Below, piece after piece: positions 1 through 64,000 of a DNA stretch of 64,000 bases. The notes below the pieces were generated by a model. It had not been told where the DNA came from. It searched no databases and saw nothing but the letters and a program-made list of their open reading frames with translations. The position numbers and the translations under genes were made by a program. This DNA comes from Flavobacterium sp. GTDB taxonomy: Bacteria; Bacteroidota; Bacteroidia; Flavobacteriales; Flavobacteriaceae. The stretch lies in assembly GCA_018401995.1 (NCBI GenBank), contig JAGYJR010000008.1, forward strand, positions 1 through 64,000, written 5' to 3'. Each line of letters begins with the position of its first letter. Positions within the stretch are counted from its first letter, which is position 1.

Positions 1-507
1 AGTTGCTTTTATTAACTGTTGCTCTAGATCTTCCATGTTGTTGTTATCGTAACGGTAACGTGCAGCTTTACACAAACGAACACCATCAATAATAGATGCG
101 TGATTCAAAGAATCAGAAATGATACAATCTTCTTCTCCCAACAAAGGCTCAAAAACACCACCATTCGCATCAAAAGCGGCTGCGTATAAAATAGTATCTT
201 CTGTTCCATAAAAATCAGCAATCTTATTTTCTAATTCTTTGTGAATATCTTGCGTTCCACAAATAAAACGTACTGATGACATTCCAAAACCATGAGAATC
301 TAAAGCATCTTTTGCTGCTTGCACTACTTCTGGATGAGATGACAATCCTAAATAATTGTTCGCACAAAAGTTTAAAACCGTTTCACCTGTCGAAATTGTA
401 ATTTCTGCTCCTTGAGGCGAAGTAATAATGCGCTCTTTTTTAAATAATCCGTTTTCTTGAATGGTATTTAATTCGTTTTGTAGGTGTTGTTGAATTTTTC
501 CGTACAT
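1..507 (-). CDS. kbl: 2-amino-3-ketobutyrate CoA ligase / glycine C-acetyltransferase, N-terminal part, cut by window edge
   Basis: Minus-strand reading from ATG at 507 gives [38 protein letters not shown]...[16 protein letters not shown], typical of the alpha-oxoamine synthase family; open to the left edge. Confidence 0.85.
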
Positions 508-547
508 AATATTATATTATTACTAGTTTGTTGTTATTAATTCCTGG

Positions 548-3500
548 TTACAAAGTTACTATTTCTACGCTTTCTCCTATGTATATTAGCACTTTTTTTG
601 CAACTGTATAGTTCATTTCTTGAAGTGCCAATTCATATTCTTCTAATTGTACTTTGTGTTTGTTTTGCTTTTCTCCTGTTTTGTAATCCAATAATAAAGC
701 TTGATTTCCCTTCAAAACTACCCTATCAGGCTTAATAGTTTTGGTTGCTTTTTTGATGATATTTTGCTCATTGAATACTTTTGTATCGGCATCAAAAAAC
801 GAAATCAATTCTTCATGATTCACAATTTTCTCAATCGTTTCTTTAAAAATAGCATTTTGAGAAAACGTAATCAATCCTAATTCGGTTGCTTTTTGAATGG
901 CTAAATCCACATCGTCTTTCGTATGAATAAACGCCATAATTTCATGTAAAATGTTCCCAAAAGTAATCGCGTCTTGTTGCGCCGTTCCCCACATTAAAGC
1001 TTCGCGTTGTGCAATTTTGATGTTTTTTGGATTTAATTTGTGCGAAACAATTCCGATTTGATTGTTTTTGCCTTCATGAGCTTTGTTAGTTGAAACCCGA
1101 ACTGAATCACCAAATTCGTATTCTAATTTTGTGTCTTCATAATTTCCTAAATTCAACAAAAACTCGATAAAATAAGTGGCTAAATTGTTTGGATACGTAC
1201 CATCCTTTTTTAATTTCATTTTATTCGAAATCACATACAATTGTTCTTCAGCACGTGTTAAAGCCACATACAAAACGTTAATCGTATCTAAAACTTCTTC
1301 TTGATTTTTAGTTTGGAAAATAACTTTAGCTTCGTTTCCGTAACTTTCCACTTCTTTTCGATTATTAATTAATGCTTTTGGCAAATCGATATTCGAATCT
1401 TCTAACGGAATCCAAAGTTTGTCTTTAATTTTTCTCGAAAAATCTTCTTCCGCAAACGGAAAAATCACCACTGGAAACTCCAAACCTTTGGATTTATGAA
1501 TCGTCATAATACGAACTGCATTGGTTCCTTCTGGCGATGGAATACTTTTTTGGTAGCCAATTTTATCCCAATATTCCAAGAAATCCGAAATACTCGATTG
1601 CACTTTTACGTCTTTTTCTAATACCAAATCCAAAAAATACTGCAAATACGAAGTATTCACTTTATCATTTAAGAAAGTCGCAATCAAAATTTCAACCGCT
1701 TCATACAATGATTTTTTCTTGCAATTTTTAAACGAAATTTCAATTCCAATAGATTTCAAAAACGTTTCTAATTCTTCCGAATTTTTATCTTTTGCAGCCA
1801 AGATGAAATCATGAATCGCTAATTCTGACTGTAAATATTTCGCAATGAAATACAAGAAATACACTTTCGATTCATCGTCTTTCGGATTTTTCAAATAGCG
1901 AAGCAACGCAATCAACAACTTCACTTCAGTCGCATTTTGAATCAATAAAGTTTCCGAAGATAAAATCGGAACGCTGTTTTCAGTTAAGAAATTCGCTAAT
2001 TTAATTCCGGGCGCTTTCGTTCGCGTAAGCAAAACAATGTCTTTGTATTCAAATCCGTTCGCGATACATTTTTCAATGGTTCGCAAGGTTTGATTCAAGT
2101 AAAACTTATCTTTTACCGAAATCGAATCGTTTTCCGAATCAAAACCTTCGACTTCCGTTTCGTCTTCTGGCACTTCGATGAACGACAAATTCACATAACC
2201 ACCCATTTTGGAATTGATGTCTTGATGTGAAAGGTTTTCGTAAAGATTTTTATAATCTGGATTTTCGAATTTATCGGATAATTGCTTGAAAAAAGCATTA
2301 TTAAACTGAATGACTTCGGAATAACTACGATAATTCGTGCCCAAACGAAGCGTTTCTTTATTTTTATTGGAAAATGGATTGTGTTTTTTATCTTCTTTCG
2401 CCAAATCGATAAATTGTTCGGCTTTTCCGCCGCGCCAACGGTAAATGGCTTGTTTTGGATCACCAACTAACATTAATGTTCCTTGCTGACCAAAATCGTC
2501 TTGACCAGAAAGGCGTTATCAATTAGCGGAATTAAATTTTGCCATTGCATCACCGAAGTGTCTTGAAATTCATCGATGAAATAATGACGGTATTTTTCGC
2601 CCAAACGCTCATAAATAAAAGGTGCTGGTTGGTTTTGAATTTCGTTATGAATGATTTTATTGAAATCGGAAATCGAAACTAAATTTTGTTCTTCCTGAAT
2701 TTGTTTGAATTCTTGATAAATCGTGTTTAGTAACGACAATGGGTTTAGATTTTGGAGAAAAGCTTCATACATAGCCACTTTTCCTAACTTATCGTAGATC
2801 GATTTTAGTTGTGAAACAATTTCATCAATAATTGATTCAATTATAGCAACGTCTTTTGCCGATTTTAAAACCTTGATATCATCAGGAGAAAAATATTTTT
2901 TTTGTGTGTCTTTCAGTTGATTTGACTCAATATTATTCAAATGATCATTGAAATACTTTGGAAAAGAACTTAAACTCGCGCCATTTGATTCAATAAAATG
3001 CTTGGTTTTTTTCCCATCTTCGCTAGTTTCGACTTTTAATTGCTTGATTTCTTCCTGCAATTTCTTTTTGATTACACCAAAATCATCCAAACTCTTATCG
3101 GACATTTCTTTGATTTCTTCCGAATTATTTTCGTTGGTAATCAATTGGGCAACCTTTAATAATTCGGCCGAAATGTCCCAGTTTTTATCGTCGTCGGTTT
3201 TTTCTTTTGAAAATTCGATTAGTAATTTGGTTAGATTTACATCATCACCAGCTTTTGAAATCACCAAATCGATGGCCTCTTGCAAAAGTGAATCGGTTTC
3301 CAAAGACACTTCAAAATTCGGGGGTAAATTCAAATCTTGTGCAAACGTTCTAATAACTTTATGCGTGAATTTATCAATCGTAGAAATATCAAAAGCAGCA
3401 TAATTGTGAATGATATTTTTGATGATGGCTTTCGATTTATCTTTTAAAGTAGCGATGCTTAATTTGGTTTCCGAAGCAACATCTTTTAGCAATTCCATCG

Positions 3501-3720
3501 CTTTGTCGGATGTGGTATCAATGGAAAACTCGTACAAACTGGAAACAATTCGACTTTTCATTTCTTCCACCGCTTTGTTGGTAAACGTAATGGCTAAAAT
3601 TTTTCGATACGCATCGTCGTTCGTAGCTAAGAAAAGAATTTTTAAATATTCTTTCGTTAGCGTGTACGTTTTTCCTGAACCAGCCGAAGCATCGTATATG
3701 GTAAAAGCTGTTGTTTTCAA
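548..3720 (-). CDS. UvrD/AddA-like ATP-dependent helicase-nuclease, split by an apparent frameshift near 2512 (ORFs 2473-3720 and 548-2473)
   Basis: N-terminal ORF has the Walker A ASAGSGKTYTLT; C-terminal ORF has VGDPKQAIYRWRGG, LYVALTRAEEQLYV and a C-terminal LLDYKTG nuclease-like motif. Reading +1 around the junction gives ...GQDDFGQQGTLMLVGDPKQAIYRW, joining the two halves. Confidence 0.85.
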
Positions 3721-3827
3721 ATGTTATATTTATCTTAATAATAGCGGTATAGAAACTATCTATTTTTGATTCCGAAGTTTAATTTGTAAATTTGGTGAAA
3801 ATATTACTAATCTAAAAATAAAATATT

Positions 3828-4436
3828 ATGGCTTTTGAATTACCACAATTACCTTATGCATACGATGCATTAGAACCACATATTGATGCTAGAACAATGG
3901 AAATTCACCATTCAAAACATCACAATGCTTACACTACAAATTTAAATGCTGCAATTGCAGGAACAGATTTAGAAGGAAAAAACATTGAAAATATTTTAAT
4001 TAATTTAGATCCAAATAATGCTGCGGTTAGAAATAACGGTGGTGGTTTTTATAATCACAATTTATTTTGGACGGTTATGACGCCAAACGGTGGTGGATTA
4101 CCAACAGGTGATTTAGCTGAAGCTATTGAAAGAGATTTCAAATCATTTGAAGAATTTAAAGCTCAATTTGCAAAAGCAGCAGCAACGCGTTTTGGTTCAG
4201 GATGGGCTTGGTTATGTGTACATAAAGGTGGGAAATTAGAAATTTGCAGTTCGGCAAATCAAGACAATCCTTTAATGCCAGGCATTGGATGTGGCGGGAC
4301 ACCTGTTTTAGCCCTTGATGTTTGGGAACATGCTTATTATTTAAACTATCAAAACCGTCGTCCTGATTATGTGGAAGCTTTTTTCAATGTAATTAACTGG
4401 ACAGAAGTAGCAAAACGTTTTGCGGAATCAAAATAA
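3828..4436 (+). CDS. Superoxide dismutase [Mn/Fe]
   Basis: [33 protein letters not shown]...[22 protein letters not shown] is the Fe/Mn SOD signature. Confidence 0.96.
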
Positions 4437-4458
4437 TTAATTCTTTTACATAAAAACA

Positions 4459-4490
4459 AAAAGCAGAAGTTTTCACTTCTGCTTTTTTTT
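4459..4490 (+). terminator. Intrinsic terminator downstream of sod
   Basis: aaaaagcagaagt-tttc-acttctgctttttttt: perfect stem plus T-run. Confidence 0.8.
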
Positions 4491-4504
4491 ATTTCTAACC
4501 CAAT

Positions 4505-4658
4505 AAAAAAGGTGAAATTTCTTTCACCCTTTTTGCCCCAAATCTACCATAAAACTTAACCTACTAATTTTCTGGTAGCGCTAAAGTATAGTGATAATTT
4601 CATAGCGAATAATTTAATTGTTGAATCGTCAAAATAATCGACGAAATGCATTTTACTA
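4505..4658 (-). repeat. Copy 1 of a duplicated ~150-bp intergenic unit (micro-ORF/sRNA-like, terminator-ended)
   Basis: The core gccccaaatctaccataaaacttaacctactaattttctggtag[c/g]gctaaagtat[a/g]gtg is repeated in copy 2 with 2 mismatches over about 59 bp; flanked by a hairpin ggtgaaa..tttcacc plus T-run and by tgcattttgtcga-like sequence. Confidence 0.8.
4556..4651 (-). CDS. Possible 31-aa micro-ORF MHFVDYFDDSTIKLFAMKLSLYFSATRKLVG (speculative)
   Basis: ATG at 4651 to TAA at 4556; copy 2 begins with the same MHFVD but is out of frame relative to copy 1 because of a 1-nt length difference. Confidence 0.25.
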   Translation of the reverse strand: MHFVDYFDDSTIKLFAMKLSLYFSATRKLVG

Positions 4659-4703
4659 AGAATTGAATATTTTCTTGATGTATAATTTTAAAAAAAGCAT
4701 AAA

Positions 4704-4860
4704 AAAAAGGTGAAATTACTTTCACCTTTTTGCCCCAAATCTACCATAAAACTTAACCTACTAATTTTCTGGTAGGGCTAAAGTATGGTGGGATTTTGTA
4801 TTCTTATAAAAAAATTGTTAAACGAATTAAAAAAATCGACAAAATGCATTTTTAGTAAGC
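4704..4860 (-). repeat. Copy 2 of the duplicated intergenic unit, abutting the 3' end of purF
   Basis: Same core (4732-4790) and terminator-like hairpin (aaaaaaaaggtgaaattactttcaccttttt) as copy 1. Confidence 0.8.
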
Positions 4861-6750
4861 ACGAGCATCTTTTCCTTCGTAGAAATTCATGAATGCTCGG
4901 TTTACTACACGATTTCCTCCATCAGTAGGATAATCACCTGTAAAATACCAATCGCCTAAATTCTTTGGACAAGCAATATGTAAATCTTCAACCGTTTGGT
5001 AAATAATTTTAACTTCAGCTTTTGTGTTTTCAGGTGTAAGCATTTCGGCAATTTTATCTGAAATTTCTTGATCGGTGAAAGGCGCGTAAATCTCTTTTAC
5101 ATAATTCACTACATCAGCATCACTAAAATCTTCTTGTGCTTTCGACTTTTGGTATACTTCCTCTACAATATGATATAAATTGCGTTCTTTCAGTAAATCC
5201 AAAGCCGCTCTAAAAGCTACTAAACCTTCTAATTTCGCCATATCAATTCCGTAGCAATCTGGATAGCGGATTTGAGGTGCTGATGAAACCACGACAATTT
5301 TCTTTGGATGCAAACGATCCATCATTTTAATAATACTTTGTTTTAAGGTAGTTCCTCGTACAATACTATCATCAATAATGACCAAATTATCCGTTGGTTT
5401 TACTACTCCATACGTTACATCATAAACGTGAGCCACTAAATCGTCTCTACTACTGTCTTCGGTAATAAACGTTCTTAATTTGGCATCTTTAATCGCAATT
5501 TTCTCTGTTCTGATTTTTACTGAAAGTAATTCCTTCAAGGTATCTTCAGTCAAGATATCTTTTCGCTCAATAATCATTTTGGCTTTTCGTTGGTTTAGAA
5601 AATCCTGAGCCGCTTCACACATACCGTAAAATGAAGTTTCAGCCGTATTTGGAATGAAAGAGAAAACCGTATTATCTGTATCGTTATCTATTGCATGTAA
5701 AACACTTGGAAAAATCAATCTTCCTAATTCTTTACGCTCCTGATAAATTTCAGCGTCACTTCCGCGAGAAAAATAAATTCTTTCAAACGAACAAGCCTTT
5801 TTAATTACAGGTGTTCTTACTTCTTCAATAGAAACATTTCCATTTTTCTTGATGATGATTGCGCTTCCTGGAGTTAATTCTTGTACTTTTTCGAAAGCAA
5901 CATTGAAAACCGTTTGAATTACTGGTCGTTCTGAAGCCACTACTACAATTTCATCATCTTCATAGAAATACGCAGGACGAATTCCGGCAGGATCGCGTAA
6001 TACAAACGAATCTCCATGACCAAAAAGTCCAGCCATTGCGTAACCTCCATCAAAATTTCGAGAAGCACGTTCTAAAATGCGTTGCGCATTTAGTCGTTCT
6101 CCTATAATTGGCGAAGCTTCTTGTTTAGAATATCCTTCGTTCTTACACTGTTTGTATAATTCGGTAACTTCATCATCTAAGAAATGCCCAATTTTTTCCA
6201 TTACGGTAACGGTATCCGCCATTTGTTTTGGATGTTGACCTAAATCAATTAAGTTTTGGAACAACTCTTTAACATTGGTCATATTGAAATTACCTGCCAC
6301 AATTAAATTGCGATGCATCCAATTGTTTTGGCGTAAAAATGGATGAACACTTTCGATGCTGTTTTTACCAAAAGTCCCGTAACGAACGTGACCTAAAAAC
6401 ACTTCTCCTATGTAAGGAATGTTTTGTTTTTGAAGCGCTACGTTGTTTTGATATTCTGGATGTTCTTCTAACTCGCGACTGATTCTGTCGTTAATTTGAG
6501 CGAAGATATCCTTAATAGGTTGTGGATCGTTAGAACGGATTCGGCTGATGTATCGTTCCCCTGGATTTACATCCAATTTGATACTGGCTAATCCAGCTCC
6601 ATCTTGACCGCGGTTGTGTTGCTTTTCCATAAGTAAGTACATTTTTTGTACACCATAGAAAGCCGTACCGTATTTTTCTTTGTAGAATTCTAACGGTTTT
6701 TTTAATCTTAGTAATGCAATTCCACATTCGTGTTGTATAGCGTCACTCAT
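4852..6750 (-). CDS. purF: Amidophosphoribosyltransferase (class II glutamine amidotransferase)
   Basis: Begins MSDAIQHECGIALLRL; contains EKQHNRGQDGAGLAS and the PRTase motif LVIIDDSIVRGTT. Confidence 0.9.
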   Translation of the reverse strand: MSDAIQHECGIALLRLKKPLEFYKEKYGTAFYGVQKMYLLMEKQHNRGQDGAGLASIKLDVNPGERYISRIRSNDPQPIKDIFAQINDRISRELEEHPEYQNNVALQKQNIPYIGEVFLGHVRYGTFGKNSIESVHPFLRQNNWMHRNLIVAGNFNMTNVKELFQNLIDLGQHPKQMADTVTVMEKIGHFLDDEVTELYKQCKNEGYSKQEASPIIGERLNAQRILERASRNFDGGYAMAGLFGHGDSFVLRDPAGIRPAYFYEDDEIVVVASERPVIQTVFNVAFEKVQELTPGSAIIIKKNGNVSIEEVRTPVIKKACSFERIYFSRGSDAEIYQERKELGRLIFPSVLHAIDNDTDNTVFSFIPNTAETSFYGMCEAAQDFLNQRKAKMIIERKDILTEDTLKELLSVKIRTEKIAIKDAKLRTFITEDSSRDDLVAHVYDVTYGVVKPTDNLVIIDDSIVRGTTLKQSIIKMMDRLHPKKIVVVSSAPQIRYPDCYGIDMAKLEGLVAFRAALDLLKERNLYHIVEEVYQKSKAQEDFSDADVVNYVKEIYAPFTDQEISDKIAEMLTPENTKAEVKIIYQTVEDLHIACPKNLGDWYFTGDYPTDGGNRVVNRAFMNFYEGKDARAY

Positions 6751-6803
6751 AAGTTGTTGTGTTGTTGTAGGTTGTTGTAATTCTTATTCTTTTTGAAACA
6801 AAA

Positions 6804-6830
6804 AATGCCCCGAAATTTCGAGGCACGTTT
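6804..6830 (-). terminator. Hairpin terminator-like element between the pfkB-family kinase and purF
   Basis: gccccgaaatttcgaggc followed by acgttttt. Confidence 0.5.
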
Positions 6831-7763
6831 TTATTCTTCTAATTCTATTTCAAATTGCGTTAAGGCTTTAAATTGTTGCAAACGCGCATTCACTTCTTTT
6901 TTATCTAAAGTTTCCATTCTTTCTGTTCCAAATTTCTCCACACAGAATGATGCTAAATTGGAACCATAAATAATTGCATTCTTCATATTTTCGAATGAAA
7001 TATTTTCTGATTGTGCAATGTAACCTGCAAAACCACCAGCGAAAGTATCACCAGCGCCTGTTGGGTCAAAAACTTCTTCTAATGGTAACGCTGGAGCAAA
7101 GAAAACTTCTTTGTTATGGAATAATAATGCGCCGTGCTCTCCTTTTTTGATTACCACATATTTTGGTCCCATTGTGTGAATTTTAGCTGCTGCTTTTACC
7201 AAAGAATATTCTCCTGATAATTGACGTGCTTCTTCATCGTTGATTGTGATTACATCAACACGTTTGATAACGTCTAATAATTCTGGTAAGGCACAATCCA
7301 TCCAAAAGTTCATCGTATCTAAAACGACTAACTTTGGTCTTTCAGACATTTGGTTTAAAACACCTGATTGTACAATTGGGTGTAAGTTTCCTAATAAAAC
7401 TACATCTGAATTTTTATACGCTTGAGGCACAACTGGATTAAAATCAGCCAAAACGTTTAATTCGGTAACTAAAGTATCGCGAGAATTTAAATCGTTGTGG
7501 TATTTTCCACTCCAAAAGAAGGTTTTTCCACCTTTTACGATTTCGATGCCTTCTATATTTACTCCTTTGTTTTCTAATAAATCTAAATATTCCTTTGGAA
7601 AATCTTCTCCTACTACCGAAACAATAGCTGCATCAACATTAAAAAAGTTAGACGCTAAACCTATGTAAGTTGCGGCTCCACCTAAAATTTTGTCCGTTTT
7701 TCCGAAAGGTGTTTCAATAGCGTCAAAAGCTACTGTTCCTACTATCAATAATTTGTTCATCAA
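6831..7763 (-). CDS. PfkB-family carbohydrate/nucleoside kinase
   Basis: Contains GGAATYIGLA near the N-terminus and the DPTGAGDTFAGGFAGY signature. Confidence 0.9.
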   Translation of the reverse strand: MMNKLLIVGTVAFDAIETPFGKTDKILGGAATYIGLASNFFNVDAAIVSVVGEDFPKEYLDLLENKGVNIEGIEIVKGGKTFFWSGKYHNDLNSRDTLVTELNVLADFNPVVPQAYKNSDVVLLGNLHPIVQSGVLNQMSERPKLVVLDTMNFWMDCALPELLDVIKRVDVITINDEEARQLSGEYSLVKAAAKIHTMGPKYVVIKKGEHGALLFHNKEVFFAPALPLEEVFDPTGAGDTFAGGFAGYIAQSENISFENMKNAIIYGSNLASFCVEKFGTERMETLDKKEVNARLQQFKALTQFEIELEE

Positions 7764-7907
7764 TATGAATTTGAAATAAGGTGCAAAGATAAGTTTTTGT
7801 TTAGAAGTTTAAAAGTTTAAATTCCGAAACTTCGGGATAAAAGTTTAAATGGCTTTTAACAATATAATTTTGCGCTATTTTTTGTAAATTTGTAGAAAAC
7901 CCAACAA

Positions 7908-8219
7908 TTGAGCACTACATCATTAATAAAATGCAGTTCCTGCGGAACATTTAATCGAAATTTGGATTACTGTTCCAATTGCGGCGCATTGATTAACCCC
8001 GAACTTCTTCGAAAAAAAAGCGTTGAAAAAAGAAAGAAAGCGTTCAGTGAACAGTTAAAAAAAGAACATCTTGAAACTAAAAGCACTTTTTTTTACAAGT
8101 TGCTTCATCACCGTTTTTGGTTGGTTCGCATTATAGCTTCAGCACTATATTCGGTTTGGATTGTAATTATGGCTATTGGAAGCTTTTTAGCTTGGTTGGC
8201 CGCAGCTATTTCAGCCTAA
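7908..8219 (+). CDS. Small zinc-ribbon plus membrane-helix hypothetical protein (TTG start)
   Basis: KCSSCGTFNRNLDYCSNCGALI has two CxxC pairs; hydrophobic C-terminus. Confidence 0.65.
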   Translation: MSTTSLIKCSSCGTFNRNLDYCSNCGALINPELLRKKSVEKRKKAFSEQLKKEHLETKSTFFYKLLHHRFWLVRIIASALYSVWIVIMAIGSFLAWLAAAISA

Positions 8220-8575
8220 TGAAAAAACAAAAAAATTATTCCTTTTTAATTTTTATAACTTTGGTATTGAGTGCCGCAACAGTATATTTTCTTCAAAAAA
8301 ACGAAATAATCTTACCCAAACTGATAAACAATCACTTTAACGATTTGGTTGCACTTCCAATTGTACTTAGTATTTGTTTGTGGAGCATTAGAAAAATTCA
8401 TAACAATCCGAAATTCCAATTATCATTTTTACAATGCCTAATGATGGTGCTTTTTTATAGCTGGTTTTTTGAGTTGTATTTACCAAAAATTAATCCACGT
8501 TATACGGCAGATGTGATTGATGTTGCTATGTATTTAGTGGGCGGATTACTCTTTTATTTTGTTCATAAAAAGTAA
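8219..8575 (+). CDS. Small membrane protein, translationally overlapping the preceding ORF (TAATG)
   Basis: ATG at 8219 overlaps the TAA of 7908-8219; product MKKQKNYSFLIFITLVLSAATVYFLQKN... Confidence 0.6.
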   Translation: MKKQKNYSFLIFITLVLSAATVYFLQKNEIILPKLINNHFNDLVALPIVLSICLWSIRKIHNNPKFQLSFLQCLMMVLFYSWFFELYLPKINPRYTADVIDVAMYLVGGLLFYFVHKK

Positions 8576-8681
8576 GTGTGATTAAAAAAACGCAAATAAA
8601 TCATCTATTTTAATAAAGTTTTAACATTTAAATTTAAAAATACTTATATTTGAAGTTATAACTTAATTTTTAAAAATTTTT

Positions 8682-9596
8682 ATGAGAAAAATCTTATTTT
8701 TAATAGCAATGTTTATTTGTACCAACTCCATCTATTCACAAGATTATGTTGATATTGTAAAACTTTCTGTAAACAACACTACTTTAGGTAACATTGAGGA
8801 TGATTACGAAACTAGTGTTAACAACACCAACTTTGAATTGTACTACCCTAAACAACTTTCTGAAAAATTTGTTCTTCTTATGGGTTTAACAGCCGAAAAC
8901 ACAAGATTAAACTTAGCAAAAGATTTTGAAAGAACAAGCTTGACCATGACGCGATTGAATTTAGGATTTAAATACCAACATTCAGAAAAATGGTCGGGAA
9001 CGTATGTTTTACTTCCAAAAATTGCTTCTGATTTTGACAACATTGGTTCAAACGATTTTCAAATTGGTGCTTTAGCCATTCTTGATTACCAATACAATGA
9101 ATCGTCTAAAGTTAAGTTTGGTTTGTACAGCTCTACAGAAAACCATGGTGCTACCTTAACTCCGATTGTTGGTTTATGGCACCGTTCAAAAGACAGCAAG
9201 TTTTACATCAACGCTACTTTACCAATTCGAATGGATGCTAATTATGCACTTACTAAAAACTTCAGCGTTGGATCTGATTTATTAACATCAATTAAATCTT
9301 ATAATTTATCAGAGTTTAACTCAGATGTATATGTTCAAGAAGAATCTATTCGTTTTGCATTGTATGCTGCATTAGGTTTAATGGAAAATTCGATTATTTT
9401 GAGAGGAAAGATTGGTTTTGACACTACTGATTACGGGGCTTTTAATAGTAACGAAAAAGTTGGCGTTCAAGTGTTAACATTCCCTTTAAGTACTGACAAA
9501 AGAGAGCGATTAAATTCAGAATTTGATTCAGCCTTGTATTTAGGTTTTGATGCCATTTACCGATTTGATTTAACGAAAGCTAAAAAAGATGAATAA
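8682..9596 (+). CDS. Outer-membrane beta-barrel-like protein (DUF6268-like)
   Basis: Signal peptide MRKILFLIAMFICTNSIYSQ, then alternating amphipathic strands; ends YLGFDAIYRFDL. Confidence 0.65.
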   Translation: MRKILFLIAMFICTNSIYSQDYVDIVKLSVNNTTLGNIEDDYETSVNNTNFELYYPKQLSEKFVLLMGLTAENTRLNLAKDFERTSLTMTRLNLGFKYQHSEKWSGTYVLLPKIASDFDNIGSNDFQIGALAILDYQYNESSKVKFGLYSSTENHGATLTPIVGLWHRSKDSKFYINATLPIRMDANYALTKNFSVGSDLLTSIKSYNLSEFNSDVYVQEESIRFALYAALGLMENSIILRGKIGFDTTDYGAFNSNEKVGVQVLTFPLSTDKRERLNSEFDSALYLGFDAIYRFDLTKAKKDE

Positions 9597-9627
9597 ACAA
9601 TAAGGGAGCTGAAAAGCTCCTTTTTTA

Positions 9628-10107
9628 TTACAACAACTTCCCTTCTTCTCTTTCGTAAAACACGTCAATCGATAATTTTTCTTGTTGGGAAGCCATAACG
9701 GCTAATGCATCGCAACGTTCGTTTTGTGGATGACTGTTGTGTCCTTTTACCCATTGAAAATCGACTTGGTGTTGGCGGTATATTTTTAAGAAACGAATCC
9801 ATAAATCTGGATTTTTCTTGGCTTTGAAGTTGATTTTTTCCCACTGAAATACCCAGCGTTTTTCTACTGCATCCACCACATATTTGGAATCAGAAACGAC
9901 TAAAACCTTTGTCTTTGGGGTTTTTAATTTTTCCAAGCCTACAATTACCGCTAATAATTCCATTCGGTTATTGGTCGAGAGTCGAAAACCTTCGAAAAAT
10001 TCTTTTTTATACGGAGTTCCAACCATTTCCATGACTACGCCATAGCCAGCCGGACCAGGATTCCCCTTGGCGGCACCGTCTGTATATATGTGGACTTCGT
10101 GAGACAA
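9628..10107 (-). CDS. rnhA: Ribonuclease HI
   Basis: YTDGAAKGNPGPAGYG, STNNRMELLAV, SDSKYVVDAV, WVKGHNSHPQNERCDALA. Confidence 0.95.
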   Translation of the reverse strand: MSHEVHIYTDGAAKGNPGPAGYGVVMEMVGTPYKKEFFEGFRLSTNNRMELLAVIVGLEKLKTPKTKVLVVSDSKYVVDAVEKRWVFQWEKINFKAKKNPDLWIRFLKIYRQHQVDFQWVKGHNSHPQNERCDALAVMASQQEKLSIDVFYEREEGKLL

Positions 10108-10119
10108 GTAAAAAGGGAT

Positions 10120-10683
10120 TTAGATATTAGGGATTAGTTTTTCTATTATTTCTGGAAAATAGCGCTGTTCCAATTCATGAACCTTTTGTGCAATTTCTTC
10201 AGCCGAATTGCAATCTTCAACATTGACGGCTTTCTGAAAAATGAACTCGCCTTCATCGTAATGTTCGTTTACATAATGAATAGTGATTCCGGTTTCTTTT
10301 TCTTTATTGTCCAAAACTGCTTGATGCACATGCATTCCATACATGCCTTTTCCACCGTAATTTGGCAATAGAGCAGGATGAATATTAATCACTTTTGGAT
10401 ATTCCTTTAATATAGATTCAGGAAATTTTAGTAAAAATCCAGCCAAAACAATCAAATCAGGTTGAAACTTACTTAGTTCGCGTAAGACAAATCCTTCATT
10501 TAATTGTGCTTTTGTAAAAACAACTGAAGGAATTTGGTGGTTTTCTGCTCTTTCCAATACCTTAGCATCTGATTTGTTTGAAAATATTACATTAACCCTT
10601 CCTAAATTAGAGTTTTTAAAATATTGCATGATGTTTTCAGCATTAGAGCCATTACCAGAAGCAAAAATCGCTATTTTTTTCAT
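10120..10683 (-). CDS. purN: Phosphoribosylglycinamide formyltransferase
   Basis: MKKIAIFASGNGSNAENIM, NIHPALLPNYGGKGMYGMHVH; likely ATG at 10683 rather than the longer ORF start. Confidence 0.93.
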   Translation of the reverse strand: MKKIAIFASGNGSNAENIMQYFKNSNLGRVNVIFSNKSDAKVLERAENHQIPSVVFTKAQLNEGFVLRELSKFQPDLIVLAGFLLKFPESILKEYPKVINIHPALLPNYGGKGMYGMHVHQAVLDNKEKETGITIHYVNEHYDEGEFIFQKAVNVEDCNSAEEIAQKVHELEQRYFPEIIEKLIPNI

Positions 10684-10857
10684 TAGTATCAGTGTAATTA
10701 CAGTACAAAAAAAGGAATAATTATTGGTAAAAAATAGAAAAAAGACTTCTTTATGAATTATTTTTTTTATTTTCGTAGTCACATTTAGTAACAATAATGT
10801 TGTTTTAAAATAAGTTTTTTTATTTTTGCCAACAAATTAAATTAAAAATTAAAGATT

Positions 10858-11094
10858 ATGTCAGACATTGCATCAAGAGTAAAAGCGATTATCGTAGACA
10901 AATTAGGTGTTGACGAAAACGAAGTTGTAACAGAGGCTAGCTTCACTAACGATTTAGGAGCTGATTCATTAGACACTGTTGAGCTAATTATGGAATTCGA
11001 AAAAGAATTTGATATTCAAATTCCAGATGATCAAGCGGAAAACATTGCTACTGTAGGTCAAGCTATTTCTTACATCGAAGAGGCTAAGAAATAA
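10858..11094 (+). CDS. acpP: Acyl carrier protein
   Basis: [31 protein letters not shown]. Confidence 0.97.
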
Positions 11095-11102
11095 TATCTA
11101 AT

Positions 11103-11135
11103 GCATCCATGAAGTTCGCTTCATGGATGTTTTAT
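11103..11135 (+). terminator. Intrinsic terminator after acpP
   Basis: gcatccatgaa-gttcgc-ttcatggatgttttatt. Confidence 0.7.
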
Positions 11136-11279
11136 TATTTTAATGTACTGAAGTCTTTTTAAGATTTAAACATTGATTGTATTACAATCATCACTTATAA
11201 AATATGTAATACCCATTGTTTCTTTTAGTTTTCATTAAAAGCACTTTGGGTTTTTTTATATAACATAAAATTCTAGTCT

Positions 11280-12533
11280 ATGCAATTAAAACGTGTTGTA
11301 GTTACAGGTCTTGGAGCCTTAACGCCTATTGGAAATACCCTTCAAGAATATTGGGACGGTTTAAAAAACGGTAAAAGTGGTGCTGCCCCTATTACTTACT
11401 ACGATACTGAAAAGCACAAAACTAAATTTGCTTGCGAAATCAAAAACTTCAATGTAGAAGATTTCATCGACAAAAAAGAAGTTCGTAGAATGGATAAATT
11501 TGCTCAATATGCCATTGTAGCAAGTGATGAAGCAATTAAAGATGCTGGAATTTCATTAGAAAATGTGGACAAACACCGCGTAGGAGTAATTTGGGGTGCT
11601 GGTATTGGAGGTTTACAAACCTTCCAAGATGAAGTCATGAATTACGCAGCTGGTGATGGAACACCTCGTTTTAGTCCATTCTTTATTCCAAAAATGATTG
11701 CAGATATTGCTCCAGGACACATTTCAATGCGAAATGGTTTTATGGGGCCAAATTATACCACAGTTTCTGCTTGTGCTTCTTCTGCAAATGCTTTAGTAGA
11801 TGCTTTTAACTACATTCGTTTAGGCATGTGCGATGTTATTGTTTCAGGAGGTTCTGAAGCAGCGGTTACTATAGCTGGAATGGGCGGATTCAACTCCATG
11901 CAAGCTTTATCAACAAGAAATGAAACACCAGAAACCGCTTCAAGACCATTCGACGCTACGAGAGACGGATTTGTTTTAGGTGAAGGTGCTGGCGCTTTGG
12001 TTTTAGAAGAATACGAACATGCAATTGCTCGTGGTGCTAAAATCTACTGTGAAGTTGGTGGTGGTGGTTTATCTTCGGATGCGTATCACTTAACGGCTCC
12101 GCACCCAGAAGGAATTGGCGTTATTGCCGTAATGCAAAACTGTTTGCGTGATGCTGGGTTAAAACCAGAAGACGTAGATCACATCAATACACACGGAACA
12201 TCAACGCCACTTGGTGATGTTGCCGAATTAAAAGCAATTAGTCATGTTTTTGGTGCACACGCAAAGAACATTAACATTAATTCAACTAAATCGATGACTG
12301 GACACTTATTAGGTGCTGCTGGTGCTATTGAGGCAATTGCTTCTATTTTAGCTATGCAACACAGTTTAGTGCCGCCAACGATTAACCATACTACGGTAGA
12401 CGAAAACATTGATCCATCATTAAACTTAACTTTAAATCATGCGCAAAAACGTGAAATTAAAGTAGCCATGAGTAATACTTTTGGATTTGGTGGTCATAAT
12501 GCTTGTGTTTTATTCAAAAAATTTGAGAACTAA
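11280..12533 (+). CDS. fabF: Beta-ketoacyl-ACP synthase II
   Basis: RVVVTGLGALTPIGN, VSACASSANAL, INTHGTSTPLGD, NSTKSMTGHLLGAAG. Confidence 0.97.
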   Translation: MQLKRVVVTGLGALTPIGNTLQEYWDGLKNGKSGAAPITYYDTEKHKTKFACEIKNFNVEDFIDKKEVRRMDKFAQYAIVASDEAIKDAGISLENVDKHRVGVIWGAGIGGLQTFQDEVMNYAAGDGTPRFSPFFIPKMIADIAPGHISMRNGFMGPNYTTVSACASSANALVDAFNYIRLGMCDVIVSGGSEAAVTIAGMGGFNSMQALSTRNETPETASRPFDATRDGFVLGEGAGALVLEEYEHAIARGAKIYCEVGGGGLSSDAYHLTAPHPEGIGVIAVMQNCLRDAGLKPEDVDHINTHGTSTPLGDVAELKAISHVFGAHAKNININSTKSMTGHLLGAAGAIEAIASILAMQHSLVPPTINHTTVDENIDPSLNLTLNHAQKREIKVAMSNTFGFGGHNACVLFKKFEN

Positions 12534-12539
12534 GATTGC

Positions 12540-13286
12540 ATGCGTCGCCTATTTAAAAAAATAACAAAAAATTCCCGCTCTGAAGAAGACGGGATTTTTT
12601 TTGATAAACTTTACAAAATACTTGGTTTTAAACCTACCGAATTAAAATATTACAAAAAAGCTTTCACGCATCGTTCTTCCAACAAATTAGACGAAAAAGG
12701 CAATCCCTTTAATTATGAACGTTTGGAATTTTTGGGTGATGCCATGCTAGGAAGTGTAATTGCAGCACATATTTACAATGAAGTTCCTACGGGCGATGAA
12801 GGTTATTTAACCAAAATGCGTTCAAAAATTGTAAGTAGAGAACATTTGAACGAATTGGGTAGAGATTTAAACCTGATCCAATTTTTAGAAAGCAAAGTAA
12901 ATCCCCAACATTTTGGCGAAAATATCTTCGGGAATATTTTTGAAGCTTTTATTGGTGCTATTTATCTCGACAAAGGCTTTATCTATTGTGAAAAATTCAT
13001 TCATAAAAAAGTGATTGAACCGTATGTTGACATTCCAAAATTGGAAGGAAAGGTAATCAGCTACAAAAGTTTGGTTATTGAATGGTGTCAGAAGGAGAAA
13101 AAATCATTTTTGTTTGATATTTTCGAAGACAATGGCATGGAAAATCAGAAATATTTTGGTGTAAAATTAGTGATTGACGGGAAAATAATTGCTAAAGGTC
13201 GTGCCACTTCCAAGAAAAAAGCCGAAGAAAAAGCAGCCCAACGCGCTTACTTTGCCTTACAAGAAAAAATGGATAAAAAATCCTAG
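12540..13286 (+). CDS. rnc: Ribonuclease III
   Basis: NYERLEFLGDAMLGSVIA signature, C-terminal dsRBD. Confidence 0.95.
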   Translation: MRRLFKKITKNSRSEEDGIFFDKLYKILGFKPTELKYYKKAFTHRSSNKLDEKGNPFNYERLEFLGDAMLGSVIAAHIYNEVPTGDEGYLTKMRSKIVSREHLNELGRDLNLIQFLESKVNPQHFGENIFGNIFEAFIGAIYLDKGFIYCEKFIHKKVIEPYVDIPKLEGKVISYKSLVIEWCQKEKKSFLFDIFEDNGMENQKYFGVKLVIDGKIIAKGRATSKKKAEEKAAQRAYFALQEKMDKKS

Positions 13287-13385
13287 TTTACCAAAAGGTT
13301 TCGGCTGCTAAAAATTCGTTAACTTCTACTTTTGGAATGCTAAAACATATTTAAAGTAGTATCTTTGTCGCAAATAAAATCTGCA

Positions 13386-13859
13386 ATGGCAATTCATAAA
13401 ATTCAAATAGATGATTTTGATTCAGCTAATTATGAAGTAGTTGCTATTCATGCTTCCATTGAAGATTATCGATTGGCTTATTTTTTGAACCAAACTTTCG
13501 GTATTCAATTAAGCAAATGCGACCATCCTATCGAATTGAAAAATAAAGAAGGAAAAAGTAACTTCCAATTGTTTATATACGATGACGAGTTGCAAGATGT
13601 TTGCTGGAGTTTAATTGAAAATCAATCGGTTATAAGTGAAGAAAATGAAGCTGTTGTTGGAATTTTCGATGCTATTGAAACCCGTTCGTTTTTATTGCCC
13701 GAAGTCAAAAAAGCCGATTTTATTTTGAAAATTGAAAACATCGATTCGCAGTTCAATGCCGTGCAATTGGCTCAAAAAATAAGTGAAATAGCCTTTGTAA
13801 CCACTGCATATCCAATTGAAATCGAAAACTTTAAATCTAAAAACAATTTAATTTTTTAA
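13386..13859 (+). CDS. IPExxxVDY-family protein
   Basis: MAIHKIQIDDFDSANYEVVAIHASIEDYRLAYFLNQTF; family named for a motif around this region in Bacteroidota; located between rnc and pyk. Confidence 0.7.
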   Translation: MAIHKIQIDDFDSANYEVVAIHASIEDYRLAYFLNQTFGIQLSKCDHPIELKNKEGKSNFQLFIYDDELQDVCWSLIENQSVISEENEAVVGIFDAIETRSFLLPEVKKADFILKIENIDSQFNAVQLAQKISEIAFVTTAYPIEIENFKSKNNLIF

Positions 13860-13864
13860 TTAAA

Positions 13865-15295
13865 ATGCCAACAAATAAAAAAACCAAAATAGTTGCCACA
13901 TTAGGACCAGCTTGTAGCACAAAAGAAGTAATCAAAGAAATGATTGATGCTGGTGTAAATGTATTTCGAATCAACTTTTCACACGCCGATTATACCGATG
14001 TTAAACAACGCATCGACACCATTAGAGAACTGAATGAAGAATTTGGCTACACCACTTCCATTTTAGCTGATTTACAAGGACCAAAATTGCGTGTTGGGGT
14101 AATGAAAGAAGATATCATGGTAAACAAAGGCGATATCATTACATTTACTACTGCCGAAGATATTTTAGGAACTGCTTCTCGTGTTTATATGAACTACAAA
14201 GAATTTCCTAAAGATGTAAACCCAGGGGAAAGAATCTTATTGGACGACGGAAAATTGATTTTCGAAGTAATCAAAACCGATAAAAACACCGAAGTAGAAG
14301 CAAAAGTAATTCAAGGCGGTCCATTGAAATCGAAAAAAGGAGTGAATTTACCCAATACCAAAGTTTCTCTTCCTGCTTTAACGGAAAAAGACATTAAAGA
14401 TGCTTTGTTTGCTATTGAAAGTAAAGTGGATTGGATTGCTTTATCCTTCGTAAGAACATCAAAAGACTTGGAAGATTTACAAGATTTGATTAACAAATAT
14501 TCGGATCATAAAATTCCAATTATTGCCAAAATTGAAAAACCTGAAGCAGTAGAAAATATCGATAAAATTGTAGCGTTTTGCGATGGTTTGATGGTAGCTC
14601 GTGGCGATTTAGGAGTAGAAATTCCAGCGGAACAAGTACCGTTAATTCAGAAAAAATTAATTCACAGAGCCAAAACCGCTCGAATTCCAGTAATTGTGGC
14701 GACTCAAATGATGGAAACGATGATTACCAGTTTAACACCAACAAGAGCCGAAGTAAACGACGTTGCCAACTCGGTAATGGACGGTGCTGATGCGGTAATG
14801 CTTTCTGGAGAAACTTCAGTAGGAAATTATCCGGTGCAAGTAATTGAAACCATGACGAAGATTATCGAAAGCGTAGAAGATTCGCCGTTAATTAAAGTAC
14901 CACAAAGTGCGCCACATATTAGAACCAAGCGTTTTGTTACGAAAAACATCTGTTATCACGCAGCAATTATGGCTGATGATATCAATGCCAAAGCTATTAC
15001 AACATTAACGAATTCTGGTTACACAGCATTCCAAATTTCAGCATGGCGACCAAAATCACATATTTTGGTATTTACTTCTAACAAACGTATTTTAACGCAA
15101 TTGAACTTGCTTTGGGGTGTTCGTGCTTTCTATTATGACAAGTTTGTAAGTACCGATGATACTGTGGATGACATCAACCAAATTTGCCAAGAAAAAGGCT
15201 ATGTAAAACAAGGCGATATGCTGATTAACCTAGCCGCGATGCCAATTGTAGCCAAAGGAATGGTAAATACGCTTCGTGTTTCTGAAATAGAGTAA
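13865..15295 (+). CDS. pyk: Pyruvate kinase
   Basis: KIVATLGPACSTKEVI, GDLGVEIPAEQVPLIQK, MDGADAVMLSGETSVGNYPV. Confidence 0.97.
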   Translation: MPTNKKTKIVATLGPACSTKEVIKEMIDAGVNVFRINFSHADYTDVKQRIDTIRELNEEFGYTTSILADLQGPKLRVGVMKEDIMVNKGDIITFTTAEDILGTASRVYMNYKEFPKDVNPGERILLDDGKLIFEVIKTDKNTEVEAKVIQGGPLKSKKGVNLPNTKVSLPALTEKDIKDALFAIESKVDWIALSFVRTSKDLEDLQDLINKYSDHKIPIIAKIEKPEAVENIDKIVAFCDGLMVARGDLGVEIPAEQVPLIQKKLIHRAKTARIPVIVATQMMETMITSLTPTRAEVNDVANSVMDGADAVMLSGETSVGNYPVQVIETMTKIIESVEDSPLIKVPQSAPHIRTKRFVTKNICYHAAIMADDINAKAITTLTNSGYTAFQISAWRPKSHILVFTSNKRILTQLNLLWGVRAFYYDKFVSTDDTVDDINQICQEKGYVKQGDMLINLAAMPIVAKGMVNTLRVSEIE

Positions 15296-15312
15296 ACTTT
15301 AGTTTTTATACA

Positions 15313-15355
15313 TAAAAAACATCCGTTTTGAGTTTTCAGAACGGATGTTTTTGGT
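15313..15355 (+). terminator. Intrinsic terminator after pyk
   Basis: aaaaaacatccgtt-ttgagttttcag-aacggatgttttt. Confidence 0.75.
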
Positions 15356-15380
15356 TTTTGTCATTTGTTGCAATGGTTTA

Positions 15381-16484
15381 CTAAAACTCAAACTGCAATT
15401 GTACCGAAACACTTTTTTGCTTCGGAGCTTCCTTAGTTTTTTCTTGGTTGTTCAAATTGTTTAATGACAAACCTAATAAACGAACCGAATTTTTCAATCG
15501 CTCTTGATACAGCAATTCTTTGGCAACATCAATGATTAAATTCTTATCGGAGATGTAATACGGCAAAGTTTTACTTCGGGTTTGCAGTGAAAAATCGGAG
15601 TATTTGAGTTTTAGTGTGATTGTTTTTCCTGCTATTTTGCTTTTTTGTAATCGTTTTTCTAATTCGTTAGCAATGCTGATAATTTTCTCTTCCAAAAATA
15701 CTTCCGAAGACAAATTTTCAAAAAAAGTACGTTCCGCACCCACCGATTTCACTGTTCGATTGGGTTTTACCGCACTGTTGTGAATGCCGCGACTGATTTG
15801 GTAGTAGTATTGGGCACTATTCCCAAAATGTTTTTCTAAAAATTCCAATGGTTTTTGCTTCAAATCATATCCTGTAAAAATGCCTAATTGGTACATTTTT
15901 TCGGCAGTAACTTTCCCAATTCCGTAGAATTTTTTAATGTCCAATTGTTCCAAAAACGCCCCAACTTCTTCCGGATTTACCGTTTTTTGTCCGTTAGGTT
16001 TGTTGTAATCGGAAGCAATCTTGGCTACAAATTTATTCACCGAAATACCAGCCGAAGCCGTTAAACCTACTTCTTCAAAAATACGTTTTCTGATTTCTTG
16101 TGCTAATAGTGTAGCACTTGGAAAGTTTTTCTTGTTTTCGGTAACATCCAAATACGCTTCATCTAACGAAAGTGGCTCCACTAAATCGGTATATTCGAAG
16201 AAAATTTTTCTGATTTTTCGTGAAATTTCTTTGTAACGGTCAAATCGTGGCGGCACAAATAAAATTTCCGGACATAATTTTTTGGCTTGCACGCCACTCA
16301 TCGCACTACGAACACCAAACTTTCGAGCTTCATAACTCGCCGCTGAAACCACACCACGAACTTCACTTCCTCCAACAGCCAAGGGTTTTCCTTTCAACAA
16401 CGGATTGTCCATTTGCTCCACAGAAGCATAAAACGCATCCATGTCGATATGAATAATTTTTCGATGTGAAATGGGCTCGGTCAT
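15381..16484 (-). CDS. dinB: DNA polymerase IV (Y-family)
   Basis: RKIIHIDMDAFYASVEQ, LSLDEAYLDVT, GISVNKFVAKIASDYNKPNGQ. Confidence 0.95.
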   Translation of the reverse strand: MTEPISHRKIIHIDMDAFYASVEQMDNPLLKGKPLAVGGSEVRGVVSAASYEARKFGVRSAMSGVQAKKLCPEILFVPPRFDRYKEISRKIRKIFFEYTDLVEPLSLDEAYLDVTENKKNFPSATLLAQEIRKRIFEEVGLTASAGISVNKFVAKIASDYNKPNGQKTVNPEEVGAFLEQLDIKKFYGIGKVTAEKMYQLGIFTGYDLKQKPLEFLEKHFGNSAQYYYQISRGIHNSAVKPNRTVKSVGAERTFFENLSSEVFLEEKIISIANELEKRLQKSKIAGKTITLKLKYSDFSLQTRSKTLPYYISDKNLIIDVAKELLYQERLKNSVRLLGLSLNNLNNQEKTKEAPKQKSVSVQLQFEF

Positions 16485-16809
16485 GATACAAAGTTAGTTA
16501 TTTTGGTAATTGAATGATTTTGGATTCTCAGATTTTTGTTTTGCCACAAAGAGACTAAGACGCAAAGATTTTGTTTGAAGTTTTAGAACGCAACTGACAC
16601 GGATTTAAGCTGATTTTTTATGTTCACAAAGACGCTAAGTCGCAAAAGATTTTTTTAATTTCTTCAATCTGTGTTCCTGAAAAAGAAAAAAGATGTTAGA
16701 CTTTAAATTTTTGATTATTATTGAATTTTGAAATTGAACTTGTTCTTGAAATTGAACTTGATTTTTGAACTTGCCCTTGAATTTGTTTACCTTTGAATAA
16801 AACTTTTCC

Positions 16810-17277
16810 ATGATTGAAATTGAACGTAAATTTTTAGTCACCTCAACGGCTTTTTTAGATGAATTTCGTACCAAAAACCGAATAGTTCAAGGCTATTTGT
16901 CTTCGGTTCCAGAACGAACGGTTCGTGTGCGCATCAAAGGAGATAAAGGCTTTTTAACTATCAAAGGAAAAAGTTCAGATTCAGGCATGAGCCGGATGGA
17001 ATGGGAAAAAGAAATTGCCTTGGAAGAAGCCGAACAACTGTTGCTTTTGTGCGAAGCCGGTGTAATTGATAAAATTCGCTATGAAATTCCGGTTGGAAAA
17101 CATTTGTATGAAGTTGATGTTTTTTCAGGGGAAAATGAAGGATTAATTCTAGCAGAAATTGAACTAGAATCAGAAAATGAAACTTTTGAAAACCCGAATT
17201 GGCTAGGAATGGAAGTAACCAATGATACTCGTTATTACAACGCCTATTTGAGTCAAAAACCTTTTAAAACCTGGTAA
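16810..17277 (+). CDS. CYTH domain protein
   Basis: MIEIERKFLV with alternating charged beta strands. Confidence 0.85.
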   Translation: MIEIERKFLVTSTAFLDEFRTKNRIVQGYLSSVPERTVRVRIKGDKGFLTIKGKSSDSGMSRMEWEKEIALEEAEQLLLLCEAGVIDKIRYEIPVGKHLYEVDVFSGENEGLILAEIELESENETFENPNWLGMEVTNDTRYYNAYLSQKPFKTW

Positions 17278-17278
17278 A

Positions 17279-17728
17279 ATGAGATACTTTTTAACTTTTT
17301 TTGGAATCTTTATGGTATTGGCATGTTCCAATTCCAAAACGGCTACTACGAAAACTAGTGCGGAAAAACCGAAACCGACTACTAAACACGAAATTTTTGA
17401 ATACAAAGAAGGCGATACGACTTATGTGATGCAAAAGTATTTTTTGGTTTTATTGAAAAAAGGAAGTAATCGCACCCAAGATGCAACAACTGCTGCTGAA
17501 ATTCAAAAACAACACATGGAACATTTAACTTGGTTAGATAAATTAGGAAAAGTAAGTGTTGTTGGCCCAAGTCAAGGACATGAAACCGTTGCTGGTTTTG
17601 TTTTGTTTAATACAGAAACCTTACAAGAAGCCGATAGTTTAGCTAAACTAGATCCAGCCGTAAAAGCAGGACGATTAGAGGTTGAAACTATTCCGTGGTG
17701 GGCAGCTAAAGGAAGTAAATTGAAATAG
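17279..17728 (+). CDS. Lipoprotein with YCII-related domain
   Basis: Lipobox MVLACSNS; YFLVLLKKG...HMEHLTWLDKLGKVSVVGPSQ...FVLFNTETLQEADSLAKLDP. Confidence 0.65.
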   Translation: MRYFLTFFGIFMVLACSNSKTATTKTSAEKPKPTTKHEIFEYKEGDTTYVMQKYFLVLLKKGSNRTQDATTAAEIQKQHMEHLTWLDKLGKVSVVGPSQGHETVAGFVLFNTETLQEADSLAKLDPAVKAGRLEVETIPWWAAKGSKLK

Positions 17729-17818
17729 AAAAGCTATTGGTTTACTAAAATTCTAAAAAAACACTTCGACTTCGCTCAGTGTGACAATTTAGAACTTCAA
17801 AATAAACCAATAGCTTTT
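17729..17818. repeat. 16-bp perfect inverted repeat (terminator-like stem) with nested dispersed repeat ttcgacttcgctcagtgtgac
   Basis: aaaagctattggttta (17729-17744) / taaaccaatagctttt (17803-17818) between convergent genes. Confidence 0.8.
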
Positions 17819-17822
17819 AAAA

Positions 17823-18395
17823 TTATTTTGTTTTCTTAACGTATTGGGTTAAGATTACGATATGTTGGTTTTCTACTCTACCTTCGATTTGCTCGGCGTT
17901 GTCCCAAACCAATTTGATATTATGAACCGCAGCTCCGCGTTTTGCAGTAAAATTAGCTCCTTTTACATCCAAATCTTTAATCAACACTACCGAATCACCA
18001 TCTTGTAAGATATTACCATTACTATCTTTGTGAATGATTTTACCTTCTTCCTCTTCGCCTTCGCCAGTAGCTTTTGCCCATTCCAAAGCTTCTTCATCTA
18101 AATACATCATCTCTAGCAAATCGTTGTTTTTCAAACGGGCTAACATGCGCCAAGATAAAATTTGAACAGGTAAATGCTCGCTCCACATACTTTCAGACAA
18201 ACTTCTCCAATCGTTTTCGTTTGTAGTTTCTGGATTTTCAACTTGGTCTTTTAAGTTTTTGGCCAATAAAACCGAATGTTCTACACTTTCAGTTGTAAAT
18301 GGTGGCAAGGTATAAACTACTAAATCATGTTCGTCACCACTAATTTCGCAAACGGAATTGCTTCTGTCTTTTAATTTTTTTTCTATTATGCTCAT
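17823..18395 (-). CDS. PhnA-domain protein
   Basis: DSNGNILQDGDSVVLIKDLDVKGANFTAKRGAAVHNIKLVWDNAEQIEGRVENQHIVILTQYVKK is the PhnA C-terminal domain. Confidence 0.85.
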   Translation of the reverse strand: MSIIEKKLKDRSNSVCEISGDEHDLVVYTLPPFTTESVEHSVLLAKNLKDQVENPETTNENDWRSLSESMWSEHLPVQILSWRMLARLKNNDLLEMMYLDEEALEWAKATGEGEEEEGKIIHKDSNGNILQDGDSVVLIKDLDVKGANFTAKRGAAVHNIKLVWDNAEQIEGRVENQHIVILTQYVKKTK

Positions 18396-18398
18396 GGC

Positions 18399-18893
18399 TT
18401 ATAAATTAAAACTCACTCCAACAGAGAAGTTAAATTGGTTATTTAATCTTTGATAACCTGTTGGGTCATTTTCATAAGTTGCAATAGGAAATTGTATTTC
18501 AGAATATAAACCAATTCCTTCTGTAAAGAAATACCTTGCCCCTAAATGCGCTCCAAAGTTTCTTACCCCAAGATTTAATCCTGGATAAAAATCAAATTTT
18601 TCCTCTATATCAAAAATATCCGCAATATGCGCACTAAATCTTCCTCTGATATCAAATCGGTCTTCAAACTTCACACTTGTTCCTTCTAAATCTTTAACAC
18701 CTAATAAATATCCCGCTTGAAAACCAACAGACATATTTTTACCTAAACCAAAATCAGTTGTTGCAGTAACTCCATTTGCGTTTTCTTGAAAAATAGCTCC
18801 TACTTGAAATTTGGTATCCCCTTTTCCTTTGAAAACTTGCGCTTGACCAAAAAAACCTGACAATACTACTAAGGCTAATACTATATTTCTCAT
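18399..18893 (-). CDS. Outer-membrane beta-barrel hypothetical protein (DUF6646-like)
   Basis: Signal peptide MRNIVLALVVLSGFFGQAQ; beta-barrel-like strands; C-terminal F. Confidence 0.55.
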   Translation of the reverse strand: MRNIVLALVVLSGFFGQAQVFKGKGDTKFQVGAIFQENANGVTATTDFGLGKNMSVGFQAGYLLGVKDLEGTSVKFEDRFDIRGRFSAHIADIFDIEEKFDFYPGLNLGVRNFGAHLGARYFFTEGIGLYSEIQFPIATYENDPTGYQRLNNQFNFSVGVSFNL

Positions 18894-18935
18894 TTTTTCA
18901 TGTTTAATTTATGATGCAAAGATACGATTTATGAA

Positions 18936-19673
18936 TTAATTGCGTCCGTTTTCATCAGGATACAAATCGGGTAAGGCGTCGCTTTGGAAGAATTCTTTGG
19001 TATCAACATTCATTATGGTTAATTTCCCTTTAAAAGCAGCTCCAGTATCTACATTCCAAATACAGGCTTTTTGAATCGGAACTTTTTCTCCAATTCGAGT
19101 AACTGGTGTGTGCCCAATGTAAATTTCATCATACAATTTGAAGCGATTGGGATAAAAATCATCCGTTATTTTTAAATTGGGGTTTAAAGCTAAAGCGGTT
19201 TCCCACAACGTTCTATCCCAATAATACATGGCTTCAAAGTATTCGTGTTCCACACCTTTCACGTTGGTGAAACCAGCATGAATAAACAAACGATTTTGGT
19301 TATCAATGAAATAATTTTGTAAGGTATTATCTAAAAAATGAATGTGTTGTTTTTTGGTAATTTTATCTACATGGGTATAAGCTTTAATAGTTGATTCGCC
19401 ACCATGTTTGTACCATTCTTCATGATAGGAATTGGTTTTCAAATATTTAGAAAGCAACTCATCATGATTTCCTCTAATGAAAACACAATTTTGTTTGGTT
19501 TGTAAGTCCATTAAAAAATCAATAACGGCAGCCGATTCGCTCCAACCGTCCACATAATCACCTAAAAAAATTAATTGGTCTTCAGGTTGTACATTGGCTT
19601 TCGTTAAAACTTGTTGTAAGGCTCTTAATCCGCCGTGAATGTCTCCAATTACAAATGTTTTAGTCTTTGTCAT
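18936..19673 (-). CDS. Metallophosphoesterase (PPP-type Ser/Thr phosphatase family)
   Basis: FVIGDIHGGLRALQQVL, FLGDYVDGWSES, FIRGNHDELL. Confidence 0.9.
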   Translation of the reverse strand: MTKTKTFVIGDIHGGLRALQQVLTKANVQPEDQLIFLGDYVDGWSESAAVIDFLMDLQTKQNCVFIRGNHDELLSKYLKTNSYHEEWYKHGGESTIKAYTHVDKITKKQHIHFLDNTLQNYFIDNQNRLFIHAGFTNVKGVEHEYFEAMYYWDRTLWETALALNPNLKITDDFYPNRFKLYDEIYIGHTPVTRIGEKVPIQKACIWNVDTGAAFKGKLTIMNVDTKEFFQSDALPDLYPDENGRN

Positions 19674-20817
19674 ATTTCATTTTTCTTAAAACGCGCATGG
19701 CTTCTTTAAAAGCTACATACGGTTCTTGATTTTCCAATTGTTTTAAATGCGGTTTGGCATCAATTAATTTTTGTTTGGCTTCCTGAAAACCATTCAAATA
19801 ACAAATCATTAAAGTGGCTGGTAAATTTTCAATCTCTTTTTGATTGGAAATTCCGCTAATTCCTTGTTTTTCCAAACGCTTGAGCAAAGATAAGCTAGAA
19901 TTATAAATATGATGCAACATTTTTCGGTTGTATTGTGGCGGTTCAAAGAGCATTTCGGTTTCCATTTTATAGTAGCCGTTGTCAAAAAATGTGATGGTAA
20001 GTTGTTCCAATGGATAAAAAGTAGTTTTATCATTAATTCCCAATGGAATATATTCGGTTATCACAAAAGTACTATCGGTGAAATCAATAGTAACATCGTC
20101 CATAGCGGAATAAAACAGTTTCACTTGTTCGTTGACCAATTCAATATCTACTCTAGAAAAGAATGTTTTATCGCGGATTTTTTTCTTAATTCCAGCCCAA
20201 CAAACCACAAATAATTCTTTAAAAACTTTATGTTTGGCATTCAAATCTTTGTGTTTGTTCAGCATAAAATCTAAAACACCATCGAGTGTATGTTCAATAA
20301 TATTTCTCGAATTGTTTTCAATACTAATAACAATTTCAATATTGCTTTTTGAAAATTGAATTTTTTCTTCCGTTGGAATAGAATTACTTCCGCGTCTAAC
20401 AAAATAGGAATTTGCTGTTGTAGTATGAATTCCCTTTTTGAAATACGAAACTTTACTTTTGGGACGAATGGTTACCAATCCAATAACCCTATCTTTTGGC
20501 AAATGCGGAAAAGGAATGTTTTCATATTGAATTTTAGGTGGATTTTCCAAAAAAGCATTGACTAAATTTTGAATGCGGCTATCATCAAAAAAGTCTACTC
20601 CTACCATTTCGTTCGTTTCATCTTCCACACCAATTACAATATAAGAATTATTAGCAGGATTGGAATTGGAAAGCGCGCAAATGTGTTTTAAAAACTTCGC
20701 TTTTCCTTCTTTGGAATGTAAATTCAATTGCCGTTTTTTGTCATAAAAACTATTCTCATCATTATGAGCTAATAAATTTTTGATAAGCAAGCGTTTATTA
20801 ATCATATTTAACTTCAA
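19660..20817 (-). CDS. ATP-binding protein with AlbA_2/Schlafen-like N-terminal domain
   Basis: KAKFLKHICALSNSNPANNSYIVIGVEDETNEMVGVDF...; overlaps the downstream phosphatase by 14 nt. Confidence 0.7.
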   Translation of the reverse strand: MKLNMINKRLLIKNLLAHNDENSFYDKKRQLNLHSKEGKAKFLKHICALSNSNPANNSYIVIGVEDETNEMVGVDFFDDSRIQNLVNAFLENPPKIQYENIPFPHLPKDRVIGLVTIRPKSKVSYFKKGIHTTTANSYFVRRGSNSIPTEEKIQFSKSNIEIVISIENNSRNIIEHTLDGVLDFMLNKHKDLNAKHKVFKELFVVCWAGIKKKIRDKTFFSRVDIELVNEQVKLFYSAMDDVTIDFTDSTFVITEYIPLGINDKTTFYPLEQLTITFFDNGYYKMETEMLFEPPQYNRKMLHHIYNSSLSLLKRLEKQGISGISNQKEIENLPATLMICYLNGFQEAKQKLIDAKPHLKQLENQEPYVAFKEAMRVLRKMKYDKD

Positions 20818-21010
20818 TAGATGAAAACTTTCTCAATTTACTAATAAAGTAGTTAAAAAAATTAGTGTTTATAAAATTTTTCTTAAAAGTATAAAACTAA
20901 ATCATAAATAAGTCCCAAAATCTACTATTTTTGCGGTTTTTTAACGGTATATTAACACCGAAATCTTAAATAAATTTTCAATTTTGAAATGTTAAATATT
21001 TTTATAAAAT

Positions 21011-22036
21011 TTGACCCAAATAAACACTAAAATGGAAGAAAATACTGCGTCTTTAGACATTAGAGCTATTAATGAAAAAATAGAAAGAGAAAGCGCTTTT
21101 GTTGATCTTTTAACTATGGAAATGAACAAAGTAATCGTTGGTCAAAAACACATGATTGAACGTTTGCTTATCGGTCTTTTAGGCCAAGGACATATCTTAC
21201 TAGAAGGTGTTCCAGGTTTGGCTAAAACTTTAGCTATTAACACATTATCTCAAGCAGTTCACGGTTCTTTTAGTAGAATTCAGTTCACGCCTGATTTGCT
21301 TCCTGCCGATGTAGTAGGAACTATGATTTACAACATCAAAGCCAATGACTTCTCAATAAAGAAAGGACCAATTTTCGCTAATTTCGTGCTTGCTGACGAG
21401 ATTAACCGTGCGCCAGCCAAAGTACAATCAGCTTTACTTGAAGCGATGCAAGAAAAACAAGTTACTATTGGTGATGAAACTTTCAAATTGGACAAACCTT
21501 TCTTGGTAATGGCAACGCAAAACCCTGTAGAACAAGAAGGAACGTATCCGTTACCAGAAGCGCAAGTAGACCGTTTCATGCTAAAAACCGTTATCGATTA
21601 TCCAAAAATGGAAGACGAAAGAATGGTAATTCGTCAAAATTTAGCTGGAAAACATGAAAAAGTAAACGCAGTGGTTTCTGTAGAACAAATTTTGAGAGCA
21701 CAAGAAGCCGTTCGTGAAGTTTATATGGACGAAAAAATTGAAAAATACATTTTAGATATTATTTTCGCTACGCGTTATCCAGAAAAATACAAATTAGAAA
21801 GTCTTAAACCGTTAATCAGTTTTGGTGCATCGCCACGTGGAAGTATCAACTTGGCAACTGCTGCTAAGTGTTATGCGTTCATCAAGCGTAGAGGTTATGT
21901 AATTCCAGAAGATGTGCGCGCCGTTGTTCACGATGTATTGCGTCACAGAATTGGAATAACTTATGAAGCCGAAGCCGAAAATATAACATCTGTTGACATC
22001 ATCAACAAAATTGTAAACGAAGTAGAAGTGCCTTAA
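21011..22036 (+). CDS. MoxR-family AAA+ ATPase
   Basis: LLEGVPGLAKTLAINTLSQ, RIQFTPDLLPADVVGT, DEINRAPAKVQSALLEAMQEKQVT. A start at 21032 (MEENTASLD) is also plausible. Confidence 0.95.
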   Translation: MTQINTKMEENTASLDIRAINEKIERESAFVDLLTMEMNKVIVGQKHMIERLLIGLLGQGHILLEGVPGLAKTLAINTLSQAVHGSFSRIQFTPDLLPADVVGTMIYNIKANDFSIKKGPIFANFVLADEINRAPAKVQSALLEAMQEKQVTIGDETFKLDKPFLVMATQNPVEQEGTYPLPEAQVDRFMLKTVIDYPKMEDERMVIRQNLAGKHEKVNAVVSVEQILRAQEAVREVYMDEKIEKYILDIIFATRYPEKYKLESLKPLISFGASPRGSINLATAAKCYAFIKRRGYVIPEDVRAVVHDVLRHRIGITYEAEAENITSVDIINKIVNEVEVP

Positions 22037-22120
22037 TTTAGTTAACAGTATTCAGTCTCAGTTAGCAGTTGACTCTGTAAAATCACTGCGACTGCCAACT
22101 GCGACTGCCAACTAATAAAA

Positions 22121-22987
22121 ATGGATACCAAAGAAATACTAAAAAAAGTTCGTAAAATAGAAATCAAAACCCGAAGATTGAGTGATCATATCTTTTCGGG
22201 AGAATATCATACGTCTTTTAAAGGTCGCGGTATGACGTTTTCTGAAGTGCGTCAATACCAATACGGAGACGATATTCGTGCGATTGATTGGAATGTAACC
22301 GCGCGATATAACGAACCTTACGTAAAAGTTTTCGAAGAAGAGCGCGAACTCACCATGATGTTAATGGTTGATATTTCGGGTTCGGAAAGTTTTGGTACAA
22401 AAAACCAATTGAAAAGTGAAGTAGTAACCGAAATTGCCGCCACTTTGGCGTTTTCTTCCACCCAAAATAATGACAAAGTTGGATTGATTCTATTTTCAGA
22501 TGCTATCGAATTGTATATTCCACCGAAAAAAGGAAAGTCGCACGTGTTACGCATCATTCGTGAGTTGATTGAATTTCAACCGAAAAGCAAAAAAACCGAT
22601 TTGGCACAAGCTTTGAAATTTCTTTCTAGCGTAATGAAGAAAAAAGCTATCGTGTTTTTGATTTCGGATTTTATGACTTCAAGTTACGAACATCCATTGA
22701 AAATTGCTGCTAGAAAACACGATGTTACAGGAATTCGTGTATTTGATCCACGAGAAGCTTCGTTGCCAAATATTGGTTTAGTCAATATGGTTGATGCAGA
22801 AACAGGTCAAACCCTTTTGGTGGATACGACTTCCAAAAATACACGCTTAAATTATGAGAAATTTTACCATGAAAATGTAAAATATTTCACCGAAACCTTT
22901 TCAAAATCAGGTGCGGGAAGTTTGAGTTCGAGAGTAGACCAAAGTTATGTTACAAAACTTTTGGGTTATTTTAAAGCAAGACATTAA
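22121..22987 (+). CDS. DUF58 domain protein
   Basis: GMTFSEVRQYQYGDDIRAIDWNVTARYNEPYVKVFEEERE. Confidence 0.93.
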   Translation: MDTKEILKKVRKIEIKTRRLSDHIFSGEYHTSFKGRGMTFSEVRQYQYGDDIRAIDWNVTARYNEPYVKVFEEERELTMMLMVDISGSESFGTKNQLKSEVVTEIAATLAFSSTQNNDKVGLILFSDAIELYIPPKKGKSHVLRIIRELIEFQPKSKKTDLAQALKFLSSVMKKKAIVFLISDFMTSSYEHPLKIAARKHDVTGIRVFDPREASLPNIGLVNMVDAETGQTLLVDTTSKNTRLNYEKFYHENVKYFTETFSKSGAGSLSSRVDQSYVTKLLGYFKARH

Positions 22988-23051
22988 AGATAATAGATTT
23001 TTGAAATTAGAGGTTAGACAATTCAATCAACTTCAAATTAATTAAGAAGAA

Positions 23052-24698
23052 ATGAACACTAGTAAAAGAAATATTTATAGCAATTGGATGAAAACATTTT
23101 TTGTTTTTTTCCTGTTTTCGAGCATTTCTTTTTCCCAATCGATAACGTCTTCTGTAGATTCAACGGCTATTAAAATTGGTTCGCAATTTCATTTAACCAT
23201 TAAAGCCAATGTTACTAAGAAAGACAAAGTAGTGTTTCCTGATGGTCCGTTTTTTGGTCAATTAGAAGTCTTAGAATCCTATCCAATCGATACCATTGCG
23301 AAAGACGATAAATTAGAGTTAATCAAAAAATACGGCTTAACGCAATTCGATTCGGGTCGTTATGTGATTCCAAAATTAGTAGTCTTAATTAACAACCAAT
23401 CCATTAAAACCGATTCATTTGCTGTTGTGGTAAATCCAGTAATTGTCGACACGCTGAAGCAACAAATGTATGACATCAAATCCATAATTGAGGTAGAAAA
23501 ACCTATGGATTGGTGGTGGTTATATCTGATTTTGTTGTTACTGGGATTGGCCGCTTTAGGTTTTGGATTGTATTATTTCATCAAAAATCGCCAAACCAAA
23601 AAGAATGAAGCCGAAGCTATTTTATTTGCCTCGCCCATTGAAAAAGCGTTGACTCAATTACAAAATTTAGAGAAAAAAGAACTTTGGCAAAAAGGCGAAA
23701 CCAAAACGTATTATTCTGAATTGACGGATATTGCTCGAAATTACATCGAAGAAGCCATAGAAATTCCAGCTATGGAAAGTACTTCAAACGAATTGTACGA
23801 TGCCATGAAAGTTGTTGTTCGAAAGAAAAAAATCAAATTAAGCAATAACGATTTAGAGAATTTCAAGAAAGTATTATTCAATGCCGATTTAGTAAAGTTT
23901 GCCAAATCAAAGCCACTGGATTTTGAAATCCAAAACGACAAAAAAAGCATTGATACCTTCTTGATTTCCTTAGATAAAGCCATTCCAAGAAGCGAAGAAG
24001 AAACCGAAAATCTTTTCGCCGAAGAAATGAAACGCAAAAAAGAAAAGAAACAAAAACTTCAACGCATATTAATTCCTGCTTCGGCAGTTGGATTTGTACT
24101 ATTGTTGGTTGGTGTTTTCTTAGGCGTTACCAAAGGTGTTGATTACGTAAGAGAAAATTGGTTAGGCCACACCGCAGAATCGTTATTAAAAGAAGAGTGG
24201 ATTACTTCAGATTATGGTGAACCCGCCATTTCTATTGCAACTCCTAAAGTATTGAAACGTGTTGTAGACGAACGCATTCAAAACAATTTGCCGCCCAATG
24301 TTAAGTCGGCTAGTATGTTTGCTTATGGAAGTGTTTTAGATAATTTTTCGATTGTACTCAAAACAACGGCATTCAAAGATACAACTGCAATTGATTTAGA
24401 ACGTGCATTAGAAAGTGATTTAAAAACATTGGAAACCATGGGCGCTCAAAATATCACCGTAAAAGTAGATGATTATGAAGACCCAAAAGGCTTAACCGGA
24501 AAAAGAGCTTACGGAACATTTACAGCATTAGACCCAATCAACAACAAACAGTTTCAAATGGGTTACGAAATTTTAGCTTTTGCTCAAGCTTCTGGCGGTC
24601 AAGAATTGTTTCTAATTTACAGAGAAGACGACAAATTTGCTCGTGAGGTGATGGATCGGGTTTTGGCATCTGTTGAACTTAAAAAAGCTGCACAATGA
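23052..24698 (+). CDS. Bat-operon-associated membrane protein, hypothetical
   Basis: Signal peptide, central TM helices, position between DUF58 and BatA. Confidence 0.7.
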   Translation: MNTSKRNIYSNWMKTFFVFFLFSSISFSQSITSSVDSTAIKIGSQFHLTIKANVTKKDKVVFPDGPFFGQLEVLESYPIDTIAKDDKLELIKKYGLTQFDSGRYVIPKLVVLINNQSIKTDSFAVVVNPVIVDTLKQQMYDIKSIIEVEKPMDWWWLYLILLLLGLAALGFGLYYFIKNRQTKKNEAEAILFASPIEKALTQLQNLEKKELWQKGETKTYYSELTDIARNYIEEAIEIPAMESTSNELYDAMKVVVRKKKIKLSNNDLENFKKVLFNADLVKFAKSKPLDFEIQNDKKSIDTFLISLDKAIPRSEEETENLFAEEMKRKKEKKQKLQRILIPASAVGFVLLLVGVFLGVTKGVDYVRENWLGHTAESLLKEEWITSDYGEPAISIATPKVLKRVVDERIQNNLPPNVKSASMFAYGSVLDNFSIVLKTTAFKDTTAIDLERALESDLKTLETMGAQNITVKVDDYEDPKGLTGKRAYGTFTALDPINNKQFQMGYEILAFAQASGGQELFLIYREDDKFAREVMDRVLASVELKKAAQ

Positions 24699-25699
24699 TG
24701 ACAAATATAAGTTTTCTTCATCCCGAGTTTTTTTGGTTGTTTTTGGTTTTACCACTAGCAATTGGCTGGTATTTCTACAAACGTAAGGAGCAATCGCCAA
24801 CGTTGAAAATGAGTTCGCTAACGCCTTTTGGCAATCAAACATCATGGGTAGCAAAATTGAAACCGCTACTTTTTGTATTGCGATTATTGGCTTTAAGTAG
24901 TATCATTGTAGCTTTAGCGCGACCAAGAAGTGTTGATGTTTCTGCCAAATCAAGAGTGACCAAAGGAATCGATATTGTAATGGCCATCGACGTTTCAGGA
25001 AGTATGCTCGCGAAAGATTTAAAACCGAACCGATTAGAAGCCTTAAAACGCGTAGCCGGCACTTTTGTAGAAGATAGAATCAACGATAGAATTGGATTAG
25101 TAGTTTATGCAGGCGAAAGTTACACACGAACACCAGTAACTTCAGATAAAACCGTGGTTTTGCAATCTTTAAAAACCATTGAATACGACGATACTGTAAT
25201 TGCTGATGGAACGGCAATTGGTGTTGGTTTAGCCACTGCCATTAATCGTTTGCGTGATAGTAAAGCAAAAAGTAGAATCATTATTTTGTTGACCGATGGT
25301 GTCAATAATTCTGGAACAATCGACCCAAGAATGGCTTCTGATATTGCTGAACAATACGGTATTAAAGTGTATACCATTGGTATTGGCACAAATGGAGTGG
25401 CACCGTTTCCAATTGGCAAAAAAAATGGCGAATTTGTATACCAAAACATGCCAGTAGAAATCGATGAAAAATTGATGCGAGAAATTGCAAAAACTACCAA
25501 TGGAAAATATTTTAGAGCCACAAGTAATAAGAAATTGGAAGAAATCTACGAGGAAATCAACCAATTAGAAACCACCGAAATCGAAGAACAAAAATATTTC
25601 AATTACGACGAAAAATTCAAACCGTTAGTGCTATTGGCGATGTTGCTTTTAGCCATCGAATTGCTACTGAAAAATACCGTATTTAGAAGTTTTATTTAA
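24695..25699 (+). CDS. batA: VWA-domain aerotolerance protein BatA
   Basis: IDIVMAIDVSGSMLAKDLKPNRLEALKRV MIDAS; two N-terminal and one C-terminal TM; operon context. Confidence 0.85.
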   Translation: MMTNISFLHPEFFWLFLVLPLAIGWYFYKRKEQSPTLKMSSLTPFGNQTSWVAKLKPLLFVLRLLALSSIIVALARPRSVDVSAKSRVTKGIDIVMAIDVSGSMLAKDLKPNRLEALKRVAGTFVEDRINDRIGLVVYAGESYTRTPVTSDKTVVLQSLKTIEYDDTVIADGTAIGVGLATAINRLRDSKAKSRIIILLTDGVNNSGTIDPRMASDIAEQYGIKVYTIGIGTNGVAPFPIGKKNGEFVYQNMPVEIDEKLMREIAKTTNGKYFRATSNKKLEEIYEEINQLETTEIEEQKYFNYDEKFKPLVLLAMLLLAIELLLKNTVFRSFI

Positions 25700-25704
25700 A
25701 AGTT

Positions 25705-26742
25705 ATGTATCTATTAGAAGAACCAAAATATTTGTATTTACTACTACTAATTCCCATTTTAGTAGCGCTTTTTCTTTTCCAAATGCTTTGGAAGAAGAAA
25801 AAACAAAAAGAATTTGGCGATTTAGAATTGGTACAAAAATTGAGTCCAGAAAAATCGGTTTTTAAGCCAGTTTTGAAGTTTGGTACGTTACTTTTGGCTT
25901 TGCTTGCTTTGATTTTTGCTTTGGTCAACCCAAAAATTGGAACCAAAATGGAAACTGTAAAACGTCAAGGAATTGATATTGTATTTGCGCTCGATATTTC
26001 AAAAAGTATGCTAGCGGAAGATGTTGCGCCCAACCGACTCGATAAATCCAAACAAATTATTTCCCAAATCATCAATAATTTAGGAAATGATAGAATTGGA
26101 ATTGTAGGTTATGCCGGAAGTGCTTATCCTGTTTTACCTATGACAACCGATTATAGCATTGCCAAAATGTACTTGCAAAATATGAATACCAATATGGTTT
26201 CATCGCAAGGAACGGCTTTGAATGATGCAGTTAATTTAGCAACCAAATATTTCGATGCGGTTGATACGAGCAAACTAATCATTCTAGTTTCTGATGGAGA
26301 AGACCACAGCGAAGGACAATCGGAGGCGATTGATTTGGCCATTGAAAAAGGCATTAAAATCATCACCATTGGAGTTGGAACAGAAAAAGGCGGACCAATA
26401 CCAATAAAAGCAGATAACAACATAATTGCAGGTTACAAAAAAGACAGCAACGGCGAAACGGTTATTACAAAATTGAATCCAAGTTTATTAACCGAAATCG
26501 CTGAAAGCACAAAAGCAGGTTATATTGATGGAACTTCAACTAAAGTCGTACTTGAACAAATCAAAAACGCTTTAGACAACATCGAAAAAACAGAATTTGA
26601 AACCCAACAAATAGCCGAATACCAGACGCAATACCAATGGTTTATAGGTTTTGCCTTTTTGTTGTTGTTGTTAGATGTTTTCTTTTTAGAACGCAAAACG
26701 GCTTGGTTACAAAAGTTGAATTTATTTAATGAGAAAAAGTAA
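25705..26742 (+). CDS. batB: VWA-domain aerotolerance protein BatB
   Basis: IDIVFALDISKSMLAEDVAPNRLDKSKQI; paralogous to the preceding gene. Confidence 0.85.
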   Translation: MYLLEEPKYLYLLLLIPILVALFLFQMLWKKKKQKEFGDLELVQKLSPEKSVFKPVLKFGTLLLALLALIFALVNPKIGTKMETVKRQGIDIVFALDISKSMLAEDVAPNRLDKSKQIISQIINNLGNDRIGIVGYAGSAYPVLPMTTDYSIAKMYLQNMNTNMVSSQGTALNDAVNLATKYFDAVDTSKLIILVSDGEDHSEGQSEAIDLAIEKGIKIITIGVGTEKGGPIPIKADNNIIAGYKKDSNGETVITKLNPSLLTEIAESTKAGYIDGTSTKVVLEQIKNALDNIEKTEFETQQIAEYQTQYQWFIGFAFLLLLLDVFFLERKTAWLQKLNLFNEKK

Positions 26743-27532
26743 GATGAAGAGGATTATATTGATAGCATTACTTGGCATTTCGTCTTTTCTTTCCGCCCAA
26801 AAGAAAGACAAAAACTTGTATGAAGGAACGCAAGAATTTGGCAGTAAAAATTACATCAATTCGGAAGCGAATTTTCGTGTTTCTCAATCTAAAAATGAAG
26901 AAAAAAGAGCGGTTGCCAATTACAATTTGGGCAATAGTATTTACCGTCAAAACCAACCAGGTGAAGCCAAATTCAAGTTTTTTAATGCCGTAGAAAGTGC
27001 GAAAACCAAAGAAGAAAAGCACAAAGCCTATCACAACTTGGGCAATACGTTTATGCTGGAGGAAAACTATCAAGCCGCGGTTGATGCTTACAAAAATGCA
27101 TTAAGAAACAATCCGTATGATGAGGAAACGCGTTACAATTATGCATTGGCAAAGCAAAAATTAAAAGAAAATCCGCCAAAAGGCAACCAAGACAACAAGG
27201 ATAAGGACAAAGATAAAGACCAAAATCAGGATCAAAACCAAGACAATCAGGACGATAAAAAGGATAAAAAAGACAACGGAAACGACAAAGACAAAAAAGA
27301 TTCTGACCAAGGCGATAAAGACGATAACAAAAACCAAGGCGACAAAAAAGAAGATAAAAACGAGGACAAAAAAGACGACAAACAGAGTCAGAATCCTAAA
27401 CCTTCTGGAGCCAACAAACAACAAATTGAAAGTATCTTAGATGCTGTAAACAATGCTGAAAAGAACATTCAAGACAAAATAAACGCCAAAAAAGTAAAAG
27501 CACAACCCAAAACAAACGATAAAGATTGGTAA
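26729..27532 (+). CDS. batC: TPR protein BatC with D/K/N/Q-rich tail
   Basis: TPR HNLGNTFMLEENYQAAVDAYKNALRNNPYDEETRYNYALAKQKL followed by a charged low-complexity tail. Confidence 0.8.
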   Translation: MRKSKMKRIILIALLGISSFLSAQKKDKNLYEGTQEFGSKNYINSEANFRVSQSKNEEKRAVANYNLGNSIYRQNQPGEAKFKFFNAVESAKTKEEKHKAYHNLGNTFMLEENYQAAVDAYKNALRNNPYDEETRYNYALAKQKLKENPPKGNQDNKDKDKDKDQNQDQNQDNQDDKKDKKDNGNDKDKKDSDQGDKDDNKNQGDKKEDKNEDKKDDKQSQNPKPSGANKQQIESILDAVNNAEKNIQDKINAKKVKAQPKTNDKDW

Positions 27533-27533
27533 T

Positions 27534-29291
27534 TTGAAAATGAAAAAGTTAGCCCTGTTATTTACCATTTTTCTGCACACACTTTTAGCCGCTCAAGACG
27601 TAAAATTTGAAGCAAAAGTGAGTAAAAACTCGTTGGGATTAAATGAAAATCTACAAATCAGTTTTGCTTTCAATCAAGATGGTGACAACTTTTCGCCGCC
27701 TGATTTTGAAGGCTTCCGTTTGGTTGGTGGTCCGTTTCAATCTACGAGTTATTCTTGGGTCAATGGTGTAAAATCATTCAACAGAAGTTTTACTTATATT
27801 TTACAACCTACCAAAAAAGGTACGTTTACCATCAAATCAGCAAGCATTGAATTTAATGACGAAATTTACAAAACGGCTCCAATAAAAATTTCGGTAACTG
27901 ACGCCATTCAACAACCAAAAGACCCAAATAGTCCTGATTACAAAGCAGGTGAAGGCATTCATTTGGTAGCCGAAGTTTCCAAAGGAAATCCATATGTGAA
28001 CGAACCTTTAACCGTGGTTTACAAATTGTATTTCGATCCAAGATTCATTGTTCGAAATGTTCGTGAAGTGGCTAATCCAAAGTACAACGGTTTTTGGAGT
28101 CAGCATATTGATATTAAAAAATTGGAAGCTGTTGCTGGCACTTACAACGGACAAGATTATGCTATGGTAGTTTGGCGAAAAGTAATTTTATATCCGTTAG
28201 AAGCTGGAAACAAACCATTGGAACCGCTTTCTATAGTTTTAGATGTTGATGTTCCTACGAGAAAACGCATTGGTTTTATGGAAACTATGACTTATGAAAC
28301 CACTAGAAAAACAGTTTCCGCTGGAGCCAAGTCTATCAATGTGAAAGCGCTACCTGAAAAAGGAAAACCTGAAAATTTCACTGGAGCCGTTGGTGCTTTT
28401 GATTTCACTGTAAAAGCGTCTAAATCACAATTAAAAGCTGGAGAATCATTGGATTTGGTAGTAACCGCATCAGGAAATGGCAATTTGAAGTTGTTCCAAT
28501 TACCAAAACCTGAATTTCCAAATGCATTTGAAGTTTTTGATCCGCAACATAAGGAAGAAGTCAACACGCCATTAACTGGAATGACTGGGAAAATTTCAGA
28601 TACGTATACGATTATTCCGCAGTTTAAAGGAAAATATACCATCAAACCGCAATCTTTTTCATATTTCGATTTGAATTCCAATTCGTATAAAACCGTTACT
28701 TCTGAACCTATTGAAATTACGGTTTTGGAAGGAAATGCAGCAGCTAGTTCCACTCAAAACGATAGCAAAAAACCAGTAGTTAAAAACGATACGTTCCAAT
28801 ACATCAAGCTGACTTCGTATTTAACGCCAATTAACAAAACGCCATTTTTTGGTTCCAATTTGTTTTACGGATTGTTAGCCGCGCCGTTTTTGTTGTTACC
28901 AATAATTATTTTGGCAAGAAAGAAAAAAGAAGCCAGAGATGCCGATGAATTTGGAAACCGTGTTAGAAGAAATACCAAATTAGCGAAGAAATTCTTAGCC
29001 GATGCCAAAAAACAAATGGGCAACAAAGTACCGTTTTATTTGGCAATGGAAAAAGCGTTACACAATTTCTTGAAAGCCAAATTACACATTGAAACTTCGG
29101 AAATGAGTAAAGAAAATATTCAAGAATTGTTGTTGAACAAAAAAGCTTCAGAAGCTACTGTTGGGCAATTTATCACCTTGATGAACGATTGCGAATTTGC
29201 ACGATACACACCATCATCAGAAGTAGCGATGCAACAAGATTATAACAAAGCCGTTGAAGTGATTTCAGAATTGGAAAAACAAATAATTTAA
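27534..29291 (+). CDS. batD: BatD-family oxygen tolerance protein
   Basis: Signal peptide, VKFEAKVSKNSLGLNENLQISFAFNQDGDNFSPPDFEGFRLVGGP, C-terminal TM; operon context. An in-frame ATG at 27540 is the likelier start. Confidence 0.85.
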   Translation: MKMKKLALLFTIFLHTLLAAQDVKFEAKVSKNSLGLNENLQISFAFNQDGDNFSPPDFEGFRLVGGPFQSTSYSWVNGVKSFNRSFTYILQPTKKGTFTIKSASIEFNDEIYKTAPIKISVTDAIQQPKDPNSPDYKAGEGIHLVAEVSKGNPYVNEPLTVVYKLYFDPRFIVRNVREVANPKYNGFWSQHIDIKKLEAVAGTYNGQDYAMVVWRKVILYPLEAGNKPLEPLSIVLDVDVPTRKRIGFMETMTYETTRKTVSAGAKSINVKALPEKGKPENFTGAVGAFDFTVKASKSQLKAGESLDLVVTASGNGNLKLFQLPKPEFPNAFEVFDPQHKEEVNTPLTGMTGKISDTYTIIPQFKGKYTIKPQSFSYFDLNSNSYKTVTSEPIEITVLEGNAAASSTQNDSKKPVVKNDTFQYIKLTSYLTPINKTPFFGSNLFYGLLAAPFLLLPIIILARKKKEARDADEFGNRVRRNTKLAKKFLADAKKQMGNKVPFYLAMEKALHNFLKAKLHIETSEMSKENIQELLLNKKASEATVGQFITLMNDCEFARYTPSSEVAMQQDYNKAVEVISELEKQII

Positions 29292-29879
29292 CCACAAAGA
29301 GCACAAGGAAGGCACAAAGAACACAAAATAAATTAATGAAAATTCGTGAAATTCGTGTTTGATTGTGTTGGTTTAACCACAAAGGACACAAGGAAGGCAC
29401 AAAGAACACAAAGAGAATTAGTATGACTGAGCAAGAAATTTCTAAAATAGTATTTGATTGTGCTTTACGAGTTCACAAAGTTTTGGGTCCGGGTTTGTTA
29501 GAAAGTGCTTATGAGGAATGTTTGTTTTATGAGTTAAAAAAGACGAACCTAAAAGTTGAAAAACAAAAGCCTTTACCTTTAATTTATGAAGAAGTAAAGT
29601 TGGATGTTGGATACAGAATTGATATAATTATTGAAGATAAATTTATTGTTGAAATAAAATCAGTAGAAACATTAAATGATGTTCATTTAGCACAATTATT
29701 AACCTATTTAAGATTATCAGATTGCAAACTAGGGTTATTAATTAATTTTAATGTCAAACTTCTAAAAAATGGTGTGCAAAGAGTAATCAACGGAATTTTA
29801 TAGCCAAAGCTTAGTGACCACTTTAGTGGCTAAAAAACTTAGTGATCTTTGTGCCTTCTTAGTGCGCTTAGTGGTTAAA
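29289..29879. mobile_element. Candidate GxxExxY repeat element: gene bounded by accacaaag..-type inverted repeats
   Basis: Left: ttaaccacaaagagcacaaggaaggcacaaagaacacaaa (29288 on) and a second copy at 29373-29412; right: cttagtgatctttgtgccttcttagtgcgcttagtggttaa (29838-29878), an imperfect inverse. Confidence 0.5.
29423..29803 (+). CDS. GxxExxY protein
   Basis: VLGPGLLESAYEECLFYELKK...YRIDIIIEDKFIVEIKSVETLNDVHLAQLLTYLRLSDCKLGLLINFNVKLLKNGVQRVI; ATG at 29423 (MTEQEISK) likely start. Confidence 0.9.
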   Translation: MTEQEISKIVFDCALRVHKVLGPGLLESAYEECLFYELKKTNLKVEKQKPLPLIYEEVKLDVGYRIDIIIEDKFIVEIKSVETLNDVHLAQLLTYLRLSDCKLGLLINFNVKLLKNGVQRVINGIL

Positions 29880-29907
29880 AAAAATTCGTGTTTAAATTAA
29901 TAAGATA

Positions 29908-30681
29908 TTGAAAATGAGATTTATACTATATTTTTCCCTTCTTTTTACCTCATTAGTTTGGGCAGATGAACCTGCGCCAAATGTTAATGACGTTTTCGAA
30001 TTAGCCAACGAAAAGTATCGCAATGGCGATTATGCTGCTGCTGTTGAAGGTTATGAATCATTAGTAACCAATTTCGAGCGCGAATCCGCAGAATTGTACT
30101 TCAACATTGGAAATTGTTATTATAAATTAGGTAAAATTGCACCTGCGATTTACTATTTCGAAAAAGCGTTATTGCTCAATCCTAATGACGAAGCGATACA
30201 AACCAATTTATCTTTTGCCCAAAAAAGAGCCATTGACGACATCAAAGAAATTCCAGAAATTGGATTTGGGCAAATGGTGTTTTCTTTCACAAAAATTGCT
30301 TCGGTGGATACTTGGGCTTGGATAGCTGTTTTTGGTGGTTTTGGTTTTTTGTTGAGTTTTATTATTTACTATTTCGGGCAAACTACTTTGTTGAAACGTA
30401 GTTTTTTCATTGTTATGTTTGTGTTTTTAATAGTATTATTTATTGCAGTTTTAGCTGCAATTATCCAAAAAGAAATGGAAGCTAAAATTCGTCCAGCAAT
30501 TGTATTTGCGGAAGAAGTTGCCGTAAAAACCGAACCCAGAACCAATGCAGAAACCGCATTTGAACTCCACGAAGGCACCAAAGTTTTCGTACTAGAAACC
30601 GTAGCCAACTGGCAACACATCCAACTCACCGACAAAACCCAAGGCTGGATTGAAAAAGAAGCGATTAAGGAGTTGAAGTAA
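29908..30681 (+). CDS. batE: TPR plus SH3-like domain protein BatE
   Basis: Signal peptide, TPR (AELYFNIGNCYYKLGKIAPAIYYFEKALLLNPND), TM helices, C-terminal TQGWIEKEAIKEL SH3-like end. Confidence 0.8.
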   Translation: MKMRFILYFSLLFTSLVWADEPAPNVNDVFELANEKYRNGDYAAAVEGYESLVTNFERESAELYFNIGNCYYKLGKIAPAIYYFEKALLLNPNDEAIQTNLSFAQKRAIDDIKEIPEIGFGQMVFSFTKIASVDTWAWIAVFGGFGFLLSFIIYYFGQTTLLKRSFFIVMFVFLIVLFIAVLAAIIQKEMEAKIRPAIVFAEEVAVKTEPRTNAETAFELHEGTKVFVLETVANWQHIQLTDKTQGWIEKEAIKELK

Positions 30682-30847
30682 GTGGGCTGTGGATTGTTTT
30701 GAGGTTTTTAAGAAATATTTGATAAATTCAACTAAGTAGCACCAATACATCCGATTTTGGGTGCATCTGCGAATAAATGTATCGTAAATAAAATAGATGT
30801 GTGTCATTTGAAAAAAATAGTGCTAAAAACAAAAATCGTTTATTTTA

Positions 30848-31497
30848 ATGAAAAAATGGATTTTAATAATTCTAGGAATTATATTGATTGGAATAATCGG
30901 AATTGGAATTAAAATCAATTCGGATTTAAATTGAAGGGAACAGAATTAATAGAAAACTTAATTTTTCGACTTTGGTTTGTTTCAGATCGTATGTGAAGAG
31001 AAAACAATCGAATCTATATGAAGTTAATGATCCAAAATAAAAACTTGAACATTATTCTATCATAGGATTAAATGCTATTTCACCTGACAATGGTAATATT
31101 GAATATAAAGATAAACGAATTAAAATAAATGATCAATTTATCACCCAGAACCTTGTAGGATTTGAAGTCGATATTCAAAAATATTGAGAGAGAAAAAAAT
31201 ATAAAATTACTTTGATATAAATATTAAGCAACAATAAATCGTGTAAAAGTACTTTAAAAATGATAAAAACAAAAATAACACTTGAAAATGGACTGATTCC
31301 AATGGTTATAAAATAATTGGATGGAATAATAATAGTGAATTGATTTTAAAAAAAGTGGTATTACCAACTTTATTTTTGTCTTATCACCTAATGGCTAGAG
31401 TTTTTGTACTAATCGAAGAACCATTACTACTTCGTATTGCTAATGAATTAAATGGTAAAGGCGAATTCAACGGAATAAAAATTACGATAATTGAATA
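30848..31497 (+). pseudogene. Possible decayed gene(s) in an ORF-poor stretch
   Basis: MKKWILIILGIILIGIIGIGIKINSDLN* then disconnected reading fragments (LEHYSIIGLNAISPDNGNIEYKDKRIKINDQFITQNLVGFEVDIQKY*; NGYKIIGWNNNSELILKK). Confidence 0.35.
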
Positions 31498-31575
31498 AAA
31501 AAAGAACACACAACAGCCGAAACTTTTACACAACCACCATTTTTTAAAAATAAACTACAAAAAACAGAAAATAAA

Positions 31576-32094
31576 CTAACCTTCACCTTCCACCGTTTCC
31601 TTCAAACTTTCATAAATCGTTTCAATTTGCGGGTAAATAAATGCGGAAACTTCTTTAATTGGGTTGTAAAAAACAGAGTTGTCTAAGGTTTCTTGTTCAA
31701 CTATGGTGTTATTTACGTTGATTTTCTCAAAAAATAAAATCACAATACTCAAAGCTAAAATGGTTTTCAGTACGCTAAAAAAAGCGCCTGCCAATTTATT
31801 CATCCAACCCAATTGCGCAAAATCAGCCATTTTAGTCAATAGTTTTGCCGAAAGATGAATACCAATGACAACCAATAGAAACGTCAATCCAAAAGCAGCA
31901 ATTTGAATGTATTTGGGTTCCCAACTCACTTTGGTTTCCAAAACACCTTGAACCAAAAAGGAAAACTTCAATGCCAAAAATATCCCAACAATAAGCGCAA
32001 CCAACGAAGCAACCTCAACGAAAAGTCCGTTTTTTAACCCTTTATACAACGCCAAACACAACAAAACCGCAAAAACTACATCCATGAAAACCAA
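31576..32094 (-). CDS. CvpA family membrane protein
   Basis: MDVVFAVLLCLALYKGLKNGLFVEVASLVALIVGIFLALKFS. Confidence 0.85.
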   Translation of the reverse strand: MVFMDVVFAVLLCLALYKGLKNGLFVEVASLVALIVGIFLALKFSFLVQGVLETKVSWEPKYIQIAAFGLTFLLVVIGIHLSAKLLTKMADFAQLGWMNKLAGAFFSVLKTILALSIVILFFEKINVNNTIVEQETLDNSVFYNPIKEVSAFIYPQIETIYESLKETVEGEG

Positions 32095-32225
32095 TTTTAA
32101 GAAAATAGATAAAGAACAAAGATAAAAGAATTGTTGAAAGTAGCATTCTGTAGTATCTTTGCAAAAAATTTATTGGAGAACAAGAAGCATTCTAACTTCT
32201 AATTTCTGACTTCTAACTTCTTATT

Positions 32226-32582
32226 ATGTCAAGAGACGAACAATTAAAACTACGTTGGGAAAACGTAATCACTATATTATCTGAGAAATTTGCCGGTGGC
32301 GAAGACTTAGATTTGGATGGCATTATTTACTTAATTGGCATTCAAGAATTGGGCAAAATTCACGAATCGTACAAAAAAGACGAGAAAGTCAATTTGATGC
32401 ACATTGCTATTTGTCGCCTATTAGAACCTTATGGCTACTACGAATTTGAATATTTCGATAACGACGGTTGGCCGCATTACAAAGCAAAAGAAGAATTGCC
32501 ACCACTAAAAGCCGGCGAACAAACCATTCTTATGAAAGAAGCCATTGTAAATTACTTCTTAGAAAAAGAATTAATCGATTAA
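32226..32582 (+). CDS. Conserved hypothetical protein
   Basis: Intact 118-aa ORF with spaced start upstream of pheS. Confidence 0.75.
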   Translation: MSRDEQLKLRWENVITILSEKFAGGEDLDLDGIIYLIGIQELGKIHESYKKDEKVNLMHIAICRLLEPYGYYEFEYFDNDGWPHYKAKEELPPLKAGEQTILMKEAIVNYFLEKELID

Positions 32583-32657
32583 TTTATAGTACAGACGAGT
32601 CACCGACTTGTCTCTCCAAAAAAAATCCATAAATTTGCATCCTTACAAAATCGAGCG

Positions 32658-33677
32658 ATGATAGAAAAGATAAAAGAATACATTGTTGAAGCACAATCTT
32701 TTACAACCGATAATAAAGAAACCTTAGAAAACTTCCGAATTCAATATTTGGGAAGCAAAGGCTTATTAAAAGAACTTTTTGCCGAATTCAAAAACGTTCC
32801 AAACGAACAAAAGAAGGAATTTGGACAAGTAATCAACCAATTAAAAACGGTTGCTGAAGAAAAAGTAAAAAGCATTCAAGACGCTTTAGAAAGCAAAGAA
32901 AGTGCTGTTGGTATCTACGGCGATTTGTCACGTCCAGGCGAACCGATGAACATGGGTTCACGTCATCCTATTTCGATTGTAAAAAATCAAATGATCGATA
33001 TTTTTTCAACCATTGGTTTCAATGTGTCCGAAGGTCCAGAAATCGAAGACGATTGGCACAATTTTACTGCATTAAATTTACCAGAATACCATCCAGCACG
33101 AGATATGCAGGATACGTTTTTCATTCAAACCAATCCTGATGTTTTGTTGAGAACACACACGTCATCAGTGCAAGTGCGTTACATGGAAAACAATAAACCG
33201 CCTATTCGTACGATTTCTCCGGGAAGAGTTTTCCGTAATGAAGCTGTTTCTTCGCGTTCACACTGTATTTTCCACCAAGTGGAAGGCTTGTATATTGACA
33301 AAGACGTTTCTTTTGCCGATTTAAAACAAACTTTATTGTATTTCACCAAAGAAATGTTCGGAAAATCGAAAATCCGTTTACGTCCGTCTTATTTCCCGTT
33401 TACAGAACCAAGTGCTGAAATCGATATTTACTGGGGATTAAAAACCGAAACCGATTATAGAATTACCAAAGGAACTGGTTGGTTAGAAATTGGAGGTTGC
33501 GGAATGGTAGATCCAAATGTATTGAAAAACTGCGGCATCAATCCAGACGAACACACAGGTTTCGCTTTCGGAATGGGCGTGGAACGTATTGCGATGTTGT
33601 TGTACCAAATTGGTGATATACGTATGTTTTATGAAAACGACGTTCGTTTCTTAGAGCAATTCAAATCGAGTATATAA
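32658..33677 (+). CDS. pheS: Phenylalanyl-tRNA synthetase alpha subunit
   Basis: MNMGSRHPISIVKNQMIDIFSTIGF, EIEDDWHNFTALNLPEYHPARDMQDTFF, GFAFGMGVERIAMLLY. Confidence 0.97.
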   Translation: MIEKIKEYIVEAQSFTTDNKETLENFRIQYLGSKGLLKELFAEFKNVPNEQKKEFGQVINQLKTVAEEKVKSIQDALESKESAVGIYGDLSRPGEPMNMGSRHPISIVKNQMIDIFSTIGFNVSEGPEIEDDWHNFTALNLPEYHPARDMQDTFFIQTNPDVLLRTHTSSVQVRYMENNKPPIRTISPGRVFRNEAVSSRSHCIFHQVEGLYIDKDVSFADLKQTLLYFTKEMFGKSKIRLRPSYFPFTEPSAEIDIYWGLKTETDYRITKGTGWLEIGGCGMVDPNVLKNCGINPDEHTGFAFGMGVERIAMLLYQIGDIRMFYENDVRFLEQFKSSI

Positions 33678-33682
33678 TTTTT

Positions 33683-33764
33683 TAACCACTAAGAGCACTA
33701 AGTTATTTCGCAAAGCTCACAAAGTTTTGTGTTCCTTGTGCATTCTTTGTGTACTTTGTGGTTA
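33683..33764. repeat. Gene-less relative of the accacaaag-type inverted repeat
   Basis: TAACCACtaagagcactaag ... tcctttgtgcattctttgtgtacttt-GTGGTTA. Confidence 0.7.
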
Positions 33765-33778
33765 CATTAAATTTAAAA

Positions 33779-34186
33779 ATGAAAAAAGACATTATCATCC
33801 CAAAAGTAGAAGGCGTTCACATTGTAGCTTTTCAAGAATGGAACGACGATTTCATGGAGAATTCTTGGTACGCTTACTTGATAAACGATACCGATGATTT
33901 GCTGGAAATGGCTATGGTAGTTTCACGCGCTTACGGTTTAATCAATGGCGAAGAACGCAAAACAGGAACTTTTCGTCATGCATTTGCCAAAGTAGAACCA
34001 AGAACTGCTGTTAAAGTTGAATTGTTAGAAAACAACGTCTTACAATTGAATAACGAATTTATGTTGTCCTATTTCGCAAAGGGACAATTATACGATAAAA
34101 CCTTTGTTTTCAGAACCAATTCCATTAACGAAAAAGCCACTGCCGATTTACCAATTATCAATAAAAAAGGCGTTTTCGCGAATTAG
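33779..34186 (+). CDS. Conserved hypothetical protein
   Basis: ATG at 33779: MKKDIIIPKVEGVHIVAFQEWNDDFMENSWYAYLIND; intact ORF. Confidence 0.7.
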   Translation: MKKDIIIPKVEGVHIVAFQEWNDDFMENSWYAYLINDTDDLLEMAMVVSRAYGLINGEERKTGTFRHAFAKVEPRTAVKVELLENNVLQLNNEFMLSYFAKGQLYDKTFVFRTNSINEKATADLPIINKKGVFAN

Positions 34187-34244
34187 ATTTTAAACATCTT
34201 CACCGCAATTCATAGATTTAATTATCAATTGTGAATCTGTGGTT

Positions 34245-34436
34245 TTTTCACCACATAGAAACAAGATTAACTTTATAAATGTTGAGTTGTTTCATTTACA
34301 TAGTCAACAAGAAAAACTTATATGAACTTTTAAAGACAAAAGGCTTTTATACTTTCTTATATTGACATATGTTTAGAATTCTAAATCTATGCAACTCAAA
34401 AATAAGCATACAAAGAAAATTCTATGTTTTATGTTA
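34245..34436. repeat. Unit A of a two-copy imperfect palindromic repeat
   Basis: ttttcaccacatagaaaca...catagtcaacaagaaaaacttatatgaac...actttcttatattgacatatgttta...tctatgtttta. Confidence 0.6.
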
Positions 34437-34647
34437 ATTTTAAAACCAGTTCTTCAAAAATATTTCTGTCTTTAATAAGTAGATTGTTTACTCATTTTTT
34501 CTCAATTTTATGCTTTCAAAAAGTTTAAAATGAAGAAAGATCCTTTCTTTACTGTTGATTTTCCAATTTGGATTTAGTCAAGTAGCATTAAATGATTTAT
34601 TTCAACCTTATGAAAAATCAGAGTAAACGATTAACATCTGTAATATT

Positions 34648-34826
34648 TTTTCACCATATAGAAACATAGTCAACATAGGAAAACTTATATGAACTCATAT
34701 AAGACAAACAGCATCTTAAAACTTTCTTATATGACTTATATGTTTAAATTTCAACACAATCCTATTGTCACCTCAAACAAGTGAAACGCCTACAAAAGAA
34801 AAAATCTATGTTTCTATGTGGTAAAA
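34648..34826. repeat. Unit B of the same repeat
   Basis: ttttttcaccatatagaaacatagtcaacataggaaaacttatatgaact...aactttcttatatgacttatatgtttaa...aatctatgtttctatgtggtaaaa. Confidence 0.6.
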
Positions 34827-34899
34827 CTCAAAAACGGACTTATCCTTCCAACAATTAGAAAATATTTTTACCTTTAAGAAATTTTTTCAACAACACAAC

Positions 34900-37713
34900 A
34901 TGAAACCATTTCTTATTGCTTTAGCCTTTTTAACTACTACTTTTTCCCAAGCACAAGACTTCGCCAAACACGTCAACCCATTTATTGGAACTGGCGGTCA
35001 CGGACACACTTTTCCTGGCGCAACAGTTCCTTATGGAATGGTCCAACTTTCTCCTGATACAAGAATCGATGGCAGTTGGGATGGTTGTGGCGGTTATCAT
35101 TATTCCGATAATTTGATTTACGGATTTTCACACACGCATTTGAATGGAACCGGTGTTTCGGATTATGGAGATATCATGCTCATGCCAACTATGGGAGAAC
35201 CTTCGTTTGATAATAAAGTCTATTCTTCCACTTTTTCGCATGCCAATGAAAAAGCTTCCGCTGGATTTTACTCCGTGAAATTAGACAAACACAATATCGA
35301 TGTACGTTTAACCACTTCAACTCGTGTTGGTTTTCATGAATATACGTTTAATAAAGCTGGACAAGCGAATATTATTTTGGATTTAAGACATCGTGATAAA
35401 CTTTTGGAAGGAAGAGTAAACATAATAGATGATAAAACTATTGAAGTTTTAAGGAGAAGTGATGCCTGGGCAACTAATCAATATGTTTATGCAAGGATTG
35501 AATTTAATGTTCCAATGAAGAATTCAAAAGGAATTAAAAACTCAGATGATTTAGATTTACAAACATTAGCTTTAAGTTTCTCCAAACAAGTCAAAAAAGG
35601 CGAAAAAATCCTTGTAAAAGTATCCCTTTCTCCAACGAGTTATGAAGGCGCCAAATTAAACAGTTCCGAAATCAAACATTGGGATTTTAATAAAGTCCAT
35701 CAAGATGCCATCGCACTTTGGAATAAAGAATTATCAAAAATTGAAGTCACTTCCAATGATAAAGACAAATTAGCGATTTTCTACACCGCTTTGTATCACA
35801 CGATGATGCAACCAAATATCGCTCAAGATTTGGACGGAAAATACCGCGGCAGAGACAATCAAATTCATGTTGCCGAAGGATTTGATTATTACACGGTGTT
35901 CTCGCTTTGGGATACGTTTAGAGCGGCGCATCCTTTATATACTTTAATTGATAAAAAACGAACTGCAGATTACATCAATACGTTCATCAAACAATACGAG
36001 CAAGGCGGCAGATTACCCGTTTGGGAATTGGCTTCCAATGAAACCGATTGTATGATTGGTTATCATTCGGTTTCTGTTATTGCAGATGCTATGGTGAAAG
36101 GAATTAAAGGTTTTGATTATGAAAAAGCGTATGAAGCTTCCAAACATTCCTCAATGTTAGACCATTTGGGATTAGATGCTTACAAGAAACAAGGTTTTAT
36201 TTCTATAGACGACGAACATGAAAGTGTTTCGAAAACTTTGGAATATGCTTACGACGATTGGTGTATTGCCCAAATGGCGCAACTGCTAAACAAAAAAGAA
36301 GATTATCAGTATTTCATGGAACGTTCGCAATACTGGAAAAACTTGTTCAATTGGGATAACAAATTCATCCAACCAAAGAAAAATGGCGGTTGGGACAAAC
36401 CTTTTGATCCAAAAGAAGTGAACAACAATTTCACCGAAGCCAATGCTTGGCAATACACGTTTTTTGTGCCACAAGATATTCAAGGAATGATTGAAGCTTA
36501 CGGAGGCGAAGAAAAATTTGAAGCCAAATTAGACGAAATGTTCAATAGTGTAAGCGAAACTTCAGGTCGTCATCAAGTGGATATTACAGGATTAATTGGC
36601 CAATATGCTCATGGAAACGAACCCAGTCATCATGTAGCCTATTTGTATAATTATGTTGGGAAATCAGAAAAAACTAAAGAAAAAGTACATTATATTTTAG
36701 ATAATTTTTATACCAATACACCCGATGGTTTAATCGGAAACGAAGATTGTGGTCAAATGAGTGCTTGGTATGTGTTGAGTGCGATGGGGATTTATAATGT
36801 AACGCCTGGTGAAGATTATTGGCAAACAATAACTCCACCTTATTTTGAAAAAGTAAAAGTTATGAAAGAAGATGGAAGAAAAGTAGAAACTTATTTACCA
36901 AATGGCAGAACAGGATTTTTAAATCAGGAAGGAAGAGAAACAATTAAAAAAGAAATTTTTCCATCAATTATTTCAGTTCCAGTAATTGAAGCAGAAAGTA
37001 AAGCTTTTAAGGATAATTTGAAAATTGAAATTAAAGCTAATAACAATAATTTAGGGCTTTCTGAAAATATATATTTTAGAGTTTTAGATGAAAATAATAC
37101 GTATGATAAAACTTCATTTGTTAACTATAAAGAGCCTTTTGAAATTTATAAATCATCTAAAGTTGAAGCATATGTTGAAGGAATTGCTGGCGGAAAGCCT
37201 CCAAAAAGCAAAACCGTTTCCGCTCAATTTTTCAAAAAACCAAACAATTATACAATTGCCCTCAAATCGGTTTATAATCCACAATATCATGCTGGAGGTC
37301 CAAATGGTTTATTAGACGGTATTTACGGTAGTGAAAACTGGCGCAAAGGCGATTGGCAAGGCTACCAAACCCACGATTTTGAAGCCGTTGTAGATTTGCA
37401 AACGAAAAAGAATATTCAAGAAATTAGCGCCAACTTCCTTCAAGACACGAGAGCATGGATTGTAATGCCAACAGAAGTGTGTTTTTATGTTTCTGATGAT
37501 AATGTAACGTTTCAAAAAGTAGCTACTATTGCCAATACGATTCCAGCAAATGATTATGAAGTGCAAACCAAAAAAATAACCAAAAAACTAAATACTTCTG
37601 GAAGATACGTAAAAGTTATTGCGAAAAACTTCGGTAAATTACCAGAATGGCATCAAGGATTTCCATTTGATGGTGAAGCGTTTATTTTTATTGATGAAAT
37701 TGAGGTGAAGTAA
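34900..37713 (+). CDS. GH92 family glycosyl hydrolase (alpha-mannosidase type)
   Basis: VNPFIGTGGHGHTFPGATVPYGMVQLSPDT, TNTPDGLIGNEDCGQMSAWYVLSAMGIYNVTPG. Confidence 0.95.
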   Translation: MKPFLIALAFLTTTFSQAQDFAKHVNPFIGTGGHGHTFPGATVPYGMVQLSPDTRIDGSWDGCGGYHYSDNLIYGFSHTHLNGTGVSDYGDIMLMPTMGEPSFDNKVYSSTFSHANEKASAGFYSVKLDKHNIDVRLTTSTRVGFHEYTFNKAGQANIILDLRHRDKLLEGRVNIIDDKTIEVLRRSDAWATNQYVYARIEFNVPMKNSKGIKNSDDLDLQTLALSFSKQVKKGEKILVKVSLSPTSYEGAKLNSSEIKHWDFNKVHQDAIALWNKELSKIEVTSNDKDKLAIFYTALYHTMMQPNIAQDLDGKYRGRDNQIHVAEGFDYYTVFSLWDTFRAAHPLYTLIDKKRTADYINTFIKQYEQGGRLPVWELASNETDCMIGYHSVSVIADAMVKGIKGFDYEKAYEASKHSSMLDHLGLDAYKKQGFISIDDEHESVSKTLEYAYDDWCIAQMAQLLNKKEDYQYFMERSQYWKNLFNWDNKFIQPKKNGGWDKPFDPKEVNNNFTEANAWQYTFFVPQDIQGMIEAYGGEEKFEAKLDEMFNSVSETSGRHQVDITGLIGQYAHGNEPSHHVAYLYNYVGKSEKTKEKVHYILDNFYTNTPDGLIGNEDCGQMSAWYVLSAMGIYNVTPGEDYWQTITPPYFEKVKVMKEDGRKVETYLPNGRTGFLNQEGRETIKKEIFPSIISVPVIEAESKAFKDNLKIEIKANNNNLGLSENIYFRVLDENNTYDKTSFVNYKEPFEIYKSSKVEAYVEGIAGGKPPKSKTVSAQFFKKPNNYTIALKSVYNPQYHAGGPNGLLDGIYGSENWRKGDWQGYQTHDFEAVVDLQTKKNIQEISANFLQDTRAWIVMPTEVCFYVSDDNVTFQKVATIANTIPANDYEVQTKKITKKLNTSGRYVKVIAKNFGKLPEWHQGFPFDGEAFIFIDEIEVK

Positions 37714-37727
37714 TCAAAAAAACAAAG

Positions 37728-37854
37728 AAAGTATCCTAATAATCTATTTTTGTCAAGCTGAACTCGTTTCAGCTTCTATAAATAATTGAATATAAATAAT
37801 TTTAGATTCTGAAATAAATTCAGAATGACAGAATCATGACTTTTTGGATACTTT
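37728..37854. repeat. Inverted repeat aaagtatcc/ggatacttt with nested hairpin repeats in the loop
   Basis: Stem arms 37728-37736 and 37846-37854 with following T-run; loop has gtcaagctgaactcgtttcagcttc and ttctgaaataaattcagaatgacag. Confidence 0.65.
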
Positions 37855-37875
37855 TTTTTTATTTAAACCCTAATA

Positions 37876-38442
37876 TTATTCTTTCCAACCCCAAGGCGCT
37901 TCTGGAGTAGCAATTGGTTTTAGCAAATCAAAAGTTACAGTAAAAACGCGATCAGAACCAATGCGTCTCAAATTGTACGAAAAACTTTTTTCATCTAAAG
38001 TAATCCACCAAACATTGGTTGAAGCGTAACCAATTAAATCAGCTGTAAATTGGTCAGCAGGAAAAAATTGAATGTTTGGCAAGCCTGAATTAGGTGATTT
38101 TCCGCCGTATTGTGTGATTTTATCTTCCGAACCATCTTCATGGCGGTGGTCGTGTTTCAGTTGGATTTGGTCATTATCAAAAGTCAAAATCCAAGTTCTA
38201 GATTTATCATCGCCCACAAAAAAAGGAATGCGAATACGGTTTTCTTCGCAACTTCTCACATGCATGACTAATTTTTTTCCTACGAAAGGATCATTGGGGG
38301 TTGCTCCAGCGGTTATTGTTCCTTCAAACGTTTTTCCGCAGTGTTGTTTTAATGTATTCCAAAATTGTTTTGCACCTGATTCCTTTTGAGCAAACCCCAA
38401 TTGGAAGATAAAAAACAAAAATATACTGTAGCTTAATCGCAT
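37876..38442 (-). CDS. Hypothetical secreted protein
   Basis: Signal peptide MRLSYSIFLFFIFQLGFAQ; intact ORF. Confidence 0.7.
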   Translation of the reverse strand: MRLSYSIFLFFIFQLGFAQKESGAKQFWNTLKQHCGKTFEGTITAGATPNDPFVGKKLVMHVRSCEENRIRIPFFVGDDKSRTWILTFDNDQIQLKHDHRHEDGSEDKITQYGGKSPNSGLPNIQFFPADQFTADLIGYASTNVWWITLDEKSFSYNLRRIGSDRVFTVTFDLLKPIATPEAPWGWKE

Positions 38443-38464
38443 CTTTTTTGTTAAAAATAAGCAA

Positions 38465-39463
38465 TTAATCCTTAACCGGAAATAAAATCGAACTTAAAAC
38501 CGAAAGCACTAAAACGCCACCCACAACCGAAAGCGAAACTGGCGACGAAATATGATAAAACGGCGCAATTAACATTTTAACACCAATAAAGGCTAATATT
38601 AGCGCTAATCCGTAATGCAAACGACTGAACATGTACATGAAGTTAGCTAACAAGAAATACAACGAACGTAAGCCAAGAATCGCAAAAATATTGGAAGTAT
38701 ATAAAATAAACGGATCATCTGGTGCAATGGCAAAAATAGCCGGAATACTATCCACTGCGAAAAGTAAGTCTGTGAATTCAATGATAGCAACTACAACAAA
38801 CAAAGGAGTTGCCATTTTTACACCGTTTTTAATGGTAAAGAACTTATCACCGTCATAATTATCGCTTACTTTAAAAAATTTATGTACAATTTTAGCACCT
38901 GGACTTTTTGAGAAATCTTTGTTTCCATCATCTTCACCTCCACTAAACCAAGATTTAAAACCAGCAACGAGTAAAATAATTCCAAAAATAGTTAGTAAAT
39001 AATTCACTTTGACCGTTTGTCCGAAAAGTTCCATTTCAGGTAAATAGGTATAATTTAGTAACCAAACTCCAGAGAAAATGAAAATAGCTCTAAAAGCTAA
39101 CGCACCTAAAACTCCCCAAAACAATACTTTATGATGCAGTTCTTTCGCCACATTGAAATAGCCAAAAACGAGAATAAACACAAATAAATTATCAACGGAG
39201 AGTGCCTTTTCAATCCAATATGCGCCTTGAAACTGGGTAAACTTTTCAGCTCCCATGTAATAGTATATAATTCCACTAAACCCCATGGCAAGTGATATCC
39301 AAACCAAAGACCAAATGGCAGCTTCCCTATTGGAAACCACATGACCTTTTTTATTTAGAACGCCTAAATCTAAAATTAACATAGCAATAATTGCAATGGT
39401 AAAAACAGTAATAATTCCAGGATGGTTGATTAAACTATCCACATTGGTTTGAAGGAAATACAT
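38465..39463 (-). CDS. TerC/Alx family membrane protein
   Basis: WIEKALSVDNLFVFILVFGYF, EFTDLLFAVDSIPAIFAI. Confidence 0.93.
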   Translation of the reverse strand: MYFLQTNVDSLINHPGIITVFTIAIIAMLILDLGVLNKKGHVVSNREAAIWSLVWISLAMGFSGIIYYYMGAEKFTQFQGAYWIEKALSVDNLFVFILVFGYFNVAKELHHKVLFWGVLGALAFRAIFIFSGVWLLNYTYLPEMELFGQTVKVNYLLTIFGIILLVAGFKSWFSGGEDDGNKDFSKSPGAKIVHKFFKVSDNYDGDKFFTIKNGVKMATPLFVVVAIIEFTDLLFAVDSIPAIFAIAPDDPFILYTSNIFAILGLRSLYFLLANFMYMFSRLHYGLALILAFIGVKMLIAPFYHISSPVSLSVVGGVLVLSVLSSILFPVKD

Positions 39464-39635
39464 GGGTCAAAAATTTGTCAAATGTAAATAAAGAAAATTG
39501 CACCAAGAAAACTATTGTTAAATGATTAAAAATCAACACTTTACAATAAAACGCAAAAAACAAAAAAACAAGTTAACTATTTGATATTCAAATAAATAAA
39601 CTTGTTTTTATTACTAACGTGAAATCTAAAAAATT

Positions 39636-40631
39636 TTAATCTAATTTTTCAGTTAATTTTTTAAATACTTTTTTAGGTTCTTTTCCTTCATATAAAATGC
39701 TGTAAACGGCATCTATAATTGGTGTTTTGGCTCCATACTTTTGGTTCAGCATGTAAGCACTTTTCGTAGCATAATAACCTTCTGCTACCATACTCATTTC
39801 CATTTGAGCCGATTTTACCGTATACCCTTTACCAATCATATTTCCAAACATACGATTTCTTGAAAAAACTGAATAACCCGTAACCAATAAATCGCCCAAA
39901 TACGCCGAATTATTGATATTACGTTTCATTTTATGCACTTTTTGAATGAATTTTTTCATTTCTCGAATACCATTACTCATCAAAACCGATTGGAAATTAT
40001 CGCCGTAGCCTAAACCATGAGCAATTCCAGCTGCGATGGCATAAATGTTTTTCAACATTGCGGCATATTCTGTTCCAATGATGTCATCGGATGTTTTGGC
40101 ATTGATATAGTCACTACTCAGGTTTTTGGCCATGGTTTTTGCCTTTTTAACATCGCCACAAGCAATTGTTAGATAGGACAAACGTTCTAATGCTACTTCC
40201 TCCGCATGACACGGACCCGTAATTACACCAATATTTTCGTATGGAATTTTATAATGAATATGAAAATGTTCTCCAACAATTAAGCTTGTTTCTGGAACAA
40301 TTCCTTTAATAGCAGAAAAAATGATTTTATTTTCTAAACTTTCGGTAAGTTTTTCCAATTCGCCTCCTAAAAACGCAGATGGAATTGCAAAAATAATATA
40401 ATCCGCAAAGGCAACTGCTTCATTGATATCGCTTGTTAAACGCAATTGATTGGTATCAAACTCGACCGAACTTAAATAGTTTGGATTGTGTTTTTGTGTT
40501 TGTAAATGTTCAATAGCGGCTTCACTTCGCATATACCAAGCAATTTCTGTTTGGTTTTCGCACAACATCTTTGCTATAGCAGTTGCCCAACTTCCCCCTC
40601 CAACAACAGCAAATTTGGGTTGATTTTCCAT
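39636..40631 (-). CDS. gpsA: Glycerol-3-phosphate dehydrogenase [NAD(P)+]
   Basis: FAVVGGGSWATAIAKML, GPCHAEEVALERL, AAMLKNIYAIAAGIAHGLGYGDN. Confidence 0.95.
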   Translation of the reverse strand: MENQPKFAVVGGGSWATAIAKMLCENQTEIAWYMRSEAAIEHLQTQKHNPNYLSSVEFDTNQLRLTSDINEAVAFADYIIFAIPSAFLGGELEKLTESLENKIIFSAIKGIVPETSLIVGEHFHIHYKIPYENIGVITGPCHAEEVALERLSYLTIACGDVKKAKTMAKNLSSDYINAKTSDDIIGTEYAAMLKNIYAIAAGIAHGLGYGDNFQSVLMSNGIREMKKFIQKVHKMKRNINNSAYLGDLLVTGYSVFSRNRMFGNMIGKGYTVKSAQMEMSMVAEGYYATKSAYMLNQKYGAKTPIIDAVYSILYEGKEPKKVFKKLTEKLD

Positions 40632-40866
40632 TTTATTTTCAATTTTACAGAATTTCAAAGATAACCAAATATTTTAATTTTTTTTATTTTGAATTAGCCT
40701 TAAAAATTGTGCTTTGATATCATCAATTAAACTTTAACAAATTATTTTTAAATTGGATACAATTTTTTTGAATACTCCATCGTTATAAAAAAAGATTCAT
40801 GTTTAGTTTAATTAAATCTATCATAAAATAGTTTGGGTTTATCTATTTTTAGTTTGGGTTGGTAAA

Positions 40867-40903
40867 AAAAGCGTTCAAGAAAACTTGAACGCTTTTTGGT
40901 TTT
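40867..40903. terminator. Hairpin terminator
   Basis: aaaaaagcgttcaag-aaaa-cttgaacgcttttt. Confidence 0.7.
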
Positions 40904-40988
40904 TTGAATACTCTTTTGAACTTTATTAGAATTTAAATTTTCTAGTAAAGGAACATTTCGACTACGCTCAATGTGACAATAAAATAAA

Positions 40989-42138
40989 CTAGTAACTCAT
41001 TTCTACGATAGCTCTTACTTTTTCAAGTGTGATGTTTTGTTTTTCTCCCATAGCTTTCCAACCTCTTTCTTCGAAACGATTTACGATAAAATCGGCTGTT
41101 TTTTCGATGTTTTCTGCGTTTTCTGAAATTTTGGTTTTCATGCCCATTTTGTGGAAGAATTCAACCGTTTTTTCGATAGCTTTTTCAGCAATTTCTTCTG
41201 TTGAACTACCTTGAATATTCCAAACGCGTTTTCCGTATTGCGCTAATTTGTCTTTTTTCGTGTCGAACATGACACGATATAAATTTGGACCAATAATTGC
41301 CAAAGTTCTCGCATGATCAATTTCGTATAAAGCCGTTAATTCGTGACCAATCATGTGCGTTGCCCAATCCGAAGGAACGCCTTTTTGAATTAAGCCATTC
41401 AATGCCATAGTGGCACTCCAAACAAAGTTGGAAGCCAATTTATAATCCGTTGGATTTTCTACTACATCGGGACCAATTTCTATTAGCGTTTGTAATATAC
41501 TTTCCGAAATTCGGTCTTGAAGTAAAGCATCATGTGTATACGTTAAATATTGCTCCATAACGTGTGTGAACGCATCTACAACTCCGTTTTGTAATTGTCT
41601 TTTTGGTAACGAAGTAATTACTGTTGGATCTACAATAGAGAAAACCGGAAATAAAGCACTTCCACCTAACGTTAATTTTTCTTGTGTAGCTTCAATCGTA
41701 ACTACAGCACCTGAATTCATCTCAGAACCTGTTGCTGGTAAGATTAAAACCGTCCCAAAGGGAATCCTTTGGAAACATCTTTGAATAAAATTCTTTTTCA
41801 AAATATCAAACTGTCACCTTCAAAATTAACATTTTGCTAGAAATAAATTTCACCCCCATCAATAACGCTTCATACCAACAGCTAAGATGAAACCAATTTT
41901 CTCAACTGAATAATTTCTTACTTTATCAAAGTTTCAAATCGATTTGGTTCTGATATACCAAATTCTACGATATCAGTAATTGGATAAGCGGCTTTTACTG
42001 GTCGTAAATACCATTTTGAAGATACTTACCTAGCAAGCCAGTGATCTCTGTATTTGTTGGAACTAAATCAATTAATTTAGCCATTTGTCCTTTTCCAAAG
42101 ACGTAGTTTACAGGATTGTATAATTCAAGTTTTAACAT
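40989..42138 (-). pseudogene. Iron-containing alcohol dehydrogenase (YqhD/butanol-dehydrogenase-like), decayed
   Basis: From ATG at 42138: MLKLELYNPVNYVFGKGQMAKLIDLVPTNTEITGLLGKYLQNGIYDQ* then frame-broken VEFGISEPNRFETLIK...EKIGFILAVG, then the ORF ...FGTVLILPATGSEMNSGAVVTIEATQEK...DHARTLAIIGPNLYRVMFDTKKDKLAQYGKRVWNI. Confidence 0.85.
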
Positions 42139-42203
42139 AACATTTTATTTTTAGAATACAAAGGAAATTTACACATTACAAGATAGAATGAATGGTAAAG
42201 ATG

Positions 42204-42790
42204 TTAAGGGTGGGATTCTCTGTCTATTTTAAATTCAAATTCTCCTTTAACTGCCTGCCAAACATCCATAGCCCCTAACTATCTTTAGCAATTGCAACTA
42301 TTTCTTCTTTATCCTTTTTTGATGTATTTAAACCAATAATTACTTCTTTAATTACATCATTATCTAAATTTATTACTCTTTTTGGATTGGATTCGTTATA
42401 AAGACTTAATCTAATTTCCTTTTTCATAGCTCCATTCTGTACTTTTCAGAAAAATTTTATTTCATCAGATTTTGTTTTGAGTATCAGTTTAAATCTGGAT
42501 ATTCATTGGAATAATGACTCTTTTTTAGTTTTCCAATTTGCCAGAATATCTTAGCAACTTCTCGTCAAAACCAACACAGTAGCCAGAATGGTTATCTCCA
42601 TAATGTGACCACATTAAAAATTGAATTCAAACTTCTCAAACATGTAACTCAATATGTTTATCATTAAATTCTCTTTCAATTGTAGATCTAACTTGGAAAT
42701 TTTTAAAAAGTATCCTCAAGTCTTTTATTTTAAAAATGCTTTCCAGCTTCTTCTTTTGTAATTTTATTTTCTTTTAGATATTTGAGATTA
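42204..42790 (-). pseudogene. DUF2971-family gene remnant with several frameshifts
   Basis: Minus-strand pieces: NLKYLKENKITKEEAGKHF; MWSHYGDNHSGYCVGFDEKLLRYSGKL; STEWSYEKEIRLSLYNESNPKRVINLDNDVIKEVIIGLNTSKKDKEEIVAIAKDS; AMDVWQAVKGEFEFKIDRESHP*. Confidence 0.7.
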
Positions 42791-42804
42791 TTAGAGTCAA
42801 AGAG

Positions 42805-42927
42805 TTTCATCCGTATCAAACCAAAACTGGTTTTAATTTAGGCACATTGAAAGAAGCAATGGAATTTAACAATTATCATGAAGGAATTCATTTGGGAATC
42901 ATGATGACGATTAAGAAATACCTTTAA
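42805..42927 (+). pseudogene. C-terminal remnant of a DinB-superfamily protein
   Basis: FHPYQTKTGFNLGTLKEAMEFNNYHEGIHLGIMMTIKKYL*, with no upstream N-terminal part in frame. Confidence 0.6.
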
Positions 42928-42934
42928 ATTAAAA

Positions 42935-42973
42935 AGCCGAAACATCTATAAATACGATGATTCGGCTTTTAAA
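42935..42973. terminator. Hairpin terminator
   Basis: aaaagccgaaacatc ... gatgattcggctttt. Confidence 0.55.
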
Positions 42974-42988
42974 AAACAAAAACATTTT

Positions 42989-43792
42989 TTAGGAAGCTAT
43001 TGATTCTTCTTTTTCTTCTTTTTCAATTTTTATGTATCCTTTTACATTTTCAATAGTAAAATTAGCTGCTCTTTTATATTTAAGGTATTTTTTAATTCGA
43101 ATTTTAGACAAATCATAAAAAATGATTACTACCAAAATGCCACTCACCACGTAGAACATTTTGAAACCCAAAAAAATATAAGTAAAACCGGCAATTACAG
43201 CTCCTGAAACATATGAAATGGCAATTGACAACAATAATTTTGCCTTGTCAACTAACGCTGGATTGTTTCGGTATTCGGCTTTTGTGAACATGGAAAACAA
43301 TATTCCTAAATCGGTTGTAGTTCCGGTTAAGTGTGTTGTTTTAACTGTAAAATTAGATATACTTGCGGTTAGCCCGTTTTGTAAACCCATGGCAAATAAC
43401 ATTAATGCTAAAAGCAATTCGGTTTCTACTAATGTTTCCTTGTAGAAATATTGACCGTAAATTCCAACGGTTAACAAACAAAGTATTTCCAAAATTAATG
43501 GCAAGGCATGAGCAAAATACGTGTTTTTCTTGTTGAAATGAATGACCATTAAATTAGAAGTAAAACTTCCAAAGAAAAACAAGAAAATCCATGAAAAAAC
43601 TACGGCAATTTGGTAGAAATTTTCTTTTACAATTTCTGCAGCCAAAATAGCATAATGCCCCGTAACGTTAGATGAAAAAGAAAAGAACAACAATAGCGAT
43701 CCAATATTCACCATTCCTGCGGTAAATGCAGTTAGTGTTCCGAGCTTAATATTGTCGGAAAGTGATCGACTATTACTATATTTTCTTAGCAT
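42989..43792 (-). CDS. YoaK/DUF1275 family membrane protein
   Basis: TAFTAGMVNIGSLLLFFSFSSNVTGHYAILA...GLQNGLTASISNFTVKTTHLTGTTTDLGILFS. Confidence 0.85.
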   Translation of the reverse strand: MLRKYSNSRSLSDNIKLGTLTAFTAGMVNIGSLLLFFSFSSNVTGHYAILAAEIVKENFYQIAVVFSWIFLFFFGSFTSNLMVIHFNKKNTYFAHALPLILEILCLLTVGIYGQYFYKETLVETELLLALMLFAMGLQNGLTASISNFTVKTTHLTGTTTDLGILFSMFTKAEYRNNPALVDKAKLLLSIAISYVSGAVIAGFTYIFLGFKMFYVVSGILVVIIFYDLSKIRIKKYLKYKRAANFTIENVKGYIKIEKEEKEESIAS

Positions 43793-43793
43793 A

Positions 43794-44255
43794 TTAATTT
43801 ATTTTTTCAAATGTTAAGCGAGCAATTCCTCGCGTATGTGTATCGGTGTCGAAATTTAAAATCAGTTTATCGTCTGATAGTTCTGTTAAGTTGTAGTGCT
43901 CTACACTATTGTCGTCATATTTTATCTCTAAAATATTACCTCTTCCTTTCATGCACCAGTTTACTTCTTTGGTATAATCTTCACCTTTAAGCAATAAAAT
44001 TCCATTGGGTAAAAACTGCCATTTTTCAGCTTTATGAATAACTAAATCTTGACCAATAGTCTCTTTTACATAATTGGAAATTCCTTCATATTCATTGTGT
44101 AAGGAACCTTTTTTATCCACTTTTTCGTATTCCCAAGCTAATTCATTCCATTCTCCTTCAATAATGAGTTCCGGATTTTTTGCCACACTTAGAAGCGTTA
44201 AGAATACCAGTAAACCAATACCAAAAAAAGCCAGATATTTGAACCAAACTTTCAT
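43794..44255 (-). CDS. Hypothetical membrane-anchored protein
   Basis: Likely ATG at 44255: MKVWFKYLAFFGIGLLVFLTLL; the longer ORF start would overlap the upstream gene. Confidence 0.6.
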   Translation of the reverse strand: MKVWFKYLAFFGIGLLVFLTLLSVAKNPELIIEGEWNELAWEYEKVDKKGSLHNEYEGISNYVKETIGQDLVIHKAEKWQFLPNGILLLKGEDYTKEVNWCMKGRGNILEIKYDDNSVEHYNLTELSDDKLILNFDTDTHTRGIARLTFEKIN

Positions 44256-44265
44256 GTTTCGTTTT

Positions 44266-44763
44266 TTATCCAACCTGAGCATGGTTGAAAAATACTTCGG
44301 CAAGTTTTCCTTTTTCAGGAAGTGTGGCAACTTCACCAGCGTCGATTATAAATACGTCTACATTACTTTTTTCAATGAAGGTTTCTAAATTGAAGCTTTT
44401 AGAATTGGTTAAACGCAATTTCTGATTGGTCATTACAATTTGTTCTACTCTATTACCTTCTAAATAATTGTTAAAAGCCGCTTGATTGTATCCTGTAAAC
44501 AAATCAATTCGCATGGAATTAATCTGAGAATCAAACTTGTTTTTAATTACTTCAAATGCTTCTTCAAATTCTGGGTTAGTCAAACTAGCAATTTGTTTGG
44601 CTTTGGAATAAAACAATAAATCTCTGATAGAATCGCTTAAGCTCACACCGTGTAAAAGCACAATGTCAAATTGTAAATTAGTTGTGTTATTAGCCAAAAC
44701 TGTCTTCAAAACGTTTAGCGATTGTACGGTAAAATCTGTTGGAATTAAAATGGTTTTTTTCAT
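44266..44763 (-). CDS. UspA-like hypothetical protein
   Basis: MKKTILIPTDFTVQSLNVLKTVLANNTTNLQFDIVLLHGV. Confidence 0.6.
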   Translation of the reverse strand: MKKTILIPTDFTVQSLNVLKTVLANNTTNLQFDIVLLHGVSLSDSIRDLLFYSKAKQIASLTNPEFEEAFEVIKNKFDSQINSMRIDLFTGYNQAAFNNYLEGNRVEQIVMTNQKLRLTNSKSFNLETFIEKSNVDVFIIDAGEVATLPEKGKLAEVFFNHAQVG

Positions 44764-44938
44764 AGCATTAATCATTTTTAGATTACACTACAAAATTAGA
44801 GTCGGGAAATTAGAGCGGTTTAAATCTAAGATTAGAATATTATTAAAATTTACCTCTTTAGATTAAAACGAGATTAGAAAAGCCTAATTTTTAGTTAAAA
44901 ACCTTAAAAAATTCTGAAAATCAGCACTTTTATTAGTT

Positions 44939-46306
44939 TTAAGGTTGCCAAACAGGTAAGGTAATTTGAACAGTTGTTCCTTGATTTTCTAGAGACGTAA
45001 CCATCATTTTACCGTTGTGCATTCTAATAATATTCCTAGTTAGTGGCAAACCAATTCCGTAACCTTCATAGTTTTTGGTATTAGAAGCTCTAAAGAATGG
45101 GTCGTAAATGTACTTGATTTCGTTTTCTGGTATACCAATTCCTTTGTCCCGTATTACTACATAAACAAAATCATCGGAAGCGCCAATAGAAACAACAACC
45201 GTATCATAATCAGAATACTTGCAACCGTTACTGATAATATTGCTTAGTGCTAAATGTAATAGTTGTTGGTTTCCGTTTACTTTTAATTTCATTGGATTTT
45301 CTGGAAGTAATTCCATATCCAAATGAATTTTATTTTTCGCGTTTAAACTTTCTAAGTTTTCTTTTACATCCCAAAGTAATTGGTCAATTCGAACTTTATC
45401 AAACTTTTGTACTTTGCCGTTGAATCCTGTTTGAGCTAAAAACAATAAAGCTTTTGTTTTGTTATCTAATTTTTCTGCCTCTTGCAATACAATATAAAGC
45501 GCTTCAATGTATTCTTCTGGTCTTCTTGGTTTAGACAAAACCACATCTGCTTCGCCAATAATTGCTGTTAAAGGCGTTCTTAATTCGTGTGAAGCATTAC
45601 TGATGAAGTTGTTTTGGGTTTCAAAAGAAGTTTCAATACGATCAAGCATATCGTTGAATGTGCTTGCTAATTCGTTTAGTTCATCACTACGATTGGTGTC
45701 TTTCAGACGTAAATGCAAATTTTCAGAGCTAATTTCTTTTACTTGCTCCGTTATAATAGAAATAGGCTTGAAAATATTTTTTGAAAAATATAACGCAATG
45801 TACAAAAGCAGTAAGATTGAAGCTACAATTGCAAATAATAAGGTTTGAATTAAATTTTCCGCTTGATTGAGTTGGAAATAATTTTCAGCTGCGGTAATAA
45901 CAATAAATTTTCCAGATTTGGATTGGTAATTAATTCCTTTATAAAGGTAACGCTCAGAAACATATTCGTCGCTATTGTTTTTAACTACATTTCTTAAAAA
46001 GTTTTCCGGGATTCCAATTCTTTGGGCTTCAAACGTTAGATCGATTGCGTCATCAATTGGAATAAAAAAATCTTTTTCGTGAGGTAATTTTTCAGAAAAA
46101 CTAAGTTTATCAAGTACATTTCTATCTACAACTTCTTCATTGTCTAATTGTTCTTTGGCTACTTTAAATGCTCTGGCTTCTAAAAGTTTAAAGAAATAAT
46201 TCTCTGAATAATTGGAAACCGAATAATAAATGAAAATACTAAACGAGAAAATCACTATTAAAAAAGGAATTAATAGTAACAAAATGGTTCTCGATTGTCT
46301 TTTCAT
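44939..46306 (-). CDS. Sensor histidine kinase
   Basis: HAMP region, FISNASHELRTPLTAIIGEADVVL, DKGIGIPENEIKYIYDPFFRASNTKNYEGYGIGLPL. Confidence 0.95.
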   Translation of the reverse strand: MKRQSRTILLLLIPFLIVIFSFSIFIYYSVSNYSENYFFKLLEARAFKVAKEQLDNEEVVDRNVLDKLSFSEKLPHEKDFFIPIDDAIDLTFEAQRIGIPENFLRNVVKNNSDEYVSERYLYKGINYQSKSGKFIVITAAENYFQLNQAENLIQTLLFAIVASILLLLYIALYFSKNIFKPISIITEQVKEISSENLHLRLKDTNRSDELNELASTFNDMLDRIETSFETQNNFISNASHELRTPLTAIIGEADVVLSKPRRPEEYIEALYIVLQEAEKLDNKTKALLFLAQTGFNGKVQKFDKVRIDQLLWDVKENLESLNAKNKIHLDMELLPENPMKLKVNGNQQLLHLALSNIISNGCKYSDYDTVVVSIGASDDFVYVVIRDKGIGIPENEIKYIYDPFFRASNTKNYEGYGIGLPLTRNIIRMHNGKMMVTSLENQGTTVQITLPVWQP

Positions 46307-46331
46307 GGTTTTGATTGGCATGGCATCTCTT

Positions 46332-47036
46332 TTAAGCTTCTTTTAAAACATAACCCATTCCAATTACGGTATGCAATAGTTTCTGATCTGGATTTGTGTC
46401 AATTTTTTTTCGAAGGTAATTTACGTAAACATCTACCACGTTAGTTCCTAAATCGTAATCAACACCCCAAACAGCTTCTAAAATATCGGTTCTAGAAAGC
46501 ACTTTGTTTTTGTTGTTTATGAAATAAAAAAGCAATTTAAATTCGGTTGAAGTGAGTGAAATTTCTTCATCTGAGCGCATTACTTTTTTCGTGTAATCGT
46601 TTAGCACTAAATCACCGAACGTATGAATATAATTTTCTTCAATTATACGCTCTTTCTTTTTTAATGGTTTTCCTTCTGCTCTTCGTATTAAGGTTTTAAT
46701 TCTTGCTACTAATTCTATGAACTTAAAGGGTTTTACCAAATAATCATCGGCTCCATTCTCTAATCCCAAAACCACATTTTCTGATGTTCCTAAAGCTGTC
46801 AAAAACAAAATAGGAACCTGCGGATTTTCTTCTCTTATGGCTTTACATACTTCTAATCCATTCATTTCGGGCAACATAATATCCAAAACAATGATGTCGA
46901 AAGTGTTTTTCATAGCCATTTGTAGACCTGATTTTCCATCGAAAGCAACAGTTACTTCAAAACCTTCTTCAGTTAATCCTTTTTTTATAAAGGAAACCAC
47001 ATGAGCTTCATCTTCAACAACAAGTATTTTTTTCAT
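46332..47036 (-). CDS. OmpR-family response regulator
   Basis: KKILVVEDEAHVVSFIKKGL, DIIVLDIMLPEMNGLEV, winged-helix LLHTVIGMGYVLK. Confidence 0.96.
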   Translation of the reverse strand: MKKILVVEDEAHVVSFIKKGLTEEGFEVTVAFDGKSGLQMAMKNTFDIIVLDIMLPEMNGLEVCKAIREENPQVPILFLTALGTSENVVLGLENGADDYLVKPFKFIELVARIKTLIRRAEGKPLKKKERIIEENYIHTFGDLVLNDYTKKVMRSDEEISLTSTEFKLLFYFINNKNKVLSRTDILEAVWGVDYDLGTNVVDVYVNYLRKKIDTNPDQKLLHTVIGMGYVLKEA

Positions 47037-47179
47037 TATAATTTTGGGTTTGAAATGTTTAAAAAAGTCCGACTTAATTAGTAACAGTTAATTAATTGTG
47101 AAAACTCATCGTAAACATTGTTGCAAATTAAAAAAAATCAAACAAACTTAATACCTTTGTAACTTAAAATTAAGAAATA

Positions 47180-48325
47180 ATGAAATTCAATACCAAAACG
47201 ATACATGGTGGACAACATCATGAAAAAGTAACTGGAGCGGTAATGCCTCCGGTGTTTCAAACTTCTACATATGTACAAAGTAGTCCAGGCAAACCAATTG
47301 GCGATTACGAATATAGTAGAGCAGCAAACCCAACAAGAACGGCTTTGGAAGACGCTTTAGCAAGTATCGAAAATGGAGCAAAAGGTTTAGCTTTTTCTTC
47401 TGGATTAGCAGCAACTGATTGTTTGTTACGTATGTTTAAAGCTGGTGACGAAATCATTGCAATGGATGATTTATACGGCGGAACATATAGATTATTCACA
47501 AGATTATATAAAGATAGCGGCATCAAATTTCATTTTGTAGATATGAATGATTTGGAGAAATTCCAATCGTTAATCAATGAAAACACAAAATTGGTTTGGG
47601 TTGAAACCCCAACAAACCCATTAATGAAATTAGCGGATATTGCAGCGATTGCACAAATCACAAAAAGACACAATATTTTATTTGCAGTTGATAATACTTT
47701 CGCAACACCTTATCTACAAAAACCATTAGATTTAGGTGCCGATATTGTAATGCATTCGGCAACTAAATATTTAGGTGGTCATTCTGATGTTATTGCAGGA
47801 GCATTAATTATCAAAGACAAAGTGTTAGGAGAAGAATTACATTTCAAACAATTTGCAACAGGTGCAACTTTAGGACCAATGGATTCTTTCTTAGTATTAA
47901 GAGGAATCAAAACATTGCATTTACGCGTACAACGTCATTGCGAAAATGGAGAGAAAGTTGCGGAATACTTGAACAATCATCCTTTAGTGGAAAGAGTGTA
48001 TTATCCAGGTTTAGCTTCGCATCCATTTCATGAAATTGCTAAGAAGCAAATGAGTGGTTTTGGAGGAATGGTAACTTTTACTTTCAAATCAGGCAAAAAA
48101 GAAGATGCTATTAAATTCTTAGAAAATTTAAAAGTATTCACTTTGGCGGAATCTTTAGGAGGAGTGGAATCGTTAGCAAATCATCCAGCGTTAATGACAC
48201 ATGCTTCTATTCCAGAAGATAAGAGAAAAGAAGTAGGCATTTCAGATGATTTAGTTCGTTTGAGCGTAGGAATTGAAGATATTGAAGATTTGTTAGCCGA
48301 TTTAGAACAAGCATTTAAATTATAG
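47180..48325 (+). CDS. Cystathionine gamma-synthase / PLP-dependent trans-sulfuration enzyme
   Basis: PPVFQTSTYVQ, EYSRAANPTRTALEDALASIENG, MHSATKYLGGHSDVIAGA. Confidence 0.94.
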   Translation: MKFNTKTIHGGQHHEKVTGAVMPPVFQTSTYVQSSPGKPIGDYEYSRAANPTRTALEDALASIENGAKGLAFSSGLAATDCLLRMFKAGDEIIAMDDLYGGTYRLFTRLYKDSGIKFHFVDMNDLEKFQSLINENTKLVWVETPTNPLMKLADIAAIAQITKRHNILFAVDNTFATPYLQKPLDLGADIVMHSATKYLGGHSDVIAGALIIKDKVLGEELHFKQFATGATLGPMDSFLVLRGIKTLHLRVQRHCENGEKVAEYLNNHPLVERVYYPGLASHPFHEIAKKQMSGFGGMVTFTFKSGKKEDAIKFLENLKVFTLAESLGGVESLANHPALMTHASIPEDKRKEVGISDDLVRLSVGIEDIEDLLADLEQAFKL

Positions 48326-48340
48326 TAAATCTATAAAGCA

Positions 48341-48371
48341 AAAAATCCCGATTAATAAATCGGGATTTTTT
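48341..48371. terminator. Intrinsic terminator
   Basis: aaaaatcccgatt-aat-aaatcgggatttttt. Confidence 0.75.
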
Positions 48372-48390
48372 TATTGTTAATATTTTAAAA

Positions 48391-49170
48391 TTAATCTAAA
48401 TAATAAATGTATCCAAAGTGGAACCATAAGTTCCAGTCGTTTGCTTTATTTTCAGAATAAATCTCTGGATCTTTTCTTAATCCGTCTACCCAATCATCAA
48501 AATAGTATTGCCATCTTAATTCTACAAATAAATCAGATAACTCAGTAAGTTTGTAACGAGTTCCTACTGAAGAAACCACAGACCAAGTACTTCCTGAACC
48601 TGACATATAACCATCTGGTAAATACCTTGGATAAGTGGTTAGTTCTGTTCCTAAAGGTCCTAATTCAGAATAGGTGTCATTTTGATAAAAAGAATAATGA
48701 GCGCCTAATCCAACAAAAGGAGCCCAACCACCTTGAGAAGCAGTAAATTCACGAATACTCCAAGGAAAAAACTCTAATTGCATACCAATATCGGTTACTT
48801 TAGCTTCACCTTTCATGGCATCTAACTTAAAACCATCTGGACTATTTCTTTCAGCCCATTTCCCAAAATGTTCCAATTTAGTACTATTGTAAGAAAGTTC
48901 AGAACGTAATTTAAAGTGATCATTAAAATAGGTGTCAGCCGTGTAACAGTTACATTCAGCACGATACGAGAAGTTCATGTAATGAACAAGTCCTATACCA
49001 AATCCAGTATTCCCTTTATTGGTTTCAAAATCGCCACGCACTCCAAAGTCAGACTGAAAAGCTACACCGCCCATAAAGGCACCAACTTCATGAGAAAACC
49101 CAAATTGAGCTTGTGAAGTAAATGGAGCTAAAAAAAGCAATAAGATTAGGTGTTTTAATTTTTTAGTCAT
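48391..49170 (-). CDS. Outer-membrane-type protein (THC0290_0291-like)
   Basis: FGFSHEVGAFMGGVAFQSDFGVRGDFETNKGNTGFGIGLVHYMNFSYRAECNCY...; signal peptide; ATG at 49170. Confidence 0.65.
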   Translation of the reverse strand: MTKKLKHLILLLFLAPFTSQAQFGFSHEVGAFMGGVAFQSDFGVRGDFETNKGNTGFGIGLVHYMNFSYRAECNCYTADTYFNDHFKLRSELSYNSTKLEHFGKWAERNSPDGFKLDAMKGEAKVTDIGMQLEFFPWSIREFTASQGGWAPFVGLGAHYSFYQNDTYSELGPLGTELTTYPRYLPDGYMSGSGSTWSVVSSVGTRYKLTELSDLFVELRWQYYFDDWVDGLRKDPEIYSENKANDWNLWFHFGYIYYLD

Positions 49171-49413
49171 TGCTAAAATTTTTCTATTATCGGACAAATA
49201 TATAAAAACAAAGTTCAGATTAAAAAAAAATATCAATTTTCTTGTTTAAAAAATCTTAAAATTTTCTAAAAACATCCAAAAAACGTTAAATCTTAATTTT
49301 TTTGTAAAATAAATTTAACATGATTTTTTTAAATGTATATTTGTCGAGTTTAACTAATATGTTTCTGTTAAACAAAAAATAACATAAATTGATTTAAATT
49401 GATTTAATACAAA

Positions 49414-50757
49414 ATGGAACAAAAAATTAAAGATTTTATGGCAGAAGTAGAAGCCAAAAATCCAAATGAACCTGAATTTTTACAAGCAGTTAAAGAATTT
49501 GCTGAAACAGTAATTCCTTTTATTGCTGAACAAAAAAAATATGATGGGAAAAATCTATTATTGAGAATGGCCGAACCAGAGCGATCTGTGATTTTTAGAG
49601 TGCCTTGGGTAGATGATAAAGGAGAAATTCAAGTGAACAGAGGTTTCCGTATTCAAATGAACTCAGCTATTGGACCATACAAAGGTGGTATCCGATTTCA
49701 CAATACAGTAAACTTATCTGTTCTTAAATTCTTAGCTTTTGAACAAGTCTTTAAAAACAGCTTAACAACACTTCCAATGGGTGGTGGTAAAGGAGGTTCA
49801 GATTTTGACCCACAAGGAAAATCAGATGGGGAAATCATGCGTTTTTGTCAATCTTTCATGACAGAATTATGTCGTCATATTGGTCCAGATTTAGATGTTC
49901 CTGCAGGAGATATTGGTGTTGGAGCAAGAGAAATTGGTTACATGTTCGGACAATATAAAAGAATTCGTAATGAATTCACTGGGGTTTTAACAGGAAAAGG
50001 CTTAGCTTACGGTGGTTCATTAATTCGTCCAGAAGCTACTGGTTACGGTGTAGTATATTTCACCGAGCAAATGTTAAGAACTAGAGGTGAAAAAATTGAA
50101 GGAAAAACTGTAGCAATTTCAGGTTTTGGAAATGTGGCTTGGGGTGTTGCTCTAAAAGTAAATGAATTAGGCGGAAAATTAGTTACAATTTCTGGTCCTG
50201 ATGGATATATTTATGATGCAGACGGAATTTCTGGAGACAAAATCGAATACATGCTTGAAATGCGTGCAAGTGGAAGTAATAAAGCGGAAACATATGTTGA
50301 GAAATATCCTAATGCAGTATTCCACAAAGGAAAAAGTCCTTGGGAAGCTAAAGTAGATATCGCTATTCCATGTGCAACGCAAAATGAATTAAATGCTGAT
50401 GACGCTGAAAAACTTATTGCTAATGGTGTAATGTGTGTTACAGAAGCTGCAAACATGCCATGTACTCTTGATGCAATTAAATTATTCCTTGATGCAAAAG
50501 TATTATTTGCACCAGGTAAAGCTGCAAATGCTGGTGGTGTTGCCGCTTCTGGTTTAGAAATGACACAAAACTCTATCCGTTTAAATTGGACAAGTGAAGA
50601 AGTTGATGCGCGTTTAAAAGACATTATGGTTGGTATTCACAGTCAATGTAAAAAATACGGAACTGAAGAAGACGGCTATGTAAATTATGTAAAAGGTGCT
50701 AACATCGCTGGATTCGTAAAAGTTGCTGACGCTATGTTGGCTCAAGGTGTAGTTTAA
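49414..50757 (+). CDS. gdhA: NADP-specific glutamate dehydrogenase
   Basis: NSAIGPYKGGIRFH, LTTLPMGGGKGGSDFDP, VPAGDIGVGAREIGYMFGQYK. Confidence 0.97.
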   Translation: MEQKIKDFMAEVEAKNPNEPEFLQAVKEFAETVIPFIAEQKKYDGKNLLLRMAEPERSVIFRVPWVDDKGEIQVNRGFRIQMNSAIGPYKGGIRFHNTVNLSVLKFLAFEQVFKNSLTTLPMGGGKGGSDFDPQGKSDGEIMRFCQSFMTELCRHIGPDLDVPAGDIGVGAREIGYMFGQYKRIRNEFTGVLTGKGLAYGGSLIRPEATGYGVVYFTEQMLRTRGEKIEGKTVAISGFGNVAWGVALKVNELGGKLVTISGPDGYIYDADGISGDKIEYMLEMRASGSNKAETYVEKYPNAVFHKGKSPWEAKVDIAIPCATQNELNADDAEKLIANGVMCVTEAANMPCTLDAIKLFLDAKVLFAPGKAANAGGVAASGLEMTQNSIRLNWTSEEVDARLKDIMVGIHSQCKKYGTEEDGYVNYVKGANIAGFVKVADAMLAQGVV

Positions 50758-50783
50758 TACAATAATATCCAAATATTTTAAAA

Positions 50784-50812
50784 GTCCATTCAACTGAATG
50801 GACTTTTTTTAT
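50784..50812 (+). terminator. Intrinsic terminator after gdhA
   Basis: agtccattcaactgaatggacttttttt. Confidence 0.75.
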
Positions 50813-50871
50813 TTCAATAGCATAAATACAGAATTCTCACGTTTATACTATATTTGTAATAAAATGCTAGA

Positions 50872-53163
50872 ATGAAACAATATATTTGGCTTTTACTCCT
50901 TGTTAACTTTCAATTGTTTGCCCAACAAAACAATCAGTTGTGGAAAAGTTATTTTTCGTATAATGAAATTGTAGATGTAACTAATGGCTTGACTAATATT
51001 TATGCAGCCACAGATAATAGTGTGTTTACTAAAAATACTTCAACCGGAAACTTAAGTCAAACCAACTCAATAAATGGATTCAAACCTGAATCCATAACTT
51101 GTATAACTTATTCTGATACTGAAAACAAAACTTTTGTTGGCAACACCAACGGCTTGCTTTTAGTAATCAATGCTGATGGAAGTATCACTCAAAAAGTAGA
51201 TATTATTACTGAAGTTCCTGTTCCACCCAATAAAAAAAGAATCAACGATTTATACGAACACAACGGAAGAATCTATATTGCCACCGACTACGGAATTTCT
51301 GTACTCAATGCCTCTACTTTGGAATTTATAACTACTTATTTTATTGGACCAAATGGTGAAGAATTAGAAGTATTACAAACTACTGTAAAAGACAATGAAA
51401 TTTACGCGGTAACTAGAACAAACGGAATCAGAAAAGGCGACTTAAACAATCCTTTTTTATTCGATTTTGCTCAGTGGACAACATTTGACAATGGTTTTTG
51501 GACAGGAATTATCACATTTAACAACCAAATAATAGCCTCCAATACAAACGGAAGAACTTTTCGTTATAACGGAACTGTATTTGTTGAAATCCTAAATCAT
51601 TCTCAAGCCGGAATTAGACTAAAAACCAATCAATCCGAAATTATTGTTACTACTCCAATATCTGTTTTTGTTTTAAACCAAATGTTTAACACTATTGCTA
51701 CTATCACAAATACTTCCATTCCAGAATACAATCCTCGTTTCACAGCAGCAACAGTAGTTAATGGAAATTTATTCATTGGAACCGAAAAAGACGGACTTTT
51801 TGAAACAGTTTTAACTAACCCAAGCAGTTTTGAAAATATTTCTCCCAATGGCCCTTTGCAAAATTATATTTTTAGAGTAAAAAAAGGACCGAACAGACTT
51901 TGGGCTGTACATGGAAATTATAACCAACAATACAATCCATATCCTTTAGATGAATTAGGAATTAGTTATTTTGAAGAACAAAATGGCTGGGAAGTAATTC
52001 CTTATGAAGATTTATTAGAAGCAAAATCGTTATCCGACATCGCTATAAATCCAAATAACCCGAACGAAGTTTATATATCTTCTTTCTTTTCTGGACTTTT
52101 AAAGATTAATGGTAGTGACATCACACTTCAAAATAATACCAATACAGGACCTAATGGTTTAGAATCTTTAGTTTTATCGCCGCCTAATCCTTCTTATGTT
52201 GACATTCGTATCAACAGTCCCACCTTTGATAGTGATGGCAATCTTTGGGTTACTAATGCTTTTGTTAATCGCGGAATTAAAGTTTTACGAGGAAACCAAT
52301 GGCAATCGTACAATTTACAAGGCATTACAGCAAATATTTCAACTGGAAGATATAATAATATCGCTATTGATAGAAATAAAACTAAATGGATTGCTGCTTA
52401 CAACGATGGGATAGTAGCATTCAATGAAAATTTGAACAACAAATTCATCAATATTAATGTAAATAACGGCAACTTGCCCGATCCTGTAGTAACTTGTGTA
52501 GCATTGGATAATAGAAACCAACTATGGATTGGAACTTTTAGAGGATTACGAATCCTATCAAGCGTTGACCGATTTCTATCAGAAACCGAATTAACCACAA
52601 CCAACATTGTGATTCAAGAAGGAGATTTGGCACAAGAACTTTTCTTCCAGCAATCCATCATCGATATTGCAGTTGATGGTGCTAATAGAAAATGGGTATC
52701 TATTGCAAATGGAGGTGTGTTTTTGGTTTCTGCTAACGGACAAGAAACTATATATCGCTTTGACAAAGACAACTCGCCATTGCCAAGTAACAATATTTTA
52801 GACATCGAAATTGACGGAACTTCAGGCGAAGTGTTTTTTGCAACCGATAAAGGAATGGTCTCCTTTTTAGGAACATCAACCAAACCAAGTGACAGTTTAG
52901 CCGATGTTTTCGTTTATCCCAATCCTGTACGACCAGGGTTTGTTGGTACAGTGAAAATTAGCGGATTAACCGATAGGGCTAATATTAAAATAACCGATAT
53001 TGAAGGGAATTTGGTTTTCGAAACCACTTCATCTGGAGGAACTATAGAATGGGATACAACAGCTTTTGGAAAATATAAAGTAGCATCAGGCGTTTACATG
53101 ATTTTTGTTGCCAGCCAAGACGGAACAGATTCTGCGGTTAAAAAAGTAATGGTAATTAGATAA
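50872..53163 (+). CDS. porZ: PorZ-like beta-propeller protein with T9SS-type C-terminal domain
   Basis: WKSYFSYNEIVDVTNGLTNIYAATDNSVF, two-component-regulator-type propeller repeats, VFVYPNPVRPGFVGTVKISGL...YMIFVASQDGTDSAVKKVMVIR. Confidence 0.85.
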   Translation: MKQYIWLLLLVNFQLFAQQNNQLWKSYFSYNEIVDVTNGLTNIYAATDNSVFTKNTSTGNLSQTNSINGFKPESITCITYSDTENKTFVGNTNGLLLVINADGSITQKVDIITEVPVPPNKKRINDLYEHNGRIYIATDYGISVLNASTLEFITTYFIGPNGEELEVLQTTVKDNEIYAVTRTNGIRKGDLNNPFLFDFAQWTTFDNGFWTGIITFNNQIIASNTNGRTFRYNGTVFVEILNHSQAGIRLKTNQSEIIVTTPISVFVLNQMFNTIATITNTSIPEYNPRFTAATVVNGNLFIGTEKDGLFETVLTNPSSFENISPNGPLQNYIFRVKKGPNRLWAVHGNYNQQYNPYPLDELGISYFEEQNGWEVIPYEDLLEAKSLSDIAINPNNPNEVYISSFFSGLLKINGSDITLQNNTNTGPNGLESLVLSPPNPSYVDIRINSPTFDSDGNLWVTNAFVNRGIKVLRGNQWQSYNLQGITANISTGRYNNIAIDRNKTKWIAAYNDGIVAFNENLNNKFININVNNGNLPDPVVTCVALDNRNQLWIGTFRGLRILSSVDRFLSETELTTTNIVIQEGDLAQELFFQQSIIDIAVDGANRKWVSIANGGVFLVSANGQETIYRFDKDNSPLPSNNILDIEIDGTSGEVFFATDKGMVSFLGTSTKPSDSLADVFVYPNPVRPGFVGTVKISGLTDRANIKITDIEGNLVFETTSSGGTIEWDTTAFGKYKVASGVYMIFVASQDGTDSAVKKVMVIR

Positions 53164-53197
53164 TACCTATCTCCCGTCACCTAACACCCATCACCTT

Positions 53198-53223
53198 AAA
53201 AATGCTCGTCAAAACTAAAGCCA
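53198..53223 (+). repeat. 26-bp copy of the recO 5' end (left)
   Basis: aaaaatgctcgtcaaaactaaagcca, identical to 55929-55954. Confidence 0.9.
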
Positions 53224-54719
53224 GGTTTAACGGCGGCTTATGAATTTCAAAAACATACAGAAATTCAACCTATTTTAGTTGAGGCAACAGATTTATGGGG
53301 CGGAATTTCAAGAACCGAAAATCACAATGGAAACAGAATTGATATCGGCGGACATCGATTTTTTTCAAAATCTGATGTGGTAATGCAATGGTGGCAAGAA
53401 ATTTTACCAATTTATTCAGAAACAAATGAAATAGAAATTACTTATCAAAACCAACGTTCCACAATTGAAGTAAACTCAAAAAACAATGATTCTGAAGCTG
53501 TTTTTTTAGTCAGAAAAAGGTTGTCAAGAATTTTTTTTGATAAAAAATTCTTTGATTATCCTATAAAATTAAGCTTTAAAACAATTTCAAAATTAGGGTA
53601 TTTAAACACGCTTTTAATACTTTTTAGTTATTTAAAAAGCGTTATCTTTCCAATAAAAAACGAAAAATCGTTAGAAGATTTTTTTATTAACCGATTTGGT
53701 ATTCGTTTGTATCAAACTTTTTTTAAAGACTATACAGAAAAGTTTGGGGAGTTTCTTGTTCTGAAATTAGTGCAGAATGGGGTGCGCAACGAATAAAAGG
53801 ACTTTCAATAACCAAAACAATTCTTGACATTCTCCAGAAACCTTTTAGAAAGAAAGACATTAATCAAAAAAAAACGGAAACATCATTAATTGAATATTTT
53901 TTGTATCCCAAATACGGTCCAGGCCAATTGTGGACTAAAGTAGCTGAACTTATTGAAGAAAAAGGAGGAATACTTTACAAAAACGCTAAAGTTGTTCAAC
54001 TCAACGGAACAAATGAATTGACTTCTGCTTTGATTGAAACAGGAAAAGAAAAAATTCAATCTACCATTACATTTGATTACTGCATTTCAACAATGCCAAT
54101 AAAAGATTTATTTAATGCTTTTTCTTTTTCTATTCCGTCAGATATTAAAAATATTTCAGATAATTTAGTCTATCGAGATTTTATCACTGTTGGTATATTG
54201 TTGAATAAAACAAGAATTGAACTAAACGACAATTGGATTTACATTCAAGAAAGCTATGTAAAAGTAGGAAGAATTCAAGTGTTCAATAATTGGAGCCCTT
54301 TTTTAGTTTCTAATGCGGAAACCACTTGGTTGGGATTGGAATATTTTTGTAATGAAAATGATGTGCTTTGGCAATTAAATAAAAAAGAATTAATTGCACA
54401 AGCCACTCAAGAATTAATACAGCTAGGTTTTATCGATTCTTCTAAAAATGTTTTGGACGCAACAGTTATCAAAGTTCCTAAAACTTATCCTGCTTATTTT
54501 GGAACCTATAGTGAATTTTATAAAATCAGAAACTTTGTTGATGTCATTCCAAATTTATTTTTAGTAGGAAGAAATGGAATGCATAAATATAACAACCAAG
54601 ATCATTCCATGTTAACGGCAATGCAAGCGGTTCAAAACATAAAGAACGGTATTTTATCTAAAGAAAATATTTGGTCTATAAATACGGAAGAAGAATATCA
54701 TGAAGAGAAAAAACAATAA
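53222..54719 (+). pseudogene. FAD/NAD(P)-dependent oxidoreductase (HemY/UGM-like), 5'-truncated and frameshifted
   Basis: Reads [57 protein letters not shown] without the expected VIIGAGPA start; shift near 53741 ([25 protein letters not shown] in next frame) between ORFs 53377-53796 and 53901-54719. Confidence 0.8.
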
Positions 54720-55949
54720 TTTCTCAAAGACTATCTTTACATTTATCATATTCTATATTGTTTTGCTTTTATTGCGACTATGGAATGGTAACTTCTATCT
54801 TGTAGATTCTTATGAATATCTCGAAGTTGCAAAATTGATTATTCAAGGTGATTATTTTACTACTGATAATCTAATAATCAGCAGAAGGCCTTTTGTTTAT
54901 CCATTATTTTTATCCTTAACTTCTACATTTAATCCATTTGTAATTGTATTTTTTCAATCAATACTTTTGTTTAAGTTTCCTTTTTTTTATATAAAATTAA
55001 TAGATTTTATAAAATAAAAAGCGAAATTTGTTATTGATTTTAGTTCTATTAACGCCATCGATTTTTATATATTCACAATTAGTAATGTCTGAATTACTAA
55101 TTCTTTTCTTGATTACGCTACTTTTTTATTTGTATATCGTTCACTTTCAATGGAAAAACATTAAGTATGCACAGCTAATAATAACAATATTAGTATTCAC
55201 AAAACCCGTGTTTTATCCCTTCGTATTTATAAATTTAGGGCTAATGTTCGTTTATTTTTACAAAGTAAAACGATTCAATTTTTGGGTTTTATTGCCTGTT
55301 TTATCGGTTCTATTGTACATCAATTTCAACCAAAATAAATTTGGCTATAAACACTTTTCCTCAATGGAAAACAAAAACCTCATTTATTACAATTTATATT
55401 ACTTCAAAGCGAACAATGAATCAAAAAACATTGCCAATCAATGGATTTCAAATATAAACAAAGAGTTAGAAGATAAAAAAGAAAAAGAAAAAAATGAGTT
55501 CTTAAAGAATATTGCACATCATGAAATAAAGAAAAACTTTCTATCGTATACTTTTTATCATATCTCAACTGGAATAAGAGGTGTTTTTGATCCTCGATGG
55601 TTAATGTATTATTGCAAAAGAAGACGGCAGACAAGGTTTTCTTGAAATATTGAATGGAAATAAGCCTTTTTCCTCTTTGTTTTCAAATAAATCATTGATG
55701 CTAATTTACGTTTTGTTAATTCCAATTTTTCTCGCACTACTTTTTAAATGGTTTCATTTTTTTAAATTCTATTTGACTAAAAAAAGAAGTTTCTCCGAAT
55801 ATTTCTTCTTAGTTTTTATCGGTTATTATGTTCTGATAACTGGTCCTGTAAATTGTTCCCGATATATGATGCCTTTACAATTCGTTCTAATTACTTTTGT
55901 ATTAGTTTCAGTTAAAGAAAACAAATTAAAAAATGCTCGTCAAAACTAA
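54700..55949 (+). pseudogene. Glycosyltransferase-like multi-TM protein broken into three ORFs
   Basis: 54700-55017 MKRKNN..LLRLWNGNFYLVDSYEYLEVAKLI; 55028-55645 LLTPSIFIYSQLVMSELLILFLITLL; 55650-55949 ending VKENKLKNARQN* inside the recO start. Confidence 0.65.
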
Positions 55950-55954
55950 AGCCA
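55929..55954 (+). repeat. 26-bp copy of the recO 5' end (right; native start)
   Basis: aaaaatgctcgtcaaaactaaagcca, identical to 53198-53223. Confidence 0.9.
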
Positions 55955-56646
55955 TAGTAATTTCCACTTTAAAATTTCAAGAAAAAAGCTTGATTGTAAA
56001 ATGCTTTACGCTTTCGGACGGACTAAAATCTTATTTTGTAAACAATGCTTTCACAGGGAAAAAGAACAACCAAAAAATTGCTTTTTTTCAACCGTTAGCC
56101 CAATTAGAAATTGAAGCCTATCATAAAAACAAAGATACTTTGGAACGCTTTAAAGAAATTAAAATTCAAAATCCGTATCATTCATTACACCAAGATATTA
56201 CCAAAACCACAATTATATTATTTCTTTCCGAAGTATTACATCATGCCATCAAAGAAGATGGAAAAAACGAACCGCTTTTTGAGTTTTTAGAAACTGCTTT
56301 TACATGGTTAGACAACCACGATGAAATTGCCAATTTTCACTTGATAACTTTGTTACAAGTAACCAAATATCTCGGTTTTTATCCCCAAAACCCCGATAAT
56401 GAAAACCCTTATTTTGAAATTACTGAAGGTGTTTTTGTCCCATTTGAAGGTGTAAGTTGTTTATCGAAAGAAACTACGCAATTATTTAGGAAACTGATGG
56501 AGCTGCGCTACCAAGACAACCAAAAAATATTCTCCTCAACCCAACGGCAAGAACTGCTAAAAATTCTCATGGATTATTACACGTTCAATATTGATGGTTT
56601 TAAAAAACCCAAATCATTAGAAATTCTAAAGGAAGTTTTTGCTTAA
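55933..56646 (+). CDS. recO: DNA repair protein RecO
   Basis: MLVKTKAIVISTLKFQEKSLIVKCFTLSDGLKSYFVNNAF; OB-fold N-terminus. Confidence 0.9.
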   Translation: MLVKTKAIVISTLKFQEKSLIVKCFTLSDGLKSYFVNNAFTGKKNNQKIAFFQPLAQLEIEAYHKNKDTLERFKEIKIQNPYHSLHQDITKTTIILFLSEVLHHAIKEDGKNEPLFEFLETAFTWLDNHDEIANFHLITLLQVTKYLGFYPQNPDNENPYFEITEGVFVPFEGVSCLSKETTQLFRKLMELRYQDNQKIFSSTQRQELLKILMDYYTFNIDGFKKPKSLEILKEVFA

Positions 56647-56725
56647 TTACTAACTTTTGCCTTTTACCTTTTGCCTTTTACCTTTAAATCATTACTTTCG
56701 CAAATTGATTTTAGAAAGCGACAAA

Positions 56726-59700
56726 ATGAGCACAAAATTTACTGAATACAAAGGACTTGACTTGCCAACAGTAGCATCAGAAGTTCTTGATTTTTGGAAA
56801 AAAAACAACATCTTTGAACAATCGGTAACTTCTCGTGAAGGAGCTACACCTTACGTGTTTTTTGAAGGACCACCATCTGCAAATGGTTTGCCTGGTATTC
56901 ACCACGTAATGGCGCGTGCGATTAAAGATATTTTTTGTCGTTATAAAACTCAAAAAGGTTACCAAGTTAAGCGTAAAGCAGGCTGGGATACGCACGGATT
57001 ACCAGTAGAATTAGGTACCGAAAAAGAATTAGGCATTACCAAAGAAGATATCGGAAAAACCATTTCCGTTACCGAATACAACGAAGCGTGTAAAAGAACC
57101 GTTATGCGTTACACCGACGTATGGAATGATCTTACGGAAAAAATGGGCTATTGGGTAGATATGGAAGATATGTAACTTACAAATCCAAATACATGGAAAC
57201 GGTTTGGTGGTTACTAAAACAAATTTACAACAAAGATCTACTATACAAAGGCTACACGATTCAGCCGTATTCGCCAAAAGCGGGAACAGGTTTGTCTTCG
57301 CACGAAGTTAACCAGCCAGGTTCATACCGTGATGTTACCGATACTACGATTGTCGCGCAGTTTAAAGCAAAAGACGAAACGTTACCAAGTTTCTTGCAAG
57401 GTTTTGGAACGGTTCATTTCTTAGCTTGGACAACAACTCCTTGGACATTACCGTCAAATACAGCATTGACTGTTGGCCCAAAAATCGATTATGTTTTAGT
57501 AAAAACTTTCAATCAATATACTTTTGAAGCGGTGAATGTAGTTTTAGCTAAGAATTTAGTTGGAAAACAATTCGGAGGAAAGTATTTTGTTGCGGAATCA
57601 GAAGCAGATTTTGCAAATTACAAATCAGAAGATAAAAAGATTCCATACCAAATCTTAGCAGAAGTAAAAGGCGCTGATTTAGTAGGAATTCGTTATGAAC
57701 AATTATTACCATTAGCATTACCTTATCAAAATCCAGAAAATGCTTTTAGAGTAATTTCAGGTGATTTCGTTACTACGGAAGACGGAACTGGAATTGTACA
57801 CACAGCACCAACATTTGGAGCTGATGATGCTAAAGTGGCTAAAGAAGCAACTCCAGAAGTGCCACCAATGTTAGTCTTAGACGAAAACGGAAATCCTGTT
57901 CCATTGGTAGACTTACAAGGTAGATTTGTCGCTGGATTAGGTGACTTATCAGGAAAATACGTTAAAAACGAATATTACAACGACGGAGAAGCACCAGAGC
58001 GTTCAGCTGACGTGGAAATCGCTATCCAATTAAAAGAAGAAAATAAGGCTTTCAAAGTCGAAAAATACGTGCATAGTTATCCACATTGTTGGAGAACTGA
58101 TAAACCGATTTTATATTATCCATTAGATTCTTGGTTCATCAAAGTAACCGAAATCAAAGATAGAATGTTCGACTTAAACGAAACCATCAACTGGAAACCA
58201 AAAGCTACAGGAGAAGGTCGTTTCGGAAATTGGTTGAAAAACGCTAATGATTGGAACTTATCGCGTTCACGTTATTGGGGAATTCCTTTACCAATTTGGA
58301 GAAGCGAAGATGGAACCGAAGAAATGTTGGTAGGTTCGGTTGAGGAATTATATAACGAAATCGAAAAATCCATCGCGGCAGGTTTCCAAAAAGAAAATCC
58401 ATACAAAGGATTCAAAATTGGCGACATGAGCGAATCCAACTATGATTTAGTGGATTTACACAAAAATGTAGTTGACGGAATTGTTTTAGTTTCTCCATCA
58501 GGACAACCAATGAAACGCGAAACGGATTTAATTGACGTTTGGTTCGATTCAGGAGCTATGCCATATGCACAATGGCATTATCCATTCGAAAACAAAGAAT
58601 TAATCGACGAAAATAAAGCTTTCCCAGCTGATTTCATTGCAGAAGGTGTTGACCAAACTCGTGGTTGGTTTTATACTTTACATGCGATTGGGACATTAGT
58701 TTTTGATAAAATTGCATACAAAAACGTAGTTTCAAACGGATTGGTTTTGGACAAAAACGGACAAAAAATGTCGAAACGTTTAGGAAATGCGGTTGACCCA
58801 TTCACCACTTTGTCAGAATATGGTCCAGATGCTACGCGTTGGTACATGATTTCCAATGCAAATCCTTGGGATAACTTAAAATTTGATATCGAAGGCGTTG
58901 CTGAAGTAAGAAGAAAATTCTTCGGAACACTTTATAATACGTATTCGTTCTTTGCTTTATATGCAAATATCGATGGTTTTAAATATGATGAAGCGGAAGT
59001 TCCATTAAACGAAAGACCAGAAATCGACCGTTGGATTTTATCGGAATTACATACTTTAATTCAATTAGTAGATGAAGCGTATGCAGATTATGAACCAACA
59101 AAAGCGGCTCGTGCTATTTCCGATTTCGTTCAAGAAAACTTGAGTAACTGGTACGTTCGTTTGTGTAGAAGAAGATTCTGGAAAGGCGATTATGCGCAAG
59201 ATAAAATTGCAGCTTATCAAACACTTTATACTTGTTTGGTAACGGTTGCGAAGCTTTCTGCGCCAATTGCACCGTTCTTTATGGACAAACTTTACAGAGA
59301 TTTAACACAAGCGACAGGTTCTGAGTCGTTTGAAAGCGTACATTTGGCGGAGTTTCCAAAAATGGTTGAAAACTTTGTTGATAAATCATTAGAAAGCAAA
59401 ATGGGGAAAGCGCAAACGGTTTCTTCATTGGTTTTATCACTTCGTAAAAAGGAGATGATTAAAGTACGCCAACCTTTACAAAGAATAATGATTCCGGTAC
59501 TTGACAAGGGTTTTAAAGCAGAAATTGAAGCTATATCTGATTTAATTAAAGCGGAAGTAAACGTAAAAGAAATTGAATTATTGGAAGATGCTTCTGGTGT
59601 TTTAGTGAAGCAAATTAAACCAAATTTTAAAGCACTTGGCCCGCGTTTTGGAAAAGACATGGGTTTGATTTCCAAAGAGATACAAAATTTTTCTCAAGAA

Positions 59701-60123
59701 CAAATCAATCAATTAGACAAAGAAAATGCGTTAACCATTGAAATATCAGGAAAAAGTATTAATTTAACATCCGAAGACGTGGAGATTTCTTCACAAGATA
59801 TTCCGGGTTGGTTAGTAGCTAATGCAAACGGAATTACGGTAGCGCTAGACATTACCATTTCAGAAGAATTACGTAATGAAGGAATTGCCAGAGAACTTGT
59901 GAATCGAATTCAAAATATCCGAAAAGATTCTGGTTTTGAAGTAACAGATAAAATACATGTTCAATTGTTAAAAAACGACACAATTGAAAAAGCAGTTAAA
60001 GCAAATGAAAGTTACATCAAATCAGAAACACTTACTAAAGAGCTTATTTTTGTAGACCAATTAGAAAATGGTACGGAAATTGAGTTTGATGAGTTACAAA
60101 CAAGAGTATTAATTTCTAAATAA
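56726..60123 (+). CDS. ileS: Isoleucyl-tRNA synthetase, with apparent 4-nt deletion near 57169 splitting the ORF
   Basis: EGPPSANGLPGIHHVMARAIKDIFCRYKTQKGYQVKRKAGWDTHGLPVE; second ORF [43 protein letters not shown]. Confidence 0.95.
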
Positions 60124-60130
60124 CGGAATT

Positions 60131-60511
60131 ATGGTAGAGGAAAAATTAAAATATTCAGATGCAGATTTAGCAGAATTCAAAGAATTAATTTTAGCTAAAC
60201 TAGAAAAAGCGAAAAACGATTTAGAGCTTATCAAAAGCGCTTATATGAATGATTTAAACAACGGAACAGATGATACATCACCAACGTTCAAAGCATTTGA
60301 AGAAGGAAGCGAAACTATGAGCAAAGAAGCAAATTCACAATTGGCCATTCGTCAAGAGAAATTCATTCGCGATTTAAAAAATGCGTTAATTCGTATTGAA
60401 AACAAAACCTACGGGGTTTGTAAAGTTACTGGTAAATTAATTAGTAAAGAACGTTTAAAAATCGTTCCACATGCTACAATGAGCATCGAAGCGAAGAATT
60501 TACAGCGCTAA
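60131..60511 (+). CDS. TraR/DksA-family protein
   Basis: MSKEANSQLAIRQEKFIRDLKNALIRIENKTYGVCKVTGKLISKERLKIVPHATMSIEAK; lacks the full C4 zinc finger. Confidence 0.85.
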   Translation: MVEEKLKYSDADLAEFKELILAKLEKAKNDLELIKSAYMNDLNNGTDDTSPTFKAFEEGSETMSKEANSQLAIRQEKFIRDLKNALIRIENKTYGVCKVTGKLISKERLKIVPHATMSIEAKNLQR

Positions 60512-60791
60512 TTACAAAACACCCAATAGATAAATTCCAAATTCCAATTTGTTTTGATACATTTTGGGGTTTGGATTTTTTGTTAGCATGTGGATGAGAC
60601 GGGTTCTTTGAAGCGCAGATTAATCAGATTTTAACATTGCGAACTTAGCGTAAATCTTTGCGTTTAAACTTTTAATTTTTGTACCTAATTTTTGAAATTG
60701 TTCTTGATTTTTGAGATTGAAATTGAACTTGTTCTTGACTTTTGAATTTGTTCTTGATTTTTCCTTATTTTTGCAATTCAAAAACCAAAAA

Positions 60792-61400
60792 ATGTCACTG
60801 AAAAAGGCTTCATTACTAGTTGTACTCGTACTTTTAATAGATCAAATTTCTAAAATTTACATCAAAACCAACTTCTATTTGGGAGAAGAAGTAAAGGTTT
60901 TTGAATGGTTTCGTATTCACTTTATTGAGAACGAAGGCATGGCTTGGGGTGCAGTAATTCCTGGTGATTATGGCAAACTTTTCTTGACTTTATTTAGAAT
61001 TGTTGCTGTTTGTGGGATTAGTTGGTGGTTGTGGGATTCCGTTAGAAAAAAACTTTCCAACTTTCTAATTACCGCAATTGCTTTGATTTTAGCTGGGGCT
61101 GTTGGTAATATTATTGATTCTGTTTTTTACGGTGTTATTTTTAACGACAGTTACAATCAAGTGGCAACAGCTTTTGCTGCCGAACCTTATGGCACTTGGT
61201 TTTATGGTGAAGTTGTAGATATGTTCTATTTTCCAATTTGGGAAGGCAATTTACCATCTTGGTTGCCAATTTGGGGTGGCAAACACTTCACTTTTTTCAA
61301 CGCTATTTTCAACGTAGCTGATGTAGCGATTTCTACTGGTGTTGGAATTTTGATTGTGTTTAATAAAAGAGTTTTTGGAACTACTGAGAAAGAAGTTTAA
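60792..61400 (+). CDS. lspA: Lipoprotein signal peptidase
   Basis: LLVVLVLLIDQISKIYIKTNFYLGEE, HFIENEGMAWG, AGAVGNIIDSVFYG, FNVADVAISTGVG. Confidence 0.93.
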   Translation: MSLKKASLLVVLVLLIDQISKIYIKTNFYLGEEVKVFEWFRIHFIENEGMAWGAVIPGDYGKLFLTLFRIVAVCGISWWLWDSVRKKLSNFLITAIALILAGAVGNIIDSVFYGVIFNDSYNQVATAFAAEPYGTWFYGEVVDMFYFPIWEGNLPSWLPIWGGKHFTFFNAIFNVADVAISTGVGILIVFNKRVFGTTEKEV

Positions 61401-61413
61401 GTAACAGAGTAAA

Positions 61414-61695
61414 ATGTTTCCTTTAGATGGTGAATTTGTGTTTCTCTATTGCTGCTATTTACTAGCAATTCTTTATTTTGGAACAAAAACTCAAATTACA
61501 AAACGACTTTTTTACAAAATCAATTTAATAATTCTTTTTATTTATACTTCTTGGTTTTTGTATTTGTTTCTTGATGAAAATAACTTTATTGGTGGCGGCT
61601 CACTTCCAATGTTATTTTATCCTTTATTTGTTCTTTTTGTTCACATTGCAGTTTATGGATTACTTGAACTGGTTTTTTATTTTAAAAACAAATAA
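61414..61695 (+). CDS. Small membrane hypothetical protein
   Basis: Intact ORF MFPLDGEFVFLYCCYLLAILYFGTKTQ, 3' end overlaps the convergent gene by 14 nt. Confidence 0.55.
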   Translation: MFPLDGEFVFLYCCYLLAILYFGTKTQITKRLFYKINLIILFIYTSWFLYLFLDENNFIGGGSLPMLFYPLFVLFVHIAVYGLLELVFYFKNK

Positions 61696-62251
61696 CCCCA
61701 TCCGGCGTCACACAAAAATCCAATTTCACATCATTTTCAGAAACATCATCAATTTTTTCTTCTGGCGGAAAGAACGACAATCCAATTTTAATGGTTTCGG
61801 GTTTGCATTTGTTTAGAAAGTTGTCGTAGAACCCTTTTCCGTAGCCTACTCTATTTCCTTGTTTGTCGTAAGCTAAAAGTGGTACAAAAACCACATCGAT
61901 TTTGGTGTCGGGAACTTCTAAACCATCAACCGGCTCTGGAACGTTGTAGCTGTTCTTTTTGATTTTGGTATTATCGGTCAATAAAAAATGCGTCATACCT
62001 AAGGTTTCAAATTCGCACTTCGAAATGACGATTTCTTTATCTTTCCCTGCTAGAATTTGTAATATATATTCGGTATTGATTTCTTTTTGCTCTTCAATCG
62101 TTAAAAACAAATGGTAATACAAATGATTCCAAATGTCCATTCGCAACAATTGGTTAGCAATCGCTAAACTTTTGTCTTCGATTTCTTCTTGAGATAATGA
62201 CTGTCTTAATACTTTGTACTTACTTCTTAATACTTTCTTTTTCATTTCCAA
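61682..62251 (-). CDS. 5-formyltetrahydrofolate cyclo-ligase
   Basis: KKVLRSKYKVLRQSLSQEEIEDKS, DVVFVPLLAYDKQGNRVGYGKGFYDNFL. Confidence 0.93.
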   Translation of the reverse strand: MEMKKKVLRSKYKVLRQSLSQEEIEDKSLAIANQLLRMDIWNHLYYHLFLTIEEQKEINTEYILQILAGKDKEIVISKCEFETLGMTHFLLTDNTKIKKNSYNVPEPVDGLEVPDTKIDVVFVPLLAYDKQGNRVGYGKGFYDNFLNKCKPETIKIGLSFFPPEEKIDDVSENDVKLDFCVTPDGVICF

Positions 62252-63476
62252 CAGCTTTCAATTCCATTACAAAGCTAGTTAAATGTTCAACTTCTACATG
62301 ATCCATCACTACAATTTTATACCATTTGTTGTCTCCTTGATGTTGTTGCGGAACTAATCGGTATTTTTCAGCAAGATTTTTTGGCACAAATTCGGCATGA
62401 ATCGTAACAATGTTCATAAACGGTTCACGGAAATATTTGATATTGAGTTTGTCCAATTCCTGGCATAAAAATTGGGTTCGCATTTGTAAAACACTTACTT
62501 TTTCAAACCAACCGTGTCCACCATAGGTAAACAAAATCATCCAAATGGCTACCGCATTAGCTCCTGAACGACTACCACAAAGGGTTAAGTCCATTCCTTC
62601 CACGTATTCAGCTTCTTTGGTTAATGAATTTTCTATTAAACCTTTTCTACAAATGTAAATTCCAGTTCCGTAAGGCGCTTGCAACATTTTGTGAGTATCA
62701 ATAGTAATAGAACTAATTTTGGGATTACTAAAATTAATAACAGAATCTCGATTGCTAAACGGATACACGAAACCGCCATAAGCTCCATCAATGTGCAAAC
62801 GATACATTACTTGCTGTTTTTCCAAAGCCGAAATATAAACTTCAGGATTGTCAACCGAACCAAACATCGTTGTTCCAAGATTTGAAACCGCAATAAAGTA
62901 TTTTTTTCCTTTATTTTTAGCTTCCAAAATTATAGTACCCAATGCAACTGCGTCAATGTCACGATTTTCAAAACCAACTGGAATTTTCAACCAATCAATC
63001 TGTAATAAGTTGGAAGCTTTTGGAATAGAATAATGGGTGTCTTCCGATGCTAAAATGGCAATTTCTTCCAATTTGGCATCCAATTGATGCATGAATTCAT
63101 TTCTAAAAACCCATATCGCTTGAATATTGGCTTCGGTTCCGCCTGGAGCAATATAACCATCAAATTCATTGGGTTTGGCTTTAAAAATATCGACTGCAAT
63201 AACGTTTAAAACTTCACACTCAATTTCTTGCGTTCCAGAAAACACACTTTCAGACGCACCAAAAGTATGACATCCAATGTTATTCGGATTGGCAACATAA
63301 GTTTGTAATGTGGGTGCTTCTTTTAAAAATGGGGCATCGTCATAAAAAACTTTCCCATCTAGTTTTGAAGCCGGAAAACCTAATGAAATGTCTTTTGAAA
63401 AACTAATATTTGATTCTAATGCTTTTGTAATCCGTTCTTTTCGTTCTTGTTGCGTTGTTTTTTTCCAATACTGCAT
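62220..63476 (-). CDS. PLP-dependent group II (aspartate/glutamate-type) decarboxylase
   Basis: GYIAPGGTEANIQAIWVFRNEF, YRLHIDGAYGGFVYPF, SSITIDTHKMLQAPYGTGIYICRK; ATG at 63476 (MQYWKKTT) likely start. Confidence 0.88.
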   Translation of the reverse strand: MQYWKKTTQQERKERITKALESNISFSKDISLGFPASKLDGKVFYDDAPFLKEAPTLQTYVANPNNIGCHTFGASESVFSGTQEIECEVLNVIAVDIFKAKPNEFDGYIAPGGTEANIQAIWVFRNEFMHQLDAKLEEIAILASEDTHYSIPKASNLLQIDWLKIPVGFENRDIDAVALGTIILEAKNKGKKYFIAVSNLGTTMFGSVDNPEVYISALEKQQVMYRLHIDGAYGGFVYPFSNRDSVINFSNPKISSITIDTHKMLQAPYGTGIYICRKGLIENSLTKEAEYVEGMDLTLCGSRSGANAVAIWMILFTYGGHGWFEKVSVLQMRTQFLCQELDKLNIKYFREPFMNIVTIHAEFVPKNLAEKYRLVPQQHQGDNKWYKIVVMDHVEVEHLTSFVMELKAVGNEKESIKK

Positions 63477-63533
63477 TTTTTCCAATTTTGATGCGAAAGT
63501 AACAACACTTTCAAAGACAAAATATGACAAATG

Positions 63534-64000
63534 TTAGCTTTCTAAAGTTATTTGTGTTGAGATATGATAAATCGCATCACCTTGATACACAAATGGCGCA
63601 TCGTTTACATTAATTAAATAACCTTCATGTGGAGCTTTTACTTGATGTTCTACTTTTCCATACGGATCAGAAATAGTTGCCAATAAATCCCCTTTTTTAA
63701 CGAACGAACCAATTACCGCAACCCCATGAAACATTCCAGAATATTTGGCACGAAACCAATTCGATTTTTCAATATAAATGGGTTTTCGATCTAAAAAAAC
63801 AGCTTTTTTCTTTGGATGCAACATATTTAAATGAGCTAAAAAACGTTTCGCTCCTTCAACAGCTTCTCCAGTAACCGCATCGTTTAAATCCAATGATTTT
63901 CCGCCCTCGAAAAGTAACATTTTCACATTTAATTTATCGCAAGAGTTTCTAAAAGAGCCAGAAATATTTTTGGAATACAAAGTAAATGGCGCATTAAAAA
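63534..64000 (-). CDS. Succinylglutamate desuccinylase/aspartoacylase-family protein, C-terminal part, cut by window edge
   Basis: KMLLFEGGKSLDLNDAVTGEAVEGAKRFLAHL...FVKKGDLLATISDPYGKVEHQVKAPHEGYLINVNDAPFVYQGDAIYHI; reading frame stays open to the edge (FNAPFTLYSKNISGS). Confidence 0.8.
   Translation of the reverse strand, partial: FNAPFTLYSKNISGSFRNSCDKLNVKMLLFEGGKSLDLNDAVTGEAVEGAKRFLAHLNMLHPKKKAVFLDRKPIYIEKSNWFRAKYSGMFHGVAVIGSFVKKGDLLATISDPYGKVEHQVKAPHEGYLINVNDAPFVYQGDAIYHISTQITLES

What the first reader, a model, noticed from the sequence alone, without database searches (positions are those of the whole stretch)
53198..55954. recO start duplicated: 26-bp exact direct repeat flanks a 2.7-kb block of truncated, frameshifted genes
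Seen directly: aaaaatgctcgtcaaaactaaagcca occurs at 53198-53223 and at 55929-55954, where it is the native recO start (MLVKTKA). Immediately right of the left copy the sequence enters mid-gene into an FAD oxidoreductase (..[11 protein letters not shown].., missing its GAGPA dinucleotide-binding start). The last gene in the block (a multi-TM glycosyltransferase-like protein) runs into the right copy and terminates inside the recO start (..KNARQN*). Inference: the ancestral order was probably porZ-recO, and a fragment of a polysaccharide locus was inserted at recO codon 7-8, duplicating the target. No transposase or terminal inverted repeats are evident, so the mechanism (capture, template switch, remnant of a larger element, or misassembly) is open.
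Basis: partly seen in the sequence, partly recalled or inferred. Interest (0 to 1): 0.75.

Follow-up and report, generated by a model that had tools for sequence, protein, structure and literature searches.

The report
Chimeric join in a metagenome assembly
The duplicated recO start is most likely a contig-assembly fault: a genome version with porZ directly next to recO was spliced to another version that carries two intact, ordinary accessory genes between porZ and recO, so it is not a new kind of DNA insertion.

Summary
In detail: an exact 26-bp direct repeat (53198-53223 and 55929-55954), a 5'-truncated FAD oxidoreductase and a frameshifted membrane glycosyltransferase-like gene lie between porZ and recO. 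The genome is a 99-contig, 82%-complete draft. A second contig of it (C53, 4,246 bp) carries the same block, recO and the start of ileS, with both block genes open. Window and C53 differ in 53276-56958 only by three tight indel patches; outside them not one base differs in about 3.6 kb. A fourth fault, a 4-base loss at 57167, breaks the essential ileS in the window but not in C53. After 57293 the two diverge by about 10%. Relatives carry the same pair, intact, exactly between porZ and recO, and recO natively starts inside the end of the glycosyltransferase-like gene in C53 and two relatives. Most other genomes have porZ directly beside recO, ending in the same recO start as the left copy. The window is therefore best read as an 'empty' porZ-recO haplotype joined to a 'filled' haplotype at recO codon 8. 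The right copy is native; the left copy marks the false join. A real, very recent one-sided recombination cannot be excluded without reads.

The parts
50872..53163 (+). porZ, intact; belongs to the 'empty' (porZ-recO) haplotype side of the join
   Evidence: PorZ N-terminal beta-propeller and Por secretion tail; followed by a spacer and recO start as in relatives without the block
53198..53223 (+). Left copy of the 26-bp repeat: first codons of recO after porZ, reads [13 protein letters not shown] then stop, out of frame with the FAD gene
53223..53224 (.). Left junction: recO codon 7/8 abuts FAD oxidoreductase codon about 13; probable chimeric join
   Evidence: no relative examined has this junction
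53224..54719 (+). FAD-dependent oxidoreductase (PRK07208 type, Amino_oxidase/NAD_binding_8), 5' end missing, frameshift at 53737
   Evidence: C53 copy open over 480 aa
54700..55949 (+). Multi-TM glycosyltransferase-like gene, broken in the window at 54971-55024 and 55595-55608; its 3' end natively overlaps the recO start
   Evidence: C53 copy open over 419 aa; differences located; same overlap in L031 and L037
55929..55954 (+). Right copy of the 26-bp repeat: native recO start
55933..56646 (+). recO, intact, 100% identical to the C53 copy
57167..57168 (.). Four-base loss that splits ileS into two ORFs in the window; absent from C53; near the probable right boundary of the foreign patch
57294..57506 (+). 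ileS stretch where window and C53 become about 10% different (22 substitutions in 213 bp): return to the other haplotype

Best explanation
The window contig is a chimera of two co-assembled haplotypes of one environmental Flavobacterium-type population. Haplotype A has porZ followed directly by recO. Haplotype B has an intact FAD oxidoreductase and a membrane glycosyltransferase-like gene before recO and ileS (and, by analogy with relatives, porZ before them). The assembler or gap closer left A at the recO start, where A and B share an exact 26-bp word, filled the gap with B sequence (53224 to about 57167-57293), and went back to A inside ileS. Shown: the second copy with open genes, the error pattern, the haplotype divergence in ileS, and both gene orders in relatives. 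Inferred: that the left junction itself is false, and that the 26-bp length reflects a k-mer overlap (k=27).
For: The assembly is an incomplete draft (99 contigs, 81.66% complete, 2.03% contamination) with a second copy of the block on a 4.2-kb contig. C53 reads FAD (480 aa, open), glycosyltransferase-like gene (419 aa), recO and ileS without interruption. In 53276-56958 all differences are in three patches (53737; 54971-55024; 55595-55608), with no isolated substitution, which is not how pseudogenes decay. A 4-base loss breaks the essential ileS only in the window copy. After 57293 the copies differ by 22 substitutions in 213 bp. Relatives L036-L039 and G160 have gdhA-porZ-FAD-GT, with recO-ileS following wherever the contig reaches that far. 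Empty-site relatives L034 and L035 have porZ, a short spacer, then a recO start nearly identical to the left copy: the left flank of the window is such an empty junction. FAD and GT evolve under purifying selection (dN/dS 0.08 and 0.17 against L036), so they were working genes until very recently.
Against: No reads were available. C53 stops 52 bp to the right of the left junction, so it does not itself contradict that junction. No contig with haplotype A's own recO or haplotype B's porZ was found in the bin. The match of 26 to a k-1 overlap is a guess about an unknown assembler.
Confidence: 0.82

Rival explanations
1. Real one-sided recombination: a porZ-recO strain took up a fragment FAD'-GT-recO-ileS' from a filled strain; the right end crossed over by homology in recO/ileS and the left end joined illegitimately at recO codon 8, leaving a stub of the recipient recO (homology-facilitated illegitimate recombination).
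For: It would give exactly this anatomy, including a repeat that is the recipient's leftover recO start; the process is documented in naturally competent bacteria and in E. coli conjugation (PMC3240628, abstract). The haplotype switch in ileS would be its homologous end.
Against: It does not explain the three indel patches without any isolated substitution, nor the broken ileS, nor the second contig with open genes; an assembly fault must be assumed anyway.
Confidence: 0.14
2. Insertion of a mobile or captured polysaccharide fragment into recO with a 26-bp target duplication.
For: Exact direct repeat flanks the block; the empty state porZ-recO is common.
Against: No transposase or terminal inverted repeats were found at the ends; the same genes lie intact at the same place in relatives, and in C53, L031 and L037 the right 26-bp copy or its equivalent is simply the native overlap of the glycosyltransferase-like gene with recO.
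Confidence: 0.02
3. True pseudogenisation of a resident FAD-GT pair in this strain after a local rearrangement.
For: Window reading frames are broken.
Against: No isolated substitution against the open copy in about 3.6 kb; damage is confined to three patches and extends into essential ileS.
Confidence: 0.02

Closest known systems
Strain-chimeric contigs in metagenome assemblies
   Same: Join at a short exact word shared by two haplotypes, duplicate copy of the region on a small contig, clustered indels and a broken essential gene near the joints
   Different: Could not be confirmed by read mapping here
Accessory gene pair between porZ and recO in Flavobacterium (FAD oxidoreductase of PRK07208 type plus membrane glycosyltransferase-like protein)
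   Same: Same genes, order, orientation and position as L037, L039 and G160, and as L036 and L038 as far as their contigs reach
   Different: In the window the FAD start is replaced by a porZ-recO spacer plus 26 bp of recO, and frames are broken
Homology-facilitated illegitimate recombination
   Same: One homologous and one illegitimate end would leave such a stub
   Different: Does not account for the indel patches or the ileS break

Membership tests
Transposon or insertion-sequence insertion with target-site duplication | Direct repeat at both ends | tested here: met
   26 bp exact, but the right copy is the native gene overlap
Transposon or insertion-sequence insertion with target-site duplication | Transposase and terminal inverted repeats | tested here: not met
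   No inverted-repeat pair at the block ends; no transposase among the block ORFs by Pfam
Transposon or insertion-sequence insertion with target-site duplication | Inserted DNA foreign to the site in relatives | tested here: not met
   Same genes intact between porZ and recO in L037, L039 and G160, and after porZ in L036 and L038, whose contigs end within the glycosyltransferase-like gene
Strain-chimeric contig | Second haplotype of the region in the same assembly | tested here: met
   C53
Strain-chimeric contig | Sequence faults concentrated in the patch, essential gene broken | tested here: met
   Faults at 53737, 54971-55024, 55595-55608 and 57167
Strain-chimeric contig | No reads spanning the junction | not testable with these tools
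   Reads not held
Homology-facilitated illegitimate recombination | One homologous and one illegitimate junction, present in real molecules | tested here: inconclusive
   Anatomy fits; reality of the left junction not testable

The most novel reading that the evidence does not exclude
A genuine, very recent one-sided recombination between an empty and a filled porZ-recO haplotype in a natural Flavobacterium population, caught with its illegitimate junction still unrepaired.
Probability: 0.14. Interest if true: 0.3.

Novelty: not a real feature. Interest (0 to 1): 0.08.

Why it matters
It matters mainly as a warning: a short exact repeat flanking broken genes in a draft metagenome contig can look like a mobile-element insertion while being a splice of two strains. 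The useful residue is that the porZ-recO interval is a variable spot in Flavobacterium, usually empty and sometimes filled by an intact oxidoreductase-glycosyltransferase pair.

Tried and rejected
I considered that this contig's number was out of length order and thus a merged contig; contig lengths fit plain alphabetical numbering (C1, C12, C34, C56 and C78 being the large ones), so this was dropped. Among 20 other contigs sampled, and C53, only C53 duplicates this contig, so the fault looks local. A recO search in the genomes of L036 and L038 found nothing, and those contigs end before recO. Pfam and NCBIfam did not name the glycosyltransferase-like protein, so that label rests on its multi-TM look and is weak. 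Other neighbouring short same-strand ORFs that I checked for frameshifts were either separate Pfam families or without a match.

Full report
Observation. The 26-bp sequence is present exactly twice, at 53198-53223 and 55929-55954, and is not expected by chance. It is maximal: the next base on either side differs. The left copy follows porZ by a short spacer; from its ATG one reads [13 protein letters not shown] and a stop, out of frame with the FAD gene. The right copy starts the intact 237-aa recO. Between them are a 5'-truncated FAD oxidoreductase and a multi-TM protein, both frameshifted.

A second copy. Searching the window's own assembly (99 contigs, 2.37 Mb, 81.66% complete, 2.03% contamination) with the block finds contig C53, 4,246 bp long, at 99% identity. 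C53 carries FAD oxidoreductase, glycosyltransferase-like gene, recO and the start of ileS, all in open frames. The C53 FAD gene runs off the contig end, 52 bp to the right of the left junction in window terms.

Where the two copies differ. From 53276 to 56958 the window and C53 differ only at 53737, in a patch at 54971-55024 and in a patch at 55595-55608; there is not one isolated substitution in the remaining roughly 3.6 kb. One substitution lies at 56959 and a 4-base loss at 57167 splits ileS in the window, while C53 is open there. From 57294 to the end of C53 there are 22 substitutions in 213 bp. So the block, recO and the beginning of ileS in the window are the same haplotype as C53 with local faults, and then the window returns to another haplotype. 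Gene decay would scatter substitutions and would not hit an essential tRNA synthetase.

Relatives. The same pair lies intact after porZ in L036 (FAD 91% aa identity), L037, L038 and L039, and in the two-contig genome G160; recO and ileS follow in L037, L039 and G160, while the L036 and L038 contigs end within the glycosyltransferase-like gene. In C53, L037 and L031 the glycosyltransferase-like gene natively ends inside the recO start, so the right copy needs no special explanation. In the nearest genus members with porZ and recO on one contig, the two genes are nearly always neighbours, with G012 (a glycosyltransferase-like gene only) and G013 (another gene) as exceptions. The empty junctions look just like the left flank here: porZ, short spacer, recO start. 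The FAD gene is rare in the genus: 5 of 149 other genomes sampled, one of them only a distant (36%) match, and next to recO in one. Purifying selection on FAD and GT is strong (dN/dS 0.08 and 0.17 against L036).

Synthesis. Two haplotypes, empty (porZ-recO) and filled (porZ-FAD-GT-recO), explain every piece of the window. The simplest account is a chimeric contig that leaves the empty haplotype at the 26-bp word shared with the filled haplotype, continues in the filled one and returns in ileS. That the word is 26 bp would fit the k-1 overlap of a k=27 assembly graph, but the assembler is unknown and this is a guess. The remaining doubt is the left junction: no contig of the bin contradicts it directly, and homology-facilitated illegitimate recombination (reported, for example, in PMC3240628) could make such a junction in nature. 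Even then the frame damage in the window would most likely be assembly error. I put 0.82 on the chimera and 0.14 on a real recent recombination.

Verdict. The sequence is as described, but it is not evidence for a mobile element or target duplication. Interest is low.

Noticed in passing
window 56657-60123: ileS is split by a 4-base loss at 57167 although the gene is essential; another contig of the assembly is open at this place, so this is most likely an assembly fault.
   Followed up: yes
window 55933-56646: recO of this genome is unusually divergent: 61-64% aa identity to all six relatives compared, which share 72-93% among themselves, while neighbouring gdhA and ileS are much closer to some of them.
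   Followed up: partly
window 53164-55928; L032 2562-3597; L031 2695-3972: The porZ-recO interval is a variable spot in the genus: usually empty, sometimes filled by FAD+GT, by GT alone, or by another gene.
   Followed up: partly
window 4505-4822 and 29287-29420: Two short tandem-like repeat pairs: 121 bp at 79% identity and 49 bp at 90% identity.
   Followed up: no
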